Assembly (NCBI RefSeq): GCF_004745865.1
Contig: NZ_SRKZ01000004.1
Coordinates: 1-64,000 of the forward strand
Origin: Hymenobacter wooponensis
Lineage (GTDB): Bacteria; Bacteroidota; Bacteroidia; Cytophagales; Hymenobacteraceae
Length of the DNA: 64,000 nucleotides
Direction of reading: 5' to 3'
In this document: positions 1 through 64,000 of the stretch, piece by piece
How positions within the stretch are numbered: the stretch's first letter is position 1
Layout: every line of letters begins with the position of its first letter
Program-made: the position numbers and the translations under genes
The notes under the pieces: model-generated
The model's database searches: none
What the model saw: the letters and a program-made list of their open reading frames with translations, nothing else
What the model was told of the DNA's origin: nothing

Positions 1-121
<121 letters not shown>

Positions 122-373
122 GTATAATGTTCTACACTAGCCCGAAGGCTAGCTGATGTCGAGTGCAATCGCCGGCTCGTATTGACGAGCTGTTATGTGT
201 GTTCGTTTTCGTTACGCTTATGAGTCCTTATTGTGATGCTCTCTTGCGAGAGTGTCACACCCATATTGTCTTTCCAATCATTCAAAGAACGTCTGCTTTC
301 TCTCGTTTGAGAAGGCGTCGTGACTACTCATCTAGTAGTCGGCGGCTTTCGTTTGCCGTGCTTCGCTGCGAAG
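122..373 (-). other. 16S rRNA leader region
   Basis: This stretch lies between the promoter-proximal TAnnTTTG box and the 16S 5' end, so it should be the precursor-rRNA leader. A short stem (CTAGC/GCTAG) sits near 137-153. It is probably part of the processing structure, but the pairing partner downstream of 16S is outside the window. The open reading frames that cross it have no family resemblance and are treated as chance. Confidence 0.6.
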
Positions 374-380
374 CGGGCGA

Positions 381-412
381 CAAAGGTACTAACTCTTTTT
401 CTTCCGGCCAAA
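381..412 (-). promoter_or_regulatory. rRNA promoter P1 (gene-proximal)
   Basis: On the minus strand TACCTTTG (381-388) matches the Bacteroidota -7 consensus TAnnTTTG. A TTTG -33 element lies at 409-412, with a 20-nt spacer. The start of the transcript is GC-rich and can fold as GCTTCG/CGAAGC just downstream. It is one of the repeated promoter units of this leader. Confidence 0.75.
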
Positions 413-476
413 TTCCCAAGTGAAAAACTTTTTCACTTTTTCGTCTGTCCTACTCGCTTCCGATTGAAGCGGGCTG

Positions 477-508
477 CAAAGATACTGCTTGTTTCTTCGC
501 TTTTGCAA
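477..508 (-). promoter_or_regulatory. rRNA promoter P2
   Basis: On the minus strand TATCTTTG (477-484) is a perfect -7 box, with TTG at 506-508 as -33 element and a 21-nt spacer. The initial transcript runs into CGCTTC-N5-GAAGCG, a hairpin also present after P4. Confidence 0.75.
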
Positions 509-583
509 CTCCGAGAGCAAAAAAACTTCTTCACTTTCTTCGTTTCCCGTGCCCTAGGCCACTTTCTGGCCTCAAGCGGGGTG

Positions 584-613
584 CAAAGTTACAAAGCTTT
601 TTCGAACTAACAA
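584..613 (-). promoter_or_regulatory. rRNA promoter P3
   Basis: On the minus strand TAACTTTG (584-591) is a perfect -7 box and TTG (611-613) is the -33 element after 19 nt. The downstream sequence CACCCCGCTT matches that of P4. Confidence 0.75.
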
Positions 614-676
614 GCGAAGAGAGAAAAACTTTTTCGTCGACTTGTTTGCGGTAGCGCTTCCGACTGAAGCGGGGTG

Positions 677-684
677 CAAAGGTA
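677..684 (-). promoter_or_regulatory. rRNA promoter P4
   Basis: On the minus strand TACCTTTG (677-684) is a perfect -7 box, followed by GCACCCCGCTTC and a GAAGCG hairpin arm as in P2. I see no good TTG at the expected -33 distance, so this unit may be weaker. Confidence 0.6.
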
Positions 685-770
685 CGCAGAGGGTTTCTGC
701 TTTTCCTAGTACTTACTGCAACTTTCTTTTCGCCTCGTTCGTAGCCCGCCTCCGTTCGATTTGGGAGTGC

Positions 771-800
771 AAAAGTCAGACTTCTCTTTCGCTTTTGCAA
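771..800 (-). promoter_or_regulatory. degenerate rRNA promoter P5
   Basis: On the minus strand GACTTTTG (771-778) departs from TAnnTTTG only in the first base. A TTG -33 element lies at 798-800 after a 19-nt spacer. It keeps the roughly 95-nt register of the other units and may be a decayed copy. Confidence 0.45.
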
Positions 801-1115
801 GCCCACCGAAGAAAATTTCAGAGGCCGCATAGCAAACTTAGCGCCCTGTTTCATTCCGTAGGCTGTGGCATAACTACTTATGCAGAGCAGTTAGTTCACG
901 AAAGGATGAAAAAAGATTGTTCATGTGTCGAGAGGCCTGAAGCTGGCCCTAAAAGCCATAATGTCCTCCAATAATAGCTACATAAGACCAGCCTACTACT
1001 TTGGAAGCATATCGAATTAACTAAGGTCTAGAAGGTGTATGAACTACAGGTATCCGAGGTAAGTAATTAAGCTCCTTATATAATGGGTGTTGAAGCGGAC
1101 GATAAATGGTGGCAT

Positions 1116-1164
1116 ATAAATAGCTGTAGGTACTACAAGCATTGTAGTACCTACAGCTATTTAT
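1116..1164. terminator. perfect 23-bp hairpin
   Basis: Arms 1116-1138 and 1142-1164 are perfect reverse complements around a 3-nt loop. There is no strong T-run on either side and no gene ends nearby. It resembles the terminator hairpins elsewhere in this window, but it sits alone between the rRNA promoters and mtaB, where it could insulate the two. Confidence 0.6.
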
Positions 1165-1410
1165 GTTTCCTTATTTAAAAGAATATCCTGTAGTAGCCGC
1201 TAACTCATTCTACACTGTGAAAACCACTAACATTTGAAGTTGAGTTAGTAGAAATTCAACTCTACTGGCTTTGCTGTGTTAACTTTGTAGAGGCAGAGTA
1301 TAGTAGTTTCTCATTTGGCCTTACTACTCCTTATATATAGGAGTTATGAACCTGAACGAATATCTGTCTCTTACTGGAGAGGCCTAGTATGTTTCGCTAG
1401 GCTGTAGTAG

Positions 1411-1416
1411 AGGAGG
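1411..1416 (+). promoter_or_regulatory. ribosome binding site of mtaB
   Basis: AGGAGG lies 11 nt before the ATG at 1428. A full Shine-Dalgarno core is unusual in this phylum and supports the chosen start. Confidence 0.6.
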
Positions 1417-1427
1417 CAGTAACATAT

Positions 1428-2768
1428 ATGGAAAAGAGGAAAGTTGCCTTTTACACGTTGGGCTGTAAGCTCAACTTCTCTGAGACTTCTGCTATAGGCC
1501 GGCAGTTTGAAGAGAGTGGCTTCGAGAAGGCGGCCTTCGAGGATGCCGCGGATATCTACGTTATTAACACGTGCTCAGTAACGGATCATGCCGACCGGAA
1601 GTGCCGTAAGGTGGTAAAGGAAGCACTTAAGCACAACCCCGAGGCTTTTGTAGCTATTGTGGGCTGCTACGCTCAACTCAAGCCACGAGAAATTGCTGAA
1701 ATACCTGGCGTTCATGCTGTGTTGGGGGCTGCTGAGAAATTTCAGTTAGTAGAGACATTAGCAGGGTTCCAGAAACCTGCTGCCGGACAACCAGGCCACG
1801 TGTTTGCCTCCCCCATCAGTGAAGCCACAGAATTTCATGCGGCCCACAGCTATGGAGATCGAACTCGCACGTTTCTGAAAGTACAGGATGGATGTGACTA
1901 CTCCTGTTCTTTCTGCACTATACCGCTAGCTCGTGGTAATAGTCGCTCCGATTCTGTGCAAAGCGTAGTAGAGCGCGTGCAGAAACTAGCTGAAACAAGC
2001 GTCAAAGAAGTAGTGCTGACCGGTGTAAACTTGGGTGACTTTGGTTTACAGGGGCCAGAGCGCGAGCGGCGGGAAAACTTTTACGACTTAGTGCAGGCGC
2101 TGGATGAAGTAGAAGGCATTGAGCGGTTTCGAATAAGCAGCTGTGAGCCCAACCTATTGTCTGATGAGATAATTAGGTTTGTAGCTCGCTCTAAGCGGTT
2201 TATGCCACACTTCCACATTCCGCTACAATCGGGGTCTAACAAGATTCTGGGGTTGATGCGCCGCCGCTACCGCCGGGAGCTGTATGCTGAGCGAGTGAAG
2301 CTTATCAAAGAAGTTATGCCCCATGCTTGCATTGGAGTAGACGTTATTGTTGGCTTTCCAGGAGAAACAGAGGAGGAGTTCCTTACTACGTATCAGTTTC
2401 TGAATGACCTTGAGGTAAGCTATTTGCATGTTTTCCCTTACTCTGAGCGAGAGAACACACTAGCTCCTACCCTACCTGGACGCGTGCAGGACCGCCACCG
2501 GCATGAGCGCACAACGCAATTACGTAGTCTATCAGAAAAAAAGAAGCGACACTTCTACGAGCAGCATGTAGGCCTAGAAACGGCTGTGCTTTTCGAAGAC
2601 GACGTAACGAATGGACAAATGGAAGGTTTTACCCCCAACTATATTCGTGTAACTGCCAAGTATGATCCGCTATTGGTAGGGGAGCTAAAGCACTTACGTC
2701 TGAGCTCTGTGAATTCGCAGTGCTTAATGGAGGCTGAAGAGCTAGGCATTGAGGTGTTTCAACATTAA
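1428..2768 (+). CDS. mtaB: tRNA t6A37 methylthiotransferase MtaB
   Basis: MtaB is a radical-SAM enzyme that converts t6A to ms2t6A at position 37 of ANN-decoding tRNAs in the cytoplasm. The 446-residue product has the family length. The N-terminal methylthiotransferase domain begins with 'TLGCKLNFSE' and has further Cys at 'NTCSVTDHAD' and 'VGCYAQ' for the auxiliary [4Fe-4S] cluster. The radical-SAM motif CDYSCSFC gives Cys156, Cys160 and Cys163. The 'LGCKLNFSE' start and the NTCSVT stretch favour MtaB over MiaB, whose gene is at 22077. The ATG is preceded by AGGAGG. The gene stands alone and ends just before a 32-bp perfect hairpin. Confidence 0.9.
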   Translation: MEKRKVAFYTLGCKLNFSETSAIGRQFEESGFEKAAFEDAADIYVINTCSVTDHADRKCRKVVKEALKHNPEAFVAIVGCYAQLKPREIAEIPGVHAVLGAAEKFQLVETLAGFQKPAAGQPGHVFASPISEATEFHAAHSYGDRTRTFLKVQDGCDYSCSFCTIPLARGNSRSDSVQSVVERVQKLAETSVKEVVLTGVNLGDFGLQGPERERRENFYDLVQALDEVEGIERFRISSCEPNLLSDEIIRFVARSKRFMPHFHIPLQSGSNKILGLMRRRYRRELYAERVKLIKEVMPHACIGVDVIVGFPGETEEEFLTTYQFLNDLEVSYLHVFPYSERENTLAPTLPGRVQDRHRHERTTQLRSLSEKKKRHFYEQHVGLETAVLFEDDVTNGQMEGFTPNYIRVTAKYDPLLVGELKHLRLSSVNSQCLMEAEELGIEVFQH

Positions 2769-2792
2769 CCCACTATAGCAAATCTCAATACA

Positions 2793-2860
2793 ACATCGCT
2801 AAAAGTACTAGGCCTTATTTCCTATAAGTAGGAAATAAGGCCTAGTACTTTTAGCGATGT
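2793..2860. terminator. 32-bp perfect hairpin between mtaB and an HTH gene
   Basis: Arms 2793-2824 and 2829-2860 pair perfectly over 32 bp with a 4-nt loop (TAAG). It lies between convergent genes (mtaB rightward, HTH gene leftward), so it probably terminates both. Confidence 0.8.
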
Positions 2861-2888
2861 ATATAGGACTACTTTACGTCATTGACGT

Positions 2889-3503
2889 CTAGCGAGAGAG
2901 TTGACGTTGCATCAAGTCCATCATTTGCTGCATCAAACGTTGCTGATCCTGCAAGTGCTGGTTGCGAAGTTCAGCCATGGCCAGCTGGTGAGCCATTTGC
3001 TGGGTATAAAGGGCCGTTTGCCAGCTTGTATCAGGTGCTGGTGCTTGGGGAAGTGTGGCCTGTGAAACAAGAGGTGCCTGGGGGGCTAACGGTGCAGTAT
3101 TAGAATTGGCAGGCGCTGGTTGCTCAGGCGCTGCTTCAGGCGCCGGTAGAGTGGGCATAACAACAGGAGTTAGTTCTACAGGTGGCGCCACAGCTGATAC
3201 ACTAGCCGTAGGCATAGCTGCTACAACTTCTTTGGAGGATGAATGTAAAGTGCTGGTCTTTTCTGAAATATCACCACTGGAAAGCATTGGACCCAGCCCT
3301 TGCAGCAACCAATCTTTTGATACATTTGGATATACTTCAAACACCTTACACAAAAGATCAAAACCTGGTTTGTTTCGCTCGTCTACAAGATGTTGAATGA
3401 CAGTTGCGGTTTTATCAAGAGAGGCAGCAAAAGCGTTTTTGGATATACCCAAATGTGATATAAGCTGTAAGAAGCGCTGCCCTACCGTAGTGTTATTTTC
3501 CAT
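2889..3503 (-). CDS. helix-turn-helix protein with Pro/Ala/Gln-rich tail
   Basis: This is a probable DNA-binding regulator. Residues 1-70 resemble a lambda-repressor/XRE-type helix-turn-helix: 'GQRFLQLISHLGISKNAFA' followed by the recognition-helix-like 'TATVIQHLVDERNKPGFDLL'. After it come the usual 'FPEVSPDWLLxG'-like residues, here 'YPNVSKDWLLQGLGPM'. Residues of about 75-165 are Pro/Ala/Val low complexity, and the last 45 residues are Gln/Met-rich and probably helical (QDQQRLMQQMMDLMQ). I use the ATG at 3503 rather than the in-frame one at 3536, because homologous HTH domains start close to this point. A possible operator pair surrounds this start. The target genes are unknown; the product has 204 residues. 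Confidence 0.7.
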   Translation of the reverse strand: MENNTTVGQRFLQLISHLGISKNAFAASLDKTATVIQHLVDERNKPGFDLLCKVFEVYPNVSKDWLLQGLGPMLSSGDISEKTSTLHSSSKEVVAAMPTASVSAVAPPVELTPVVMPTLPAPEAAPEQPAPANSNTAPLAPQAPLVSQATLPQAPAPDTSWQTALYTQQMAHQLAMAELRNQHLQDQQRLMQQMMDLMQRQLSR

Positions 3504-3551
3504 AACCAAATGGTTATTCTTTGTTTTGATCGGCAATATACACCATTTGGT
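3504..3551. promoter_or_regulatory. candidate autoregulatory operator pair
   Basis: ACCAAATGGT (3505-3514) recurs in the opposite orientation as ACCATTTGGT (3542-3551), 37 bp apart, flanking the upstream edge of the HTH gene. Each copy has ACCA/TGGT half-sites. Such paired sites next to an HTH gene suggest self-repression, but this is inference. Confidence 0.4.
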
Positions 3552-4551
3552 AAATACATAGCTTCGTTTTTAATATTCGTTTTTAATATATGTGTCGCAG
3601 GAAAATTGTTTGCTCCAAGCTTCAGTTGGAACGCTATTAACACATTAACAGCATTGTGCTGTGGTATTATAATAAGGCCTTATGTATAGCATTAGGAAGA
3701 GAACAAGGTTAACATACTTGGTTAAACACGCAGTAGTTAATCAGGCTCCCCGTTTAATCTAGACCAGTAGATAAACCTTCTGGTTGAAAGTGCTGAATGA
3801 CAGTCTGCTTGATTGGTTATTACCTACAACAGTTAACCTTCGCACTTCCTAGTCTGAATACTTCGTCTTCCAACTCTTCGCACTCCACCCACTCTGCAGA
3901 AATAAAGCAGTAGAGTTGCGGCAAGCGTTGTGAATAGCTCATTGTACCCCTGCACCGATGTACGCTCGACTAAAAATGTATATAGGTGAATGAGTACTAA
4001 CAAGAATACTGCTACAGCCCCGGCCCTTTACTAGATGCTCAACTATCCGACGTATTGGCTCCCATGTACTCCGATGCAATGCTACACCTCTCCTACCCTA
4101 ACGCTTATTAAAAATCCTTTCTTTCGCTACCTGTTCAGTATTCACATGTGATTCCTACTATAGTAGTAGCATACATAGAATCGGGTGATGCATTGATTGC
4201 TTAGGACTAAATACTACCCACTAAAAATCAGCCTACTTAATCAAGCTTCTCGAAAAGGAAGACCAATAACCAGTAATAAGGTAGCATGTGCGGTTGCACA
4301 TTATGGCACGAGAGAAGTCCAACGCCGCAGAATAATTCAAACTTGCTTTTGCTTCGAAGACAAATTATGCCCTACGTTGTTGGCTGCCGCTCATTGTGCC
4401 TAAACCTCGTTGATCATTTTCGGCCATCCGACGAAGCATACAGTATGGCTACAGACCATTATATTATGCAGATAATCCTATAGAGTCACGTTGACTTTAG
4501 ATTCTTTTTCGCCTCTTCGCCCCATCGGGCCAAGGGTCATGCGACGGCTAT
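3552..4551. other. 1-kb spacer without a recognisable gene
   Basis: The stretch is AT-richer than its surroundings and broken by stops in all frames apart from two short overlapping reading frames near 4197-4483 that resemble nothing I know. A direct repeat of CGTTTTTAATAT occurs at about 3568-3592. I see no tRNA-like fold, IS end or clear terminator. Confidence 0.55.
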
Positions 4552-5790
4552 TTACTCGTAGCGCAACGACTCAATTGGGTCTAGGCCTGCGGCTTTGCTA
4601 GCAGGATAGTAACCTGATATTAGGCCTACGGTTACACAGATTACAAGGCCTACCATCATCCACAGCCACGGAACAATAAAGGCGCCGCTACCTACTAGGG
4701 CCGACACACCATTGCCCATGCCTACGCCGAGTACGATTCCCAGGGTGCCACCCATTACGCAAATGACAATGGCCTCTATCAGGAACTGTTGGCGGATTTG
4801 GAGGGAGGTAGCCCCCAGCGCCTTGCGGATTCCGATTTCTCGAGTGCGCTCGGTCACGGATACCATCATAATGTTCATGAGGGCGATACTGGCCCCAAGC
4901 AGCGTGATGAAACCTACTAAAAAACCACCCATGCGCAAGTTACCCGACAGTGAGTCCAGCTTACCGGCTAAGGAGTCGCTCCGCTCTAGCTCGAAGCTTT
5001 CCTCCTGGCCTAGAGCATCGTGACGAACAGAGCGCATAATACCAGTGGCTTCTCCCGTAATGTAATTCAGCATATCGGGGTTAAGCGTGGCCGTCTTAAT
5101 ATCATAAGTAAGGGCCCGTTGGCGCGGAAGCTGATTGCCGGTTTCCAGAGGGATGAGTACGAGGCGGTCGGCTCCGCCTCCTCCCATGGTGCTACCGCTT
5201 TTCTCAAGCTGACCAACTACCAGGAAGCGACGCCCCAGCATGTACACATACTTATCAATGGGGCTCTGATTAGGAAAAAGCTTGTCTTTGATTTCTGCTC
5301 CGACGATGGCCACGTTAGTACCGTTTTCTAACTCAGAGGAAGAAAAAGAGCGACCGTTGGATAGGTTATAGTTCTGAATCAACAGGTAGTTTTCGTCGCC
5401 GGCTACGACCTGCATATTTGGGTTGGTTTTCTCCCCGTTAGCCTTGACCTCAACAGCGCCTGCTATAAAGGTAGATATACCCACTTTCGCATCTTCACCT
5501 ACCCGTTGCTTATACTGGCGAGCTTGCAGATACGTAAGTGCGGGGTAGGTTTTTTCTTGTACCCCCCCACGGCGCGACCGATTGTTGTAGCCTTTTGCTT
5601 TGATCTCGAAAGAGTTAGCTCCCAGACTTGCAAACGTCTGATTCAAGGAAGCTTTGATGGCATCAATGGCGGTGAGAATACCTACCAACGACATAATGCC
5701 AATGCTTACAATAAGCGCTGTCAGGATAGTGCGCAGCAGATTACTGTTGATGGAACGAAACGCCTCTTTGATGTTTTCCAGCAGATGCAT
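4552..5790 (-). CDS. MacB/FtsX-family ABC transporter permease
   Basis: This is an inner-membrane permease of the MacB type, which couples ATP hydrolysis by a separate ATPase to extrusion of peptides, lipoproteins or drugs through the envelope. The 412-residue protein has one TM helix at about residues 20-45 ('[21 protein letters not shown]'-like), a large periplasmic MacB-type domain (about 50-270) and three C-terminal TM helices (about 285-400). The FtsX signature '[17 protein letters not shown]' is present, as is the C-terminal '[17 protein letters not shown]'. No ATPase gene is adjacent, so the partner must be encoded elsewhere. The substrate cannot be read from sequence. Confidence 0.85.
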
Positions 5791-6014
5791 AACGACGGCA
5801 GCGAACGGATAAAACTATGGCGGCTCACCTAATTACATGAGGCAATTTAGCAGCCATAGCACGTCTCGCAAGGTAGGCGGTTTGCGCTAAACTCCCAGCC
5901 GCTTTCGTTACCTTTAAATCAGGACGCGACTTTACTAGTAAGGCCGCTGTTCTACGGATGGCGAAGTAGTTGCTAAACGACCGTCATTCTCTCATCATTT
6001 ACGCCAGAACTTCT

Positions 6015-7292
6015 ATGCTACTCTCGCGTCTGTTTGCTGTGCTACTGCTGCTGGCAGGCTACCTAGGCCTCCCTATGGTGGCTAGCGCCAATCATATTCT
6101 TATTCCCATGGATGCTAACCAGAAGGAACACCTCAAAGCATATGGGGTGGCCTACTGGCTGCTAGGCAAGCAAGTAGAAGTTGACTGGCTGCTGAACTAC
6201 CGGGGCGGTTCGTTTGCGTGTGACGTCGTACAAGGAGCGGAGAATGAGTTGGCCGTGCGGGGCGTAACGTACCAGGTAATCAGCGAAGCCCAATACACCA
6301 ATATCCTCACCGAAATAGCCGAGCCAAACGCCAACATGGACGTGATGAAGCTAGAGAAGGTGCCTAAGATTGCAGTGTACACTCCTAAGGGCAAACAACC
6401 CTGGGACGACGCGGTAACGATGGTACTAACGTATGCTGAGATACCGTACACGCAGATTTATGATGATGAAGTACTCCGGGGCGACCTACCTAAGTATGAC
6501 TGGCTGCACCTGCACCACGAGGACTTCACGGGTGAATACGGTAAGTTCTACCGCAACTACCGCTACCGGCCCTGGTATCAGCAGCAGCAGCGCGATTCAG
6601 AAGCTGCCGCCAAGCGCAATGGCTTTGCTAAAGTGAGCCAGATGAAAGGAGCCGTAACCGTCAAAATGCAGGAATTTATTGCTGGCGGCGGCTTTATGTT
6701 TGCCATGTGCTCGGCCACTGACTCCTATGACATTGCCTTGGCTGGCCTAGGCATAGACATGGTGGCAGAAATGTATGATGGCGACCCTGCTGACCCGCAG
6801 GCCCAGCAGAAGCTCAATTTTAACCGAACATTGGCATTCCAAAACTTCCAGCTGGAGCGCGACCCACTGGAGTACGAATACTCCAACATAGATATGCAGC
6901 CGTCTGAGAGAGGTGTGTACGAAGACAACGACTACTTCCAGCTCTTCTCCTTCTCTGCCAAGTACGACCCCGTACCGACTATGCTCACGCAGAACCATGA
7001 GCGTACAATTAAAGGCTTCATGGGTCAGACCACAGCTTTCCGGAAGTCACTCATCAAACCTGATGTAGTTGCTATGGGTGAGAACAAGGCCTCGGGTGAG
7101 GTGCGCTATATGCATGGTACCTTAGGCAAGGGTACCTGGACGTTCTATGGCGGCCACGATCCGGAAGATTACCAGCATTTAGTGGAGGAAGAACCTACTG
7201 ACTTGGCTCTCCACCCTAACTCGCCGGGTTATCGTCTGATCCTGAATAACATTCTCTTCCCAGCTGCCAAAAAGAAGAAGCAAAAAACCTAG
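6015..7292 (+). CDS. secreted conserved protein (family often labelled 'asparagine synthetase B')
   Basis: The 425-residue protein starts with a clear signal peptide ending 'PMVASA', so I use the ATG at 6015 rather than the earlier one at 5970. The mature part begins 'NHILIPMDANQKEHLKAYG', which I recall as typical of a Cytophagales family that databases label asparagine synthetase B. I see neither an N-terminal catalytic Cys nor an ATP-pyrophosphatase motif, so that label is doubtful. 'HHEDFTGEYGKFY' and 'GGGFMFAMCSATDSYDIA' suggest a glutamine-amidotransferase-like or ThuA-like Rossmann fold. The C-terminus is lysine-rich. Export to the periplasm is likely; the reaction is unknown. Confidence 0.6.
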   Translation: MLLSRLFAVLLLLAGYLGLPMVASANHILIPMDANQKEHLKAYGVAYWLLGKQVEVDWLLNYRGGSFACDVVQGAENELAVRGVTYQVISEAQYTNILTEIAEPNANMDVMKLEKVPKIAVYTPKGKQPWDDAVTMVLTYAEIPYTQIYDDEVLRGDLPKYDWLHLHHEDFTGEYGKFYRNYRYRPWYQQQQRDSEAAAKRNGFAKVSQMKGAVTVKMQEFIAGGGFMFAMCSATDSYDIALAGLGIDMVAEMYDGDPADPQAQQKLNFNRTLAFQNFQLERDPLEYEYSNIDMQPSERGVYEDNDYFQLFSFSAKYDPVPTMLTQNHERTIKGFMGQTTAFRKSLIKPDVVAMGENKASGEVRYMHGTLGKGTWTFYGGHDPEDYQHLVEEEPTDLALHPNSPGYRLILNNILFPAAKKKKQKT

Positions 7293-7308
7293 GCCACTTC
7301 AGCCATCA

Positions 7309-7364
7309 AGAATTGCATAAGAAAGGCCCCTCTGCTAGCAGAGGGGCCTTTCTTATGCAATTCT
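7309..7364. terminator. 56-bp perfect palindrome between convergent genes
   Basis: The sequence 7309-7364 equals its own reverse complement along its full length (28-bp arms, core CTGCTAGCAG). It closes the gene at 6015 from the left. The TAG stop of the leftward gene at 7363 lies inside its right end. Confidence 0.8.
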
Positions 7365-7824
7365 ACTTTGTGAGCTGTACTATCTGGCGGGCCAACTCTG
7401 GTAAGTCAGCAGTTTTCTCCGGGTCTATATCCATAGTCAGTTCCACTAGCACGGGCTGGCCTTTAGCCACTCCGTATGCTATCAGTTCGTAGGCCATACC
7501 CCCCTCCGTGGGGTAGCTCAACCGAAAGCCTTTTGCAGCCTGCCCCAGAATTAAGCATTCCAGCGGCTGACGCTCCGTGTGTTTGTGCTTTTTCTCAATT
7601 TGACGCACAAACTGCTCCGGGAAATCAGTAAGCATTTTATAGTCCAGGTACATCCATGTCAGCTGGTATCCTTGGCAGCGTACCATGTACTTATTATCTG
7701 GCGTACAGCTTGTAGGGGTAGAAATGTCCATCCCACAAAAGTTGATACTGTTAACAGGTGTGTCTACTTGACCAAGAGCTAGCATGGGGGCACTTAGTAA
7801 GCAAAGGAGTAACCATTTTTTCAT
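7363..7824 (-). CDS. small secreted protein, unrecognised
   Basis: The 153-residue product has a strong signal peptide (MKKWLLLCLLSAPMLALGQ), placing it in the periplasm or outside. The mature part contains four Cys (FCGMDI, TSCTPD, VRCQGY, LECLIL), consistent with disulfides, and no domain I know. The C-terminus (DPEKTADLPELARQIVQL) is helical. It is a single gene whose stop codon overlaps the shared palindromic terminator. Confidence 0.65.
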   Translation of the reverse strand: MKKWLLLCLLSAPMLALGQVDTPVNSINFCGMDISTPTSCTPDNKYMVRCQGYQLTWMYLDYKMLTDFPEQFVRQIEKKHKHTERQPLECLILGQAAKGFRLSYPTEGGMAYELIAYGVAKGQPVLVELTMDIDPEKTADLPELARQIVQLTK

Positions 7825-8087
7825 TTAGGGAGAGCATAAGGAATAGGGCTAATATAGGGAGGGTTTGGCAGGCTAGATATAAGTTGTTTTAATAATCCTT
7901 TTGTAAAGGTGTGAGGTACATACGAGAGCTGGTTTCGCTCAATTGTTGTGCTGCTTCATTATCCAAGCGTTCCGGAAATACGTTAGTACCTCATACTCGC
8001 TAGGATCGGGCTATTTGCTGGGCGCTGTGCCCTGGCCTGCACCGATAATGCTTTTCCGGATTCTGTCACGAACGCCCCTGCATCTGC

Positions 8088-9968
8088 ATGAACGCTGATC
8101 ATCCTAACTATGGCCTTTCTACCAGCACGACCGAGAATATACAGGCTGCTGAACCCATTACCAATCCCCTGCCGCGCGCTGTACTGCGCATGAACAACTA
8201 CTTGCTCCTAGACGGCGAATGGCATTTTGCTATCGACAACGAGGACGTTGGTATTGAGCAAAACTGGGCGCTAGGCCACACCTATGAGCAAACTGCCCAG
8301 TGGCCTGGCTCAGTAGAAGAGCATATTGCGGAGGCAAAAGGGCTCTGCACACCTTCTAGTTGGCATGATAAAGTAGTAGTGTGGTACGAACGAGAGTTTA
8401 CATTACCTACTCTTGATAAACAGGAGTTGCGCTCCATGCTGCAGATCACATTTGGAGCATGTGGCTACGAGACTCGTGTGTGGCTTAATGGCACGCTACT
8501 CAGCACCATTGAGGGCGAAGATGTGCATTACGGCGAGTACACTTCTTTCTCTTATGAATTGCCTGAGGAGCTTCTGCATCTTTCTAACCGCCTCACTGTG
8601 CGCATTGCTGACACAATGGATGCGGAAACACCGCGTGGCAAGCAGGAGTCGCACGTATACAAGCGCGGCGGTATCTGGTACCAAACGTATACTGGTGCGG
8701 TACGAAGCGTGTGGCTGGAGATGGTGGAGCGTAACCGCTTACGCTCCCGAGTGGGCGTAGTAAGCATTGTGGAAGACCATTTGGTTCGCTTTAACCTTAC
8801 GTTGCGCATTCATGACCCTGGCGCTTATACTATTCGGCTACGAGTGTGTGAGCGTGGAGCGCCGGCGTCTGCCGAGCCCATAGCCAGTTCCGACTTCCCC
8901 CTGGAACTGCCGGCCGGGCAAATACACCAACGCGTAGTATTGGAAGTACCCAATGCGCAACTCTGGTCACCTGAGGCCCCTAACCTCTACCGACTGGAAG
9001 CGCAGCTAGTTGATGCTGAGGGCTATGCTGCCGAGATAGAAGCGCATTTTGGCCTGCGCAAGATTGAAGCCCGGGGCCGGTACATCTACCTCAACAACGA
9101 GCCAACGTACCTCGATGGCATTCTTTATCAGCCGGGTACTGCTACCTACGAGGAGACGAAGCGCCACATGTACGCCATGAAGGAACTGGGCTGCAATCTC
9201 GTTCGGGTGCACATTGCCGGCGTTGACCCACGAATTTATAATCTGGCTGACGAGCTAGGCCTGTTGCTGTGGGTAGAAGTCCCTAGTCCTCATAGCTCCA
9301 CCACCCGCAGCCGGGCTAACCACCGGGCTGAGCTGCTGCGCATGGTAGAGCTGATCGAGACTCATCCCTCAGTAGTAATCTGGAGCTTGTACAATGAAGA
9401 TTGGGGCGCTCAGGACATTGCCACCAACCATGAAACCCGCCAGTACATTGTAGATATGTACCACTACATGCAGATCAAGTATCCGCAGTTTCTGGTGGTC
9501 GACAACGATGGCTGGCACCATATTTCCTGGGAAGGGCGCTTAAAGTCAGATCTACTTACGGCTCACCTCTACACACCTGACTTAAACCGCTGGCGCGAAT
9601 TGCTAGACCGCCTGGTCCACGGCGAGATGGAAGGCACCGCGGCCTTCCCCCTCGTAGTTGGCGACCCGTTTTTCTACCGCCGGCAGGTGCCTTTGCTGGT
9701 GAGCGAGTGGGGTGGTTTTGGCTTCCCCGATTACGGTGGCCCACAGGACGCTGAAGCACGTGCCGCCAACATTCGTGCTTTCAAACAGGAGCTTCGGCAG
9801 CGCGATATAGCCGGCGACGTGTACACCCAAGCCACCAATATTGAGGACGAGCGAAACGGGCTGCTCGATTTTCAAACGGGCGAGCTGACTGTCCCAGCAG
9901 GCTTATTGAACTCCCGCAATCAGCAAGAAGTAACTACAGCCGGCCCCATAGGCCAGTCTGCAACGTAA
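8088..9968 (+). CDS. glycoside hydrolase family 2 enzyme
   Basis: This is a beta-glycosidase of the beta-galactosidase/glucuronidase/mannosidase family. The layout is a jelly-roll sugar-binding domain (about 35-215, with 'VVVWYEREFTLP' and 'YKRGGIWYQTYTG'), an Ig-like domain (about 215-325) and a TIM barrel (about 325-600, starting 'GLRKIEARGRYIYLNNEP'). The acid/base is Glu437 in 'WSLYNEDWG' and the predicted nucleophile is Glu540 in 'LLVSEWGGFG'. At 626 residues it lacks the long C-terminal domains of LacZ. No signal peptide is visible, so it is probably cytoplasmic, acting on imported oligosaccharides. No sugar transporter is adjacent, and specificity is unknown. Confidence 0.88.
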   Translation: MNADHPNYGLSTSTTENIQAAEPITNPLPRAVLRMNNYLLLDGEWHFAIDNEDVGIEQNWALGHTYEQTAQWPGSVEEHIAEAKGLCTPSSWHDKVVVWYEREFTLPTLDKQELRSMLQITFGACGYETRVWLNGTLLSTIEGEDVHYGEYTSFSYELPEELLHLSNRLTVRIADTMDAETPRGKQESHVYKRGGIWYQTYTGAVRSVWLEMVERNRLRSRVGVVSIVEDHLVRFNLTLRIHDPGAYTIRLRVCERGAPASAEPIASSDFPLELPAGQIHQRVVLEVPNAQLWSPEAPNLYRLEAQLVDAEGYAAEIEAHFGLRKIEARGRYIYLNNEPTYLDGILYQPGTATYEETKRHMYAMKELGCNLVRVHIAGVDPRIYNLADELGLLLWVEVPSPHSSTTRSRANHRAELLRMVELIETHPSVVIWSLYNEDWGAQDIATNHETRQYIVDMYHYMQIKYPQFLVVDNDGWHHISWEGRLKSDLLTAHLYTPDLNRWRELLDRLVHGEMEGTAAFPLVVGDPFFYRRQVPLLVSEWGGFGFPDYGGPQDAEARAANIRAFKQELRQRDIAGDVYTQATNIEDERNGLLDFQTGELTVPAGLLNSRNQQEVTTAGPIGQSAT

Positions 9969-9972
9969 GCTA

Positions 9973-10043
9973 TACCCAACGCACTCGGCCCGGGTGCTAC
10001 TTCACTTTAGTTGAGGTAGCACCCGGGCCGAGTGCGTTGGGTA
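9973..10043. terminator. 28-bp perfect hairpin between GH2 gene and miaE
   Basis: Arms 9973-10000 and 10016-10043 are perfect complements with a 15-nt loop, between two convergent genes. There is no T-run, so it may act as an RNA 3'-end stabiliser as well as a terminator. Confidence 0.7.
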
Positions 10044-10053
10044 AGTGTTAAAA

Positions 10054-10662
10054 TTAGTGCATTCGGTCGTCGCGGACGGGCAGGTTAGTAACGATTTCGC
10101 CTTCAATCTTCAGTAGCTCCTGGAGGCGCGCTTCCACCTCTTTGGGGTTGCAGTATTCCTTGGCAAGATCTACGTAGCTCACGAAGTGGCCTGCTTCTGA
10201 TACCATCAGCTCATAGTAGAACTTTGAAAGCTCCGGATCTGGAATATGCTTCCACAACAGCTTGAATCGCTCGCAGCTACGGGCTTCTATCAGAGCACTC
10301 ACCAGCAGCGTATCCATGAGTTGCCGCTCACGGGCGCCACCCTTCCGAATGTGGGTCATGAGCTGCACCACGTACTCATCCCGACGGGGCTTACCTAGCT
10401 CATGGCCGCGCTTACGTAGCTCCAGTAGCACCCGCTCAAAATGCGACCACTCTTCGGCCACTAGTAGTGTAAGCTCATCCACGAGGCGGGTTTTCTCGGG
10501 GTACTTTACTATTAGGCTGATACCCGTACTGGCGGCCTTCTGCTCACAGTACGCATGGTCAACCAGAATATCTTCGATGTTTTTGCTGGCAATGTCTACC
10601 CACCGTGGGTCGGTGTTCAACTTCAGCTTAAGGATGGTTTTCTCTTTTCCTTCGGGTTCCAT
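10054..10662 (-). CDS. miaE: tRNA-(ms2io6A)-hydroxylase MiaE
   Basis: MiaE is a non-haem diiron monooxygenase that hydroxylates the isopentenyl chain of ms2i6A37 in tRNA to ms2io6A37. The 202-residue protein carries the iron-binding carboxylate/histidine motifs 'EEWSHFERVL' (EExxH), 'IEARSCERF' and 'SEAGHFVSY', the usual MiaE pattern in a four-helix bundle. It depends on the product of MiaB, encoded 11 kb away at 22077. Start ATG at 10662. It is monocistronic, ending at the shared hairpin. Confidence 0.92.
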   Translation of the reverse strand: MEPEGKEKTILKLKLNTDPRWVDIASKNIEDILVDHAYCEQKAASTGISLIVKYPEKTRLVDELTLLVAEEWSHFERVLLELRKRGHELGKPRRDEYVVQLMTHIRKGGARERQLMDTLLVSALIEARSCERFKLLWKHIPDPELSKFYYELMVSEAGHFVSYVDLAKEYCNPKEVEARLQELLKIEGEIVTNLPVRDDRMH

Positions 10663-10724
10663 TGAGGTTACCTGTTAGTGGCTGACTGCTTAAGCTACAA
10701 CCAACAATTAGCAATCAGCTAGTA

Positions 10725-12695
10725 TCAATTAAAGAACTGCCAACGAATGCCGAACTGAAGACGGCGGGGCAAGCCAGCGTAATACGGCGTGGTAAAATAG
10801 CCCGACTGCGGCAGAAACTGGTTCACGTAAGCCATCTTAAAGAACACGTTCACTGTTTTGATATCAGCGCTCAGGAAAACATCCGCAATGGGTGTATTGC
10901 GGATTGTGAAGTGGTCTTGAAAGAAAAACTGCTGAGTAGTGGGATTGTAGTCGTAAGGCTTCCAGCGCGACTGGAAATACGTTTGCACCCCGAACTGCCC
11001 AAATAAGGCTTTCTTAAACACATAGCCTTGGTAATACACCCGAGACTCCCCTACCAGCCGAGGAAAGCGAAGACCTTCGGTGCCTCCCGTTACTCCCGTG
11101 TAAGTGGCTTGATTATCTACAAAGAGGTGGCCTACGTTAAACTTATGCTGTGCAGTAAGACTTAGAACTAGCCGTGCATTATCAAGCTGCTCCGGCACTG
11201 CCTGCTCGTTATAGTATACTAGGTTCGTGATGTTAGCGAAGGTGCCCACGAGTTGCAGGTGCTGATTACCCAACTTCTGATTTACCAGGCCTCGTACCTG
11301 CTGCACTTGGGTGTTATCGAAGTTATTGTTCCAAGTGTCATGGTTTCCTTCAAAACGTTGCTCCGTGAGGGTAGGCGTGTAACTTGTGATGAGGCCATCC
11401 ACCCGCACCGGCCCCAAGTCTGTAGCTCCGCGAAGAATGTATTCGGTTCTCTTGATCCGAATTATATCCTTAAACTGTTCAGGGACCTTTACCTCTCCTG
11501 AAGTCTCAATAGAGAATTCTTTGTAGCGAAAGCCAGCTGTTCCGCCTAGAAAGAACTGGGTAGCATCTGTTGTATAGTTTAACTCTTCAACCGTAATCGT
11601 ATTGCTTCCCTTACGGGACCGGGATTCTAAAGAGTAAGTTCGTTGCTTACCATAAAGCCGATAGGCCACGGTGGGCGAGTTACCCATCACCCCTACTGTA
11701 TTCTCTATCTGGCGAAAATCGGCACGGTCATCGGTGATGGTATTACTAAACCGTCGCACATCGTAGCGGAAGGTGCCCTGCCTACCAGCAATAGCTGATT
11801 GAGTAACGATTGGTTGATCGTCAAAATATTTGTTTTGGCGACGGGTCCAATCGGCAATATGATACGCCGTAAGGCCACGGCCTAGTAGCCGGTACGTATG
11901 TGCTATATGCACTTGGTCCCGATCATCCCGGTTAACCGCGTTGGTTAGCCGGACCTCCTCTCGCTGATAATCAAACAGCTTTGAAAGATCTATCTTAGTC
12001 CCATCAGTACCTTCCAAGGTATCGGTTAGTAACGGAACAATGCCCCCCTGCTCCACGGCCCGATGGCGAGCGGTAGTAAGGTTAGCCATCAGGTGGTAAC
12101 GGTCGTCGGGAGTTTGGTAGCGCACGAACAGCAAAAAGTTGCTGTGTTCTACCTGACCCGCGCGAGTATTTGTAACGGCTACCGCCTTATTTGAGCCGAA
12201 TCGCTCGTAGGCAAACCCTACATTCAAATCCTTTTTGAGGCTGCGAGTGTAGCCTAGCTCAAAAATCTGCTCATAGGGGTTACCCTGATGAAAGCGGAAG
12301 AACGTGTACGGTGAGCGGGTGTCGTAATACGGGATGGTGGAGGCATCTCGCACGTAGCGGTCAAACACGTTACGGCCTAGGCGGGCACCTATCTGGGTGT
12401 TCGGCTGCCAGAGCAGGTGCCGGGAAGCGGTGCCGAAATTTCCTAAGTCCTGGTAAAAAGCTGAATCGTGAACCCAGTAGCGGTTTTGGGGCAGGCGCGT
12501 GAGCGTGGTGTCAATCATCCGGCCCACGGTGTCGCCGCGCATCATGTCTGCTTCACGCAGAATGAATGTGGTACGAGCTCCGTACCGGTTCTTGGTAGAG
12601 TCGTCTACAATCTGAGCTTGGGCGGCGGGTAATAAGGCTGGCACTCCGCCCAGCAGCACAAGCAGCAGGAGCGAACGAAACCAAGTGTTGGGCAC
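10725..12695 (-). CDS. putative outer-membrane porin
   Basis: This is a long beta-barrel-like protein: many alternating aromatic/polar strands, frequent Tyr and Arg, and the last strand ending in an aromatic residue ('FGIRWQFFN'). It matches the Bacteroidota 'putative porin' family commonly encoded after lpxK. A signal peptide is present (about 'SLLLLVLLGGVPALLPAAQA'). Two starts are possible: TTG at 12734, overlapping lpxK, or GTG at 12695, which gives a compact signal peptide. I chose the latter (656 residues). Overlap or near overlap with lpxK implies co-transcription. The transported substrate is unknown. Confidence 0.75.
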   Translation of the reverse strand: MPNTWFRSLLLLVLLGGVPALLPAAQAQIVDDSTKNRYGARTTFILREADMMRGDTVGRMIDTTLTRLPQNRYWVHDSAFYQDLGNFGTASRHLLWQPNTQIGARLGRNVFDRYVRDASTIPYYDTRSPYTFFRFHQGNPYEQIFELGYTRSLKKDLNVGFAYERFGSNKAVAVTNTRAGQVEHSNFLLFVRYQTPDDRYHLMANLTTARHRAVEQGGIVPLLTDTLEGTDGTKIDLSKLFDYQREEVRLTNAVNRDDRDQVHIAHTYRLLGRGLTAYHIADWTRRQNKYFDDQPIVTQSAIAGRQGTFRYDVRRFSNTITDDRADFRQIENTVGVMGNSPTVAYRLYGKQRTYSLESRSRKGSNTITVEELNYTTDATQFFLGGTAGFRYKEFSIETSGEVKVPEQFKDIIRIKRTEYILRGATDLGPVRVDGLITSYTPTLTEQRFEGNHDTWNNNFDNTQVQQVRGLVNQKLGNQHLQLVGTFANITNLVYYNEQAVPEQLDNARLVLSLTAQHKFNVGHLFVDNQATYTGVTGGTEGLRFPRLVGESRVYYQGYVFKKALFGQFGVQTYFQSRWKPYDYNPTTQQFFFQDHFTIRNTPIADVFLSADIKTVNVFFKMAYVNQFLPQSGYFTTPYYAGLPRRLQFGIRWQFFN

Positions 12696-12726
12696 AGCGA
12701 CCCGAAAGAGCGAAATCAGTGATAAG

Positions 12727-13785
12727 TCAGACAACAGCGTGGGGCTGAAAGTAGGGCATCAGAAGCTCCAGCAGGCGGGCGTCGCCGTCGGCCAGAAACC
12801 GGACATCAATGGGAAGGTAAAATACGGGCACTTGCACTACAACCGCCGCTAAAGCAGGCTCTAGCAAACGGGCAGCATCTTTCTGCGTGGTAAAAACGCT
12901 TTGGCCGGGCGCTAATTGCGCAGCTACTGCAGCAATTTCTGCTTCCGTGAATGCGTGATGGTCAGCAAACCGAGCATGATGTACTACTCGGTAGCCCGCT
13001 GTTTCCAGGTACTGCCGTAAGGGCTCGGGCTGCGCAATGCCAGTTAAGAGCAACACCTCCGGCCCCGTCGGCTGCGGGCTCGCGCCAATAGCGACAGGAG
13101 TTCCGTACACATACGTGGAGAATAGCACGGGCACCGTAGGCTTAGCATAGCTACGGATACGGCGCGTAATATCTTGGCGGCGAGCTTCCGAGAGCAGCGG
13201 GTCGCACTTGGTGACTATCACTAGGTCGGCTCGAACGGCCCCGGCTCGGCTTTCGCGCAGCCTACCCGCCGGCAGTACCCAATCCTCGTAGAAAGGCCTC
13301 TCCTGCTCCGTCAGCAGAATATTAAAGCTAGGCTGCACCCGCCGATGCTGGTAGGCATCATCCAAGACCACGACCGACGTGGCGGGAGCCTCGGAGAGCA
13401 GCTGGCGAATTCCGACCACGCGGTCTTCGCAAACGGCCACGGGCACCGTTCCTTTAAATTGCTGGAATTGCTGCAGCGGCTCGTCGCCGATGGTGGCCGC
13501 GGTATCAGTTGCTGTAGCAAAGCGGTAGCCGCGCGTGCGTCGGCCGTAGCCCCGGCTGAGCATGGCCGGCGACTGGCCTAGCTGCTGCAACGCGGTAATA
13601 AGATGCGCCACGTGGGGCGTTTTGCCCGTACCACCTACCCGCAGATTGCCCACATTAAGTACTGGAACCTCCGGGAAGCTCACGGAGGGGTTCAGGCCTG
13701 AGCGATACAACATATTGCGCACAGCCATGACGCCGGCGTAGAGCCAGCTTAGGGGCAGCAGCAACACAGTCAGTAAAGAGGGCAC
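12727..13785 (-). CDS. lpxK: tetraacyldisaccharide 4'-kinase LpxK
   Basis: LpxK phosphorylates the 4' position of the lipid A disaccharide at the inner membrane. The N-terminal membrane-associated helix ('LLPLSWLYAGVMAVRNMLY') is followed by the P-loop 'VGGTGKTPHVAHLI', the 'SRGYGRRTRGYRF' motif, 'DDAYQHRR' and 'FADHHAFT', all family hallmarks. The open frame continues upstream to 13890, but a TATTTTTG -7 box lies at 13811-13818. I therefore take the GTG at 13785, giving 352 residues, the usual length. The porin gene follows directly. Confidence 0.92.
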   Translation of the reverse strand: MPSLLTVLLLPLSWLYAGVMAVRNMLYRSGLNPSVSFPEVPVLNVGNLRVGGTGKTPHVAHLITALQQLGQSPAMLSRGYGRRTRGYRFATATDTAATIGDEPLQQFQQFKGTVPVAVCEDRVVGIRQLLSEAPATSVVVLDDAYQHRRVQPSFNILLTEQERPFYEDWVLPAGRLRESRAGAVRADLVIVTKCDPLLSEARRQDITRRIRSYAKPTVPVLFSTYVYGTPVAIGASPQPTGPEVLLLTGIAQPEPLRQYLETAGYRVVHHARFADHHAFTEAEIAAVAAQLAPGQSVFTTQKDAARLLEPALAAVVVQVPVFYLPIDVRFLADGDARLLELLMPYFQPHAVV

Positions 13786-13810
13786 GGGCGGTGGCGAGGT
13801 TGAGGAGGCG

Positions 13811-13818
13811 CAAAAATA
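13811..13818 (-). promoter_or_regulatory. lpxK promoter -7 box
   Basis: On the minus strand this reads TATTTTTG, a match to TAnnTTTG. It would start transcription about 20 nt before the GTG at 13785. It argues against the longer lpxK frame starting at 13890. Confidence 0.6.
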
Positions 13819-13989
13819 GCGGGTTACACATAGCATCCGGCGGCAAGCCCCTACATATCTTAGGAAACCAGGCCAAGAAGCCTGGGCCACTAAATCAGAA
13901 AAAGTAGATCTTTGAATCCCTACGCGGCCCCATTCAGTCCCTGAATTATCCTTGCTACAGCAGTAGCTGGGCCGTTGGAGGAGAGACTA

Positions 13990-14730
13990 ATGAAGATTTA
14001 TCAACTCCTAAAGAGAGGAGAATACCACACCGATTTTTGTGAAGATTTCAGCGTAGCGCAAGCAGTGAGCAGCAGCGTGGTACTCTGCGCCGTACTAGAT
14101 GGTTGCACAATGGGCCGGGAAAGCCATTTTGAGGCCACGCTGGGCGCCAAAATACTTCGCAAGGTGATTAAAGAGCGCCAATACCGGGCATTTTACGGCG
14201 AGGCTGCTACGGGCCCTGGCCTAGAGCGGGAGCTTCGGGAGATTATGGTTGAGGTTTTTCAGGAGTTCAGACAAATGAGAAACCAGCTTCTGCTTGATAC
14301 CTCTGAGCTCTTAACCACCTTGGTTATTGCCCTCCTACGCACTGACACGGGAGAGGTCTACGGCATGGCGTTAGGTGACGCCGTTATAGCCCTGAACGGC
14401 CAAATCATGCGATTCGAGCAACATAACAAGCCCAATTACCTGGCTTATCACCTAGGCCAGGACGTGGATACTTGGTACGCGCACCAGAAGCAGATTTTTA
14501 GGGCCACTAGCTGCTCAGACCTTAGCCTAGCCACCGACGGCATCTACAGCTTTCAGCCGATTAATGATTGCTCTCCCACTGAACCGCTAGATATTGCCCA
14601 GTTCCTGCTGGTTGACCCAGAACTGGCTGAGCGCGACGAGATGCTACATATCAAAGTAAAGCGGTTAGAGAACCGGTTCTCGCTGAAGCCAACCGATGAC
14701 CTTGCCATCGTTCGAGTACGCCTGAGCTGA
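13990..14730 (+). CDS. PP2C-like serine/threonine phosphatase
   Basis: This is a probable metal-dependent phosphatase of the PP2C fold, which would remove phosphate from Ser/Thr of unknown partner proteins. Recognisable pieces are 'CAVLDGCTMG' (place of the DGHGG metal motif, with Cys instead of His-Gly), 'SELLTTLVIALL' (TTxxxAL), 'MALGDAVIAL' (GDSR position), 'LSLATDGIY' (the SDG motif) and 'TDDLAIVRV' (the DN motif). The first and last aspartates needed for metals are kept. The ATG at 13990 follows GGAGGAG at 13977-13983 and is preferred over the TTG at 13975. Length is 246 residues. No kinase gene is nearby. Confidence 0.7.
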   Translation: MKIYQLLKRGEYHTDFCEDFSVAQAVSSSVVLCAVLDGCTMGRESHFEATLGAKILRKVIKERQYRAFYGEAATGPGLERELREIMVEVFQEFRQMRNQLLLDTSELLTTLVIALLRTDTGEVYGMALGDAVIALNGQIMRFEQHNKPNYLAYHLGQDVDTWYAHQKQIFRATSCSDLSLATDGIYSFQPINDCSPTEPLDIAQFLLVDPELAERDEMLHIKVKRLENRFSLKPTDDLAIVRVRLS

Positions 14731-14819
14731 TCGAACTTGTAAGCAGTAGCAACGAGCTTACAAATTGAGCGTTACCCGTGGTTGCTTCGTACAAGCAGTT
14801 CGCTATCCTGCTCTTCTAT

Positions 14820-15491
14820 ATGTTTGCCGACCGCCTGTTGCGCTTTCTGACAGAGTTTCCGCTTCCGCCGCCTTTGCCCGATGAGGTAGTGGCCTACAGC
14901 CCGTACCAAGACGCGACACCGCGGGAGCTGTTCACGCAATTTGCGCAGCGGTATTATACAGGTAATCACCCAAGGGTGGCGCTGCTGGGCATTAACCCAG
15001 GGCGCCTGGGTAATGGCCGCACCGGCGTAGCCTTTACTGACCCCACCGCGCTAGCGGCCTGGGGTATTGAAAACGACTTGCCACGTCGCCGTGAGCCATC
15101 AAGTGAGTTTGTGCAGGCCGTGGTGCTGGCTATGGGTGGCCCTGGCACCTTCTATGAGCACTTCTTTCTTGGCTCGCTTTACCCACTGGTATTACTACGT
15201 AACAACCTGAACTACAACTTCTATGACACCCCGGCCGTGACGGCGGCGCTATGGCCCGATATTCAGCAGTCGGTGCGGCAGATGGTGGAGGAGGTGGGCA
15301 TGGCGCGGCACGCGGCGGTTTGCCTGGGCCAGCGTAACGGCAAATATTTTCGCAAGCTCAACGACGAACTACAGCTTTTCGACCACATTCATGTGCTCGA
15401 CCACCCCCGTTACCTAATGCAGTACAAGCGCCGGGCGTTGGTCGATAACGTGGCGCATTACGTGCGGGTGCTGGATGGCCTAGTGAGTTGA
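14820..15491 (+). CDS. uracil-DNA glycosylase superfamily protein (SMUG2/DUF4918-like)
   Basis: This is a probable base-excision DNA glycosylase. The 223-residue product has 'VALLGINPGRLGNGRTGVAF' (motif I, with GINPG as in SMUG/MUG enzymes), 'EHFFLGSLYPLVLL' and the C-terminal 'VLDHPRYLMQYKR', where HPR replaces the HPS of motif II. This matches the DUF4918 family of Bacteroidota. The start ATG at 14820 precedes the conserved part; an upstream GTG at 14778 is possible. The exact lesion removed is not known from sequence. Confidence 0.75.
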   Translation: MFADRLLRFLTEFPLPPPLPDEVVAYSPYQDATPRELFTQFAQRYYTGNHPRVALLGINPGRLGNGRTGVAFTDPTALAAWGIENDLPRRREPSSEFVQAVVLAMGGPGTFYEHFFLGSLYPLVLLRNNLNYNFYDTPAVTAALWPDIQQSVRQMVEEVGMARHAAVCLGQRNGKYFRKLNDELQLFDHIHVLDHPRYLMQYKRRALVDNVAHYVRVLDGLVS

Positions 15492-15516
15492 TACAGCTAC
15501 TCGCAATTGTTACTAT

Positions 15517-15627
15517 ACTGGCCTACAACGATGTGGTGCGAACTTCAGCCTGCCACCTCTGGCTCTCAAAATGTTTGGTTGTAGCAGGCGGCGGACTGAA
15601 GGCCGCACCACATCGTTGTAGGCCAGT
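15517..15627. terminator. long hairpin with 24-bp perfect base stem
   Basis: Arms 15517-15540 and 15604-15627 pair perfectly over 24 bp. The 63-nt interior holds further partial pairing (CTTCAG with CTGAAG). It ends the DUF4918 gene, and its right arm directly abuts the nif3-like promoter. Confidence 0.7.
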
Positions 15628-15635
15628 CGTACTCT

Positions 15636-15643
15636 TACCTTTG
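15636..15643 (+). promoter_or_regulatory. promoter -7 box of the nif3-like gene
   Basis: TACCTTTG matches TAnnTTTG, with TTG at 15615-15617 as -33 (18-nt spacer). The ATG at 15651 lies only 8 nt after the box, so the predicted leader is about 4 nt. Confidence 0.65.
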
Positions 15644-15650
15644 CAGCCCT

Positions 15651-16754
15651 ATGCCCGTAACCGTTCAAGACTTGGCTCGCGTACTCGAACGCGCCGCCCC
15701 CCTGGCCTACCAGGAATCCTACGACAATGCCGGCCTGCAGTGCGGCAACCCATACATGGAAGTGCGCGGTGTGCTTATTGCACTAGATTGCACCCCGGCC
15801 ATAGTGGATGAGGCGCTGCGCCGTGGCTGCAATGTGGTAGTAGCTCATCACCCCGTGGTATTCAAGCCCCTCAAGCGCCTCACGGGTGCTAATGAAGTGG
15901 AGCAGACCATTATCAAAGCCATCAAAAACGACGTGGCTATTTATGCGGCGCATACCAACCTCGATAACGTGCTGCAGGGAGTTAACCGCAAGCTGGCCGA
16001 CAAGCTAGGCCTGCAGAACCTACAGATTCTGGACCCTAAGTCGGGCACTCTGGGTAAGCTTATTACCTATGTACCACCCTCACATACGGAGGCCGTTCTG
16101 CAAGCATTGTATCAGGCTGGGGCAGGGCAAGTAGGCGAATACTCGGAGTGCAGTTTCCGCATGGAAGGCAACGGCACTTTCACGCCCGGTGCTGGTACCA
16201 ACCCGCATACTGGCACGCCATTGCAGCCCGAAACTACCCGCGAGGAGCGCGTGGAGGTTTTGCTTCCTTTGCATTTACAGTCTGCAGCATTGCGGGCATT
16301 GCAGCAAGCCCACCCTTACGAGGAAGTGGCCTACGAGCTCATTAAGCTGGAAAACACGCATCAGGATGTAGGCTCTGGTATGGTGGGTGATTTGCCCGCA
16401 GAGATGAGCCCCCAGGAGTTTCGGCGGCGCCTGCGCGAGGCGCTGGGCGTGCCGGTAGTAAAGTACACTGGGTTTGAGAAACCCATCCGGCGCGTGGCCC
16501 TGTGTGGGGGGGCCGGCAGCTTTCTGATTGGCAAGGCGCGCGCTGCAGGCGCCCAGGCCTATGTCACCGGCGACCTGAAATACCACGAGTATTTTGGCGC
16601 CGAAGGCCGCCTGATGCTCTGCGATGTAGGCCACTTCGAGAGCGAGCAATTCACCGGGGAAATCTTTCGGGATTTGCTTACCGATAACTTTGGGAGTACT
16701 TTTGCGCTCTTAACTGCTGAGACCCTTACCAACCCCGTCCGTTATGATTTCTAA
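15651..16754 (+). CDS. Nif3-like dinuclear metal centre protein
   Basis: It is a member of the NIF3/YbgI family, toroidal hexamers with a two-metal site. Some are annotated GTP cyclohydrolase 1 type 2, but the role is unsettled. The 367-residue form has the inserted PII-like domain (about 125-235, with 'LITYVPPSHTEAVLQALYQAGAG' in it), typical of the longer bacterial members. Metal-binding motifs are 'ALDCTPAIVDEAL' followed by 'VVAHHPVVFK', and the C-terminal 'VTGDLKYHEYF' and 'DVGHFESEQF'. Its stop codon overlaps the start of the zinc-ribbon gene by 11 nt, a pairing conserved in many Bacteroidota. Confidence 0.88.
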   Translation: MPVTVQDLARVLERAAPLAYQESYDNAGLQCGNPYMEVRGVLIALDCTPAIVDEALRRGCNVVVAHHPVVFKPLKRLTGANEVEQTIIKAIKNDVAIYAAHTNLDNVLQGVNRKLADKLGLQNLQILDPKSGTLGKLITYVPPSHTEAVLQALYQAGAGQVGEYSECSFRMEGNGTFTPGAGTNPHTGTPLQPETTREERVEVLLPLHLQSAALRALQQAHPYEEVAYELIKLENTHQDVGSGMVGDLPAEMSPQEFRRRLREALGVPVVKYTGFEKPIRRVALCGGAGSFLIGKARAAGAQAYVTGDLKYHEYFGAEGRLMLCDVGHFESEQFTGEIFRDLLTDNFGSTFALLTAETLTNPVRYDF

Positions 16755-17493
16755 TCCCTCCGCGGAAAATCCCGTTGCCAGCAAGCTGGAAGCTCTTCTG
16801 AATCTGCAGCGCATCGACTCGCAGCTCGACGAAATCCGGCGCGTGCGTGGCGACTTGCCAGAAGAGGTTCGTGACCTGGAGGACGAAATTGCCGGCTATG
16901 AGGTGCGCGTGAGCAAGTTCGACGAGGAAATCGCCGGGCTCAACGAGCAGATCAAGCAGCGCAAGCAGAATGCCAAGGACGCCGACGGCCTCATCAAGCG
17001 CTACGAAGACCAGCAGCAGAACGTCCGCAACAACCGTGAGTACGAGGCTATTGCCAAGGAAATCGAGCTGCAGAAGCTGGAAATCCAGATTTCTGAGAAG
17101 AAGATCAAAGAAGCTCAGTACCAGATTGAGCTGAAGAACAATGACATTGCGGGCACCAAGCAGCGCTTGGAAGAGCGCAAGAAGGACCTCACTAACAAGA
17201 AAAGTGAGCTCGACGTTATCGTAAGCGAAAGCGAAGCCGATGAGAAAAAGCTCATGGACGAGCGTGATGGTGCCGTGCAGCCCGTTGAAGAGCGCCTGCT
17301 GATGGCCTACACCCGTATCCGTGGCAACGTGCGCAACGGTTTAGCTGTGGTAACGGTAAAGCGTGATGCTTGCGGTGGCTGCTTCAACACAGTACCCCCA
17401 CAGCGTCAGGCCGACATCATTGCTCACAAGAAAATCATCGTGTGCGAGCACTGCGGCCGTGTATTGGCTGATGTGGAAGCCCGCATTTCGTAA
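16744..17493 (+). CDS. C4-type zinc-ribbon coiled-coil protein
   Basis: The 249-residue protein has an antiparallel coiled coil (about residues 15-190, rich in E/K heptads) and a C-terminal zinc ribbon, 'CGGCF...CEHCGRVL'. This is the DUF164/CdsZ-like family, proposed to act in translation or RNA polymerase regulation. It overlaps the 3' end of the nif3-like gene (ATG at 16744), so the two are translationally coupled. An intrinsic terminator follows at 17514. Confidence 0.85.
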   Translation: MISNPSAENPVASKLEALLNLQRIDSQLDEIRRVRGDLPEEVRDLEDEIAGYEVRVSKFDEEIAGLNEQIKQRKQNAKDADGLIKRYEDQQQNVRNNREYEAIAKEIELQKLEIQISEKKIKEAQYQIELKNNDIAGTKQRLEERKKDLTNKKSELDVIVSESEADEKKLMDERDGAVQPVEERLLMAYTRIRGNVRNGLAVVTVKRDACGGCFNTVPPQRQADIIAHKKIIVCEHCGRVLADVEARIS

Positions 17494-17513
17494 GTTCAGT
17501 CTTCTGACACATG

Positions 17514-17545
17514 AAAAAGAACGGCTCTAGGGCCGTTCTTTTTTT
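17514..17545 (+). terminator. intrinsic terminator after the zinc-ribbon gene
   Basis: AAAGAACGGC pairs with GCCGTTCTTT around TCTAGG, followed by a run of seven T. Confidence 0.85.
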
Positions 17546-17550
17546 GTCCT

Positions 17551-19089
17551 ATGGTGAGTCAAGCGCAGGTACGCAGAGAGTTTCGCAGCAGCCGACAAGG
17601 GCTGCTCTGCCTGCTGCTACTTGCCTCCACCCTACTGCGGGAAGCGTATGGTATACCGGCGCGGGTGCTCTACCAGCCAGAGCCAGCTGCCGCGTCGACA
17701 GTACTATCGGCCCAGCAGGCCCATGCCTACGCAGAGGTGTTGAAGATGCGGCCCGCCGCGGCGCGTCAGTGGCTGAAGGGCGCGCCATCCAACGCGGGCA
17801 CTCTGCTTGTAGCCGATTGTCTTGATATAACGGAGTTGCTGGTAAGCCAAGATGCCGCCCGCTACGAGGCTGTGGTAGAAGCCCAGGACCATCGCCTGAG
17901 TACCTTGGAAAAATCCTCGGAGCCCGGAGCCCTTCGCGCGTATGCCCGAGCCGAAATCAGGTTGCACCAGGCAGCGGCCCAGGTAGTGTTTGGCCATGAG
18001 GTACAAGGGGCCTGGAGCCTGCGCCAGAGCTACCAGCAAATGCAGGCTGTAGTGCAGCGCTACCCGCAGTATTTGCCGGCCCGCAAAACCCTGGGCATGA
18101 TGCAGTTCTTTATCGGCTCGTTGCCCGAGAGCTACCGCTGGTTTCTGAAGCTGCTAGGCCTGCCCGGCAGCGTAGAAGCAGGCCTGCAGAATATGCGCTT
18201 GGCCGCAACCCAGCCCAACGACTTTCAGCTGGAAGCCCGCCTGATTTTGGCCCTGTTGGAAGAGACGTACTATAAGAAGCCTGAGGCCGCGTTGCAGCTC
18301 GTGGAAACCCTCCATCGCCAGCAACCCGACAACCTGCTCATTACTTACCTACTTATAAGTCAGCTTAAAAAGCAGCACCGCACCGATGCCGCGCTAGAAG
18401 CCTACCGCTCCAGCCCAAGCGGCCCCGACTACCTGCCCTTGCCCTACCTGCACCACATGGCCGCCGACCTGCTGCTTTACCAGGGCCAGTATGCCGCCTC
18501 CACGCGGGCCAACCAGCAGTTTCTGCAGCATTACCGTGGCCAGCACTACCGCAAGGATGCGGCCTTCAAGCTCTACTTGGCCGCCTGGCTTTCTGGCGAT
18601 GCTACCACCGCCGAGAAATACCGGCGCCAGATTGATGCCAGCGGCCGCACCGTGCTAGAAGAAGATAACTATGCCCAACGATTCTTCGAGGACAAGCTCC
18701 CACTCAACCGCATCCTGACCCGCGCCCGTCTCCAGATAGATGGCGGGTACTACCGCGCTGCGCTGACAACCCTCAACAGCTTCCAAACGCTCCAACGTAC
18801 GCCCCTGCGCGACCGGCTGGAAGCACCCTACCGACGGGCCCGGGCCTATCAGCTCCTAGGCCACTCTGATTCGGCCCGCCTGTACTATGCCCGTACAATT
18901 GCGCTGGCCGGCAACGCGCCGTACTACTTCGCGCCACAGTCGGCGCTGCAGCTAGGGTATTTGTACCAGTTGGAAGGCCAGAAAAATACTGCCCGCACCT
19001 ATTTCAAAAAGGCTCTGAGCTATTCCAAGCACGAGTACAAAAACAGTACAGATACTAAGGCAAAGTTGGCCTTGAAGGAATGGGAGTAA
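17551..19089 (+). CDS. secreted tetratricopeptide-like repeat protein
   Basis: The 512-residue protein has a basic N-terminus and a hydrophobic segment (about 15-33, 'GLLCLLLLASTLLREAYG') that looks like a signal peptide. The rest is helical with TPR-like pairs, for example 'PEAALQLVETLHRQQPDNLLITYLLISQL' in part, 'GHSDSARLYYARTIALAG' and 'GYLYQLEGQKNTARTYFKKAL'. I do not recognise a specific family. It starts six bases after the previous terminator T-run, so its promoter must lie inside or upstream of that hairpin, which is odd. A periplasmic scaffold role is possible. Confidence 0.65.
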   Translation: MVSQAQVRREFRSSRQGLLCLLLLASTLLREAYGIPARVLYQPEPAAASTVLSAQQAHAYAEVLKMRPAAARQWLKGAPSNAGTLLVADCLDITELLVSQDAARYEAVVEAQDHRLSTLEKSSEPGALRAYARAEIRLHQAAAQVVFGHEVQGAWSLRQSYQQMQAVVQRYPQYLPARKTLGMMQFFIGSLPESYRWFLKLLGLPGSVEAGLQNMRLAATQPNDFQLEARLILALLEETYYKKPEAALQLVETLHRQQPDNLLITYLLISQLKKQHRTDAALEAYRSSPSGPDYLPLPYLHHMAADLLLYQGQYAASTRANQQFLQHYRGQHYRKDAAFKLYLAAWLSGDATTAEKYRRQIDASGRTVLEEDNYAQRFFEDKLPLNRILTRARLQIDGGYYRAALTTLNSFQTLQRTPLRDRLEAPYRRARAYQLLGHSDSARLYYARTIALAGNAPYYFAPQSALQLGYLYQLEGQKNTARTYFKKALSYSKHEYKNSTDTKAKLALKEWE

Positions 19090-19123
19090 GGTAAACTGCC
19101 CTACTCCGTCCGTTGCCGATAGT

Positions 19124-19131
19124 TACCTTTG
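19124..19131 (+). promoter_or_regulatory. pabB promoter -7 box
   Basis: TACCTTTG is a perfect -7 box ending 4 nt before the GTG start at 19136, which predicts a nearly leaderless mRNA. Confidence 0.55.
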
Positions 19132-19135
19132 CAAA

Positions 19136-20422
19136 GTGTATTCTGTTCACTTAGCTGACCTCCCACCCGACTTTCGTGCCCGTGCTTTGCGGTGGGCTGC
19201 GGCTTTTCCGCACTGTGCCTATTACGAGCCGAACGATATCACGTACCCCCAGGGTGCCTTTGAGCGGCGCCTGGCAGTACGCCGCACGCCAACGTATTCC
19301 CCTAACAGCCTCACAGAGCTGGAACAATGGCTAAGCCGGCCATGCGAGATGCCACGCTTCGGTATGCTTACCTATGACCTCAAAAATGAGGTAGAAGCGC
19401 TGCAAAGTCACAATCCAGATAATCTCACCTGGCCTACGCTGCATTTTTTTGAACCAGAAATCTGGTTGGAATGGCACGAGACGACGCTTACCATTCACAC
19501 ACAGTTGCCTGATGGCCTTACCCCTCCTGAAATACTTGAGCAGATCCTGAGCGCTAGGCCACCCGCTTCAGCACAGGAGACCAAACCTACCTTTCAAGCT
19601 CGCCTACCGAAAGCCGACTACCTAGCTGCCATAGAAGCCATTCGGGAAGACATCCTGAATGGAGAAGTGTATGAGCTGAACTTATGCCAGGAGTTCTACG
19701 CGGAAAATGTGTCGCTAGAGCCAGTAGAGGTATTTCTGCGGCTCTTGGAAGCTTCTCCGACTCCTTTTGCCGGCTTCTACCGCTGGCACGACCGGTACCT
19801 GCTGTGTGCCTCGCCCGAACGGTTTTTACGCCGCCAGGGCACTACCCTCCTTTCCCAACCCATTAAAGGCACTATCCGGCGCGGCACTACGCCGGCCGCC
19901 GATGAACAGCAGCGCCAAACCTTGCTGCATGATGAGAAAGAGCGGGCCGAAAATCTGATGATTGTAGACCTAGTTCGCAACGACTTAGCCCGCGTAGCCA
20001 CAACTGGCACGGTACAAGTACCTGAGTTGTTCGGGCTATATCCTTTCCGGCACGTCTGGCAGATGATTTCCACGGTGCAAGCTACCGTTCAGCCAAGCCT
20101 AGGCCTAGTGGATGCTCTGCGGGCAACCTTTCCTATGGGCTCGATGACGGGCGCCCCCAAAATCAGGGCCATGCAACTCATTGAGCATTACGAGCACAGT
20201 CGCCGTGGCCTATACAGTGGCAGCATTGGCTACGTGCTGCCCAACGGCGACTTCGACTTCAACGTGGTGATTCGCAGCCTGCAGTACCAGCAAACTACCG
20301 GCTACCTCAGCTTTCAGGTAGGCTCCGCTATTACCTACGATTCGGTACCAGAGTATGAGTATCAGGAGTGCTTACTGAAAGCGCAGGGCCTGTTGGATGT
20401 ATTAGGAGTGAAAAGCCTGTAA
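19136..20422 (+). CDS. pabB: aminodeoxychorismate synthase component I (PabB)
   Basis: PabB converts chorismate plus ammonia (from a PabA amidotransferase) to 4-amino-4-deoxychorismate for folate. The chorismate-binding domain has the signature 'SQPIKGTIRRG', where Lys244 of PIKGT is the nucleophile characteristic of PabB; anthranilate synthase has PIAGT. It also has 'ERAENLMIVDLVRNDL', 'FPMGSMTGAPKIRAMQLI', 'RGLYSGSIGY' and 'QVGSAITYDSVPEYEYQE'. The N-terminal half (1-150) is shorter than in E. coli. The start is a GTG; the next in-frame candidate is a TTG about 17 codons later. No pabA or pabC lies adjacent. Confidence 0.88.
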   Translation: MYSVHLADLPPDFRARALRWAAAFPHCAYYEPNDITYPQGAFERRLAVRRTPTYSPNSLTELEQWLSRPCEMPRFGMLTYDLKNEVEALQSHNPDNLTWPTLHFFEPEIWLEWHETTLTIHTQLPDGLTPPEILEQILSARPPASAQETKPTFQARLPKADYLAAIEAIREDILNGEVYELNLCQEFYAENVSLEPVEVFLRLLEASPTPFAGFYRWHDRYLLCASPERFLRRQGTTLLSQPIKGTIRRGTTPAADEQQRQTLLHDEKERAENLMIVDLVRNDLARVATTGTVQVPELFGLYPFRHVWQMISTVQATVQPSLGLVDALRATFPMGSMTGAPKIRAMQLIEHYEHSRRGLYSGSIGYVLPNGDFDFNVVIRSLQYQQTTGYLSFQVGSAITYDSVPEYEYQECLLKAQGLLDVLGVKSL

Positions 20423-20480
20423 CAGTCTTTTTCACGCTTGGCTTGGCATGTCTCAGCCTAGTCAACTTCTACTCGAAGCC

Positions 20481-21116
20481 CTATCGCCACTGCTTTAGAC
20501 GGCGCTCAAATGCGGCTAAGAACAGGCCTACATGGTAGCCGTCGGCGAGGCCGTGGTGTACGTTGACAGAAACTGGCATCCATATGGCGCCTTTTTCTTC
20601 ATAGAGCTGGCCGAAAGAAAGCTTAGGGCAGCTGTCGGGGTGCTGGAAGCTGCGAGCGTGGGTAAGACCACTGAAGCGCACCCACGGGAGAGCTGAGCAG
20701 TGCAATACGTCGGGGCGGGCGGTAAATTCACTGAGGCGTAGGCCAGTGCTGGTGCGTACGGCTTCTATTTCGGCGTTGGCTGCCGCCACGAAGCCCGCCA
20801 GTTCGTCGTGCTGCTCAATAAAGGAAAAGGAAAACGTATGGTCCTCGCGGCCCAGCGTGGCCGACGCGTGCACGCGGTCGTACAAGTACACCTGCCCATC
20901 TTCGATGCGAGTACGGAACTCCGGGATTTCGTTGGCGGCCTGCACGGCGTGGTGGAGATAGTACAGGAAAAACGACACACCCAGCCGCTTTGCTTCCGCC
21001 TGAGCTCCTGTGCATTCTACTGGCGCTACCAATCCGAAAAAGGGTTCTTCGAACGCGGAGAAGAAAGCAAAATGCTCGCGGCGGTTCCAGTTGGCTAAGT
21101 CAATGCGCTGTTTCAT
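20481..21116 (-). CDS. chloramphenicol acetyltransferase-like protein
   Basis: The 211-residue protein has the trimeric CAT fold: N-terminal 'IDLANWNRREHFAFF' and the C-terminal active-site motif 'VNVHHGLADGYHVGLF', with His188 as catalytic base and the structural Asp of HHxxxDG. Family enzymes use acetyl-CoA to acylate hydroxyl groups. Chromosomal members of this type often have unknown substrates, so resistance should not be assumed. It is divergent from the HAD gene at 21185; only 68 bp separate the starts. Confidence 0.85.
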   Translation of the reverse strand: MKQRIDLANWNRREHFAFFSAFEEPFFGLVAPVECTGAQAEAKRLGVSFFLYYLHHAVQAANEIPEFRTRIEDGQVYLYDRVHASATLGREDHTFSFSFIEQHDELAGFVAAANAEIEAVRTSTGLRLSEFTARPDVLHCSALPWVRFSGLTHARSFQHPDSCPKLSFGQLYEEKGAIWMPVSVNVHHGLADGYHVGLFLAAFERRLKQWR

Positions 21117-21131
21117 GGGCGCTAAGTTCGG

Positions 21132-21139
21132 TAACTTTG
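21132..21139 (+). promoter_or_regulatory. promoter -7 box of the HAD gene
   Basis: TAACTTTG matches TAnnTTTG and lies about 45 nt upstream of the ATG at 21185, within the divergent intergenic region. Confidence 0.6.
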
Positions 21140-21184
21140 CGGCCCTGCGGGCCTTCTCGCGCAGTTTTCCTTGTTTCGTTGATC

Positions 21185-21880
21185 ATGTTTGTTCCCCATC
21201 TCATTGCCTTCGACGCCGACGACACGCTGTGGTCGAACCAGCCCCACTTTGATCAGGTGGAAGCCCGGCTCTTCAACATTATGGCCCATTGCGGCGACCC
21301 CGACCGCATTAGCCAGCAGCTTAACGCGGTGCAGCGGGAAAACATGAAGCTCTTCGGCTACGGGGCTAAGTCGTTTATGCTCTCCATGATCGAAACGGCC
21401 ATTCAGCTGACGGATGGCGCCGTAACCGGCACTTACATTCAGCAGATTCTCGACATGGGCAAGGAGCTGCTGCGCTATCCTATTGAGCCGCTACCTGGCG
21501 TGGAGGAAGTGCTAACCGAGTTACGCCAGCGGGGCCACCGCCTGATGGTGCTTACCAAGGGCGACCTGTTTGACCAGGAAAGCAAGATTGCCCGCTCCGG
21601 GTTAGGCGACTTTTTCGATCATGTGGAGATTGTCAGCGAAAAAGACGAGGCCACCTACCAACGCCTGCTCACTCGCTATAGCGCCCAGCCGGAAACCTTT
21701 TGCATGATTGGCAATTCTCTTAAATCCGATATCATTCCCGTTGCCCGCCTAGGCTTTCGGTCCGTGCACGTCCCCTATCATGCCACTTGGATCTTCGAGC
21801 GAGTAGATCCTGAAACGCTTACTGGCCTAGAGTTCCACAAAGTAGATGATCTACGCGAAGTACTAGACTACCTGCCCTAG
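21185..21880 (+). CDS. HAD-family hydrolase
   Basis: This is a haloacid-dehalogenase-superfamily phosphatase. Motif I is 'AFDADDTLW' (nucleophile Asp of DxD), motif II 'MVLTKGDL', the motif III Lys is in 'IVSEKDEATY', and motif IV is 'MIGNSLKSDIIPVARLG'. A helical cap lies between motifs I and II. The reading frame is open further upstream (to 20990), but that part overlaps the divergent CAT gene and the promoter. The ATG at 21185 gives 231 residues, typical of the family. The substrate is unknown. Confidence 0.85.
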   Translation: MFVPHLIAFDADDTLWSNQPHFDQVEARLFNIMAHCGDPDRISQQLNAVQRENMKLFGYGAKSFMLSMIETAIQLTDGAVTGTYIQQILDMGKELLRYPIEPLPGVEEVLTELRQRGHRLMVLTKGDLFDQESKIARSGLGDFFDHVEIVSEKDEATYQRLLTRYSAQPETFCMIGNSLKSDIIPVARLGFRSVHVPYHATWIFERVDPETLTGLEFHKVDDLREVLDYLP

Positions 21881-22025
21881 AGGCGAATGAGTGAGAGAGT
21901 GAATGAGTGAAGTAGCCTAATCCAGTTGATACGCCTCGTTCTGATACTAATTAGCTTAAGTTATCTCACTCAATTACTCATTCATTGCTTTCCCTGCCAT
22001 TCTGTCATTTTCGGCCTAAAACCGT

Positions 22026-22033
22026 TACCTTTG
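22026..22033 (+). promoter_or_regulatory. miaB promoter -7 box
   Basis: TACCTTTG lies 44 nt upstream of the miaB ATG. A purine-rich imperfect inverted repeat based on GAGTGA/TCACTC at about 21890-21990 separates it from the HAD gene. Confidence 0.6.
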
Positions 22034-22076
22034 ACGTTCTCTGAACCGTGAAGCTGACGCCTGCGACGCCTTTCTC

Positions 22077-23537
22077 ATGTCCCAACCGCTGATTACCCTC
22101 GACTTTCTCGATACTCCCGCTCTGCCCACCCCATCGGTAGAGGCGAACACGCATGCGCATGAGCCTTCGGGCGAGGTGCGCGTGAGCCCGGCCACGCGCA
22201 CGGGCCGCAAGCGCAAGCTCTACATCGAGAGCTACGGCTGCCAAATGAACTTCTCTGACTCTGAGATTGTGTCGAGCATTTTGTTTGAGCAGGGCTTTGA
22301 CACTACCGAGCAACTAGAAGGCGCTGACTTAGTGCTGCTTAACACCTGCTCAATTCGCGAAAAGGCGGAGCAGACAGTACGCATGCGCCTCGCCCAGATC
22401 AACGGGCACAAAAAGCGCAACCCTGGCCTATTGGTAGGTGTGCTGGGCTGCATGGCGGAGCGCTTGAAAAGCAAGTTTCTGGAAGAGGAAAAGCTAGTAG
22501 ACCTGGTAGTAGGCCCGGATGCTTACCGCGACTTGCCCCAGCTGATTCAGCAGGTTGATAGCGGCCAGAAGGCCGTAAACGTGCTGCTGAGCCGCGAAGA
22601 GACCTATGCCGACATCACACCCGTACGCTTGAACTCGAACGGTATCACGGCTTTTATCAGCATCATGCGGGGCTGCGACAACATGTGCTCCTTCTGCGTG
22701 GTGCCTTTCACCCGTGGCCGGGAGCGCAGCCGCGACGCCCACAGCATCGTGCAGGAAGCCCGCGACCTGGTAGCCCAAGGCTACAAAGAGGTAACCTTGC
22801 TCGGCCAGAACGTCGATTCTTATAAGTGGACTTCGGAAGATGGCCTAGAGCACGTAAACTTTGCCCAGTTGCTGGAGCAAGTGGCCTTGGTGCACCCAGA
22901 GCTGCGCGTACGCTTCTCCACGTCGCACCCCAAAGACATCACCGACGAAGTGCTCCACACTATGGCGCGCTACGACAACATCTGCAAGTACATTCACCTG
23001 CCCGCCCAAAGCGGTAACTCACGGGTGCTCAAGCTGATGAACCGCACCTACGACCGTCCCTGGTACGAGGAGCGAGTGCAGGCTATCCGTCGCATTCTCG
23101 GCGACGACTGCGGCATCAGCACCGATATGATTGCCGGCTTCTGCTCCGAAACCGAGGAGGAGCACCAAGATACCCTCAGCCTGATGGACTTCGTGCGCTA
23201 CGATATGGCCTACATGTTCTTCTACTCAGAGCGCCCCGGTACCCTGGCCGCCCGTAAGCTGGAAGACGACATCCCGCTGGAAGTGAAAAAGCGCCGCCTC
23301 GCCGAAATCATTGACTTGCAGCGCGAACACAGCCGCGTGCGCAACCAGCGTGCTGTGGGCCGTGTGCACCGCGTACTGGTAGAGAACTTCTCTAAGCGCT
23401 CCGACGAGCACCTAAGCGGCCGCAACAGCCAAAACCAAGTGGTTATCTTCCCAAAAAAGCATTACAAAAAGGGCGACTATGTGGACGTGCTCGTGCACGA
23501 GGCTACCACGAACACCTTACTTGGCGAGGCTATATAA
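22077..23537 (+). CDS. miaB: tRNA i6A37 methylthiotransferase MiaB
   Basis: MiaB is a radical-SAM enzyme that adds the 2-methylthio group to i6A37 of tRNAs reading UNN codons. The 486-residue product has the N-terminal '[17 protein letters not shown]', '[13 protein letters not shown]' and '[11 protein letters not shown]' (auxiliary cluster Cys), the radical-SAM motif [12 protein letters not shown] (Cys200, Cys204, Cys207) and the C-terminal TRAM domain (about 410-480). The first 45 residues are an extra low-similarity extension with a basic stretch, commonly seen in this phylum. Its product is the substrate of MiaE (10054). Confidence 0.95.
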
Positions 23538-23711
23538 TTTCTTGTCATCCTGACCTTTCGCAGGGCGTTGTTTCGTAAAAGTGGATGCTGTGGTAACGGC
23601 TCCTTTACCTCAACAGGCTCCTTCGTTAGCTCAGGATGACGTTTTTATTCTGCGTTCCTCAAAATAAACGCCCGCGCTTTTCGTCTTCCACACGAAAACC
23701 CACTTCCGACC
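23538..23711. repeat. degenerate intergenic repeat ending in TCAGGATGAC
   Basis: The stretch opens with GTCATCCTGA (about 23545) and closes with TCAGGATGAC (about 23632-23641), an inverted pair about 95 bp apart. I recall this as the terminal pair of a dispersed intergenic repeat common in Hymenobacter-like genomes. A half-copy (CTCAGGATGACG) occurs again near 53945. Confidence 0.5.
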
Positions 23712-25043
23712 TTGACTCCTTCCGAAATACAATCTATTAAGCAGCGCTTCGGCATTATTGGTAATGCTCCTTCGCTGAACTACGCCATTCAGGTAGCGGC
23801 CCAGGTAGCTCCTACCGATATGACGGTGCTCATTACCGGTGAAAGTGGTTCTGGTAAAGAATCATTCTCCAAAATCATCCACGCTCTCTCACCACGTAAG
23901 CACGGACAGTTTATTGCCATCAACTGCGGCGCTATTCCGGAGGGAACCATTGACTCAGAGCTGTTCGGCCACGAAAAGGGCTCCTTTACTGGTGCCCAGG
24001 AAGCCCGTAAGGGCTACTTTGAAGTTACCAATGGTGGCACCATCTTCCTAGATGAGATTGGTGAAATGCCCCTCGGCACCCAGGCGCGCCTGCTGCGCGT
24101 GCTGGAAAACGGCGAATTTATTCGGGTGGGTTCGTCGAAAGTTCAGAAGACAGATGTACGCGTGGTAGCCGCCACTAACGTAAACCTGCTGGATGCAGTG
24201 CGGGAAGGGCGCTTCCGAGAAGACCTATATTATCGTTTGAATACGGTGCCCATTACGGTTCCACCGTTACGTGAGCGAGACGATGATATCTATCTGCTGT
24301 TTAGAAAGTTTGCTACAGATTTTGCCGACCGTTATCGGGTAAAACCCATCACTCTAACTCCTGATGCCGTTCAGGAACTGCAGCGTTTCCGCTTCCCCGG
24401 CAACATTCGCCAGCTCAAGAACGTGGCCGAGCAAATGTCGGTGCTGGAGACGGACCGGGAGGTAGACGCCCGCCGGCTCCGGCAGTACCTGCCCGCCGAC
24501 CAGAGCAGCCGCCTGCCTATGCTAGTGCATGCTGCCGGAAGCGCCACCGATGGCGCCGGCAACGCCTACTCTGAGCGCGATCTGCTCTACAAAGTGCTCT
24601 TCGATATGCGCCGCGACATGACGGACTTAAAGAAGCTGGTGCTTGATATGGCGGCCGGACAGCGGCCCCAGGAAACGCAGGAACTGCTACGCCAGAACAG
24701 CCACCTGTTCAACAACCTGAGTGTAGCGCCTTATGATAACAACCAGGCTGCTAGGCCACTGCGCCAGCCCACACCCGATGGGCCGCCGAATGAGTACATC
24801 CTGAATCCGCGTGACCTGGAGGTGGAAGATGCCGCAGAGTACGAGGACGAGGCTCACCGCGTGGAAGATATTACCCACGAAACAGAAGAAGAAACCTTGT
24901 CATTGGAAGCCAAGGAGAAGGAAATGATTATTAAGGCGCTGAAAAAGCACCACAACAAGCGCAAGTACGCCGCCCACGATCTGGGAATTTCGGAGCGCAC
25001 GCTCTACCGCAAACTAAAGCAATATGACCTTGAACAAGCGTAA
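23712..25043 (+). CDS. sigma-54-dependent activator (AAA+ with Fis HTH)
   Basis: This is an enhancer-binding ATPase that remodels sigma-54 RNA polymerase. The AAA+ domain fills residues of about 15-245: Walker A 'ITGESGSGKESF', the sigma-54 contact loop 'GSFTGA' at 90-95 (canonical GAFTGA; Ala to Ser here), Walker B 'GGTIFLDEIGEM' and the arginine finger region 'EDLYYRLNTVPI'. A linker rich in acidic residues precedes a C-terminal Fis-type HTH ('HNKRKYAAHDLGISERTLYRKLKQYDL'-type). There is no N-terminal sensory domain, so control must come from another protein or from expression. The start is a TTG. Its end overlaps lptE, a conserved Bacteroidota arrangement. Confidence 0.88.
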   Translation: MTPSEIQSIKQRFGIIGNAPSLNYAIQVAAQVAPTDMTVLITGESGSGKESFSKIIHALSPRKHGQFIAINCGAIPEGTIDSELFGHEKGSFTGAQEARKGYFEVTNGGTIFLDEIGEMPLGTQARLLRVLENGEFIRVGSSKVQKTDVRVVAATNVNLLDAVREGRFREDLYYRLNTVPITVPPLRERDDDIYLLFRKFATDFADRYRVKPITLTPDAVQELQRFRFPGNIRQLKNVAEQMSVLETDREVDARRLRQYLPADQSSRLPMLVHAAGSATDGAGNAYSERDLLYKVLFDMRRDMTDLKKLVLDMAAGQRPQETQELLRQNSHLFNNLSVAPYDNNQAARPLRQPTPDGPPNEYILNPRDLEVEDAAEYEDEAHRVEDITHETEEETLSLEAKEKEMIIKALKKHHNKRKYAAHDLGISERTLYRKLKQYDLEQA

Positions 25044-25566
25044 TGCCAGAGCTCCCTTCTGGCTCTTGAGTTGCTTCCTGCTACTCCTGGCTATGGTCGG
25101 TTGTAAGGTGTACTCCTTTAGTGGCACCAACATTCCGCCCGAAGTAAAGACCATTTCTATTTCTACTTTCCAAAACAACGCCAACAATGGTCCTTCCTTT
25201 CTGGCGCAGCGCTTCACGGAAGATTTTAAGGACTACTTTCAGCGCAATACTACGCTGAAGCAGCAGGCTCGAGACGGCGACTTACAGTTTGACGGTCAGA
25301 TCATTGCCTTCGACTTCGCTCCGGCAGCTATTCAACAGCAGAATAACCAGGACGTAGCCGGTGTCAACCGCCTGACCATTCAGGTACGCGTACGGTACAC
25401 GAACACCAAAGACCCCAAACAGGACTTTGAGCAAACCTTCCAAAGCACCCGCGACTTCCCCGCCACTCGCGATATTTCCAGCATAAACAACGACCCAGCG
25501 GCCCTTCGCGAAGTATTCCGCAACATTATCACCGATGCTTTCAATAAATCGGTAGCGAACTGGTAA
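25024..25566 (+). CDS. lptE: LPS-assembly lipoprotein LptE
   Basis: LptE plugs the LptD barrel and helps insert lipopolysaccharide into the outer membrane. The 180-residue product has a lipoprotein signal with lipobox 'LLAMVGC', followed by 'KVYSFSGTNIPPEVKTISI', which matches the LptE N-terminal strand of this phylum. The remainder is the alternating strand/helix pattern ('VNRLTIQVRVRYTNTKDP'). It overlaps the sigma-54 activator gene by 20 nt, so translation is coupled. lptD is not in the window. Confidence 0.85.
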   Translation: MTLNKRNARAPFWLLSCFLLLLAMVGCKVYSFSGTNIPPEVKTISISTFQNNANNGPSFLAQRFTEDFKDYFQRNTTLKQQARDGDLQFDGQIIAFDFAPAAIQQQNNQDVAGVNRLTIQVRVRYTNTKDPKQDFEQTFQSTRDFPATRDISSINNDPAALREVFRNIITDAFNKSVANW

Positions 25567-25700
25567 GTAGCGCTTCTCTGAATAAATTGGTGCACTTTTG
25601 CCGCCCCTAGGCCAGTACCCACTGCTTAGCTTACTGCCGTGCTTCTCTTTTTCGGAGCCGCACTGGCCTAGCCGTTTACCTCATCAGCTCATCTATTCCT

Positions 25701-27272
25701 ATGACCCGCGCGTCGCTTCTACACATACTGGACCACGTGAGCGAGATTTCGGACGCCGAAATCCGGGAGCTGGAACAGTTGGCGGCCGCCTTCCCGTACT
25801 GCCAGACGGCGCACATCCTACTGGCTAAGGCCGCCCACGACCGAGGCAGCATGCTGGCTAGCCAGCGGCTACGCCGGGCCGCCACCTACGCTACCAACCG
25901 CGAATTGCTGCGCCACCTCTTGGAACAGCCCGCGCCATCTCCAGCAGCATATACCCTTCCCACGGCTCAGCCGGAGGCCTTTGCCCCTGCTACCACACCA
26001 GCCGTTGATACTACAGAAGTAGCCGCTCATGAGCCGGCCACGACTAGCAGTGATGAATCTGTAGCAGAAACAGCCGACGTTTTAGAGCCGCAGGACGCAC
26101 TTCTGCCTGACGCAGAAGTTACCCCAGAGCTTACCGAAGAGGTAGAGCCCCAAGCCACAGGTCAAGAAAGTTATGCCGCACAGCAAGAAAGCGCTGAAGC
26201 TCCTATAACTGAGCCGTCCGCTTCATTTGAAACAGTATCTGCTGATGTTGTAGCAGAGGCTCCTGCTTCAGCGTATAGCGTAAGCGAAGAATTCTTACAC
26301 TCATCGGAGACTGAGCAAGCCCTGGTTTTGCCTGATGCAACTGCTACTACTGTAGCGCCTGAGGAAGTTGAGGCGCCGCAAGAAGATGCTAATAATGCTA
26401 CCGAGGAGCAACACCAACCACAGGCAGAGCCAGCTATAGAAGTTCCTGCCGCTGATCAGAGCTTTGTTGCAGATCTTACGCAGCCTGCGCCCTCCTCTGA
26501 TACACCTTTGGAGAAACTCGAAGATGAGCAGGAGGCTCCCGCCGTTGGGATAGTTGCACTTTCTGCTACAGAGGTGGAAACCGATGCGCCTACTGGCCTA
26601 GCAGACTCGGAAGCTTCGGAAGTCGAAACAACTATAGAAGCACTGGTTGAGGACTTACTCCCGCCTACGGCTCCTCCTATTCGGCCACCGGCTAATGCGG
26701 GTATCTCCCGATTTGAGTTTGACCTAGTAGAGCCAGCGCTGCCCGCTCCTTCAGCCTATCGGTTACCTGGCCTAGAGGATGAAAGCGAAGAGGAAGAAGA
26801 CTTTCCTTTACCCACCGTCTCCAAAACTGGAACGCCAGTCTTCCACGCCGATGCAGATCTGGGATACGCGTTAGGAGGTGGCAGCCGGCTGGGGTATGAT
26901 CTGCAGCCCCGCGATGGCTATACACTGGATCTGCCACTCGACTCTTTCTTTGAGCCCGATGCTCTGCTGCTGGCTCACATTGCTGCCAACCGGCCTAAGC
27001 CTACCAAGTCTTCTATTGATCTGATCAACCGCTTCCTGAAAGCGCAACCCCGGATCAAGTCGCCTGCCAACGATAGCAAACCAGCAGACGAACAAGCCGA
27101 CCTATCAGTGCGCAGCACGCAGGTAGCCCCCGCAATAGCCTCCGAGAGTTTAGCTAAAATCATGGTTAAGCAGGGCAAAATCGACAAAGCCATTGAAATA
27201 TATGAACGGTTGATGCAGCGCCAGCCAGAAAAAAAGGCGTACTTTGCCGATCAAATTCAACAACTGAAATAA
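25701..27272 (+). CDS. TPR protein with long acidic disordered middle
   Basis: The N-terminus (1-80, 'ELEQLAAAFPYCQTAHILLAKAAHD' in part) and the last 45 residues ('KIMVKQGKIDKAIEIYERLM') are helical and TPR-like. Between about 80 and 320 lies a Glu/Ala/Pro/Thr-rich low-complexity stretch likely to be disordered. Proteins of this plan commonly precede secG in Cytophagales. There is no signal peptide, so it is probably cytoplasmic. The function is unknown; membership of the lptE-secG operon suggests an envelope-related role. Confidence 0.75.
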   Translation: MTRASLLHILDHVSEISDAEIRELEQLAAAFPYCQTAHILLAKAAHDRGSMLASQRLRRAATYATNRELLRHLLEQPAPSPAAYTLPTAQPEAFAPATTPAVDTTEVAAHEPATTSSDESVAETADVLEPQDALLPDAEVTPELTEEVEPQATGQESYAAQQESAEAPITEPSASFETVSADVVAEAPASAYSVSEEFLHSSETEQALVLPDATATTVAPEEVEAPQEDANNATEEQHQPQAEPAIEVPAADQSFVADLTQPAPSSDTPLEKLEDEQEAPAVGIVALSATEVETDAPTGLADSEASEVETTIEALVEDLLPPTAPPIRPPANAGISRFEFDLVEPALPAPSAYRLPGLEDESEEEEDFPLPTVSKTGTPVFHADADLGYALGGGSRLGYDLQPRDGYTLDLPLDSFFEPDALLLAHIAANRPKPTKSSIDLINRFLKAQPRIKSPANDSKPADEQADLSVRSTQVAPAIASESLAKIMVKQGKIDKAIEIYERLMQRQPEKKAYFADQIQQLK

Positions 27273-27284
27273 CCTTCAGCTTAG

Positions 27285-27698
27285 ATGTACATCACCCTCG
27301 TTGTTCTGATTCTTTTTGTTTGCCTGTTGCTAGGCCTAGTCGTTCTGGCTCAGAACCCCAAAGGCGGCGGAATTTCCAGCCAATTTGGCGCGGGTGGTGC
27401 TGCTCAGCTCATGGGCGTAAAACGTACTGGTGACCTGCTGGAGCGCCTTACCTGGGGTTTAGCTATTGCTCTGATTGTGCTTAGCCTGGGCACCCATGTA
27501 ATTGGTGGTGCTGGCGCTGGCCCCGTACGGAGCGTAAACCAGCAGAAAGCACTGGAAACTCGCATTCCAACAGCTCCTGCTCCCGTTGGCCCTGGTGCTC
27601 CCGGTACTACGGTTCCTGGGGCAGCTGCTCCCGGTACAGCTCCATCTGCTGCTCCCACGGCCCCCGCTCAGCAGCCTGCCCCTACGCCGGCTCAATAG
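27285..27698 (+). CDS. secG: preprotein translocase subunit SecG
   Basis: SecG is the small two-helix subunit of the SecYEG channel. TM1 (residues 2-22) is followed by the conserved 'LAQNPKGGGISSQFGAGGAAQLMG' region and TM2 (about 52-74). The C-terminal 55 residues are Ala/Pro/Gly-rich, an extension usual in Bacteroidota SecG. It lies 12 nt after the TPR gene and is followed by a strong intrinsic terminator, so it ends the sigma-54 activator - lptE - TPR - secG operon. Confidence 0.92.
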   Translation: MYITLVVLILFVCLLLGLVVLAQNPKGGGISSQFGAGGAAQLMGVKRTGDLLERLTWGLAIALIVLSLGTHVIGGAGAGPVRSVNQQKALETRIPTAPAPVGPGAPGTTVPGAAAPGTAPSAAPTAPAQQPAPTPAQ

Positions 27699-27727
27699 AC
27701 TTTCGCAAGCTGCTTGCTTGGCTTATA

Positions 27728-27760
27728 TAGTGGCTCCCAAACAGGAGCCACTATTTTTTT
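27728..27760 (+). terminator. intrinsic terminator after secG
   Basis: TAGTGGCTCC (27728-27737) pairs with GGAGCCACTA (27744-27753), followed by seven T. Confidence 0.9.
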
Positions 27761-28004
27761 GTCTTCTTCCAACCCTTAAGCGCAACCGGCGTAAAGCGAG
27801 CCGACGCCCGAGTACCAGCTTCCAAGCGGCATTTTGTCGGCGAATTGTGCAGTATGACACGTCTGACAGCCTCAGGGAGGAAATCCTGACGGAAAAGTTC
27901 CCACTTAGCATCCATTATGTCAGGTTTTGCAGGGCTGGCACAGGAAGTGTAGCACGGACGTCACCCTCTTACTACAAGTAAACCTTTCAACCAAAACGTA
28001 CAAT
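27761..28004 (+). other. groES upstream region
   Basis: About 240 bp lie between the secG terminator and groES. I see no CIRCE inverted repeat (TTAGCACTC/GAGTGCTAA) and no clean TAnnTTTG box, so heat-shock control is not evident from known operators. Confidence 0.45.
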
Positions 28005-28295
28005 ATGTCGCTTAGCATCAAACCGCTGGCTGACCGCGTAATCATCGCGCCGGCCGCCGCCGAGGAAAAAACCAAATCGGGCATTATCATCCCCGACACG
28101 GCTAAGGAAAAACCCCAGCGTGGCGAAGTAGTAGCCGTAGGTGAAGGCAAAGTGGCCGACAACGGTACCACCATCAAGCCGCAGGTGAAAGCCGGCGACC
28201 AAGTGCTGTATGGTAAGTATGCTGGTACCGAGATTACCGTAGATGGTCAGGACTACCTCATCATGAAGGAGTCGGACATCTTCGCCGTTCTGTAA
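28005..28295 (+). CDS. groES: co-chaperonin GroES
   Basis: GroES is the heptameric lid of the GroEL folding chamber. The 96-residue product has '[28 protein letters not shown]', here split by the mobile loop, and ends with '[13 protein letters not shown]', both canonical. The reading frame is open upstream, but the ATG at 28005 fits the family start. It lies 43 nt before groEL. Confidence 0.97.
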
Positions 28296-28317
28296 GCTAC
28301 TTCCACCCCCTCTCTGA

Positions 28318-29985
<1,668 letters not shown>

Positions 29986-30007
29986 TATCAGCTGTCTGGC
30001 GCCTCAC

Positions 30008-30067
30008 AGGCCTAGAACTAAAAAGCCCCGCTGGATTCCTCCGGCGGGGCTTTTTAGTTCTAGGCCT
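30008..30067. terminator. 24-bp hairpin after groEL
   Basis: Arms 30008-30031 and 30044-30067 are perfect complements with A/T tracts placed so that a T-run is transcribed in both directions. It ends groEL. Confidence 0.85.
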
Positions 30068-30297
30068 TTCTATTGTTCGTCGAAGGTAGATGATAGTGGC
30101 CAGCGCCTTGGCCTTACTACAATTGCCTCCATCTGTTTTAGCTGCCGCCTATCTAGTAAACTGAGGGCAATTCTAAGCAGGCCCCCTACTTCGTGGCTAG
30201 ATGGTAGCTAAGCCAATGCGCTATACTTCAAACTCTATACTGTGGTGTAGAAGAGAAAGGCTGGAATTAATTGCGTAGTGCTCTCTTTTGCTCAACT
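30068..30297. other. spacer between the groEL and peptide-transporter terminators
   Basis: This 230-bp stretch shows no open frame of note, no promoter box facing a gene and no repeat. It is simply enclosed by two terminator hairpins. Confidence 0.5.
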
Positions 30298-30347
30298 GTC
30301 ACGAAAAAGCCCCTGGCTGCAATTGCAGCCAGGGGCTTTTTCATGAC
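30298..30347. terminator. terminator hairpin of the POT transporter gene
   Basis: This is a 50-bp near-perfect palindrome (25-bp arms, one G-U type mismatch) with an A-run on the left that becomes a T-run on the minus strand. It lies 15 nt past the stop of the leftward transporter gene. Confidence 0.85.
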
Positions 30348-30361
30348 AGAACAAATGCAAG

Positions 30362-32095
30362 TTATGCCGTTACAGGCTCCTCCATCATGGTGAAAAGACG
30401 CTTGTAGATCAGGAACAAAATTAGGGAGGCCACAGCCGACAGGCCTACGAAAATCATGAAGAAGTCGTAAAGGCTAGTGATTTGGAAACCTAGGAACGTA
30501 GGCCAGTGCGCAGTCAACTCTAGGCTGCTAAGTTTGGCGGTAACCTCGGCGGTAGCCTGAGTGGTGCCGTTCAGAATGCCAGGAAGATTGATACCTTCTT
30601 TAGCTGCCTTAGAGAATTCACCGGGGCCGGGAGGATACAGGCCCGATAGTACACCTGCCAGTTTGTTGCCTGCTGCCGTAGCTAAGAACCATACTGCCAT
30701 CAGCAAGGAAGCAAAGCGAGCGGGTGCCAACTTGTTTACGAGTGCCAAACCGATAGGCGACAAGCACAACTCCGCAAAGGTGTGCACCATGTACATGGTG
30801 ATCAGCCAGAACATGCTCACTTTGGTGCTAGCATCTACACCTTTCACCCCAAAGGCAATGATGAGGTAGCCAACCGCCATCAGCATGAGGCTGATAGCCA
30901 TTTTCAAAGGGGATGAAGGCTCGGCACCTCGCTTGCCGAGGAACGTCCAGAGTACCGCAAAAATTGGAGCGAATACAATGATGAACAGGGCATTTGCCGA
31001 TTGGAAATACGAAGCAGGCACTACATATGAGCCAAGCGTACGGTCGGTTTGTTCATCGGCGAAGAAGGTCAGTGAGGCACCAGCCTGCTCAAACGTACCC
31101 CAGAAGAAGATTACGAAGAAGCTAAGGATAAAAATCACGTAGATTTTCTGCTTCTCGCGGGCAGTTAGCGTGGGGTCCGTTAGGATCGTGATTGGAGCCA
31201 CAATCATGGCAGAAAATACCAGGGCACCAATCCAGTCACGATCCATTAGCCAGGCTATAGCGGCATATACCACGGCAAATAGACCGATAAGCATAGGGAG
31301 CTTGCTTGCAAAGCTCTTAGCAGGCTGCGCAATGGTTTCAGAGCGAACGGGGCTATCCGTTTGCACGGGCACCACGGGCGAATGTTCTACGGTGCGCTCA
31401 GGCTTAGCCCCCAGCGGGGCCCCTTCGGCCGTTACAACGTATTTATTCTTCAGCAGTTCAAAGGTGAGGCTACCTACCAGCATACCAATACCAGCGGCTA
31501 GGAATCCCCATTTAAAGTCGGCAGGGTTACCGGTATCACCGAGTGTGCCGCACACTAGAGGCGAGAAAAAGGCCCCCAGGTTGATGCCCATGTAGAAAAT
31601 GGTGTAGGCCGCATCAATGCGAGAGTCGCCTTTAGGATAGAGCGAGCCTACCATAGAGGAGATATTGGGCTTGAAGAAACCATTGCCGAAAATCAAACAG
31701 CCCAGGCCTAAGAAGAACAGCAATAGCTGCGCCGAGGGCACCGAAGTTTGGTTGGCGGTGTACATTGAAGCTGAGAAGAACAAGCTGAACTGGCCTAGAG
31801 CCATCAGCAGGCCGCCTACCAAGATAGATCGGCGGTTACCCCAGTACCGGTCAGCCATATACCCACCCAGCAAGGGAGTTAGATACACAAGCGAAGTATA
31901 GTTGCCGTAGATGAGCGATGACATCTCCTTGTTCATCAGGAGAGCCTTCAGCATGTACAACGACAACAAGGCCCGCATGCCATAGTAGCTGAACCGCTCC
32001 CACATTTCGGTGGCGAAGAGCACGTACAGGCCCTTCGGATGGCTGGTCTGAGCGGCCAGAGCCGGCTGCTCCTGCACAGCAGAGGTGGTTTGCAT
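30362..32095 (-). CDS. POT-family proton-coupled peptide transporter
   Basis: This is an inner-membrane symporter of the POT/PTR2 family that imports di- and tripeptides with protons. The 577-residue protein shows the family start 'FATEMWERFSYYGMRALLSLYM' (the ExxERFxYY proton-coupling motif), 'GGYMADRYWGNRRSILVG' and the PTR2 signature region 'KPNISSMVGSLYP'. About 14 TM helices are visible. The insertion between the bundles (about 235-275) is Pro/Ser-rich. I use the ATG at 32095; upstream residues of the open frame do not resemble the family. Confidence 0.9.
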   Translation of the reverse strand: MQTTSAVQEQPALAAQTSHPKGLYVLFATEMWERFSYYGMRALLSLYMLKALLMNKEMSSLIYGNYTSLVYLTPLLGGYMADRYWGNRRSILVGGLLMALGQFSLFFSASMYTANQTSVPSAQLLLFFLGLGCLIFGNGFFKPNISSMVGSLYPKGDSRIDAAYTIFYMGINLGAFFSPLVCGTLGDTGNPADFKWGFLAAGIGMLVGSLTFELLKNKYVVTAEGAPLGAKPERTVEHSPVVPVQTDSPVRSETIAQPAKSFASKLPMLIGLFAVVYAAIAWLMDRDWIGALVFSAMIVAPITILTDPTLTAREKQKIYVIFILSFFVIFFWGTFEQAGASLTFFADEQTDRTLGSYVVPASYFQSANALFIIVFAPIFAVLWTFLGKRGAEPSSPLKMAISLMLMAVGYLIIAFGVKGVDASTKVSMFWLITMYMVHTFAELCLSPIGLALVNKLAPARFASLLMAVWFLATAAGNKLAGVLSGLYPPGPGEFSKAAKEGINLPGILNGTTQATAEVTAKLSSLELTAHWPTFLGFQITSLYDFFMIFVGLSAVASLILFLIYKRLFTMMEEPVTA

Positions 32096-32556
32096 GAAAG
32101 GTAAATAAGAGTGATGAGGAATGAGAAAACCAGCGGCTGCAACCACTTGGTGGGTTGGTAAAGCTACAAAAGTTTCGTTAGCCAGTTGTACTGGCCCTTT
32201 AGGGGTTTAATCGAAGTCAGGTAATGGAAAATTCTTGCCAATAAATGGGCTAGCCCTCTTCATCAGCCCATATCCATGTGTCTTTGCTCTCTTACAGGCA
32301 GCAACCTATGTAGTGAAAGCAAAACCTCTCAGGCGGCAGAAGCAACTTTCAGAACCGTTTAGCCTCTTTGCCTGGTTGCTAGCCAGCGGCTGGTTTGCAC
32401 CAGTCGTCCGGAGTGCATCATGTGGTTGCATAGGCTGACTTAGCTCGGATCTACTAATAGGTCTAGACGCTCTAAAATTGGAGCAGTGGCAACTTCTCTG
32501 TTTCTGAATCTTTTTAACCCACTACTTTTGCGGCCTTCACCCCTTTTTTTCCTTTT
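32096..32556. other. divergent spacer with S1/P1 nuclease promoter
   Basis: Between the peptide transporter and the nuclease, the one clear signal is TACTTTTG at 32523-32530, a -7 box 26 nt before the nuclease ATG. A short reading frame at 32235-32438 has no family resemblance and poor codon pattern. Confidence 0.55.
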
Positions 32557-33342
32557 ATGCGCAAGCGTCTTCTTCCGCTGTTCCTATTGCTTATTTCGCC
32601 GCTAACCCTATGGGCCTGGGGCGTCGATGGTCATCGGGCCGTGGGTAAAATTGCCGAACAGCACCTTTCCCGCCATGCTCGCCAGGAAGTGCAGCGTCTT
32701 TTGGGCACTGAAACGCTCACTATGGTGAGCACTTGGCCCGACGAAATCCGTTTCTACCCCGAGTTCAAAGAAACCGGCCCCTGGCACTACGTGAACACGC
32801 CCTCTGGCCTTACCCACGATCAGTATGTGCAGCAGCTTACTGCCCAAACGTCGCCAAACGCGTACAACGTTTTGGAAGCCAAATTAAAAGAGCTAAAAGA
32901 TCCTAGTAAGTCGCAGGCGGAAAAGGTGGCAGCGCTCAAGTTTGTAGTGCACATTGTAGGAGACGTACACCAGCCCCTACACGCTGGACATGCCGAGGAC
33001 AAAGGCGGCAACGATATTAAAGTGCAGTACCGCGGCAAGGAAACTAACCTGCACAGCCTCTGGGACAGCGGCCTGATTGACTATCAGGGCCTGACCTACA
33101 CCGAAATGGCAACCCAATACGATCAGCGCCTGCACAAGAAGGACGTCAAAGCCCTGCAAAAGGCAGCCCCGGAGCAGTGGCTGTGGGAATCTTACCAGGC
33201 CTGCGAGCGCCTGTACAAAGAAACTCCTACGGGCTCCGACCTCAATTACACGTACTACCCCCAGCATGCCGAGCTCATGCAGCAGCGCATTGTGGAGGCC
33301 GGTGTGCGGCTGGCCGGTGTGCTGAACGAGACGTTTAAATAG
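32557..33342 (+). CDS. secreted S1/P1-type nuclease
   Basis: This is a zinc-dependent single-strand nuclease/3'-nucleotidase of the S1/P1 family. The signal peptide ends before 'WGVDGHRAVGKIAEQHL'; the mature N-terminal Trp is a zinc ligand in this family. The other trinuclear-zinc motifs are visible: 'WHYVNTP', 'HIVGDVHQPLHAGHAEDKGG' and 'NLHSLWDSGLI'. At 261 residues it is full length. Acting outside the cytoplasm, it probably scavenges nucleotides from RNA or DNA. It is a single gene followed by a strong hairpin. Confidence 0.92.
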   Translation: MRKRLLPLFLLLISPLTLWAWGVDGHRAVGKIAEQHLSRHARQEVQRLLGTETLTMVSTWPDEIRFYPEFKETGPWHYVNTPSGLTHDQYVQQLTAQTSPNAYNVLEAKLKELKDPSKSQAEKVAALKFVVHIVGDVHQPLHAGHAEDKGGNDIKVQYRGKETNLHSLWDSGLIDYQGLTYTEMATQYDQRLHKKDVKALQKAAPEQWLWESYQACERLYKETPTGSDLNYTYYPQHAELMQQRIVEAGVRLAGVLNETFK

Positions 33343-33403
33343 CCTTTATACTTGCTAAAGCAGCTTTACTAAGCTCCGCTTTCTGCAAGAGCAGCTATTG
33401 CTA

Positions 33404-33459
33404 ATACGCCTAAAGAAAAAGCTCCGGTCAGTTGGCCGGAGCTTTTTCTTTAGGCGTAT
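33404..33459. terminator. 24-bp hairpin after the S1/P1 nuclease gene
   Basis: Arms 33404-33427 and 33436-33459 are perfect complements with A-run and T-run flanks, between convergent genes, so it is likely bidirectional. Confidence 0.85.
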
Positions 33460-33500
33460 ACTGCTGTTATCCATGTAGTCTAAACGCTCATAACTAAGCA

Positions 33501-33995
33501 TTAGGCAGGTTGGCCTACTGTCCATCCTGCCCGTGGTGTTGTAGGGCGATAAGGGCCCTGCACTAGTCGGTCGGCTACAATTCCAGCCACAAAGGCATAA
33601 ATCCCTTTGTGCACCAAGTCAATTACCTGCTCATCTCGGGGCCACGTCCAAGGCAGTGCTCCTACACCAGTGGCATTTTCCAGGGTTTGGTCATTGAGCA
33701 ACCGAAAATTCAGAAATAAAAAGGAGCCTACTGGCCCTCGCACGCCCCGGGCTGCCATTACTCCGCGTACTGCGCCAAGTATAATACCCTGCCCCCAATG
33801 CATGGCCCAGTTCATTCCCAGCCGCTCCTCATCGGGCCGGTGAGGCAACCGCAGCAGGCGTTCCAGGGTGTGGGCCGGCACATAGGAGTTGGGACGATGG
33901 GTAAAGCGTTGCTCTACTTTTTCAGCTAGGGTCATGGCGGCTACGCCAGCAGTACCCGCAACAATGCCCCACAGGGCGGCCTCGCTTAGTTTCAT
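33501..33995 (-). CDS. small membrane protein, unrecognised
   Basis: The 164-residue protein has a hydrophobic N-terminus ('ALWGIVAGTAGVAAMTLAEKV'), a central glycine-rich hydrophobic segment ('MHWGQGIILGAVRGVMAARG') and a third near the C-terminus ('GIYAFVAGIVADRLV'). It may therefore be a three-helix inner-membrane protein. The layout recalls small YagU-like or DUF1440-like proteins, but I am not sure of this. The ATG at 33995 fits the hydrophobic start better than 34031. Confidence 0.6.
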   Translation of the reverse strand: MKLSEAALWGIVAGTAGVAAMTLAEKVEQRFTHRPNSYVPAHTLERLLRLPHRPDEERLGMNWAMHWGQGIILGAVRGVMAARGVRGPVGSFLFLNFRLLNDQTLENATGVGALPWTWPRDEQVIDLVHKGIYAFVAGIVADRLVQGPYRPTTPRAGWTVGQPA

Positions 33996-34336
33996 AGCAT
34001 CAGGTAAGGGAAGAAATACCCTGTGCGGCATTTCAGGTCAGATCAGTAGAACGTACGCGGTGGTCGTAGCTCTGTTATACCCGAGCTTATCGGCGTACTG
34101 GTTTAGCTGACTTGTCACCCTCTCCTCAATCGACTTAATACCCGGCTGCTATAGCGTAGCGGGCACTCTGCATCCTACTCGCCAACACACTATACACTAC
34201 GTATAAGTACGCACTGCAGGTCCTAAATTCCTCTCTTGATTAGCCACAGATATTTATAATAGAATATTACTTTGATCTTTTTGCAAATCAACCTGTTAAG
34301 CTTGTATCCTATATTTGATCCTCCGAAATTTGGATT
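33996..34336. other. spacer with promoter of the 71-aa gene
   Basis: The stretch is AT-rich toward its right end. TATATTTG at 34310-34317 is a perfect -7 box 20 nt before the ATG at 34337. Nothing else is recognisable. Confidence 0.55.
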
Positions 34337-34552
34337 ATGAAACTCTTACTTCTCATGTGGATGAGCCAGCATCCCTACCTGATAAATACGGAGCAGGGAG
34401 ACCAACAGGTAGCAACAGCGGCCCTGCAATTCACGCAAGACATTAATCGTATGCTAGTGCCATATGAGCGTAGCTTGCTGGAAAGAGTAGCTCGCCGCGA
34501 GATAACTCTAGGCCATTTGCTGGCTTATTTGCGAGAGTACGAAGAGGCGTAA
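34337..34552 (+). CDS. 71-residue small protein, unrecognised
   Basis: This short gene has its own -7 box (TATATTTG, 34310-34317) upstream and an intrinsic terminator 18 nt after its stop, which supports a real transcript. The product has no signal peptide. The first 15 residues are hydrophobic (MKLLLLMWMSQH) and the rest is amphipathic helix with charged pairs ('RSLLERVARREITLGHLLAYLREYEEA' in part). No family is recognised. Confidence 0.6.
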   Translation: MKLLLLMWMSQHPYLINTEQGDQQVATAALQFTQDINRMLVPYERSLLERVARREITLGHLLAYLREYEEA

Positions 34553-34570
34553 GACACTCTCAACTACATA

Positions 34571-34609
34571 CAAAAAGCTCCGGCCTATTTGATAGGCCGG
34601 AGCTTTTTG
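34571..34609 (+). terminator. intrinsic terminator after the 71-aa gene
   Basis: Arms 34571-34587 and 34593-34609 are 17-bp perfect complements with terminal T-run. It can serve the leftward SDR gene as well. Confidence 0.85.
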
Positions 34610-34681
34610 TGTGAAAACAGAGCTGAAGGAAACCGCTCCTAGTAAGACATCATGCTTACTTAAATCCAAGATCTGATACCG

Positions 34682-35725
34682 TTAGTCTTGCTTCGCATGA
34701 CCATTGCTAGATTTTGTGTTCTTGTTGGTAAACCAAGCGGCCAGTGCAACTCCGGCGCCAGCCAATAAAGCTGTGCGCAGGGCGGGACTACCCGTAGTAA
34801 CGGCTTGAGTGTAAAAGCTGGTTTCGCGGGTGTGCCCGGGGTAATTGCCGCGCTCCTCCAGGTTACCAATGGGTCGGTCGAGACCATTATCACTTAGTGG
34901 GCCGGGGGCATAATCGGCCTTCTCCTGTTTAGAGAAGGATTTCTCCATAAACTTATCAAGCAGGGCTGGCGTCCAGTTCTCCATACCAATAAAGGCACGG
35001 CCACCGCCACCAATTACCACGGAGCGCTCAGGAGTCTCGCAGCAGTGCAGAATGCCACGAGCTACTGTTTCGGGAGCGTAAGCTGGTGGTGCATGTTTCG
35101 CCTCTCGCTCCATATAGTTCTTAGCGTGCAACGGATAGGGAGTATCAATAGCCGCGGGCTGGATGAGCGTAACGGATATTGGGGCGCCATCCATCTCTAA
35201 TTCCATTCGTAGGCCATCGGTAAAGCCTTTTACAGCGTGCTTGCTGGCCGAGTAGATGGTTTGCAGGATAGCGGTTATGTCTGACAGGATGCTGCCTAGG
35301 TTAATGATGGCTCCGCCCTTCGATTTTAAATGCTTTGCGGCTTCCAGCGAACCGTAAATCAAGCCCCACAGGTTTGTGTCGAAGAGCTTGCGCATGTCTT
35401 CGATAGGAATGTCCTCGATTTTGCCATAGATAGATACTCCAGCATTATTAATCCAGGTATCGAAACCGCCAAACTGCTGCTGAGCTTTACGGGCAATTGC
35501 CTGCACATCCTCCTGCCGGCTTACATCGGCCACTACGTATACCGCTTGACCACCACTTTGCGTAATTTCCTCAGTTAGTTGCCGCAGGGCATCCTCGCTA
35601 CGCGAGGCCAACACGAGCTTCGCACCTTTTTTAGCGGCCATTCGAGCCGTTACTAGGCCTATACCGGATGAAGCACCAGTGATGACAATGGTTTGGTTCT
35701 TTAGTTTTTTGAGTTTGACTTTCAT
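34682..35725 (-). CDS. SDR-family oxidoreductase
   Basis: This is a classical short-chain dehydrogenase: cofactor motif 'VITGASSGIGLVTARMA' (TGxxxGxG), 'NNAGVSIYG' (NAG), the catalytic Ser in 'INLGSILSD' and 'YSASKHAVKGF' (YxxxK). Arg after the second strand ('LVLASRSEDAL') favours NADP(H). The family core ends near residue 255. The remaining 90 residues carry a hydrophobic C-terminal segment ('ALLAGAGVALAAWF') suggesting a membrane tail. The substrate is unknown. Confidence 0.88.
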   Translation of the reverse strand: MKVKLKKLKNQTIVITGASSGIGLVTARMAAKKGAKLVLASRSEDALRQLTEEITQSGGQAVYVVADVSRQEDVQAIARKAQQQFGGFDTWINNAGVSIYGKIEDIPIEDMRKLFDTNLWGLIYGSLEAAKHLKSKGGAIINLGSILSDITAILQTIYSASKHAVKGFTDGLRMELEMDGAPISVTLIQPAAIDTPYPLHAKNYMEREAKHAPPAYAPETVARGILHCCETPERSVVIGGGGRAFIGMENWTPALLDKFMEKSFSKQEKADYAPGPLSDNGLDRPIGNLEERGNYPGHTRETSFYTQAVTTGSPALRTALLAGAGVALAAWFTNKNTKSSNGHAKQD

Positions 35726-35943
35726 AGTCTTTACGTCGGGTAGTAAACAGGATAGAAACGATGCAGTTGTAGCTAGGCCACTAGCTGCTCAACGTTCTAC
35801 GGCATACCACTGCAACAGACTGCTAAAACACAATATTTTATATCTATTAGACTATCACAAGAGAGTTAACTCGTCTACCTGCCACTAACCTTAAGTGGCC
35901 TAGGACAATGTAATTCTCATGTACCTCCTGCCCTTATTCGCTG

Positions 35944-35951
35944 TAGATTTG
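35944..35951 (+). promoter_or_regulatory. rsmE promoter -7 box
   Basis: TAGATTTG matches TAnnTTTG and ends 4 nt before the rsmE ATG at 35956, predicting an almost leaderless mRNA. Confidence 0.55.
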
Positions 35952-35955
35952 CCTT

Positions 35956-36669
35956 ATGCCCCATACTTTCTACGCCCCCGACCTGACTACTCCTCTCTAC
36001 ACGCTACCAGAAGACGAAAGCAAGCACGCCGTACGGGTGCTGCGCCTAACAGCCGGTGATGCTGTGGAGCTCGTAAACGGCCGCGGTGGCGTGTACCAGG
36101 CCGAAGTAGAAACGGCAGATGCTAAGCGCTGCCGCCTGCGCGTGGTGCAAGAACAGCAGGTGCCGCGTCGCGCTTATGAGGTACACGTAGCCGTAGCACC
36201 TACCAAAAACCTTGACCGCATGGAATGGCTAGTGGAAAAAGCCACGGAAATGGGCATTGACCGACTCTCTTTTTTGCGCTGTGCCCGTTCAGAGCGGCGG
36301 GAACTGAAGCTGGAGCGCCTCCACAAGATTGCCGTGAGTGCCCTGAAGCAGTCGGGCCAGGCTTGGCTGCCAGCACTAAGCGAGCTAACTGATTTCACTT
36401 CGTTTCTGCCCACCGTGGCCAGTGAAACAGCTTTTATTGCGCACCTGGAGGAAGGCGAGCGGACGCCCCTCTCTCACGTAGCCGCCAGTGGCAACACCTG
36501 CTGCATTCTTATTGGACCTGAGGGCGACTTTACTCCTCAGGAGATAGAGGCCGCCTTTGCCCAAGGTATCCGCCCAGTAACGCTAGGGGCCTCCCGCCTG
36601 CGCACCGAAACGGCAGCTCTAGCGGCCGTTCATACGGTGCATATAGCGCGCGAGCTACAAGCGCAGTGA
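35956..36669 (+). CDS. rsmE: 16S rRNA m3U1498 methyltransferase RsmE
   Basis: RsmE is a SPOUT-fold enzyme that methylates N3 of U1498 in 16S rRNA. The N-terminal PUA-like domain ('ESKHAVRVLRLTAGDAVEL') is followed by the knot domain with 'TKNLDRMEWLVEKATEMGID', 'IGPEGDFTPQEIEAA' and 'LGASRLRTETAAL', all conserved. At 237 residues it is full length. The DUF4159 gene follows 81 nt later. Confidence 0.95.
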   Translation: MPHTFYAPDLTTPLYTLPEDESKHAVRVLRLTAGDAVELVNGRGGVYQAEVETADAKRCRLRVVQEQQVPRRAYEVHVAVAPTKNLDRMEWLVEKATEMGIDRLSFLRCARSERRELKLERLHKIAVSALKQSGQAWLPALSELTDFTSFLPTVASETAFIAHLEEGERTPLSHVAASGNTCCILIGPEGDFTPQEIEAAFAQGIRPVTLGASRLRTETAALAAVHTVHIARELQAQ

Positions 36670-36750
36670 AGCAGTTGCGCATTGAACAACTTCTGCATAT
36701 CTCTGCGTTATCTGTGCATCCTTGGCTGAAAATGCCATTCAAACTCTTCT

Positions 36751-37413
36751 ATGCTCAAGAATCTGCTGTTTCTGTTGCTCCCCCTGTTGCTTACCGCAGC
36801 TACTCCGGCAGCCCCAAGCTTTCATATTGCTAAGCTACATTATGGCGGGGGGGGCGACTGGTACGCCAACAAAACCTCCTTGCCGAACCTAATCAAGTTC
36901 TGCAATCAGGCGTTGAAAACGAACATTGCTCCGGATGAAGCCACAGTAGAGCTAGACTCGCCGGAACTGCTGACTTACCCCTTTGTGCACATGACTGGCC
37001 ACGGCAACGTGCTGTTCACTGAGGCAGAGGCCCGCAACCTACGGCGTTACCTGATTGGCGGCGGTTTCCTCCACATCGATGACAACTATGGCCTGGATAA
37101 GTTTATCCGCCCCGAGATGAAGAAGGTATTTCCGGAGCTAGAGTTTGTAGAGCTTCCCTTCACGCATCCGGTTTACCACCAAAAATTCGCCTTCCCAAGG
37201 GGCTTACCTAAAGTGCATGAGCATGATGGCAAGCGCCCTCAGGGCTTTGGTTTACTTTATAAGGGCCGCTTAGTCTGCTTTTACACTTATGAGTGCGACT
37301 TAGGCAACGGCTGGGAAGACCTAGGCACCTACCCCGAAGACACACCCGCTACTCACGAAGCAGCCCTAAAAATGGGAGCCAACCTAGTGGCCTACGCTCT
37401 CACACAAGACTAA
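36751..37413 (+). CDS. DUF4159 secreted protein
   Basis: The 220-residue protein has a signal peptide ending near 'LTAATPAAP' and then the DUF4159 domain: 'IAKLHYGGGGDWYANKTSLPN', in part, 'YPFVHMTGHG', 'GGFLHIDDNYGLDKFIRPEMK' and 'THPVYH'. It resembles a glutamine-amidotransferase-like fold without an obvious catalytic Cys. The biochemical role is unknown. Members commonly lie next to rsmE in Bacteroidota, as here. Confidence 0.85.
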   Translation: MLKNLLFLLLPLLLTAATPAAPSFHIAKLHYGGGGDWYANKTSLPNLIKFCNQALKTNIAPDEATVELDSPELLTYPFVHMTGHGNVLFTEAEARNLRRYLIGGGFLHIDDNYGLDKFIRPEMKKVFPELEFVELPFTHPVYHQKFAFPRGLPKVHEHDGKRPQGFGLLYKGRLVCFYTYECDLGNGWEDLGTYPEDTPATHEAALKMGANLVAYALTQD

Positions 37414-37457
37414 ACTTTTATGGCTATTACTTATAGTATCAGCAGAACCATTATTCA

Positions 37458-37492
37458 TCAAAAAGGCCCGACTACCAGTAGTCGAGCCTTTT
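37458..37492 (+). terminator. intrinsic terminator after the DUF4159 gene
   Basis: AAAAGGCCCGACTAC pairs with GTAGTCGAGCCTTTT with one mismatch, followed by T-run. Confidence 0.8.
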
Positions 37493-37545
37493 TTATTTCA
37501 TCTCAGTGCGGAAAGCATGCCTTGCCTAATAGCCTTAACCACTAC

Positions 37546-38118
37546 TTAAAATTTAGGCTTTAGAATCTCACTTAGAATGAAGGCGTTGCGCAGGTCAGTT
37601 GGGTTACGAAGGAGTTCATTTAGGCTTCGGCCCTGCTCGGGGCGAGGCACTTCAGGGCGGCGTGCGGCCTGACGCTGCCAATAATCCGTAGGGTCAGCTG
37701 GCCGGGCAGCAGCGCGAGGCAAGGTAGAGGCACGACGCGCTTCATGTGCGGGAGTTTCCAGCGTCCGGTGTATAACCGGCCGCTCCAAGCTCCGGGCCGG
37801 GATGTCGGTTCTCTCCTGACTCTGGGGCGTAGGCAGCACTTCGCGTGGTAGTGGCCTTCCGGCTGGCGTAGTTTGCTCTGTCTCCCGCGGTGCGGCCGAC
37901 GTTTCCGCTTGGTTTTGTGCCTGCATCTGCTTCAACAGTTCCTCAAAAGAGGTAGCAGGCAACGGCAAAACTGGACGGGGCTTGCCGGTGCTATCAGGCT
38001 TAGAGAAACGTCTTTCCTGCTTCTCCCGCTGTGTTGTAGCGCTGGCCTTCTGCACCAATCGCCACACAAATATGGCTAGGCCTATTAGAATCCAAGCGAG
38101 GCTCTGCAGCTTTTCCAT
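37546..38118 (-). CDS. single-pass membrane protein with Pro/Arg-rich tail
   Basis: The 190-residue product has one N-terminal TM helix ('LAWILIGLAIFVWRLV'), then a long Arg/Pro/Thr/Gln-rich segment likely disordered, and a C-terminal conserved-looking helix ('GRSLNELLRNPTDLRNAFILSEIL'). I have seen proteins of this plan in Hymenobacter-type genomes but know no function. An imperfect 20-bp inverted repeat (about 38127-38219) separates it from the upstream acyltransferase gene, so it may have its own promoter. Confidence 0.65.
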   Translation of the reverse strand: MEKLQSLAWILIGLAIFVWRLVQKASATTQREKQERRFSKPDSTGKPRPVLPLPATSFEELLKQMQAQNQAETSAAPRETEQTTPAGRPLPREVLPTPQSQERTDIPARSLERPVIHRTLETPAHEARRASTLPRAAARPADPTDYWQRQAARRPEVPRPEQGRSLNELLRNPTDLRNAFILSEILKPKF

Positions 38119-38224
38119 GAGCGAGGGTGAAGTTTTGAGCGGTAACCTTATAAAACGAGTGGCTCGTGAAAGACCTGTGATTACAGCACTTTCACAACTT
38201 AACCGCTCACAAGTTCACCTCTGC

Positions 38225-38797
38225 CTAACGTACGCCTTTTTCGGGGAAGCGGCCTTGTTTGGTGCGGTAAAAGGCTTTGATTTCCTCCAGATCCTTCTCG
38301 TAGTCGCCCGTAGGCCAGAAGGCTGGGCCTACGCCGGCTTCTTTGTTTTTATAGTCGAGGTAGCCCAACAGAATTGGTACGCCCGCTCCTACAGCCGCGT
38401 GGTAGAAGCCTTTCCGCCATTTGGGCTGGTAATCGCGGGTACCTTCGGGGGTAATGAGAATAACAAGCTCGTCCCGCTCATTAAAGAGCTGAATCATGCC
38501 GTCTACCAAGCTGTTGTTCTTGCTTCGGTCAACGGAAAGGCCGCCCAACGACCGCACCAACGCCCCTAACACCGGAATAGAGGTCCATTCCTTCTTGATG
38601 GTGAGCTTTACATCAACATCCATGAGGAAGAAGGCAGCCCGAGCAAACATGAAGTCCCAGTTGCTGGTGTGAGGGGCCGCAATCATCATGCTTTTCTTGA
38701 TGTTTGGGGGCACTTGCGAGCCGAGATGCCAGCCTGTAATCCAGAACCAGAATTTGGAGAAAAGATACCAGAAGGTAGAGGTTTTGCGTGCAGCCAT
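38225..38797 (-). CDS. PlsC-like 1-acylglycerol-3-phosphate acyltransferase
   Basis: This is a membrane-associated acyltransferase of the PlsC family. The catalytic HxxxxD motif is 'APHTSNWDFMF', and 'TPEGTRDYQPKWRKGFYHAA' contains the EGTR substrate-binding motif. It is short (190 residues) and matches the compact 'acyltransferase' form common in Bacteroidota. Whether it makes phosphatidic acid or another lipid cannot be told. It lies 87 nt from the patatin gene, transcribed in the same direction. Confidence 0.88.
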   Translation of the reverse strand: MAARKTSTFWYLFSKFWFWITGWHLGSQVPPNIKKSMMIAAPHTSNWDFMFARAAFFLMDVDVKLTIKKEWTSIPVLGALVRSLGGLSVDRSKNNSLVDGMIQLFNERDELVILITPEGTRDYQPKWRKGFYHAAVGAGVPILLGYLDYKNKEAGVGPAFWPTGDYEKDLEEIKAFYRTKQGRFPEKGVR

Positions 38798-38884
38798 GAA
38801 GAAGTAATGTGGTAGCCAGATTAGCTAGGCCTACCAAATGTCAAAGCTAGAGAAATGTGTGGTAAGGCCTGCTATAACGGCCGT

Positions 38885-39658
38885 TTAAGCGTTTCGCAAG
38901 AGCGCCTCCAGGTCGGTGGCGCGGCCCAGAGTGTAGTGGTAGCCGATTTCAAACAGCTCTGAGGCCCGGCGGTAGCTCATGGTCCGGAAACGGCGCAGTT
39001 CTGGCGGCTCCAGCAGTAGGTCGCAGTGCTGCTTGCTCAACACGGTATTGCTCCCAATGGCTAGATTCAGCGTCCGCTCTATCACCCCGCGTAAGTTGTT
39101 GAACTGCGCTTCGGGGTTGGGCGGGTTGCAGTGCACCCCTACAATGCGTAGGCCAGGGTGCTCGTGTTCCAGCAGTGCCTCCACGGGCAGGTTATTCAGC
39201 AAGCCCCCATCAACAAGTTGCCGCCCTTCAAACTCCACCGGCTTGTAGAGGATAGGTACGGCCGAAGAAGCCAACAGCGGTGGAACCAGCAGCCCACTCG
39301 AAAACCGTACGGACACTCCTTCCACCAAATCAGTAGATACCAGCGTAAGCGGCAGGCGCAGCTGCTCAAAAGTGCAGCCCACGCCTAAGTGCTCCTCAAA
39401 CAGCGTCCCGACGGCGTCAATTTTAAACAGGCCGTACCGGCTCAGAGCAATGCGCGTGAGGCGAGTGATATTCACAGCCTGGAACATGCGCAAAATCTCC
39501 CGCGGCGGCACTCCCGCGGCGTAGAAGGTGGCAGCAATGGCCCCCGAAGACACTCCGGCAAGACGCCCCACCGGCAAGCCCAACTCGTCGATGGCCGCGA
39601 GAATACCCAGATGCGCAATGCCCCGGGCACCGCCACCGGAAAGCGCCAGGCCTAGCAT
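38885..39658 (-). CDS. patatin-like phospholipase
   Basis: This is a serine lipid acyl hydrolase of the bacterial patatin (RssA/YlbK-like) type. It begins directly with the oxyanion-hole motif 'LGLALSGGGARGIAHLGIL', then the nucleophile elbow 'AGVSSGAI' (GxSxG) and the catalytic Asp of 'LVDGGLLNNLPV' (DGG). No signal peptide is present, so it acts inside the cell. It is encoded next to a PlsC-like acyltransferase, which suggests a phospholipid remodelling pair. Confidence 0.9.
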   Translation of the reverse strand: MLGLALSGGGARGIAHLGILAAIDELGLPVGRLAGVSSGAIAATFYAAGVPPREILRMFQAVNITRLTRIALSRYGLFKIDAVGTLFEEHLGVGCTFEQLRLPLTLVSTDLVEGVSVRFSSGLLVPPLLASSAVPILYKPVEFEGRQLVDGGLLNNLPVEALLEHEHPGLRIVGVHCNPPNPEAQFNNLRGVIERTLNLAIGSNTVLSKQHCDLLLEPPELRRFRTMSYRRASELFEIGYHYTLGRATDLEALLRNA

Positions 39659-39838
39659 GACGTGAATTTGAGAAGTGGTAAGTTTCTGAACTGCTGTGCT
39701 ATCATATGCTTGCTGCCAGACTCAGACGGCCACCATAGGGCAAACGCTTGGGCAACCCTCGTACGGCTATAGGTCTATGCAGTTGATATTTCTTGTAGAG
39801 CCTTCCTTATCTGCCAAACACCTGACTGGCCTAGGGTT

Positions 39839-40681
39839 CTATAAATCGGCCAGACGGAAAGACTCGGCTACCCGCACGCCTTTTTCCGTGTGCTGAACCG
39901 TTATACACTCCGTGGCAGGGTCATGCTCCAGCACCAGCACCCAGTTTTCGTCGGCCGCGCGGCGTAGCACCCGCTCTTTTTCGTCCATGGTCACCAGGGG
40001 GCGCATATCGTAGCTCATCACGTAGGGCAGCGGCACGTGGCCCGCGCTGGGCAACAAATCAGCCATGAAGGCCACGGTACGGCCCTTGTACTCCATTACC
40101 GGCACCATCATTTTTTCCGTGTGCCCATCAGCGAAAATAATTTCTCGGAATACAGGCAAAGCTTCAGGCACACCTGCCTCAACAAAGCGCAAGTGGCCAC
40201 TTTCCTGAATAGGCAAGATGTTTTCTTTAAGAAAGCTGGCTTTTTCACGAGGGTTGGGCGTTACAGCCCAGTCCCAATGATTCTGGTTGCTCCAATAGGT
40301 AGCGTTCTGAAAGGCAAGCTGAAGCTTATCTTCAGCAGTACGCACTACTGAGCCGCCGCAATGATCGAAGTGCAAGTGAGTCAGGAACACATCGGTAATA
40401 TCAGCTGAGGTGAACCCCAGCTTCCGCAGCGACTTCTCCAGCGTATCGTCGCCGTGCAAGTAGAAATGCCCCCGAAACTTCTGATCCTGCTTGTCGCCAA
40501 TGCCATTGTCCACCAGCACCAGCCGGCCGCCGTCCTCAATGAGCAGGCAGCGCATAGCCCAAGTGCACATGTTGTTTTCATCGGCGGGGTTGAGCTTCTG
40601 CCACATGCTTTTGGGAACTACGCCGAACATAGCGCCGCCGTCAAGCTTGAATAAACCGGTGTCGAGGGTGTGAATGGTCAT
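39839..40681 (-). CDS. MBL-fold metallo-hydrolase
   Basis: This is a zinc-dependent hydrolase of the metallo-beta-lactamase superfamily. The metal motif 'VFLTHLHFDHCGG' (HxHxDH) and later 'IFADGHTEKMMVPV' and 'AFMADLLPSAGHVPLPYV' supply ligands. The plan resembles the lactonase/YtnP-like branch ('VLVDNGIGDK', 'WSNQNHWDWA'). Quorum-quenching activity is possible but unproved. The ATG at 40681 is chosen over 40738 because family members start with 'TGLFKLDGGAMFGVVPK'. It uses TAG as stop. Confidence 0.85.
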   Translation of the reverse strand: MTIHTLDTGLFKLDGGAMFGVVPKSMWQKLNPADENNMCTWAMRCLLIEDGGRLVLVDNGIGDKQDQKFRGHFYLHGDDTLEKSLRKLGFTSADITDVFLTHLHFDHCGGSVVRTAEDKLQLAFQNATYWSNQNHWDWAVTPNPREKASFLKENILPIQESGHLRFVEAGVPEALPVFREIIFADGHTEKMMVPVMEYKGRTVAFMADLLPSAGHVPLPYVMSYDMRPLVTMDEKERVLRRAADENWVLVLEHDPATECITVQHTEKGVRVAESFRLADL

Positions 40682-40725
40682 TGGGGGTGGGTTGAGAGAT
40701 AGTAAGGAGGGCGTAAAGGAATAAA

Positions 40726-40768
40726 AAAAGCACGTCATGCTCCATGGCTTGAAGCATGACGTGCTTTT
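40726..40768 (-). terminator. accA terminator
   Basis: Arms 40726-40741 and 40753-40768 are 16-bp perfect complements. The A-run at 40722-40729 becomes a T-run on the minus strand. It lies about 33 nt after the accA stop and upstream of the MBL gene. Confidence 0.85.
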
Positions 40769-40800
40769 AAACGTCGGTAGCGGGTGCTGGTAGTAAGAGC

Positions 40801-41748
40801 CTACTCCAGCACTACTCCCATATTCGAGAACTTCTCGATGCGCTGGCTGATGCGCTCCTCGTGAGACAGCACCTCCAGTTCGTCGAGGGTTTTGATAATG
40901 GTCTTCTTCAGTGCTTTCAGCATGGCTTCCGGATCGGTATGGGCACCACCGAGAGGCTCTTTCACGATGCCATCCACAAGGCCAGCTTTCAGCATATCGG
41001 TAGCGGTTGGCTTCATAGCCTCAGCAGCCTGCTCTTTATAGTCCCAGGAGCGCCACAGGATAGTAGAGCAGTTTTCCGGCGAAATAACCGAGTACCAGGT
41101 GTTTTCTAACATCAGCACCCGGTCACCGATACCGATACCTAAGGCACCGCCAGAAGCCCCTTCCCCAATAATGATGCAGATTACGGGCACCTTCAGCAGG
41201 AACATTTCCTTCAGATTGCGCGCAATAGCTTCACCCTGCCCCCGCTCCTCAGCCTCTAGGCCAGGAAATGCACCGGGTGTATCAATCAGCGTTACAATGG
41301 GCTTGCCAAATTTTTCGGCTAGCTTCATCAGACGGAGCGCTTTGCGGTAGCCTTCGGGGTTGGGCATCCCGAAGTTGCGGAACTGCCGTTGCTTGGTATT
41401 GCGGCCCTTCTGCTGGCCAATGAACATCACCGAACGGCCATCCAGCTCGGCAAAGCCGCCCACCATAGCCTTATCATCGGCCACGGTACGGTCGCCATGG
41501 AGCTCAATGAACTTCTCCGTCATGCCCTCAATATAATCAAGGGTGTACGGGCGGTCGGGGTGGCGCGACAGCTGCACGCGCTGCCAGCGGGTAAGGTTGG
41601 CGTAGGTTTCCTTTTTGAGGGTTTTGATTTTGTTCTCGAGAGCTACTACGGCTTCCGATACATCTACTTGGCTATCGAGGGCCAGTTGCTGCATTTCACG
41701 GAGCTTGCCTTCGAGAGCGGCAATAGGTTGTTCAAAATCGAGGAGCAT
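40801..41748 (-). CDS. accA: acetyl-CoA carboxylase carboxyltransferase subunit alpha
   Basis: AccA, with AccD, transfers CO2 from carboxybiotin to acetyl-CoA, the first step of fatty acid synthesis. The sequence is typical: '[18 protein letters not shown]', '[20 protein letters not shown]', '[20 protein letters not shown]', '[20 protein letters not shown]' and 'WSVISPEGC'-like '[16 protein letters not shown]'. The open frame runs to 41928, but a TACCTTTG -7 box at 41793-41800 and family alignment fix the ATG at 41748 (315 residues). accD is not in the window. Confidence 0.96.
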
Positions 41749-41792
41749 TGCCACGGCAGAGTGCGTATTGGTTGCGGGGTGAGAGAAGAGAG

Positions 41793-41800
41793 CAAAGGTA
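41793..41800 (-). promoter_or_regulatory. accA promoter -7 box
   Basis: On the minus strand TACCTTTG lies about 40 nt before the accA ATG, inside the spurious upstream extension of the frame. Confidence 0.65.
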
Positions 41801-41922
41801 AGCGAAGCCATGCACACCGCACACGCCCTGCTCCTACCGAATTTTTCAAAAAATTTTCTCCCTGATAAACAGGCCAGAACAATTTCATACCCTTCTTTTT
41901 TATATGTTTTTTGGGCCGACTG

Positions 41923-41953
41923 TTGCACAGGTGAAAGCAGCCCTCTACTTTTG
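41923..41953 (+). promoter_or_regulatory. promoter of tRNA-Asp copy 1
   Basis: TTG (41923-41925) and TACTTTTG (41946-41953) are -33 and -7 elements with a 20-nt spacer. The tRNA begins 46 nt after the -7 box. The layout and flanking bases match copy 2. Confidence 0.75.
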
Positions 41954-41998
41954 CATCACAATAACGGAAAGCACACGGCTTTCGAGTTAGCGTTAACC

Positions 41999-42072
41999 GG
42001 TTCGGTAGTTCAGTTGGTTAGAATGCCGCCCTGTCACGGCGGAGGTCGCGGGTTCGAGTCCCGTCCGGACCG
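41999..42072 (+). tRNA. tRNA-Asp (GTC), copy 1
   Basis: The 74-nt sequence folds as a cloverleaf: acceptor GGTTCGG/CCGGACC, D-loop with AGTTCAGTTGGTTAGA, anticodon loop CTGTCAC with anticodon GTC, and GGTTCGAGTCC in the T arm. CCA is not encoded. It is transcribed from the promoter at 41923 and ends at the hairpin at 42074. Confidence 0.97.
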
Positions 42073-42073
42073 C

Positions 42074-42108
42074 AAAGGCCCTTCAGATTCTTCTGAAGGG
42101 CCTTTTGC
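42074..42108 (+). terminator. terminator of tRNA-Asp copy 1
   Basis: Arms 42074-42087 and 42092-42105 are 14-bp perfect complements followed by a T-rich stretch. Confidence 0.85.
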
Positions 42109-42132
42109 TTTTCTACCCTCTTTCCTCCGGCT

Positions 42133-42368
42133 CGCCTGGCCTACGGCGTTACAGGTACTTTGCAGGAGGTGGCTTCTTATTTTGTTATGACTTGCTGCCC
42201 TCCTTATTGGGAACAGCCAGCACATGGTACCCATTCTTTACTCTTTCGCACCAGCGCATTTGCCTTGAATAGACTGAAGACGAAAAATATTTTCAGAATC
42301 TATTCTCTTTAGTAACAGATCAGTAGGCGCAAAAAAGCGCCTTTAAAGCCCACCAACGCAGATTTTTG
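42133..42368. other. spacer between the tRNA-Asp copies
   Basis: This stretch is unrelated to the repeats and has no gene. It is AT-rich after 42240. Confidence 0.5.
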
Positions 42369-42400
42369 TTTGCACAGGTAAAATCGACCTTCTATATTTG
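42369..42400 (+). promoter_or_regulatory. promoter of tRNA-Asp copy 2
   Basis: TTTG (42369-42372) and TATATTTG (42393-42400) with a 20-nt spacer. The bases around the -33 element (TTTGCACAGGT) are the same as in copy 1. Confidence 0.75.
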
Positions 42401-42445
42401 CATCACAATAACGGAAAGCACACGGCTTTCGAGTTAGCGTTAACC

Positions 42446-42519
42446 GGTTCGGTAGTTCAGTTGGTTAGAATGCCGCCCTGTCACGGCGGAGGTCGCGGGT
42501 TCGAGTCCCGTCCGGACCG
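42446..42519 (+). tRNA. tRNA-Asp (GTC), copy 2
   Basis: It is identical to copy 1 over all 74 nt, with anticodon GTC. The leader and the terminator hairpin (42521-42552) are identical as well. Confidence 0.97.
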
Positions 42520-42520
42520 C

Positions 42521-42555
42521 AAAGGCCCTTCAGATTCTTCTGAAGGGCCTTTTGC
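42521..42555 (+). terminator. terminator of tRNA-Asp copy 2
   Basis: It has the same 14-bp stem and T-rich tail as copy 1. Confidence 0.85.
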
Positions 42556-42722
42556 TTTTCTACCCTCTTCCTCCGGCTGCCCTAGGCCTATAAAAGCAGC
42601 CTTGACAATCAGCGACTTGCTGACCTTTTTTATAGCATTAAGGCCTCCTGTTTCCTGTCATGCTCACATCATGTTGAAGATGTAGGTTTGATAACACTTC
42701 ACTGTTACCAAACTCCCCTCCC

Positions 42723-43106
42723 ATGAAAAAGGCATCTTTGTTCGCCGCCTCTCTTCTCTTTGCCTTGAGCAGCATGGCTCAAGGTCCTAGTGCTCCTACT
42801 GCAAAACACACTAGCAAGGAGAACACCAAAGAGCACAAGCACGAGGCCAAAAACCAAGACGAGAAAGTAAATCCTGATAACCACGGACAAGAGGTGCAGG
42901 CTTTTGCCCACGCTACTCCCCTTACCGGAGCCGACAAAGGAGCCGCTATTAGTGCATTGGCAAGCAACGGCCGATCTTCTGCTCGGGGCCAGCGCATGGT
43001 AGGTAGCGCACGCGGCGACCGAGGCCACAGTGGCACTCGCGCTGCTGACTGTGGGCACCAGGGCGGTGGGCATCAAGGTGCCGTAGGCCACCACACCGGA
43101 CGATAA
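42723..43106 (+). CDS. RG-rich secreted small protein, unrecognised
   Basis: The 127-residue product begins with a signal peptide ending 'LSSMAQG'. The mature part is a Lys/Glu/His-rich segment (25-60) followed by an RG/H-rich tail ('SARGQRMVGSARGDRGHSG', 'CGHQGGGHQGAVGHHTGR'). It resembles the next protein (43247) in size, signal peptide and RG-rich tail, and may be a diverged paralogue. TAGGTTTG at 42683-42690 is a possible -7 box. No domain is recognised; a cell-surface or polyanion-binding role is only a guess. Confidence 0.6.
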   Translation: MKKASLFAASLLFALSSMAQGPSAPTAKHTSKENTKEHKHEAKNQDEKVNPDNHGQEVQAFAHATPLTGADKGAAISALASNGRSSARGQRMVGSARGDRGHSGTRAADCGHQGGGHQGAVGHHTGR

Positions 43107-43126
43107 CATTTACCATTCTGCCAAAA

Positions 43127-43165
43127 TCGGCCGCGTTTTTGAAGAAATTCAGAGGCGCGGCCGAC
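43127..43165 (+). terminator. short hairpin between the two RG-rich genes
   Basis: TCGGCCGCG pairs with CGCGGCCGA across about 20 nt, 20 nt after the stop of the first gene. Confidence 0.5.
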
Positions 43166-43246
43166 TTTATATACTAATAGTCACGATTTTTGCACATTGA
43201 ACTATTATTGGGCCGACAGGCTTCCTGCATTCTCGTCCCTCTCTCG

Positions 43247-43633
43247 ATGAAACACACACTGTATTGCCTGTACTTACTCCTGCTAGCGCTTTTTGCTAGC
43301 ACAGCCAGCGCTAAGCCTACGGGCCTTTCAGCAGTTGACAGTAAGGGCATGCTGGTAGTAGAGGGAGCTGTGCAGAATGACCAGGGAGACAAGACACCTG
43401 CCACTGCCCGGCCTTCAGAGCAGTCCTCGCCCGAACCACCCGTAAAAGCCGTACCCATGACGGAGCGCAAAAGCAAACCTCAACGCGTAGATGCAAGAGG
43501 CACTGAAAGTGCACGTGGCCCACGTGAGGTTAGGAGTGCGCGGGGAGGCCGGGGCTCAGAAGCAGGCCGCGGCGCGCAGGGCGGTGGTGGCCGGGGCGTA
43601 GGACGCGGCATAGGCAGAGGCCACGGAAACTAA
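43247..43633 (+). CDS. RG-rich secreted small protein 2, unrecognised
   Basis: The 128-residue product has a signal peptide ending 'ASTASA', then a short ordered-looking segment ('GMLVVEGAVQNDQGDKTP') and a strongly Arg/Gly-rich C-terminal half ('RSARGGRGSEAGRGAQGGGG'). The ATG at 43247 gives a proper signal peptide; the frame's first ATG at 43190 does not. It lies 19 nt before the beta-barrel-like gene, suggesting one operon with the two-component system. Confidence 0.6.
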   Translation: MKHTLYCLYLLLLALFASTASAKPTGLSAVDSKGMLVVEGAVQNDQGDKTPATARPSEQSSPEPPVKAVPMTERKSKPQRVDARGTESARGPREVRSARGGRGSEAGRGAQGGGGRGVGRGIGRGHGN

Positions 43634-43652
43634 ATATTCCGACAAGCACGCT

Positions 43653-44618
43653 ATGCTAGTACCGCGGAGTATTTGCCCTTTGCTGGGGGTTATGCTGCTG
43701 ATATTTCTCTTCAGCTTTCAGCAGGCTATGGGCCAAGACGTAGGTAGTGGGGAGCCCACCGGCACTCCTGCCGATAGTACTACACGCCGTGGCGCCTTCA
43801 CGGCGGCACTCAGCTACGGCAGCAACTCCTCTTTCTTTGGTCGCACCCAAACTACCCGTTTCCCTTATTTAGCAGCTGACGTCAGCTACAAAACAACGGT
43901 GGGCATCTGGGGCTCCGTCACGAGCTACAACTTATTCAACACTACTACCTTAATTGACGAGACTGATATATCAGCTGGCTGGGATGGTGATTTATCCAAG
44001 TCAGTAGATGCTTCAGTGAGCTATTCGCGCTTTTTGTTCGCGCCCAATAGTCCGTTGGTTAAATCTAGTGTCAATAACTCCATCGATGGCTACATAGGCC
44101 TAGACTGGCGCTACATCTATACTCGCCTGAATGCCGCTTACTTATTTGGTGACAGCCATGACTTATTCCTGATTCTGGATAACTCACGTTACTTCGGGTT
44201 TGACAATGTGCTCACCTCAAAAGGGTACCTAGCCATTGAGCCCCGCGTGAGCGTTACAGCGGGAACCCAACGCTTTGTTATAACAAGCCAGGAGCAACAG
44301 CTGAAGCGCAATGGCAATAACAACGGCAATGGCAACGGGAACAGTGGTGGAAATGGGAATGGCAACGGCAATGGGAACGGAAACGGCAATGGAAATAGCG
44401 GTGGCAATGGAAATTCAGGGACTGTTACAGTTACCACTTCTACTACCAGTACCCGTTTTAAGCTATTGAACTACGAATTACGTGTACCGGTCACGTACTC
44501 ATTAGGAGCCGTATCGTGGCAGGTAGCGTGGCGCTATGCTATTCCCGTGAACTTGCTGCCCGACGACGTATCTGGAGCCCGTTCTTATTTCACTACCACC
44601 CTGTCGCTGAACTTGTAG
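43653..44618 (+). CDS. putative outer-membrane beta-barrel protein with Asn-Gly repeat
   Basis: The 321-residue product has a signal peptide ('MLLIFLFSFQQAMGQ') and strands of alternating residues with many Tyr/Ser ('FTAALSYGSNSSFFGRTQTT', in part), ending in the strand 'RSYFTTTLSLNL'. Residues of about 220-257 are an almost pure Asn-Gly repeat, set between two strand blocks. It could be a long surface loop; the DNA there is a GGNAAY-type repeat. The last Leu-Asn-Leu lacks the terminal aromatic. It sits 18 nt before the response-regulator gene. Confidence 0.6.
   Translation: MLVPRSICPLLGVMLLIFLFSFQQAMGQDVGSGEPTGTPADSTTRRGAFTAALSYGSNSSFFGRTQTTRFPYLAADVSYKTTVGIWGSVTSYNLFNTTTLIDETDISAGWDGDLSKSVDASVSYSRFLFAPNSPLVKSSVNNSIDGYIGLDWRYIYTRLNAAYLFGDSHDLFLILDNSRYFGFDNVLTSKGYLAIEPRVSVTAGTQRFVITSQEQQLKRNGNNNGNGNGNSGGNGNGNGNGNGNGNGNSGGNGNSGTVTVTTSTTSTRFKLLNYELRVPVTYSLGAVSWQVAWRYAIPVNLLPDDVSGARSYFTTTLSLNL
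44324..44425 (+). repeat. (AAYGGN)n-type repeat encoding Asn-Gly
   Basis: Imperfect 6- to 12-nt repeats of AATGG/AACGG encode the NG-rich loop of the preceding gene. Synonymous variation (AAT/AAC, GGC/GGG/GGA) shows that the protein repeat is kept while the DNA diverges. Confidence 0.75.
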
Positions 44619-44636
44619 CCCCTAGCTGCTCTCCCC

Positions 44637-45311
44637 ATGACTGTTTTAATTGTTGAAGACGAGCGCACCCTAGCCCGAGAGCTAGGTATCTTCCTGCACC
44701 AGCAAAACTTCACCTGCACCGTAGCGCGCACCGCCCGCGAAGCCCGTGAACAGCTCGCCGACACGCCCTTCGACTTTGTGCTGCTCGATCTAGGCCTGCC
44801 CGATGGCGATGGACTGCAACTACTGGCTGAGGCGAAGCAGAACGAGATAACCGCAGCCTTCATCGTTCTCACGGCTCGGGGGGCAGTAGAAGACCGTATC
44901 AGTGGCCTAGAGTTAGGTGCCGACGACTACTTAGCTAAGCCTTTCTCCTTGCCGGAGTTGCTGGCGCGCATGCACGCCATTACGCGCCGCCGTTTTGGCC
45001 TACACAAGCCCCTAGTGAACTGCGGGGCATTCCACCTAGACCTGCAAAGTCGGCGGGTGTTATTTGAGGATGAAGAAGTAGGCCTCTCAGTAAAGGAGTT
45101 TGACGTGCTGAGCTACCTAGTGCTACACAAAAACCGAGTGCTGACGCGCCTACAGCTAACCGAACACATTTGGGGCAATCTGCCCGCATCCGGCTTCGAT
45201 TCCAATTATATCGATGCGCACATAAAAAATTTGCGCAAAAAGCTGAGCCAGTATAGCGAGGTAGAGTGGCTAGAAACGGTGCGAGGCGTAGGCTATCGGG
45301 TGAAGCAATAA
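44637..45311 (+). CDS. OmpR-family response regulator
   Basis: This is a two-component DNA-binding regulator. The receiver domain has the acidic pair in 'LIVEDERTLA', the phospho-acceptor Asp51 in 'FVLLDLGLPDG', Thr of 'IVLTARG' and Lys of 'LAKPFSLPE'. The winged helix follows (about 125-224: 'LSVKEFDVLSYLVLHKNRVL', 'YIDAHIKNLRKKL', 'VRGVGYRVK'). At 224 residues it is full length. The cognate kinase gene is 174 nt downstream, after a small hairpin at 45315-45336. Confidence 0.95.
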   Translation: MTVLIVEDERTLARELGIFLHQQNFTCTVARTAREAREQLADTPFDFVLLDLGLPDGDGLQLLAEAKQNEITAAFIVLTARGAVEDRISGLELGADDYLAKPFSLPELLARMHAITRRRFGLHKPLVNCGAFHLDLQSRRVLFEDEEVGLSVKEFDVLSYLVLHKNRVLTRLQLTEHIWGNLPASGFDSNYIDAHIKNLRKKLSQYSEVEWLETVRGVGYRVKQ

Positions 45312-45314
45312 AGA

Positions 45315-45336
45315 GGTAGGCTAATGATAGCCTACC
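45315..45336 (+). terminator. weak hairpin between response regulator and kinase genes
   Basis: GGTAGGCTA pairs with TAGCCTACC around ATGA. No T-run follows, so it may be an attenuator or processing point inside the operon rather than a full terminator. Confidence 0.5.
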
Positions 45337-45485
45337 CATACTTCCTTGCCTTATGTGCTTGTGCTACGCGGGCAGTAAGTTATCTTGCTAGTTCCATTAC
45401 CATTCTGGTAACAGTTTGGTAGGGTAAACTATTGGCCGCCGGGAGGTAGTTAGTTCGGCGTTCCTTTCCCTGATTATTTGCGCTC

Positions 45486-46850
45486 TTGAAGCTTACCACT
45501 AAATTTTCTCTCTTCAATGCCCTCTCCCGTGGGGCCATTCTGCTGCTGCTGGTGGGCGTACTTCCGCTAGCCATGAGCCGACTGGCCTTGCTTACTACGG
45601 ATCAGCGGCTGGCCCAAAAGAAGGAGAAAGTACTGCACCTAATCCGCCGCAACGGTATTTCGGCCTTTATTGAGGGCGGGCAGTCCTCCTATGGTAGTTA
45701 CAACCTGCTAAAAGAGGAGTTTATATCCTTGGAAACCATACCACCCGGCCCGAAGATTGACGTTATCGAGGACTCGAAACGGGCGGTTGAGGATGAGATT
45801 GTGGAGTACCGAGTGCTCAGCTATTCTTTTGACCAAGGTGGTAAATATTACCTGCTAGAAATTGGGCGCAGCACCGGCAGCATTGGAGAAACTGAGCGCA
45901 ATTTCCGCAATTACGCCTTCTATATTCTCCTGATTGCTATTGCCTTAACCACTCTGGCCGACTTGGCTTTCTTCCGCTACTTGCTGGAGCCGTTCTACAC
46001 CATTATCAGGCAGCGACTAAAGAATGCGCATCACCCGGCCGCGTTCAATTTTGCTCCCATTCCCACGAATACCGACGATTTCCGCTACCTCGACGAGAGC
46101 CTGCGCGAAATGATGACTACTATTCAGGCCTCTTTTACTAAAGAGCGCAAGTTTATTGCTGACGCTTCGCACGAGCTACTCACGCCCCTAGCGGCTTTGC
46201 AGTATCGTTTCGACAACATGCTCACTGACGAGAGCCTTTCCAATGAAAATCTGCTGCGCGTGGTGGAGTCGCAGCGCACCGTGCACCGGCTGCGCACCAT
46301 CATCAAGTCGCTGCTGATGATTTCCAAGATTGAAAACGACCAGTTTGCCCGCACGGAAACTGTTTCGTTGAGTCAGTTGGTGGCCGAGGTGAGCGAAGAG
46401 GTACAGGACCGCCTCACGGTATTGGATCTAACTCTAACGCACGAGATTAAACCTGATTTTGAGGTAGTACACTGCAACCGTGGGCTGCTCTTTACCCTGC
46501 TGTTCAACTTGGTAAACAATGCCATCAAGTACAACCGTGAGGGTGGGCTGATTTATGTGCTGGGCCGTCCTGCTCTTACCACCGGTTACGAGCTGGAAAT
46601 CAGGGATACTGGCCTAGGCATCAGCAAAGAACAGTTGCCACGCCTGTTTCAGCGCTTCGACAAAGGTACCACCGCCGATTCCGACAGCTACGGCCTAGGC
46701 CTGTCCATCGTCCGGACCATTGCCGACCTGCATGGTATTAAGATTGAAGTAAACTCTATTGAAGGGCTAGGCACCTCCTTTCTGCTGAATTTTCCGACGC
46801 CGGAAGCCACTTCACAGCACGCCGGGGCCCAGCGCCATTCGTTGGGCTAG
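45486..46850 (+). CDS. sensor histidine kinase
   Basis: This is the membrane-bound sensor partner of the response regulator at 44637. TM1 (about 12-33) and TM2 (about 140-162) enclose a periplasmic domain of about 105 residues. The H box is 'DASHELLTPLAAL', with Leu where most kinases have Arg (SHELRTP); the N box is 'LVNNAIKYN', and the G boxes are 'RDTGLGI' and 'GLGLSIVRT'. The start codon is a TTG. The 454-residue protein has no clear HAMP signature. Its 3' end overlaps the opposing ADP-ribosylglycohydrolase gene by about 39 bp. The signal sensed is unknown. Confidence 0.92.
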   Translation: MKLTTKFSLFNALSRGAILLLLVGVLPLAMSRLALLTTDQRLAQKKEKVLHLIRRNGISAFIEGGQSSYGSYNLLKEEFISLETIPPGPKIDVIEDSKRAVEDEIVEYRVLSYSFDQGGKYYLLEIGRSTGSIGETERNFRNYAFYILLIAIALTTLADLAFFRYLLEPFYTIIRQRLKNAHHPAAFNFAPIPTNTDDFRYLDESLREMMTTIQASFTKERKFIADASHELLTPLAALQYRFDNMLTDESLSNENLLRVVESQRTVHRLRTIIKSLLMISKIENDQFARTETVSLSQLVAEVSEEVQDRLTVLDLTLTHEIKPDFEVVHCNRGLLFTLLFNLVNNAIKYNREGGLIYVLGRPALTTGYELEIRDTGLGISKEQLPRLFQRFDKGTTADSDSYGLGLSIVRTIADLHGIKIEVNSIEGLGTSFLLNFPTPEATSQHAGAQRHSLG

Positions 46851-47786
46851 GTCTTCAATATCAGTGCGCCGGGCCAGAACCGTGAGCCACTCTGCGGGTA
46901 TAGCAGCTTCGCCGTAATGGAGGGCGGCTAGGCCCCCCGTTACAGCACCTGTAGTGTCGGTATCATCGCCGAGGTTTACGGCCGCTAACACGGTTTCAGG
47001 GTAGGTATCGTAGCGCAGTAGGCACCATAAGGCCGCTTCCAGCGTGTGCATCACATAGCCGCCGCTGTTGATGGCGGTGACGGGCAGGTCGGGGAGACGG
47101 CCGCTGAGAATACGCTCAAAGTGGTCGGCTTCGCGAGCAGAGATAGTGAGCTTGTACAGTTGGGCCGGTGCTTCAGCGCATAGCGTGGTATAGGCCTACA
47201 TCGGGGTAAGTCCGGCGCGCAGGTATCGGGCCATTTCGAGATAGAAAAAGCAGGCCACTGCTGACCGAATGTGGCCGTGCGTTACGGCCGATACCTCGCA
47301 GATTCGTTGAAAAAGGCTCTCCAACGTGGCATCTGGGTGATAAAACGCCAAAGGCAAAATTCGCATCAGGGAGCCATTGCCGTTGCTGTATTCATCAGTG
47401 CCGCCGGCTCGTACCAAATCCGGCTTCGACTCTAACCGCTGGATAGCCTCTCGCGTTGTGATGCCAACATCGAATACGGAACCATGAGGCGTCCAGAAGT
47501 TATCGAAGTACCAGCGGCAGCAGTTACGGTCCACTTTTTTGAGGCTAAAGCCATCAGCAATGGCCTCCGCCAAACAAAATGTGAGCGAGGCATCATCGGA
47601 CCAGGTACCCGCGGGTTGGTTATGCGTCCCGTAGGCCTGCATGTGCACAACGGGCTGCTGCCGGCGGGCGGCGCGGCTTTGAAACTCGACGGGTACACCT
47701 AGCGCGTCACCCACTGCCAGGCCTAGCAGCGCCACTCTGATCTGTTGCTCCAGCAGCTTGTTACTAGAAGTTGCGATTGACTCCAC
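46812..47786 (-). pseudogene. ADP-ribosylglycohydrolase gene with in-frame TAG
   Basis: The gene encodes a DraG/ARH-type enzyme that removes ADP-ribose from proteins or small molecules. It starts at GTG 47786 ('LLGLAVGDALGVPVEF') and has the first metal motif 'GTWSDDASLTFCLAEAI' and 'GNGSLMRILPLAF'. At 47196-47198 the codon after 'LTPM' is TAG. In the same frame it resumes with 'AYTTLCAEAPAQLYKLTIS' and 'NSGGYVMHTLEAALW' and ends with the second metal motif 'NLGDDTDTTGAVTGGLAALH'. The truncated protein would lack the C-terminal metal Asp residues and be inactive. It may be a pseudogene, a sequencing error or a suppressed amber. It is 15 nt downstream of the HAD gene. Confidence 0.85.
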
Positions 47787-47801
47787 GCTATCACGAATAA
47801 G

Positions 47802-48491
47802 TTACGGACGGTTCTCTGCCAGTATAGGTAGTACTTCCCGCAGGCCTTGAATAATATAAGTGGGGTTCTGGGCCAGGCAATCGGCTTCCTGCCCAAAGCC
47901 ATAGCTGGCCCAGCACGAAGCTATACCGCAATTGCGGGCAAACTTCAGGTCGGTAGCCGTATCACCAATCATGAGCGTGCTGGTCAAGCTGTGCTCAGGA
48001 AAACGCGGTTGAATCAGTTCCGTGAACAGATCGGGAGCCGGTTTGAGAGCTACCCGCTCGCCCGTGGCTGTGGTGCTGCCATCACCGAGCACGAGCAACG
48101 CATACTGGCGCAGGCCTAGGCGGGACAGGGAATCAACTAAAATGGGTAAACCCTTGTTACTGAGCACTACAATATGCGCACCCTGGGCCGTGGCAGCCGC
48201 CAATACTTCCAACGCCCCCGGAAATGGCTGCACTAAGGGCTCAGCTTCGGTGGCATAGAGTTGACGATAAACCGGCAGCCAGTTATCGGGCAGGGCCGTG
48301 GGGCCGTCGGGGTAAAACAGCCCTAGAGTTTGCGCCAGCGGGAGCCCTTGGTGCACTACGCCTTCCAGTACCTCGTTTAGGGGTTCAGCGAGGCCTAGCT
48401 CCTGAAATGTGCGGCGCAGGGCGTGCCCAATGGCTTGCCGAGTATCACAAAGGGTTCCGTCGTAGTCAAAGAGCAATAAAGAATAAGGCAT
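47802..48491 (-). CDS. HAD-family phosphatase, phosphoglycolate-phosphatase-like
   Basis: The 229-residue protein has motif I 'LFDYDGTLCDT', a four-helix cap, motif II 'IVVLSNKGL', the motif III Lys in 'VALKPAPDLF' and motif IV 'LMIGDTATDLKFARNCG', as in Gph-type phosphatases. The ATG at 48491 directly precedes motif I and is preferred to the start at 48506. It is followed by the ADP-ribosylglycohydrolase gene, so both may be one operon. A possible role in clearing phosphorylated by-products of ADP-ribose turnover is a guess. Confidence 0.82.
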   Translation of the reverse strand: MPYSLLLFDYDGTLCDTRQAIGHALRRTFQELGLAEPLNEVLEGVVHQGLPLAQTLGLFYPDGPTALPDNWLPVYRQLYATEAEPLVQPFPGALEVLAAATAQGAHIVVLSNKGLPILVDSLSRLGLRQYALLVLGDGSTTATGERVALKPAPDLFTELIQPRFPEHSLTSTLMIGDTATDLKFARNCGIASCWASYGFGQEADCLAQNPTYIIQGLREVLPILAENRP

Positions 48492-48645
48492 ACAAGCAAG
48501 GCACAATGAGGCCCGAAAGTACGGGAGGATACCGGAAACCCTCCTATTAGCTCGGCCGTCATCGAGAAGAATCCCAGCGCACCAGCAGGTGGCCTAGTAG
48601 CCTTTGACGCTAGCATGGGGGGCTTCTTGCCGGCGGCTTCACCCA

Positions 48646-49155
48646 CTACATGGGCAGATTAGCCCGCTTAGCCCACTTTACTACAATCTGCTGGCTGGCA
48701 GAACGACCAATACGGATGGGAAAACACATGTGCTCAGCTTTGCCGGGGTTACTGTATACCGGCCCCGGTAGCGCAGCTACAGGGCAATACGAAAGATATG
48801 GCGGCCAATTGGTAGCATGTCGATGAAGATGCCCGTTTGGTGGCGCAGATACTCGCGGCGCACCTTGGAGGAGTTGCCGGCTGGCTTATTCTCATAGGAG
48901 CAGCCGGCGGAAGTAGGCACTCCTAGTGGCTGAATTCATCAGAAGGAAAGAAATCGACGGGCTGGGTGAAGAAGTATAGCTGAGCGTGGCAGATGCCTTT
49001 TTCATAGAGATGGCGGGATTGCGCGTCCGTCAGACGAAAATATTGGTGAGATGACTACTCCGACGAGCTTTAGCCAGCAGCTGTTGCGCAAAAGCTACCT
49101 GAGGCAAGCAGCCGAGCATAAATAGAAGAAAACTAAGGTGTAAGAATCTAGCCAT
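48646..49155 (-). pseudogene. decayed secreted protein, alpha-2-macroglobulin-like C-terminus
   Basis: The signal peptide 'MARFLHLSFLLFMLGCLPQV' starts at 49155. The coding sense then changes frame near 49040 ('YFRLTDAQSRHLYEKGICHA', then a TAG at 48923), changes again ('AGCSYENKPAGNSSKVRREY', 'GIFIDMLPIGRHIFRIAL', TAG at 48777) and shifts by one base near 48740, before 'RYRGRYTVTPAK' and 'EHMCFPIRIGRSASQQIVVK'. The last part resembles the final MG10-like domain of bacterial alpha-2-macroglobulins ('G.Y.V.PAKAE.MY.P'). At 510 bp it is far shorter than the usual 1,500-2,000 codons, so an internal deletion is likely. The family is a tentative call. Confidence 0.6.
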
Positions 49156-49312
49156 AACCTGTAGGGAATAAAATTTCTTTCCTGCAGGATGCGGTTGCGG
49201 AACTTTTTCCACGCCAAGGGCTAAGTTTTTTTCAATTGTCTCAGAATATGGCCAGACATTTGCCAAGCCTTCAACATCACTCGCACCTCCTCGCGCATTT
49301 CACTATTCATTT

Positions 49313-49579
49313 ATGGCAAGAATCTTTCTTCTCCTCTGGCTCTTTCTAATGGCGCTCGTTGACGCCAGCCCGGCACTAGCCGACCAAGGTGGCCCCGCTG
49401 CCCGCGCAAAAATGCGTGGCAAAGTGTACGTGCACCGTCCTAACTATAAATATTACTCACGCAGCAAGCGCACCAAAAAATCACGGCGCTGGTACCAGTT
49501 CTGGAAGCGTCGCAAAGCCAAGAAGGCTACTCCTGCTCCCGCTCGTCCTTCGCGTAACCAGACGCTCGGCGGTAGCTAA
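49313..49579 (+). CDS. small secreted basic protein A, unrecognised
   Basis: The 88-residue product has a signal peptide ending 'VDASPALA', then a very basic mature peptide of about 65 residues. Its key motif is 'ARAKMRGKVYVHRPNYKYY', then Lys/Arg/Trp-rich 'SRRWYQFWKRRKAKK'. The same motif occurs in protein B 180 nt downstream. There are no cysteines and no known domain. The predicted pI is very high. Confidence 0.65.
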   Translation: MARIFLLLWLFLMALVDASPALADQGGPAARAKMRGKVYVHRPNYKYYSRSKRTKKSRRWYQFWKRRKAKKATPAPARPSRNQTLGGS

Positions 49580-49596
49580 CAGTTAGTCTACTTATC

Positions 49597-49659
49597 TACC
49601 TACATACTAAACGGCGGCTCTTTCCTGGTGGGAAGGGGCCGCCGTTTAGTATGTAGGTA
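49597..49659 (+). terminator. 22-bp perfect hairpin between small proteins A and B
   Basis: Arms 49597-49618 and 49638-49659 pair perfectly. No T-run follows. It separates the paralogous genes, so each is probably transcribed on its own. Confidence 0.75.
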
Positions 49660-49755
49660 AATAGGGCCGGCCTAACGGCAAAACTTATTACAGGGTTGCG
49701 CAATTTTTGCGTGAGCTCCAGAGTTATTTAAACAACACTAATTCTGGTTTGCCTT

Positions 49756-49986
49756 ATGTACAGAATCCTCCTTCTATTTTTCGCGCTGTTGCTGGCCAGC
49801 AACGTCGAATCGGTAGCAGCTCGTCCTACGGCATATGCTCGGGCCAAAATGAAGGGCCGTAGTTACACACACCGTCCATTTTACAAAAAGTACAAAGGCC
49901 GTAAATCCAGCAAAAAACGCGGTTTTTTCAGTCGGAAAGGCGCTTCCAGCAAATCAACCTACCGCGTAGGCCACTCCACTCGGTAA
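49756..49986 (+). CDS. small secreted basic protein B, paralogue of A
   Basis: The 76-residue product has a signal peptide ending 'VESVAA' and the motif 'ARAKMKGRSYTHRPFYKKY', followed by 'KGRKSSKKRGFFSRKGASSK', both Lys/Arg-rich. The shared RAKM[KR]G..Y.HRP.YK.Y core with protein A shows an old tandem duplication. It ends at a bidirectional terminator. The function is unknown. Confidence 0.65.
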   Translation: MYRILLLFFALLLASNVESVAARPTAYARAKMKGRSYTHRPFYKKYKGRKSSKKRGFFSRKGASSKSTYRVGHSTR

Positions 49987-50006
49987 GTATTCCGGCACCA
50001 CACTGT

Positions 50007-50048
50007 AAAAGTGGGTCAGAGAGCTTCTATGCTTTCTGACCCACTTTT
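50007..50048. terminator. bidirectional terminator
   Basis: Arms 50007-50024 and 50031-50048 (18 bp, one mismatch) have an A-run on one side and a T-run on the other. They serve small protein B rightward and the RlaP gene leftward; the latter's stop abuts it. Confidence 0.85.
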
Positions 50049-51131
50049 TTAGTGGGCAGCTTGTGCGTACCAAGCTCTGCGCACTTGAACCAACAAATGA
50101 TCAGCCGCCAATTGATTGGGGGCAGCGGGTAAGTGAGAGGTAGCAAAGGCCGCCTCTACCTGCTCCAGCAGTGTCTCGGCCATTTGCAGCAGCTCCTCAT
50201 ACTGAAACTCACCTCGCCGAATCTGCAACAGAAACTCCCGATCGGGGCGGCGCACCTGCAGCTGACGCGTGAGGGCGATTTCCTGGGCCATGCGCAGCAG
50301 CCGAAACACGTGCAGCATGTTCTTGGCGTCGTAGTTTTTGCCGTGCTGCACCGTGTTCTGGTAGCGCTCGGCATTACGCTTCTGCACCCACTCATGGTAC
50401 TCCCGGTACACCCGGCAGTAGCTGCTGTAGCCGTTGCGGTTGAAGCTGAGGTAGGCCACCGGCTCCTCCCCCTTGGGTACGGAGGTAAGCTGCACGTCCT
50501 GTGAGGTTTCGGCGTCGCGCACTAGGCCTCGGTACCCTAACGTGGCAGTCGGGGAAGCATCCACAAACAGAGCGTACAGATCTGACAGGTGCGGCACATT
50601 AGCTAGGCCACACTGCTCGGCCGCCAGGTGTTGCTCAGCTAGCCACTGGCCTACGGGCTGAGCCCCGGCACCTACTGTCACGTAGCAAAAATCCAGCACC
50701 GACTTACGACCGGGTGGCTCCGGGTGGTTGATCTTCTTATTAAGCCCTCGAGCTTTCCGAATCTGAGCCGCAGCGTACTCCGCAAAGCTTTGGCGGCAAA
50801 GCTTCGACAGAAAGTCCTCGGCTCGGAAGCTCTCAAATAACGGATGCCGGAACACCACGCAATCAGCAGGCGTACCTAACAGCTCCAACACCGTGGGGTT
50901 GTTTTTGAGCAGTAGCTCCACGAAGCGACGCAGTTCATAAAAAACTTCGTCGTTGGTTTCATTCGCCACTTGCGGCACGTACTCCAGGCCGTAAAACTCA
51001 GCTTCGGGCAAAATAAATACCCCTTTCAGATCCGTATCGGAATGGGGCAGGTTGGTGCCGTAGGCGCGGCTGCCGCTGATGGCTTCAAAGAGAAGTAGCC
51101 CGCGCTGGCGCAGGTCAGAAATAGTGAGCAT
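50049..51131 (-). CDS. RlaP-type nucleotidyltransferase 1
   Basis: This is a member of the DNA-polymerase-beta superfamily branch PF10127 (RlaP, linked to RNA repair by Burroughs and Aravind). The catalytic signature is 'FEAISGSRAYGTNLPHSDTD', with GS and DxD metal ligands, then 'LKGVFILPEAEFYGL'. The C-terminal two-thirds are helical, with 'NGKNYDAKNMLHVFRLLRMA'-like 'HGKNYDAKNMLHVFRLLRMA', typical of the family. The ATG at 51131 directly precedes the domain; 360 residues. It is divergent from the GNAT gene, with 31 bp between the starts. The substrate nucleotide and RNA target are unknown. Confidence 0.82.
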   Translation of the reverse strand: MLTISDLRQRGLLLFEAISGSRAYGTNLPHSDTDLKGVFILPEAEFYGLEYVPQVANETNDEVFYELRRFVELLLKNNPTVLELLGTPADCVVFRHPLFESFRAEDFLSKLCRQSFAEYAAAQIRKARGLNKKINHPEPPGRKSVLDFCYVTVGAGAQPVGQWLAEQHLAAEQCGLANVPHLSDLYALFVDASPTATLGYRGLVRDAETSQDVQLTSVPKGEEPVAYLSFNRNGYSSYCRVYREYHEWVQKRNAERYQNTVQHGKNYDAKNMLHVFRLLRMAQEIALTRQLQVRRPDREFLLQIRRGEFQYEELLQMAETLLEQVEAAFATSHLPAAPNQLAADHLLVQVRRAWYAQAAH

Positions 51132-51162
51132 ATTTCTACGTGAGAGCAAGAATGATAGCAAG

Positions 51163-51639
51163 ATGCACAGCCAAGTACACCTAAGGCAGACCCAACAAGC
51201 CGACTTAGAGCATTTATTTCACTTTCAGCTTGATGAAGAGGCTGCTTACCTGGCAGCTTTTATGCCGGCAGACCATACCAACAAAGAAGCGTACTGCGAA
51301 AAATACACCCGGTTTCTGCGCGACCCGACTATCAACATGCAGACCATTATTGTTGGAGACACCATCGCGGGCAGCATCGCTAAGTTTATACTGGAGGGCG
51401 ACGCCGAAATTACGTGCTGGCTAGACCGGCGCTTTTGGGGTAAAGGAATTGCCACCACCGCAGTGAAGAATTTTCTAGCTACCGAAGGTACTAGGCCTCT
51501 TCTTGGGCGAGTTGCCTTTGACAACGTGGGCTCGCAGAGGGTCCTAGAAAACTGCGGGTTTGTAAAAATCGGCACTGATAAAGGATTCGCGAATGCGCGC
51601 CAGACAGAAATAGAAGAATTCATTTATCAGCTGAACTAG
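51163..51639 (+). CDS. GNAT-family N-acetyltransferase
   Basis: The 158-residue product has the GNAT acetyl-CoA-binding motif in the variant 'CWLDRRFWGKGIATTAVKNFL' (R/QxxGxG/A), with 'RVAFDNVGSQRVLENCGFVKIG' as the B-motif strand and helix. It resembles RimJ/RimL-type enzymes that acetylate amino groups, but the substrate is not known. The ATG at 51163 is chosen because the upstream frame overlaps the divergent RlaP gene. Confidence 0.85.
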   Translation: MHSQVHLRQTQQADLEHLFHFQLDEEAAYLAAFMPADHTNKEAYCEKYTRFLRDPTINMQTIIVGDTIAGSIAKFILEGDAEITCWLDRRFWGKGIATTAVKNFLATEGTRPLLGRVAFDNVGSQRVLENCGFVKIGTDKGFANARQTEIEEFIYQLN

Positions 51640-51734
51640 GGTGTGCGAGTAGCAGCAGGAACGACCCTTTTACCGCCTCTCAGGCCGTCTACTTGCCCTA
51701 GTGAAGATGGTTTCCATGGATGTACGCAGAACGT

Positions 51735-52502
51735 TCAGGAGGGAATGGGAAGCCACTTCTGGAATACCTCGTTGAGCAGCGTTGTAGGATCAGTAGATGG
51801 AGGAACAGGTAAGGTATTGCGTTCGGCTAGGCCAGTGTCATAGGCATTTCGCAGGAAGTCCAGCATAGCGTTGGAGCAGGGAATGGTGGTTTTCTCGTTA
51901 GCGGTGGCTTTACGCGCCAAGAGCTCCTCCACCTCCTCGTGAAGCTCGAGGGGCAGCAATTCCCGCAGCTGCCGAAACTCCATAGGCGGCACCTCAGCGG
52001 GGCGCTGCTGAATCCAGCGGGCCGCAAGCGTAGAGCGCAAAGCATAAAATAGTCGTTTGAGGCGCACCTCCTCTCCTACTAGGTCCTGCTCTACTCCACG
52101 CCGCAAGAGGCCCAGGTAGTGATGTAGCCCAGCCCGCGCGTTCCAGCAATTAACTAGATGCACGGCTAGGGAATCCCGAAAGCCCGGCACCTCAGCATAT
52201 ACCACCGGCGACTGTAGCCACTCAAACAGGGCAGCGTTGGAGCTGCGCAGCAGCTTCAGGGCCTTACGCAGTTCCCAACCGGCCAGGTCTAGCTCATCGT
52301 CAACGGGAAAATTGAGCGTGTCAGGGCCTTCATCCAGCGTTAGGTACCACTCGGCAGAGTGAACGTAAATAAAGCGCACGTCGTAGTCGGAATCCGGCGA
52401 CGGGAAGCCCCAGGCCCGGCTCCCCGACTCGCAGGCGTAGAGAATGCGGATGTTATACTGGGTTTCGAGCTGGGTAAGGGCCGTTTGAATACGGGTGTGC
52501 AT
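51735..52502 (-). CDS. RlaP-type nucleotidyltransferase 2
   Basis: This is a second PF10127-like protein (255 residues). It has 'YACESGSRAWGFPSPDSDYD' with GS and DxD metal ligands, then 'VRFIYVHSAEWYLTLDE', 'DLAGWELRKALKLL' and 'SNAALFEWLQSP', the pattern of the shorter YcgL-like branch. It differs clearly from RlaP 1 and is not a simple duplicate. TAGTTTTG at 52551-52558 on the minus strand is a promoter box, so I take the ATG at 52502, not the one at 52553. The second domain is helical. The RNA target is unknown. Confidence 0.82.
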   Translation of the reverse strand: MHTRIQTALTQLETQYNIRILYACESGSRAWGFPSPDSDYDVRFIYVHSAEWYLTLDEGPDTLNFPVDDELDLAGWELRKALKLLRSSNAALFEWLQSPVVYAEVPGFRDSLAVHLVNCWNARAGLHHYLGLLRRGVEQDLVGEEVRLKRLFYALRSTLAARWIQQRPAEVPPMEFRQLRELLPLELHEEVEELLARKATANEKTTIPCSNAMLDFLRNAYDTGLAERNTLPVPPSTDPTTLLNEVFQKWLPIPS

Positions 52503-52550
52503 ATGGGGAGGCAGGGAGATAAGACGTTCCGCGTCCTGTGAAGCAGAGGC

Positions 52551-52558
52551 CAAAACTA
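52551..52558 (-). promoter_or_regulatory. promoter -7 box of RlaP 2
   Basis: On the minus strand TAGTTTTG matches TAnnTTTG. It is about 50 nt before the ATG at 52502 and overlaps the alternative upstream ATG. Confidence 0.55.
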
Positions 52559-52837
52559 CATTGATCCGCAGAACTAGGTAATTTCCACGCTCCCTAACAG
52601 CTGGAAATTACTTTGCGCCTCTACCTGCCCCACCAAGTGAGTATAGGGGCATATTATTTCTGCGGCCGAAGCAGGAGCAGATTATCCGTCGCAAACACCT
52701 ATTGCGGCTTACTGATCCCGATCTTACCCAGGCAGATCGTTTCCGCGGGAAGAAGGTGGCACTTAATCCTTTTCTAGTATGCTGCCTGACTCATTAATCT
52801 GCCGTGGTTGCTCTGCCTACTCTCTAAATCATATTTT
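52559..52837. other. spacer with hairpin and a short orphan reading stretch
   Basis: GTAATTTCCA/TGGAAATTAC (52578-52587, 52602-52611) forms a 10-bp stem. From about 52650 to 52798 one rightward frame is open and has a coding-like composition ('RPKQEQIIRRKHLLRLTDPD'), but it lacks a good start and resembles nothing I know. It may be the end of a lost gene. Confidence 0.4.
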
Positions 52838-53809
52838 ATGGCTCTACTCTCGTTTGAACGTTCTTTACTTCTACTAATAATCAACGCTATACTACTTACC
52901 AGTACTACTCAATGCAGCCGCACTCGCCGGGTAGAGGACGTACAGGTGGTCACTGCAGATATTGACAACTTCTGGGCAGCCTATCCGGCGGCCATGCGCG
53001 ACACCGCCCTGGCCTATCATGTGTTTGAGCAGCAGTATTTCGCTAAAGGCTCTCCTGGCCTACTCGACTATTACCAGCGCCGATATCAGAGTAACCCCGT
53101 GTTATTTGCCCGTCGCATTACCAAGCGTCCCCAGTATTACGCCTCCGCTCGCCACAACCAGAAGACTGTTGGAGAGCAAAAGCCCCAGATTCTGGCGGCC
53201 TTACGGCGTCTGCAGGCTCTTTACCCGCCCATTCGATTTAACCACATCTACTTCCTGATAGGTGGCTTTTCTGGTAGTACAGCTCAGCCGCCGGGCCTGT
53301 TGATTGGTACAGAGCACGTGGCAAACGGGCCAGATATTGACTTTTCTGAGCTGACGCTGGTAGAGCGTAACCGAAGTGGCCTAGCGGCCGACATGCCGTA
53401 CATTGTTACGCATGAGATGATTCATAATGTGCAGCAGCGGGCGCAGACTAACCTCTTGTGCTATGCTACCCGAGAAGGCATGGCTGATTTTATTGCAGAG
53501 CTTTTAACCGGCTCTCTAGGTACCAATGCCCGTCTGCATATCTATGGCAATGCGCACGAGCAGGAGCTTTGGCTGGCATTCAAGCAAGATATGCTAGGAA
53601 GCAATACGAAGAACTGGCTGGCCAACTCCGCCCAGGAAACGCCCGAAAAGCCCTGCGACCTAGGCTACTACGTGGGCTACAAAATCTGCCAGGCCTACTA
53701 CAGCAAAGCCACTAACAAGCAGCAAGCCGTGAGGGATATGCTTACCACCAAAGACTTTATTGAGTTCCTTCAAAAGAGCGGCTACGAGGAAAAAATGAGT
53801 CAGTTCTGA
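52838..53809 (+). CDS. DUF2268-like zinc protease lipoprotein
   Basis: The 323-residue protein has a lipoprotein-type N-terminus (hydrophobic, then 'STTQCSRTRRVE'). The HExxH metalloprotease motif lies in 'PYIVTHEMIHNVQQRA', followed by 'REGMADFIAELLTGSL' (the third zinc ligand Glu) and 'CDLGYYVGYKICQAYYSKA', the DUF2268 pattern. It is likely anchored on the periplasmic side or the surface. The ATG at 52838 gives the better signal sequence than 52808. The substrate is unknown. Confidence 0.82.
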   Translation: MALLSFERSLLLLIINAILLTSTTQCSRTRRVEDVQVVTADIDNFWAAYPAAMRDTALAYHVFEQQYFAKGSPGLLDYYQRRYQSNPVLFARRITKRPQYYASARHNQKTVGEQKPQILAALRRLQALYPPIRFNHIYFLIGGFSGSTAQPPGLLIGTEHVANGPDIDFSELTLVERNRSGLAADMPYIVTHEMIHNVQQRAQTNLLCYATREGMADFIAELLTGSLGTNARLHIYGNAHEQELWLAFKQDMLGSNTKNWLANSAQETPEKPCDLGYYVGYKICQAYYSKATNKQQAVRDMLTTKDFIEFLQKSGYEEKMSQF

Positions 53810-54000
53810 CGCAGCAGGGGTTGGTTTGCCTTACCTTGAAGCTGCACACTCCCGTACGTCATCTAGTCGCAGGCAGGGTCTTACCACACTAGCAGGCTAA
53901 CCCCAAACGGTTAATACACTGATTGTAAATATCCTGCCCTGCACTCAGGATGACGTGCATCAGACCTACTACCTTATTTGGTTTCAGAAATCTTTACCTG

Positions 54001-55716
54001 ATGCTTTCTTATTCATCCTTTTTGGCCCGCCCGGTTGCCGCTTCTTTTTTATTAGGCCTGGCCCTGGTTGGCTGCCAAAGTCAGTCGGCTCAAACTACTA
54101 CCTCTGCTCCGGCCACCACAACCGCCGCCGCGCCCTCTGCAAATGCGCCGACCATTACGGCAAGTAATATCAGCAAGTATCTGCGAGCGGTTTCTTCGGA
54201 TGACATGTTGGGCCGTAAACCCTTTACTATAGGGGAAGAGCGCAGCACGACGTATTTAGCCGATGAGTTTAAGCGCCTAGGCCTGCAGCCAGGCCCCAAT
54301 GGCACCTACTTTCAGCCGGTGCCGTTGGTAGAAATTACCGGCACACCTTCACCTACCCTGCAAATCAAGGGCAAAGGCCAAAATCTGAGTTTTCAATACA
54401 AGACCGATTTTGTGGCCTTTACTCAGCGCGAGCAGGCGCAGGTAAACGTCACCAACTCTGCGCTGGTGTTTGCCGGCTATGGCGTGGTAGCACCCGAGTA
54501 TGGCTAGGACGACTACGCGGGCCTCGACGTGAAAGGTAAAACCGTGGTGGTGCTGGTAAATGACCCTGGTAACGCGGGCAACGATACTACCCTATTCAAT
54601 GGCAAGGCGATGACCTACTATGGCCGCTGGACCTATAAATATGAAGAGGCTGCCCGGCACGGCGCGGCAGGCTTGCTCATCGTGCACGACACCAAGCCCG
54701 CCGCTTACCCATGGAGTGTAGTGCTGAGTGGGGCTACCAGCCCTAAGTTGCGGGCTCAAACCGCCAACAAAGGCGCCGATAAGTGCGCCATTGAAGGCTG
54801 GCTAACCTTGGATGCAGCCAAAAAACTGTTCCAGGCTGCCGGCCAGAACTACGATCAGCTGTACACCGCCGCTAACACCAAGGGCTTCCGGGCTAGGCCA
54901 CTCGGTGGCCTCACGCTCACAGGCAGTATTCTAAATACGATGCGCAGCCAGACCTCGCGCAATGTGCTGGCCGTGCTGCCCGGCACCACTCGCCCCGAGG
55001 AATACATTATCTACTCGGCCCATTGGGACCATTTTGGCGTCGGCAAAGCCATTGCCGGCGACTCTATTTACAATGGCGCCGTAGACGATGGCACTGGCCT
55101 AGCCGCCTTGCTCAGCATTGCCGAAGCCTTCCAGCAAGCCAAGGCGAAGCCACAGCGCAGCATTGTGTTCCTGGCCGTGACGGGCGAAGAGCAGGGCCTA
55201 CTGGGTTCAGCTTACTATGCCCAGCACCCACCCTTCCCGCTCAACAAAACCGTGGCCGACCTGAACATGGATATGCTCTGGCCCTACGGTGAGATGAAAG
55301 ACCTAACCGTTATCGGCTATGGGCAGTCGGAGCTGGAGGACTACGCCCGCGCCGCTGCGAAAGAGCAGGACCGCTACGTGCTACCCGACCAAACACCCGA
55401 AACCGGCATGTTCTACCGCTCCGACCACTTCAGCTTCGCTCACGTGGGCGTGCCCTCGCTCTACGCCAGCGGTGGCTTTGAAAGCCGCTCCGGCGGCAAG
55501 GAGGCCATTGCCCGGCAGCGCCAGAACTACACCACCAACATGTACCACAAGCCCGCCGACCAGTTTGACCCTAGCTGGAACCTAAGCGGCATCGCCCAAG
55601 ACGCTCAGCTCTATTTCCGTGTAGGCCAGCGCCTGGCCAGTGAAAACACCTTCCCGCAATGGCGCGCCGGCTCGGAGTTCAAAGGAGCCCGGGACAAGGG
55701 TATGAGCGGGCAATAA
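54001..55716 (+). pseudogene. M28 metallopeptidase lipoprotein with in-frame TAG
   Basis: This is a secreted zinc aminopeptidase of family M28 with an inserted PA domain. The lipobox is 'LALVGC'. The reading frame is intact except for a TAG at 54505-54507, in 'PEYG-stop-DDYAGLDVKGK'. Homologues have Trp there (YGWDDY), so a single TGG-to-TAG change explains it. All zinc ligands lie downstream: 'SAHWDHFG', 'GAVDDGTGLAALL', 'TGEEQGLLGS' and 'HFSFAHVGVP'. The truncated 168-residue product would be inactive. A GTG at 54529 could restart translation, but without a signal peptide. It may be a pseudogene, a sequencing error or an amber under readthrough. Confidence 0.88.
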
Positions 55717-55760
55717 CCTAGCTACATTGCCTTGACCAGCAAAAACTGGACGTAAACAGT

Positions 55761-55796
55761 AAGCCGAAGCAACATGATGCTTCGGCTTCGTTTTTT
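55761..55796 (+). terminator. intrinsic terminator after the M28 gene
   Basis: AAGCCGAAGC (55761-55770) pairs with GCTTCGGCTT (55779-55788), followed by CGTTTTTTG. Confidence 0.85.
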
Positions 55797-56109
55797 GCGC
55801 GACTTCCGCTTACGCCTGTTCACTTCCCTAACGTGAGACAATGTGTACCCAACGTTTACTTGTGACAACGTTCCCGGCAACGTTTGCATTGATTTATATA
55901 GGGTTTCAAAGATTTGGTGTGCAAGCAATGATGTACGTTGATGAAATATTTCACAGGTAGTTGGATTTGAGGCGGATACTACTGCTCTGCTTACCGGCCG
56001 GACAGATCAGGATGCCACGCCGCAACAACACCTGTGTACTCCCTATTGCGCCGCTCTGCTTACCTGCCTCAATGGGCAGCCTTTCCTACCACTTCCAAAA
56101 CCCATCCAC
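55797..56109. other. regulatory spacer upstream of pectate lyase
   Basis: The only structured part is the cluster of three AACGTT sites at 55851-55884, described separately. No clear TAnnTTTG box is seen downstream of it. Confidence 0.5.
55851..55884. promoter_or_regulatory. cluster of three AACGTT operator-like sites
   Basis: AACGTT occurs at 55851, 55867 and 55879, each preceded by C (CAACGTT), within 34 bp. AACGTT-centred palindromes are typical cores of LacI-family operators. Lying upstream of a pectate lyase gene, they may mediate sugar-responsive control. This is inference. Confidence 0.45.
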
Positions 56110-57216
56110 ATGAAAACTAATGCTTTCCTGGTATCTACACTATTATCCTTATCGGGCCTATTAGCGGGCTGCGAAAAGGGCACCCCAACGCCCGTTACTC
56201 CTGGGGCGGCAAACTCATCAACCACTGATGTAGAAGCCTCGTGCGCTGCGCAGGGCTGGGCTTCGCAGGGCGGAGTAACCAACGGCGGGGGCACGGCTAC
56301 GCCCACCGTAGTCAGCACGTACGACCAACTTAAGGCCGCCATTACTAACTCGGCCGTGAAGGTGGTGCAGGTGAATGGCACAATTACTATTCCATCTGGC
56401 GGGCGCGTTTCTTTCCAGGACCAGAGCAACAAAACCCTCTTTGGTTCGGCCGGGGCCAAGCTGGTTTCCGCCGATCAAACCCAAGCGGGTTCGGGTATTA
56501 TCTACGTGAAGCGGTGCTCCAACATTGTTATTCGCAACCTAGTTTTTGAAGGCCCTGGTGCCTACGACGTAGATGGCTGGGACAACGCTACTATTGATGC
56601 CTGCACCCGCGTCTGGATTGACCACTGCGAGTTCCGGGATGGGGTCGATGGCAACCTTGACTTCAAGAACACCGCCGACTTTATCACCGTTTCCTGGACC
56701 AAATTCGCCTACCTGAAAGCCCCGCGCGCTGGTGGGCCCGGCGGCTCTAACGACCACCGCTTCTCTAATCTCATCGGCTCTTCCGATGATGCCACCGCCG
56801 ACCGGGGCAAGCTCAGTATTACGTTTGCCCGCTGCTGGTGGTCTCAGGGCTGCGTGGCCCGTATGCCGCGCGTGCGCTTTGGCAAAGTACACGTCGTGAA
56901 CAACGTGTTCAGCAGCTCTGTGAGCACCTCGGGGGTAATGGCTGGGTTCGAGGCCAACCTACTGATTCAGAACAACGTGTTTGAGAACATGAACCGCCCC
57001 ATCGACCTGATGGCCAACAACTCTACGGCTGTGCAGGCTACGGGCAATATCTTCACCAGCACCACCGGCAATACTGCCGGCAACGGCAAAACGGCTTTCA
57101 CGCCGCCCTATACCCTGTCGGTGCTAAGCGCCTCAAGCGTAAAAGCCGCCGTGACAGCATCTACCGGTGCCGGCGCTACCATAGCGGGTAATACATGCGC
57201 CAGCAGCGGCATCTAG
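56110..57216 (+). CDS. pectate lyase, PL1 family, lipoprotein
   Basis: This is a parallel beta-helix enzyme that cleaves polygalacturonate by beta-elimination with calcium. The lipobox is 'LSGLLAGC'. Conserved parts are 'VVQVNGTITIPSGG', 'KTLFGSAGAKL', 'IVIRNLVFEGPG', 'VWIDHCEFRDGVDGNLDFKN' (calcium-binding), 'TVSWTKF' and 'RMPRVRFGKVHVVNNVF', which holds the catalytic Arg (RxPRxR). At 368 residues it is a single catalytic domain after a short linker. It probably acts on the cell surface in plant polysaccharide use. Confidence 0.92.
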   Translation: MKTNAFLVSTLLSLSGLLAGCEKGTPTPVTPGAANSSTTDVEASCAAQGWASQGGVTNGGGTATPTVVSTYDQLKAAITNSAVKVVQVNGTITIPSGGRVSFQDQSNKTLFGSAGAKLVSADQTQAGSGIIYVKRCSNIVIRNLVFEGPGAYDVDGWDNATIDACTRVWIDHCEFRDGVDGNLDFKNTADFITVSWTKFAYLKAPRAGGPGGSNDHRFSNLIGSSDDATADRGKLSITFARCWWSQGCVARMPRVRFGKVHVVNNVFSSSVSTSGVMAGFEANLLIQNNVFENMNRPIDLMANNSTAVQATGNIFTSTTGNTAGNGKTAFTPPYTLSVLSASSVKAAVTASTGAGATIAGNTCASSGI

Positions 57217-57266
57217 GCCACTGCTCAGAAGTTACTTAGTAGCATCTTCCTTTTTTAGTCTTTTAA

Positions 57267-57355
57267 CACTCGGGCCACCCGCGAATTTCTTCGCAAGTGG
57301 CCCGAGTGCTTTTGCAGCATGTTGCAATAACCACTTCCCTTTCCGCAACTAAGCC
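57267..57355 (+). repeat. intergenic element copy 1 (terminator of pectate lyase)
   Basis: A 12-bp stem, CACTCGGGCCAC (57267-57278) with GTGGCCCGAGTG (57297-57308), encloses an inner GCGAA/TTCGC stem and is followed by CTTTTGC. The tail 'CCTTTCCGCAACTAAG' belongs to a unit repeated at 58566. Confidence 0.75.
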
Positions 57356-57395
57356 CTATGGATGTATTGGCGTAAAAGCACTTCCTGAGGCGGCT

Positions 57396-58274
57396 TTACT
57401 CCTGATGTTTATGCGCCGGATTAGGGTCCAGGATGTTGTTATCAGCCAGCCAGTCGGCCATGCGTTGAGGCCATGACTGCAGAGATGCCAGCTTAGAACG
57501 CTGGCCCATGTTGAAGCCGTGACTCCCCTGCGCATACAAGTGCACTTCTAAGGGCACATGTGCCTGGCGGTAGCCACGCAGCAGCTTCACAATGGGCTCC
57601 GAGCAACATACATCGTTGTTGGCAGCCAGCATAAAAGCCGGCGGTGCCGTAGTCGTAATTGAGTCTGGTATCCCTAGCGGACCGGGATAGATGAGCATTT
57701 GGAAGTTGGGCTTGCCGTTCAGTCGATCTACGGGGTCAGGCGCCTTTGGGTCACCTTGGCCGTCGGCGTAGGCCACCGTCGCCACAACTTCACCGCCGGC
57801 CGAAAAGCCCAACATACCGAGGCGGTTGGGGTCGATGCCCCACTCTTTGGCACGGCTCCTGACCAGGCGCATGGCACGGTAGGCATCCTGCTGGGGCTGC
57901 TTGTCGAGCGAATACGGTGAACCCTCCTCCCGACTCAGCCGATATTTCAGTACAATGGCCGTCACACCGATGCTGTTTAGGTATTGTGCCGGCATAACCC
58001 CTTCCGAATTGTACACAAGTAGCCGATGTCCACCCCCCGGGCAGATGATAACAGCCGCGCCAGTTGCCTTTTCCTTAGGGGGTAGGTACACAGCAATAGA
58101 TGGGTTGTGAATATTCTTCACCCAATAGTCCTGGGCTTGCTCGGGCTCGTTGCGCCGATTTTCAAACCCAGGCGCACCCTTAGGCCACAACGGCACTACC
58201 AGCGGCTTAGTTTGCGCATAGCCAGTGGAAAACCCAAACAACGCTAACAGGAGTAATAAGTAATTCTTGAGCAC
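57396..58274 (-). CDS. secreted alpha/beta-hydrolase (esterase)
   Basis: The 292-residue protein has a signal peptide ending 'GFSTGYAQ' and the alpha/beta-hydrolase fold of acetylxylan-esterase-like enzymes. Key parts are the oxyanion motif 'VIICPGGGHRLLVYNSEG', the nucleophile elbow 'LGMLGFSAGGEVVATVAY' (GFSAGG), an Asp near 'FMLAANNDVCCSEP' and His in 'YAQGSHGFNMG'. It probably deacetylates or de-esterifies plant polysaccharides in the periplasm. It sits beside the pectate lyase gene, transcribed toward it. Confidence 0.85.
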   Translation of the reverse strand: MLKNYLLLLLALFGFSTGYAQTKPLVVPLWPKGAPGFENRRNEPEQAQDYWVKNIHNPSIAVYLPPKEKATGAAVIICPGGGHRLLVYNSEGVMPAQYLNSIGVTAIVLKYRLSREEGSPYSLDKQPQQDAYRAMRLVRSRAKEWGIDPNRLGMLGFSAGGEVVATVAYADGQGDPKAPDPVDRLNGKPNFQMLIYPGPLGIPDSITTTAPPAFMLAANNDVCCSEPIVKLLRGYRQAHVPLEVHLYAQGSHGFNMGQRSKLASLQSWPQRMADWLADNNILDPNPAHKHQE

Positions 58275-58390
58275 GCGCGTAAGTGGTAAAGGTTGGGAGG
58301 TAATTATTGCGATACTACATATTTCTGAGGCACTTATCTTATTCGATTCGTCACCTTTTCGAGTAGGGCCTATGTTCTCCGAGTGCTTTC

Positions 58391-58540
58391 CTAATCGCCT
58401 AGCTTTTCACCCTCGTGCTCTACCCCAACATAGCCTTTAAAACCGGCAACGTTACGTTTATCAAATATCTTCAGGTAGGCCAACTCGACGCCGTGTTGAG
58501 CTGCGTCAACCTTGAGCAGCCATTCCGGCAGCAAGGTTGG
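58391..58540 (-). pseudogene. remnant of a sugar-phosphate isomerase/epimerase C-terminus
   Basis: On the minus strand a 50-codon stretch reads '...LKIFDKRNVAGFKGYVGVEHEGEKLGD-stop', with 'GYVGVEHEGEKL' matching the last strand and helix of xylose-isomerase-like TIM barrels ('GY.GYVGIEYEG..L'). The usual following helix (ATK.LL) is missing and replaced by a stop. Nothing upstream continues the barrel, because the repeat element at 58566 intervenes. It is probably the relic of a deleted gene. Confidence 0.55.
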
Positions 58541-58565
58541 TTCAGCTACTTCTAAGCACGTTGAG

Positions 58566-58651
58566 CACTCGGGCCTCCCGCGAATTTCATCGCAGGCGGC
58601 CCGCGCTGCTTTTGGCCATTGAAATACAAGTTTTCCTTTCCGCAACTAAGG
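58566..58651 (+). repeat. intergenic element copy 2 (degenerate)
   Basis: This repeats 57267-57355 at about 75% identity, from CACTCGGGCCTCCCGCGAA to TTTCCTTTCCGCAACTAAG, but the outer stem is disrupted. The two copies flank the esterase gene in direct orientation. Confidence 0.7.
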
Positions 58652-58720
58652 CAACACTAACCGGCCATACAAAACTGACCTCACAACCAACCCTTGCTCT
58701 GCAATCCGCATCTTCGCAGT

Positions 58721-59770
58721 ATGAAGAAATTAGGATTGCTCGTGTTATGTATAGCAGCTACCCAGGTGGCCCAGTGTCAGACTACTGCTACCCCACTCCC
58801 CGATTCCGTTAAAACCTTTCTTGATAAGAGTCTGACACTGCTGGAGACTTACTCGCTGGAGCGGGGCGCCGTGAACTGGGCGGAGCTGCGCCAGACGGTG
58901 TACCAGAAAACCCAAGGGGCGCAGTCGGTGCGGGAGTTGCTCCCGGTTTATCCGTATGTGTTTGAGCAATTGAAGGACGACCACGGGTGGCTGACCTACA
59001 AGGGCAAAACCTATAAATGGCGCAACACCGCCCGCCCCACCTACGCCAACACAGCCGTGAAGGAAGCTCTGGCTAAGAAGCCCGGTGTGCTGGTGAAGAT
59101 GCTGCCCGGCAACGTGGGCTACATTCAGCTGCCGGGCATCAATGCCGGAGGTAGCCTGCAGCAGATGCGCGATGCGGCCAAAGTAGTCCAAGACTCCCTC
59201 TGCCGCCTTAACCCCGACCAAGCCAAGTCCTGGATCATTGACCTGCGCCTGAACGACGGTGGCGCTATGGCTCCCATGCTGGCCGGCATTGCCCCCCTCA
59301 TTGGTGACGGTTACCTGGGCGGCTTCGTGGATAAAGATGGCAAGCCCGATCAGCAATGGTACCTCAAGCAGGGCAACTTCTATATGGATACCATGCGCGT
59401 GACTACCCTGCAAAACCGCTGCCCTATTAAGCGCACCGATAAACCCGTGGCCGTGCTACTCAGCGGCCGCACCGCCAGCTCCGGCGAGATTGTAGCCATC
59501 AGCCTTAAGGGCCGCCCCGCCACCCGCTTTTTCGGTGAGCCTACGTACGGTGCCACCACCGCCAACGAAAGCTACAAGATCAGCGGCTCCTCCTACCTCA
59601 CCATTGCCGGCATGCAGGAAACCGACCGTAATAAGGTAGTGTACCGGCCCAACGTAGCGCCCGATGTACTCATCACGGGCGGCGATAACTTCACAGACCT
59701 CAGCAAAGATGCCAAGGTAACGGCAGCGCTTAAGTGGCTGAAAACGGCAAAACCAGGGAAGACTAAGTAA
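58721..59770 (+). CDS. secreted S41-family peptidase
   Basis: The 349-residue protein has a signal peptide ending near 'TQVAQCQ', which could also be read as a lipobox. It has the S41 C-terminal-processing-peptidase core: 'NVGYIQLPGINAGG', 'SWIIDLRLNDGGAMAPML', the nucleophile Ser in 'SGRTASSGEIVAISL' (SSxE) and 'FFGEPTYGATTANESYKI'. No PDZ domain is seen. The ATG at 58721 is chosen for the proper signal peptide. It probably processes proteins in the envelope; its substrate is unknown. Confidence 0.88.
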   Translation: MKKLGLLVLCIAATQVAQCQTTATPLPDSVKTFLDKSLTLLETYSLERGAVNWAELRQTVYQKTQGAQSVRELLPVYPYVFEQLKDDHGWLTYKGKTYKWRNTARPTYANTAVKEALAKKPGVLVKMLPGNVGYIQLPGINAGGSLQQMRDAAKVVQDSLCRLNPDQAKSWIIDLRLNDGGAMAPMLAGIAPLIGDGYLGGFVDKDGKPDQQWYLKQGNFYMDTMRVTTLQNRCPIKRTDKPVAVLLSGRTASSGEIVAISLKGRPATRFFGEPTYGATTANESYKISGSSYLTIAGMQETDRNKVVYRPNVAPDVLITGGDNFTDLSKDAKVTAALKWLKTAKPGKTK

Positions 59771-59867
59771 GCACTTGAGTGAATACTTGGCGGTTAAGCA
59801 CTTACAACAGCGCCGCAGTATCCCGTGCCAGTAGATATCAAACGGCCGTAAGGGCTACATGCTCTAG

Positions 59868-60923
59868 CTACGGGATAATTTTTTCGGCTTTAAGGTGCTC
59901 AAACTGGTTGCGGAAAGAAATGAAGCTGTCGAGGTGCATGTTGTGAAAGCCGGCGCGGCGCAGCTTGTTGACATCGAAGAAGGCATCGGCTTCCACGTTG
60001 AAGATGAAGTCGCCGAAGGGCCACTGCACCAACTCATCGAGCGTATGCTCCTTCAGGCCGTGCTTCTGCACCATTTGCTGCCACAGCTCCGCTTTGTCTT
60101 GCATATACTCGTGCAGCGGAAACGTAATAGGCTCGGCGTATTCCACCCCGAAATACTCGGCGAACTTAGGCCACAGTTGGCTCCAGCGGAAGATGTCGCC
60201 ATTGGTGACGTTGTAGATTTGCTCCCGGCATTCGTCGTGAGTAGCTACCCATTCCATCCCTTCGGCAAGCAGGGTAGCATCCGTCACGTTCACCAGCACG
60301 TGATAGGCCTGTAAGCTGCCCGGGAAGCGGAACGGTACGTGCAGCTCCTTGCACAGGCTGGCGTACACGGCAATCAGGTTAGCCAGGTTCATGGGGTTGC
60401 CCACAGCAAATCCCACCACAATATCGGGCCGTACAGCCGTCCAGCTCCAGGCTTTGCCACTGGATTGCTCTCGCAAAAAGTCTTCCTGACTGTAGTAGAA
60501 GTTGGGCGGAAAGTGCCGCGGGTCGGTTTCCAGAGCGGGCGTTTTATAGCGGCCCAGGTGGGCGCCGTAAGCCTTACCCCCTTGAATAAAGGTGATATGC
60601 TGAAAGTTGGGAGCTAGTTGCTCTAGGCCTAGTACTAGGTTGCGTAGAAGCGCCAGGTTTACTTCAGTTTGAGCCGCCAGAGTTTTGCCTTCGATGTAGG
60701 CGGCGTATATCACGTGAGTTACCTCCCGCAGCTGCTCGGCTTGGTCGGCTACGGCCTGGGGATTCAACAAATCCAGCTGCACGTAGCGAGCCGGCGTTTC
60801 ATAATCCAGCGCCGAGGCGGAGGTAACGATGACATTCCACTGGCCCGTGGAGTGCAGGTAGCTAACCGCGTTGCGGCCAATGATGCCGTTGCCGCCAACT
60901 ACCAGAATCGTGTTTGTAGACAT
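59868..60923 (-). CDS. PRISE-like SDR (epimerase/reductase)
   Basis: This is an extended short-chain reductase: N-terminal 'ILVVGGNGIIGRNAVSYL' (GxxGxxG NADP site), 'VTHVIYAAY', 'GGKAYGAHLGRYKTPALETD' and 'NFYYSQEDFL', in the place of the usual YxxxK. This is the pattern of PRISE enzymes (progesterone 5-beta-reductase/iridoid-synthase-like) that reduce enones. At 351 residues it is full length. The physiological substrate is unknown. Confidence 0.85.
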   Translation of the reverse strand: MSTNTILVVGGNGIIGRNAVSYLHSTGQWNVIVTSASALDYETPARYVQLDLLNPQAVADQAEQLREVTHVIYAAYIEGKTLAAQTEVNLALLRNLVLGLEQLAPNFQHITFIQGGKAYGAHLGRYKTPALETDPRHFPPNFYYSQEDFLREQSSGKAWSWTAVRPDIVVGFAVGNPMNLANLIAVYASLCKELHVPFRFPGSLQAYHVLVNVTDATLLAEGMEWVATHDECREQIYNVTNGDIFRWSQLWPKFAEYFGVEYAEPITFPLHEYMQDKAELWQQMVQKHGLKEHTLDELVQWPFGDFIFNVEADAFFDVNKLRRAGFHNMHLDSFISFRNQFEHLKAEKIIP

Positions 60924-61144
60924 ATCGTAACCGGAGTAGAAGTAAAAGTCAGAGATGTGTGACTTAGTACGGCATTTACATGGCTACGTATACTATAAGA
61001 TAAAAATGACTGGAGGCATGGGCCCACACGTAAACTTTCATTCCAGTGCAAGTGAAGCGACAGGCCTAGTAGATTATTAGAGAGGATTCCCCTACTCGCC
61101 TAATGAAGTCGGCTATAGAAGATAGCATGTAGGGCACTGTTTAT

Positions 61145-61933
61145 TTAAAGCCCTGAGTACTCAGTTGGCCGCAGGAAAACGATGTCGATGTGCGACACGT
61201 TGTTTTGATATTCGGGCAGGCTGGATAGCTTCTTCCACTCAGGGTCGCTGCCGAAGGCTTTCCAATGCGCTTCGCGGGACTGCATGTTGGGGAAAGAGGT
61301 CATGTACATCAGATTCGGCATTTTAGAGCCGAAGACCACTTCCCCGTAGAAAAGGGCATTAAAACCTAGGCGGGAGAACAGCTTAATTTCCCCGCCTGCG
61401 TTAAACATTTGCACTTTATTCCGGAATATCTTCTCGCTGGCGCCCTCATAGCTCCGCAGTTCATACACCCGCTCATTTTTGGGAGAATTGAATTGCGGGG
61501 TTGCTAGGCCAGTCATATCCTCGAAAGGCTTAATGAAGACTGTTTCCAAGCGACTATAGGCTGGGTTATTGTGAGCGGCATTTACGTAGGCGCCCCCGGC
61601 GGCCAGCAACTTAGCGCTGGTTTCCCTGGTCACTTTCTCCCACTGATTAAGTGAACTGTAAGGAGTCAACACATAAACCCGTCGGTCAGCGGCCGTATCA
61701 TTACCGATGGGCTTAAACACGCCAATGGTAGCAATACCGGCGGCGCGCAATACAGGTATGTATTGGCGCTGTAGGAAGCTATCAATCAGTGCTTCCTGAC
61801 GCGTGGTTTTAAGGTGATAGACCTTTAGCTCCATGTAGGCAGGCCGCGCCGCCAGCTTAGTTGCCTCAGCATGCCCACTACCTATTGCAAAGGCTAGAAG
61901 AAGGGTAATAATTACAAAATGAAGCTGTTTCAT
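61145..61933 (-). CDS. NIPSNAP-family secreted protein
   Basis: The 262-residue protein has a signal peptide ending 'GSGHAEA' and two ferredoxin-like alpha+beta barrels. The first starts 'YMELKVYHLKTTRQEALIDSF', the second 'RVYELRSYEGASEKIFRNKV', both of the NIPSNAP type. The ending 'SLPEYQNNVSHIDIVFLRPT' is also typical. The role is unknown; family members often accompany secreted sugar or aromatic metabolism genes in Bacteroidota. Confidence 0.88.
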   Translation of the reverse strand: MKQLHFVIITLLLAFAIGSGHAEATKLAARPAYMELKVYHLKTTRQEALIDSFLQRQYIPVLRAAGIATIGVFKPIGNDTAADRRVYVLTPYSSLNQWEKVTRETSAKLLAAGGAYVNAAHNNPAYSRLETVFIKPFEDMTGLATPQFNSPKNERVYELRSYEGASEKIFRNKVQMFNAGGEIKLFSRLGFNALFYGEVVFGSKMPNLMYMTSFPNMQSREAHWKAFGSDPEWKKLSSLPEYQNNVSHIDIVFLRPTEYSGL

Positions 61934-62011
61934 GTAAGAGGGGAATTACAGAATGACGGCAATGGATACTCTGATTTCTTTAACTCGGTTTGATTAACGC
62001 AGATTTACGTT

Positions 62012-64000
62012 TTACAGCCGCGGATCTATGGCCTCACTTTCTAGCGCCAGCACCCCAAACACGCACTGATGCACCTCCCGCAACGGGGTGCCAGCCACGA
62101 AGCGCTCCACGCCTTCAACACCAAGGGCAAATTCGCGCAGCGCAAGGTTACGCTTGGACTTTACGTTTCGCTCCCGTAGGCGCTCCAGGTTACCGGGCAG
62201 CAGGTAGTCGGGGCCGTAGATAATGCGTAGGTACTCGCGGCCCCGGCACTTGAGGGCGGGTTGCACTAAGTTTTGTCGGCCGCCGGGGATGAAGTCATAC
62301 GGCTTTACTACCATGCCTTCGCCACCGGCGGCGGTGAGGTCGGTCCACCATTGGGTGGCAGCTTCTACATCCGCAACATCTTGCAGGTGCACCACACGGT
62401 AGGGCGTAGCCCGGAGCAGGCTCTCATCGGCCAGACAAATGGCGCGCAAGGTTTCCATGTGCCAGGCGTGGTCTTTATCGAAGTAAGTACGGCCCTCGGT
62501 AGCAAGCAGGTGGAAGGGCGCCAAGCGCAAGTCGGCCAGGCTTTCCACGGGCCAGCAGTAGCGACGGTAGGCCTCGGCGTAGTGCTGAGCAGCAGTTTGG
62601 CGAGCCGTGGTGCGGGCTAGCAGTGCCTCTATGCCGTCTAGGCCACGTGTTGCCGCCTGGGTAAGTACCGCGGCTGCTTCGGGTAGAGCGGCCGTGGCGG
62701 CGGCCGCTACGGCGGCATACTGGTTTTTGATCAGCTCCTGCGCCTTAGCCGACCATGGCAATAGCTCGGCATCGAGGCAAAGCCAGTCGGTCTGGAATTT
62801 CTCCCAGAAGCCAGCCGTGGTCAGGGCATCCTGCAGGCGAGCCAGAAAAGCGGCTTCTAGGCCAGTATCGGTGAAGAAGTTACGGCCCGTGCGGGTATAG
62901 CACTTACCGGGCCCCTCACCTACCACTCCAAAGCGGCGGCGGGCGGCATCCTCATCTTTAGCCAGCACCACTACCACCCGGCTGCCCATGTGCTTTTCCT
63001 CGCATACCACCCGCTCCTGGCCTTGCCGCCGGAAATAGTCGAAGGCTTCGGCGGGGTGCTCCAACAGGTCGGGCAGGGCGCTGGTTTCTGAGGGGCTCAT
63101 GGTGGGCGGCAGGTAGAGCAGCCACTTCGGGTTCAGGGCAAACCGACTCATCACCTCCAGCGCGGCCGTGGCATTTTCCTCTCGGATAGTAACCGAAGGC
63201 AATAAACGCGTTTTGATGATTTGCTTGCCGGTTACATCCCGAATGTCAAGCAGGTCGTCGTGCTGCTGCTGGGCGGAGAGTTGGGTAGCTTCTGCCTGTT
63301 GGCTATTGACCTCGCTTGCTCGCCGCAGGTAATCCAGCGGGCGCACTGGCTCGCAGTACACCTGAGCGGCAGGAACCGCTACCAACTCCCGCTCGGGGTA
63401 GCGCAGGGCCGTAAGCTGGCCGCCGAATACACAGCCGGTATCGATGTCGATGGTGTTGTTAAGCCACTCGGCATTGGGTACGGGCGTGTGGCCGTACACC
63501 ACCATGGCCCGGCCCCGATATTCCGAGGCCCAATTGTAGCGCACCGGCAAACCAAACTCGTCAATTTCCCCGGTGGTTTCGCCAAACAGCGCAAAGGCCC
63601 GCACGGCACCGGAGCCCCGGCCCTGCATTTCCTCGCGCATACCGGCGTGGGCCACCACCAGCTTGCCCCCATCCAGCACATAGTGGCTCACAAGCCCATC
63701 CAGGAACTGGCGCACTTGGCTCTTGAAGGTGTCTGATTCCGTAGCTAGCTGCGCTACTGTTTCGGCGAAGCCATGCTGCTCATTCACGTTTTTACCGTTG
63801 AGGTAGCGCAGCAGCTTGATGTCGTGGTTGCCGGGCACACAGAGTGCTAGGCCACTCTGCACCATGTGCATCACCAACCGCAGCACCTGCGGCGATGCCG
63901 GCCCGCGGTCTACTAGGTCGCCGAGGAACAGGGCCCGGCGGCCCGCAGGGGCCGTCACGCGCACGCCCAGGTCGCGGGCGTCCTGCAAGGGCATTTCCTC
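62012..64000 (-). CDS. Pnkp-type polynucleotide kinase-phosphatase, phosphatase and ligase part (partial)
   Basis: The gene runs leftward and its 5' part is beyond the right edge, so the N-terminal kinase domain (P-loop) cannot be seen. Within the window are the metallophosphoesterase domain ('ALFLGDLVDRGPASPQVLRL', 'VPGNHDIKLLRYL', 'VVAHAGMR', 'VVYGHTPV') and a C-terminal adenylyltransferase/ligase domain ('VVCEEKHMGSRVVVVLAKD', with the KxxG lysine nucleophile; 'LDAELLPWSAKAQELI', 'GEGMVVKPY', 'LKCRGREYLRIIYG'). This is the bacterial Pnkp plan, which with Hen1 repairs cleaved tRNA and other RNA. About 660 codons are present. Hen1 is not in the window. Confidence 0.88.
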   Translation of the reverse strand, partial: EEMPLQDARDLGVRVTAPAGRRALFLGDLVDRGPASPQVLRLVMHMVQSGLALCVPGNHDIKLLRYLNGKNVNEQHGFAETVAQLATESDTFKSQVRQFLDGLVSHYVLDGGKLVVAHAGMREEMQGRGSGAVRAFALFGETTGEIDEFGLPVRYNWASEYRGRAMVVYGHTPVPNAEWLNNTIDIDTGCVFGGQLTALRYPERELVAVPAAQVYCEPVRPLDYLRRASEVNSQQAEATQLSAQQQHDDLLDIRDVTGKQIIKTRLLPSVTIREENATAALEVMSRFALNPKWLLYLPPTMSPSETSALPDLLEHPAEAFDYFRRQGQERVVCEEKHMGSRVVVVLAKDEDAARRRFGVVGEGPGKCYTRTGRNFFTDTGLEAAFLARLQDALTTAGFWEKFQTDWLCLDAELLPWSAKAQELIKNQYAAVAAAATAALPEAAAVLTQAATRGLDGIEALLARTTARQTAAQHYAEAYRRYCWPVESLADLRLAPFHLLATEGRTYFDKDHAWHMETLRAICLADESLLRATPYRVVHLQDVADVEAATQWWTDLTAAGGEGMVVKPYDFIPGGRQNLVQPALKCRGREYLRIIYGPDYLLPGNLERLRERNVKSKRNLALREFALGVEGVERFVAGTPLREVHQCVFGVLALESEAIDPRL

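Follow-up and report, generated by a model that had tools for sequence, protein, structure and literature searches.

Tandem promoters in front of ribosomal RNA operons are already known. In Bacteroides thetaiotaomicron, which belongs to the same phylum as Hymenobacter, Mastropaolo and colleagues are said to have described in 2009 two tandem promoters with -7/-33 boxes, about 150 bp apart, before the 16S gene. The E. coli rrn operons carry the tandem promoters P1 and P2 before 16S, with an A+T-rich UP element and a G+C-rich start, in the sections of PMC4696680 and PMC7822876 that describe them, the latter placing the UP element of the rRNA promoters at -60 to -40. In the rrn passages of PMC10218544, the number of tandem promoters at mycobacterial rrnA varies by species, with five in M. 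chelonae, and operons of one genome differ, M. kumamotonense having two promoters at rrnA and one at rrnB. The housekeeping promoter of Bacteroidota (sigma-ABfr) is given in the promoter sections of PMC6847099 and PMC7366714 as a -7 box TAnnTTTG plus a -33 TTG, and the same part of PMC6847099 places the -7 box of F. johnsoniae at -12 to -5, followed by 4 or 5 nt to the start. The phylum has an unusual housekeeping sigma, and its control of ribosome production is little studied within the literature searched.

A predicted promoter array before a 16S rRNA gene

The window, a 64,000-nt stretch of Hymenobacter wooponensis DNA, opens with the 5' end of a minus-strand 16S rRNA gene whose mature first base lies at about position 123 (Rfam RF00177 match). 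Upstream of this gene lie what are very probably five promoters serving a single rRNA operon, each predicted to be used by the housekeeping RNA polymerase of Bacteroidota (sigma-ABfr type). The promoters, numbered P1 to P5 from 16S outward, lie 258-654 nt upstream of 16S, all on the 16S strand, and their predicted starts use the box-to-start spacing borrowed from the F. johnsoniae section of PMC6847099. The parts of the array are listed here.

1-123, minus strand: 5' end of the 16S rRNA gene (Rfam RF00177, 95.2 bits, model 1-130); the gene exits the window and the contig start
282-290, minus strand: leader word GTTCTTTGA, between the last promoter and 16S; possible boxA-type antitermination site
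381-388, minus strand: P1 -7 box TACCTTTG; matrix 33.8 bits, rank 2; predicted start near 376-375
409-411, minus strand: P1 -33 TTG, 23 nt upstream of the P1 box
415-434, minus strand: P1 UP-like A-tract/T-tract block, from letters and position class
477-484, minus strand: P2 -7 box TATCTTTG; matrix 21.5 bits, rank 4; predicted start near 472-471
506-508, minus strand: P2 -33 TTG, 24 nt upstream of the P2 box
511-530, minus strand: P2 UP-like block, from letters and position class
584-591, minus strand: P3 -7 box TAACTTTG; matrix 36.2 bits, rank 1; predicted start near 579-578
611-613, minus strand: P3 -33 TTG, 22 nt upstream of the P3 box
618-637, minus strand: P3 UP-like block, from letters and position class
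677-684, minus strand: P4 -7 box TACCTTTG; matrix 21.1 bits, rank 5; predicted start near 672-671
711-730, minus strand: P4 UP-like block, weaker, AAAAGAAAGTT, from letters
770-777, minus strand: P5 box GACTTTTG, first T replaced by G; matrix 30.7 bits, rank 3; predicted start near 765-764
798-800, minus strand: P5 -33 TTG, 23 nt upstream of the P5 box, by eye
804-823, minus strand: P5 upstream A/T block, from letters; differs among paralogues

An earlier note on this DNA had proposed four or five tandem rRNA promoters, a reading that is well supported as a prediction from the sequence, with five sites rather than four. Its exact TANNTTTG boxes lie on the minus strand at 381-388, 477-484, 584-591 and 677-684, with the spacings of 96, 107 and 93 that it had given, and the A/T tracts that it saw repeated before the boxes do recur, at a fixed distance from them. 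The one-base-variant fifth box also exists (GACTTTTG), but at position 770 rather than 771 and at a spacing of 93 rather than 94. A TTG stands 22-24 nt upstream of three of the four perfect boxes and is missing at 677, again as described; the fifth box has its own TTG, 23 nt upstream by eye, so that the element is present at four of the five sites. P1 to P4 (TACC, TATC, TAAC, TACC) fit TAnnTTTG with no G at either n position, and P5 breaks the -7 box rule at the first T only, where G replaces the nearly invariant T-12. The P5 box is without its first T in each of the four rrn leaders recovered from the genome and in the three leaders of a second species (G112), and P5 is probably a weak promoter.

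The four mechanical open-reading frames overlapping the leader matched no Pfam family. Between the rRNA leader and the next gene lies an inverted repeat (window 1103-1177; 36 nt, 83%, 3-nt loop), likely a terminator or a repeat element, and a Radical-SAM/UPF0004 protein of the tRNA methylthiotransferase type is encoded divergently from the rRNA operon (window 1428-2768, plus strand).

Scan of the window with an extended-promoter matrix

The box by itself proves nothing, since TANNTTTG occurs 35 times in the 64-kb window against 31.4 expected from shuffles, and counting it alone as a test of the array was dropped. Because the eight-base box is too common alone, an extended-promoter matrix of 72 positions was trained instead, using 120 distinct rrn-leader promoters from other families only, with zero sequences from the genus Hymenobacter or its family. 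Across both strands of the window, P3, P1, P5, P2 and P4 took ranks 1-5 (36.2, 33.8, 30.7, 21.5 and 21.1 bits); over 20 one-strand shuffles the same matrix reached at most 12.0 bits. The next distinct sites, at 8.2 and 4.9 bits, precede tRNA-Asp genes at 41999 and 42446; these form a tRNA-Asp (GTC) gene pair (window 41946-42560, plus strand), 447 nt apart, in which promoter and terminator are duplicated. A further box at 833 (TAAGTTTG) was rejected as a promoter, with a matrix score of -22.1.

Promoter anatomy and its conservation

We aligned 222 distinct genus units and 181 units from other groups on the box, and as these were picked by the rule TTG plus box, only the remaining parts count as news. 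The aligned units consist of an A-tract/T-tract block, a T-rich -33 stretch whose final G is some 20 nt from the box, then the box and a CAnYCC-like stretch, in place of which P1 has TCGCCC. Matches to the E. coli UP consensus start, at their peak, 42-43 nt upstream of the box in each of the four taxonomic groups, above composition shuffles. On the F. johnsoniae scale, as set out in the promoter section of PMC6847099, this UP-like block begins near -55, within the span that the UP element occupies in E. coli rRNA promoters, and the predicted transcripts begin inside the C run; the C-rich CAnYCC would lie at the predicted start. Each of the five sites looks like a Bacteroidota housekeeping-sigma promoter, with its UP-like block, -7 box and C-rich start, and with the TTG in all except P4.

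Conservation is concentrated in the boxes. The 14-nt cores of P1-P5 are identical to those of the second species (G112) at 63-64 of 70 positions, against 132-133 of 178 in the linkers, and the UP-like blocks (68-76 of 100) are no better than the linkers. When the two full leaders of H. wooponensis are compared, the UP-like blocks agree at 77 of 100 positions and the linkers at 160 of 178, and the P5 upstream block shares 8, 14 and 13 of 20 positions with the three paralogues in the same genome. Shared ancestry of the leaders explains part of this conservation. Downstream of the last strict promoter, TTCTTTGA is present in 78 of 78 genus leaders, at a median position of -166, and GTTCTTTGA is boxA-like.

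Promoter number in other rRNA leaders

Alignment with the other rrn leaders of the same genome, which the earlier note had put forward as a check, found the array in all four leaders recovered, two of them truncated by contig ends. The two that reach 16S have five sites each, whilst the two that end at contig ends inside the array retain P5, P4, P3 and all or part of P2; by DNA search the paralogous leaders are 88-92% identical. An Rfam SSU search of the whole genome gave no match, probably because contig ends interrupt the 16S copies.

The number of promoters changes from operon to operon and from species to species, a point that the earlier note had wished to see checked: by the matrix, 78 leaders from 35 Hymenobacter genomes hold 1-6 promoters (one promoter in 1 leader, two in 11, three in 30, four in 23, five in 9 and six in 4), and 66 of the 78 have three or more. 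Operons of one genome differ in promoter number in 19 of the 27 genomes with two or more leaders. The same scan gave 0 matches in 44,966 bases further upstream of the genus leaders and 0 on the reverse strand. These leaders are not a random sample: most were taken from genomes that are complete or in long contigs, out of 120 searched, 90 of which gave a match. The spacings within genus arrays cluster at 90-110 bp (128 of 196); they show little helical phasing (coherence 0.24 at 10.5 bp, n=150), and none is claimed. On G119 contigs C2 and C7, which match Hymenobacter volaticus plasmids, two rRNA operons (L046, L047) have two promoters apiece, where the chromosomal G119 leader that was fetched has three, and H. 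tibetensis too has 16S-like DNA on a plasmid record.

Two or more promoters per rrn leader are common across the sampled phylum. By the TTG-plus-box rule they occur in 73/78 genus, 24/29 other-genus, 19/39 other-family and 23/38 class/phylum leaders, which become 71/76, 21/24, 19/39 and 20/31 when identical leaders are counted once and four same-order rows are taken out. Further upstream (at most 700 nt each) the rule finds, in the same order, a mean of 0.01, 0.31, 0.15 and 0.16 sites per leader. The four same-order rows (L189, L190, L196 and L204), included in the class/phylum set of this count, were excluded from the alignment, matrix-training, inverted-repeat, TTCTTTGA and UP-match analyses, and three loci stand in duplicate within that set (L192/L218, L205/L219 and L207/L220). 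Leaders shorter than 500 nt were left out of the TTG-plus-box count (L140, L145-L147, L150, L191, L193, L197, L200, L202, L203, L206, L209, L210, L214 and L215), and L037 and L038, whose contigs stop short of 16S, out of both this and the matrix count. Two extended boxes close together occurred in 113 stretches among 84,980 genomes; among the 80 of these 113 that are listed, 73 are named Hymenobacter, 6 Pontibacter and 1 is a MAG of another name. The short contig L278, of the MAG Candidatus Crickella, has the tandem pattern and is possibly misbinned.

The extended box at other ribosomal genes

The extended box TANNTTTGCANYCC occurs 26 times in the H. wooponensis genome, against 1 for a reversed control pattern, with 10 of the 26 sites in rrn leaders and 16 elsewhere. 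Outside rrn, six sites score at least 10.5 and all lie before ribosomal-protein or tRNA-Trp/secE/nusG genes: L31 (10.5), L17 (11.3), tRNA-Trp/secE/nusG (17.1), S21 (23.3), L33 (24.4) and L3 (27.1), the L31 and L17 scores being below the best shuffle (12.0). That a matrix trained on rRNA promoters finds ribosomal genes points to a shared ribosome-gene promoter type. Behind the ten sites scoring 5.1 or less, at seven of which the check covered frames of at least 80 amino acids, no ribosomal-protein or tRNA gene was found; the genes that follow such sites include those for a release factor, a thioredoxin, an oxidoreductase, a PUA-like-domain methyltransferase, NIF3, DUF1572 and an ATPase-gene1 protein, whilst one site falls within a sensor-kinase gene, one lacks an 80-amino-acid frame nearby and one has an unmatched frame only. 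A small DUF4295 protein is encoded directly after L33 under the ribosome-type promoter (L266:634-795).

It is possible, and we propose it only tentatively, that Bacteroidota have a ribosome-regulon promoter form, TAnnTTTGCAnYCC plus an UP-like block, serving rRNA, tRNA and ribosomal-protein genes, and that lineages tune rRNA output by the number of copies stacked per rrn operon (1-6 in Hymenobacter).

History of the array and alternative readings

The earlier note had also read the array as serial duplication of one promoter, which stands in so far as P1, P2 and P3 resemble one another in their upstream blocks: each of their pairs shows likeness beyond local composition (z 3.1-3.6), and the core repeat is 68-90% identical over 31 nt. 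Outside the core, however, pairs with P4 or P5 share less (P4-P5 2.6, P2-P4 2.0, the rest 1.8 or lower, with the P5 anchor one base off, -663 for -662), and for 172 of 268 genus units the closest counterpart in another genome sits at the same position (67.8 on average and at most 95 in shuffles), so the units are related but the array is old and they have diverged. Similarity within arrays (4.36) is about that between the same positions of different genomes (4.33) and exceeds that between different positions (3.39). A process of the kind envisaged is evident in another family of the order, where L177 (G319) has five near-identical units 111-113 nt apart before 16S; among five arrays tested it alone has strong duplication over the whole unit, with 6/6 pairs of its four testable units passing in both upstream block and spacer, and it is a clear recent tandem duplication. 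That recent serial duplication of one promoter unit built the array in the present lineage is nonetheless unlikely, and we infer that the array came from old duplications that later diverged, with copy number changing operon by operon.

Were P1 or one other promoter the only active one, the rest would be decaying duplicates kept by gene conversion among the rrn copies. The altered P5 box in all four paralogues found and the absence of a -33 TTG at P4 agree with this, and paralogous leaders that are 88-92% identical could carry neutral copies along; yet the P1-P5 cores are kept better than the linkers when set against another species, P2 and P3 have every element, with P3 scoring highest, and leaders with three or more promoters prevail in the genus (66/78), which makes a lone active promoter quite improbable. 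A 5' hairpin at each start, formed by a GCTTC...GAAGC inverted repeat and governing transcript stability or escape, would fit the predicted folding of P1-P4 at this point and an excess of perfect inverted repeats of 5 bp directly downstream of the box, present in 53 of 215 genus units (shuffled mean 18, maximum 27) and in 17 of 62 units from other groups (3.6 in shuffles). Three quarters of genus units, however, are without such a repeat, the folding z-scores of P1-P5 are weak (-1.85, -1.20, -2.30, -0.25 and +1.30), and such repeats are yet more frequent in the genus at 40-72 nt after the box (110/215); we regard this role as decidedly improbable. The recurrence of an A-tract/T-tract block with each unit and the 128 of 196 spacings at 90-110 bp could also suggest an array whose main role is DNA architecture or protein binding (A-tracts, a regulator or a polymerase-holding region), with the boxes secondary. 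Such a role is very improbable indeed, as in every group the distance between A/T block and box is constant, the conserved part is the boxes and not the blocks, and single copies of this extended box precede ribosomal-protein genes.

Proposed function and comparison with known systems

As a battery of five promoters, the array could work as follows. A single promoter needs roughly -60 to +20, and the 93-107 bp spacing would pack the promoters nearly as tightly as this allows; since that is about the room for one promoter and its upstream block, several polymerases could load on the one operon simultaneously. Each transcript would start at its C-rich run and read through the downstream promoters into the shared leader and then 16S. 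The last 250 nt would be common to all transcripts, and GTTCTTTGA there may load antitermination factors. Most initiation would come from P1-P4, with P5, its first box base altered, contributing weakly; an upstream polymerase may block the promoters downstream of it, so not all need be used at once. Less firmly, the C-rich start region may confer a joint growth-rate response with ribosomal-protein and tRNA promoters, probably via (p)ppGpp and a DksA-like protein. A DksA/TraR-type finger protein (35.9 bits) and a RelA/SpoT domain (127.9 bits) are each encoded once in the genome, and the putative stringent control of the array that the earlier note had suggested is plausible.

Arrays that differ by operon and by species offer a natural series for asking whether promoter number sets rRNA output, and also whether rRNA, tRNA and ribosomal-protein genes are linked through the start region that they share. 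Among the literature matches listed, there was nothing on tandem rRNA promoters in Hymenobacter or on a TAnnTTTGCAnYCC ribosome-gene box; this is weak evidence, and the survey across the phylum and the ribosome-gene box are possibly unreported.

Within the same phylum, B. thetaiotaomicron reportedly has two promoters about 150 bp apart, whereas H. wooponensis has five at 93-107 bp. The E. coli rrn operons, in the sections of the sources cited above, share with the array the tandem placing before 16S and the A+T-rich upstream element (UP-like in the array), but have two sigma-70-type promoters and Fis sites, in contrast to five promoters here (six in some relatives) of the TTTG/TAnnTTTG type. 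Mycobacterial rrnA, as described in the rrn passages of its source, is alike in its variable promoter number and has other boxes, the Hymenobacter counts running from 1 to 6. Relative to the sigma-ABfr housekeeping promoter as outlined in the promoter sections cited, the Hymenobacter rRNA sites share the -7 box and -33 TTG and add an UP-like block and CAnYCC. The Hymenobacter array is a larger member of this known class of tandem rRNA promoters, with Bacteroidota boxes.
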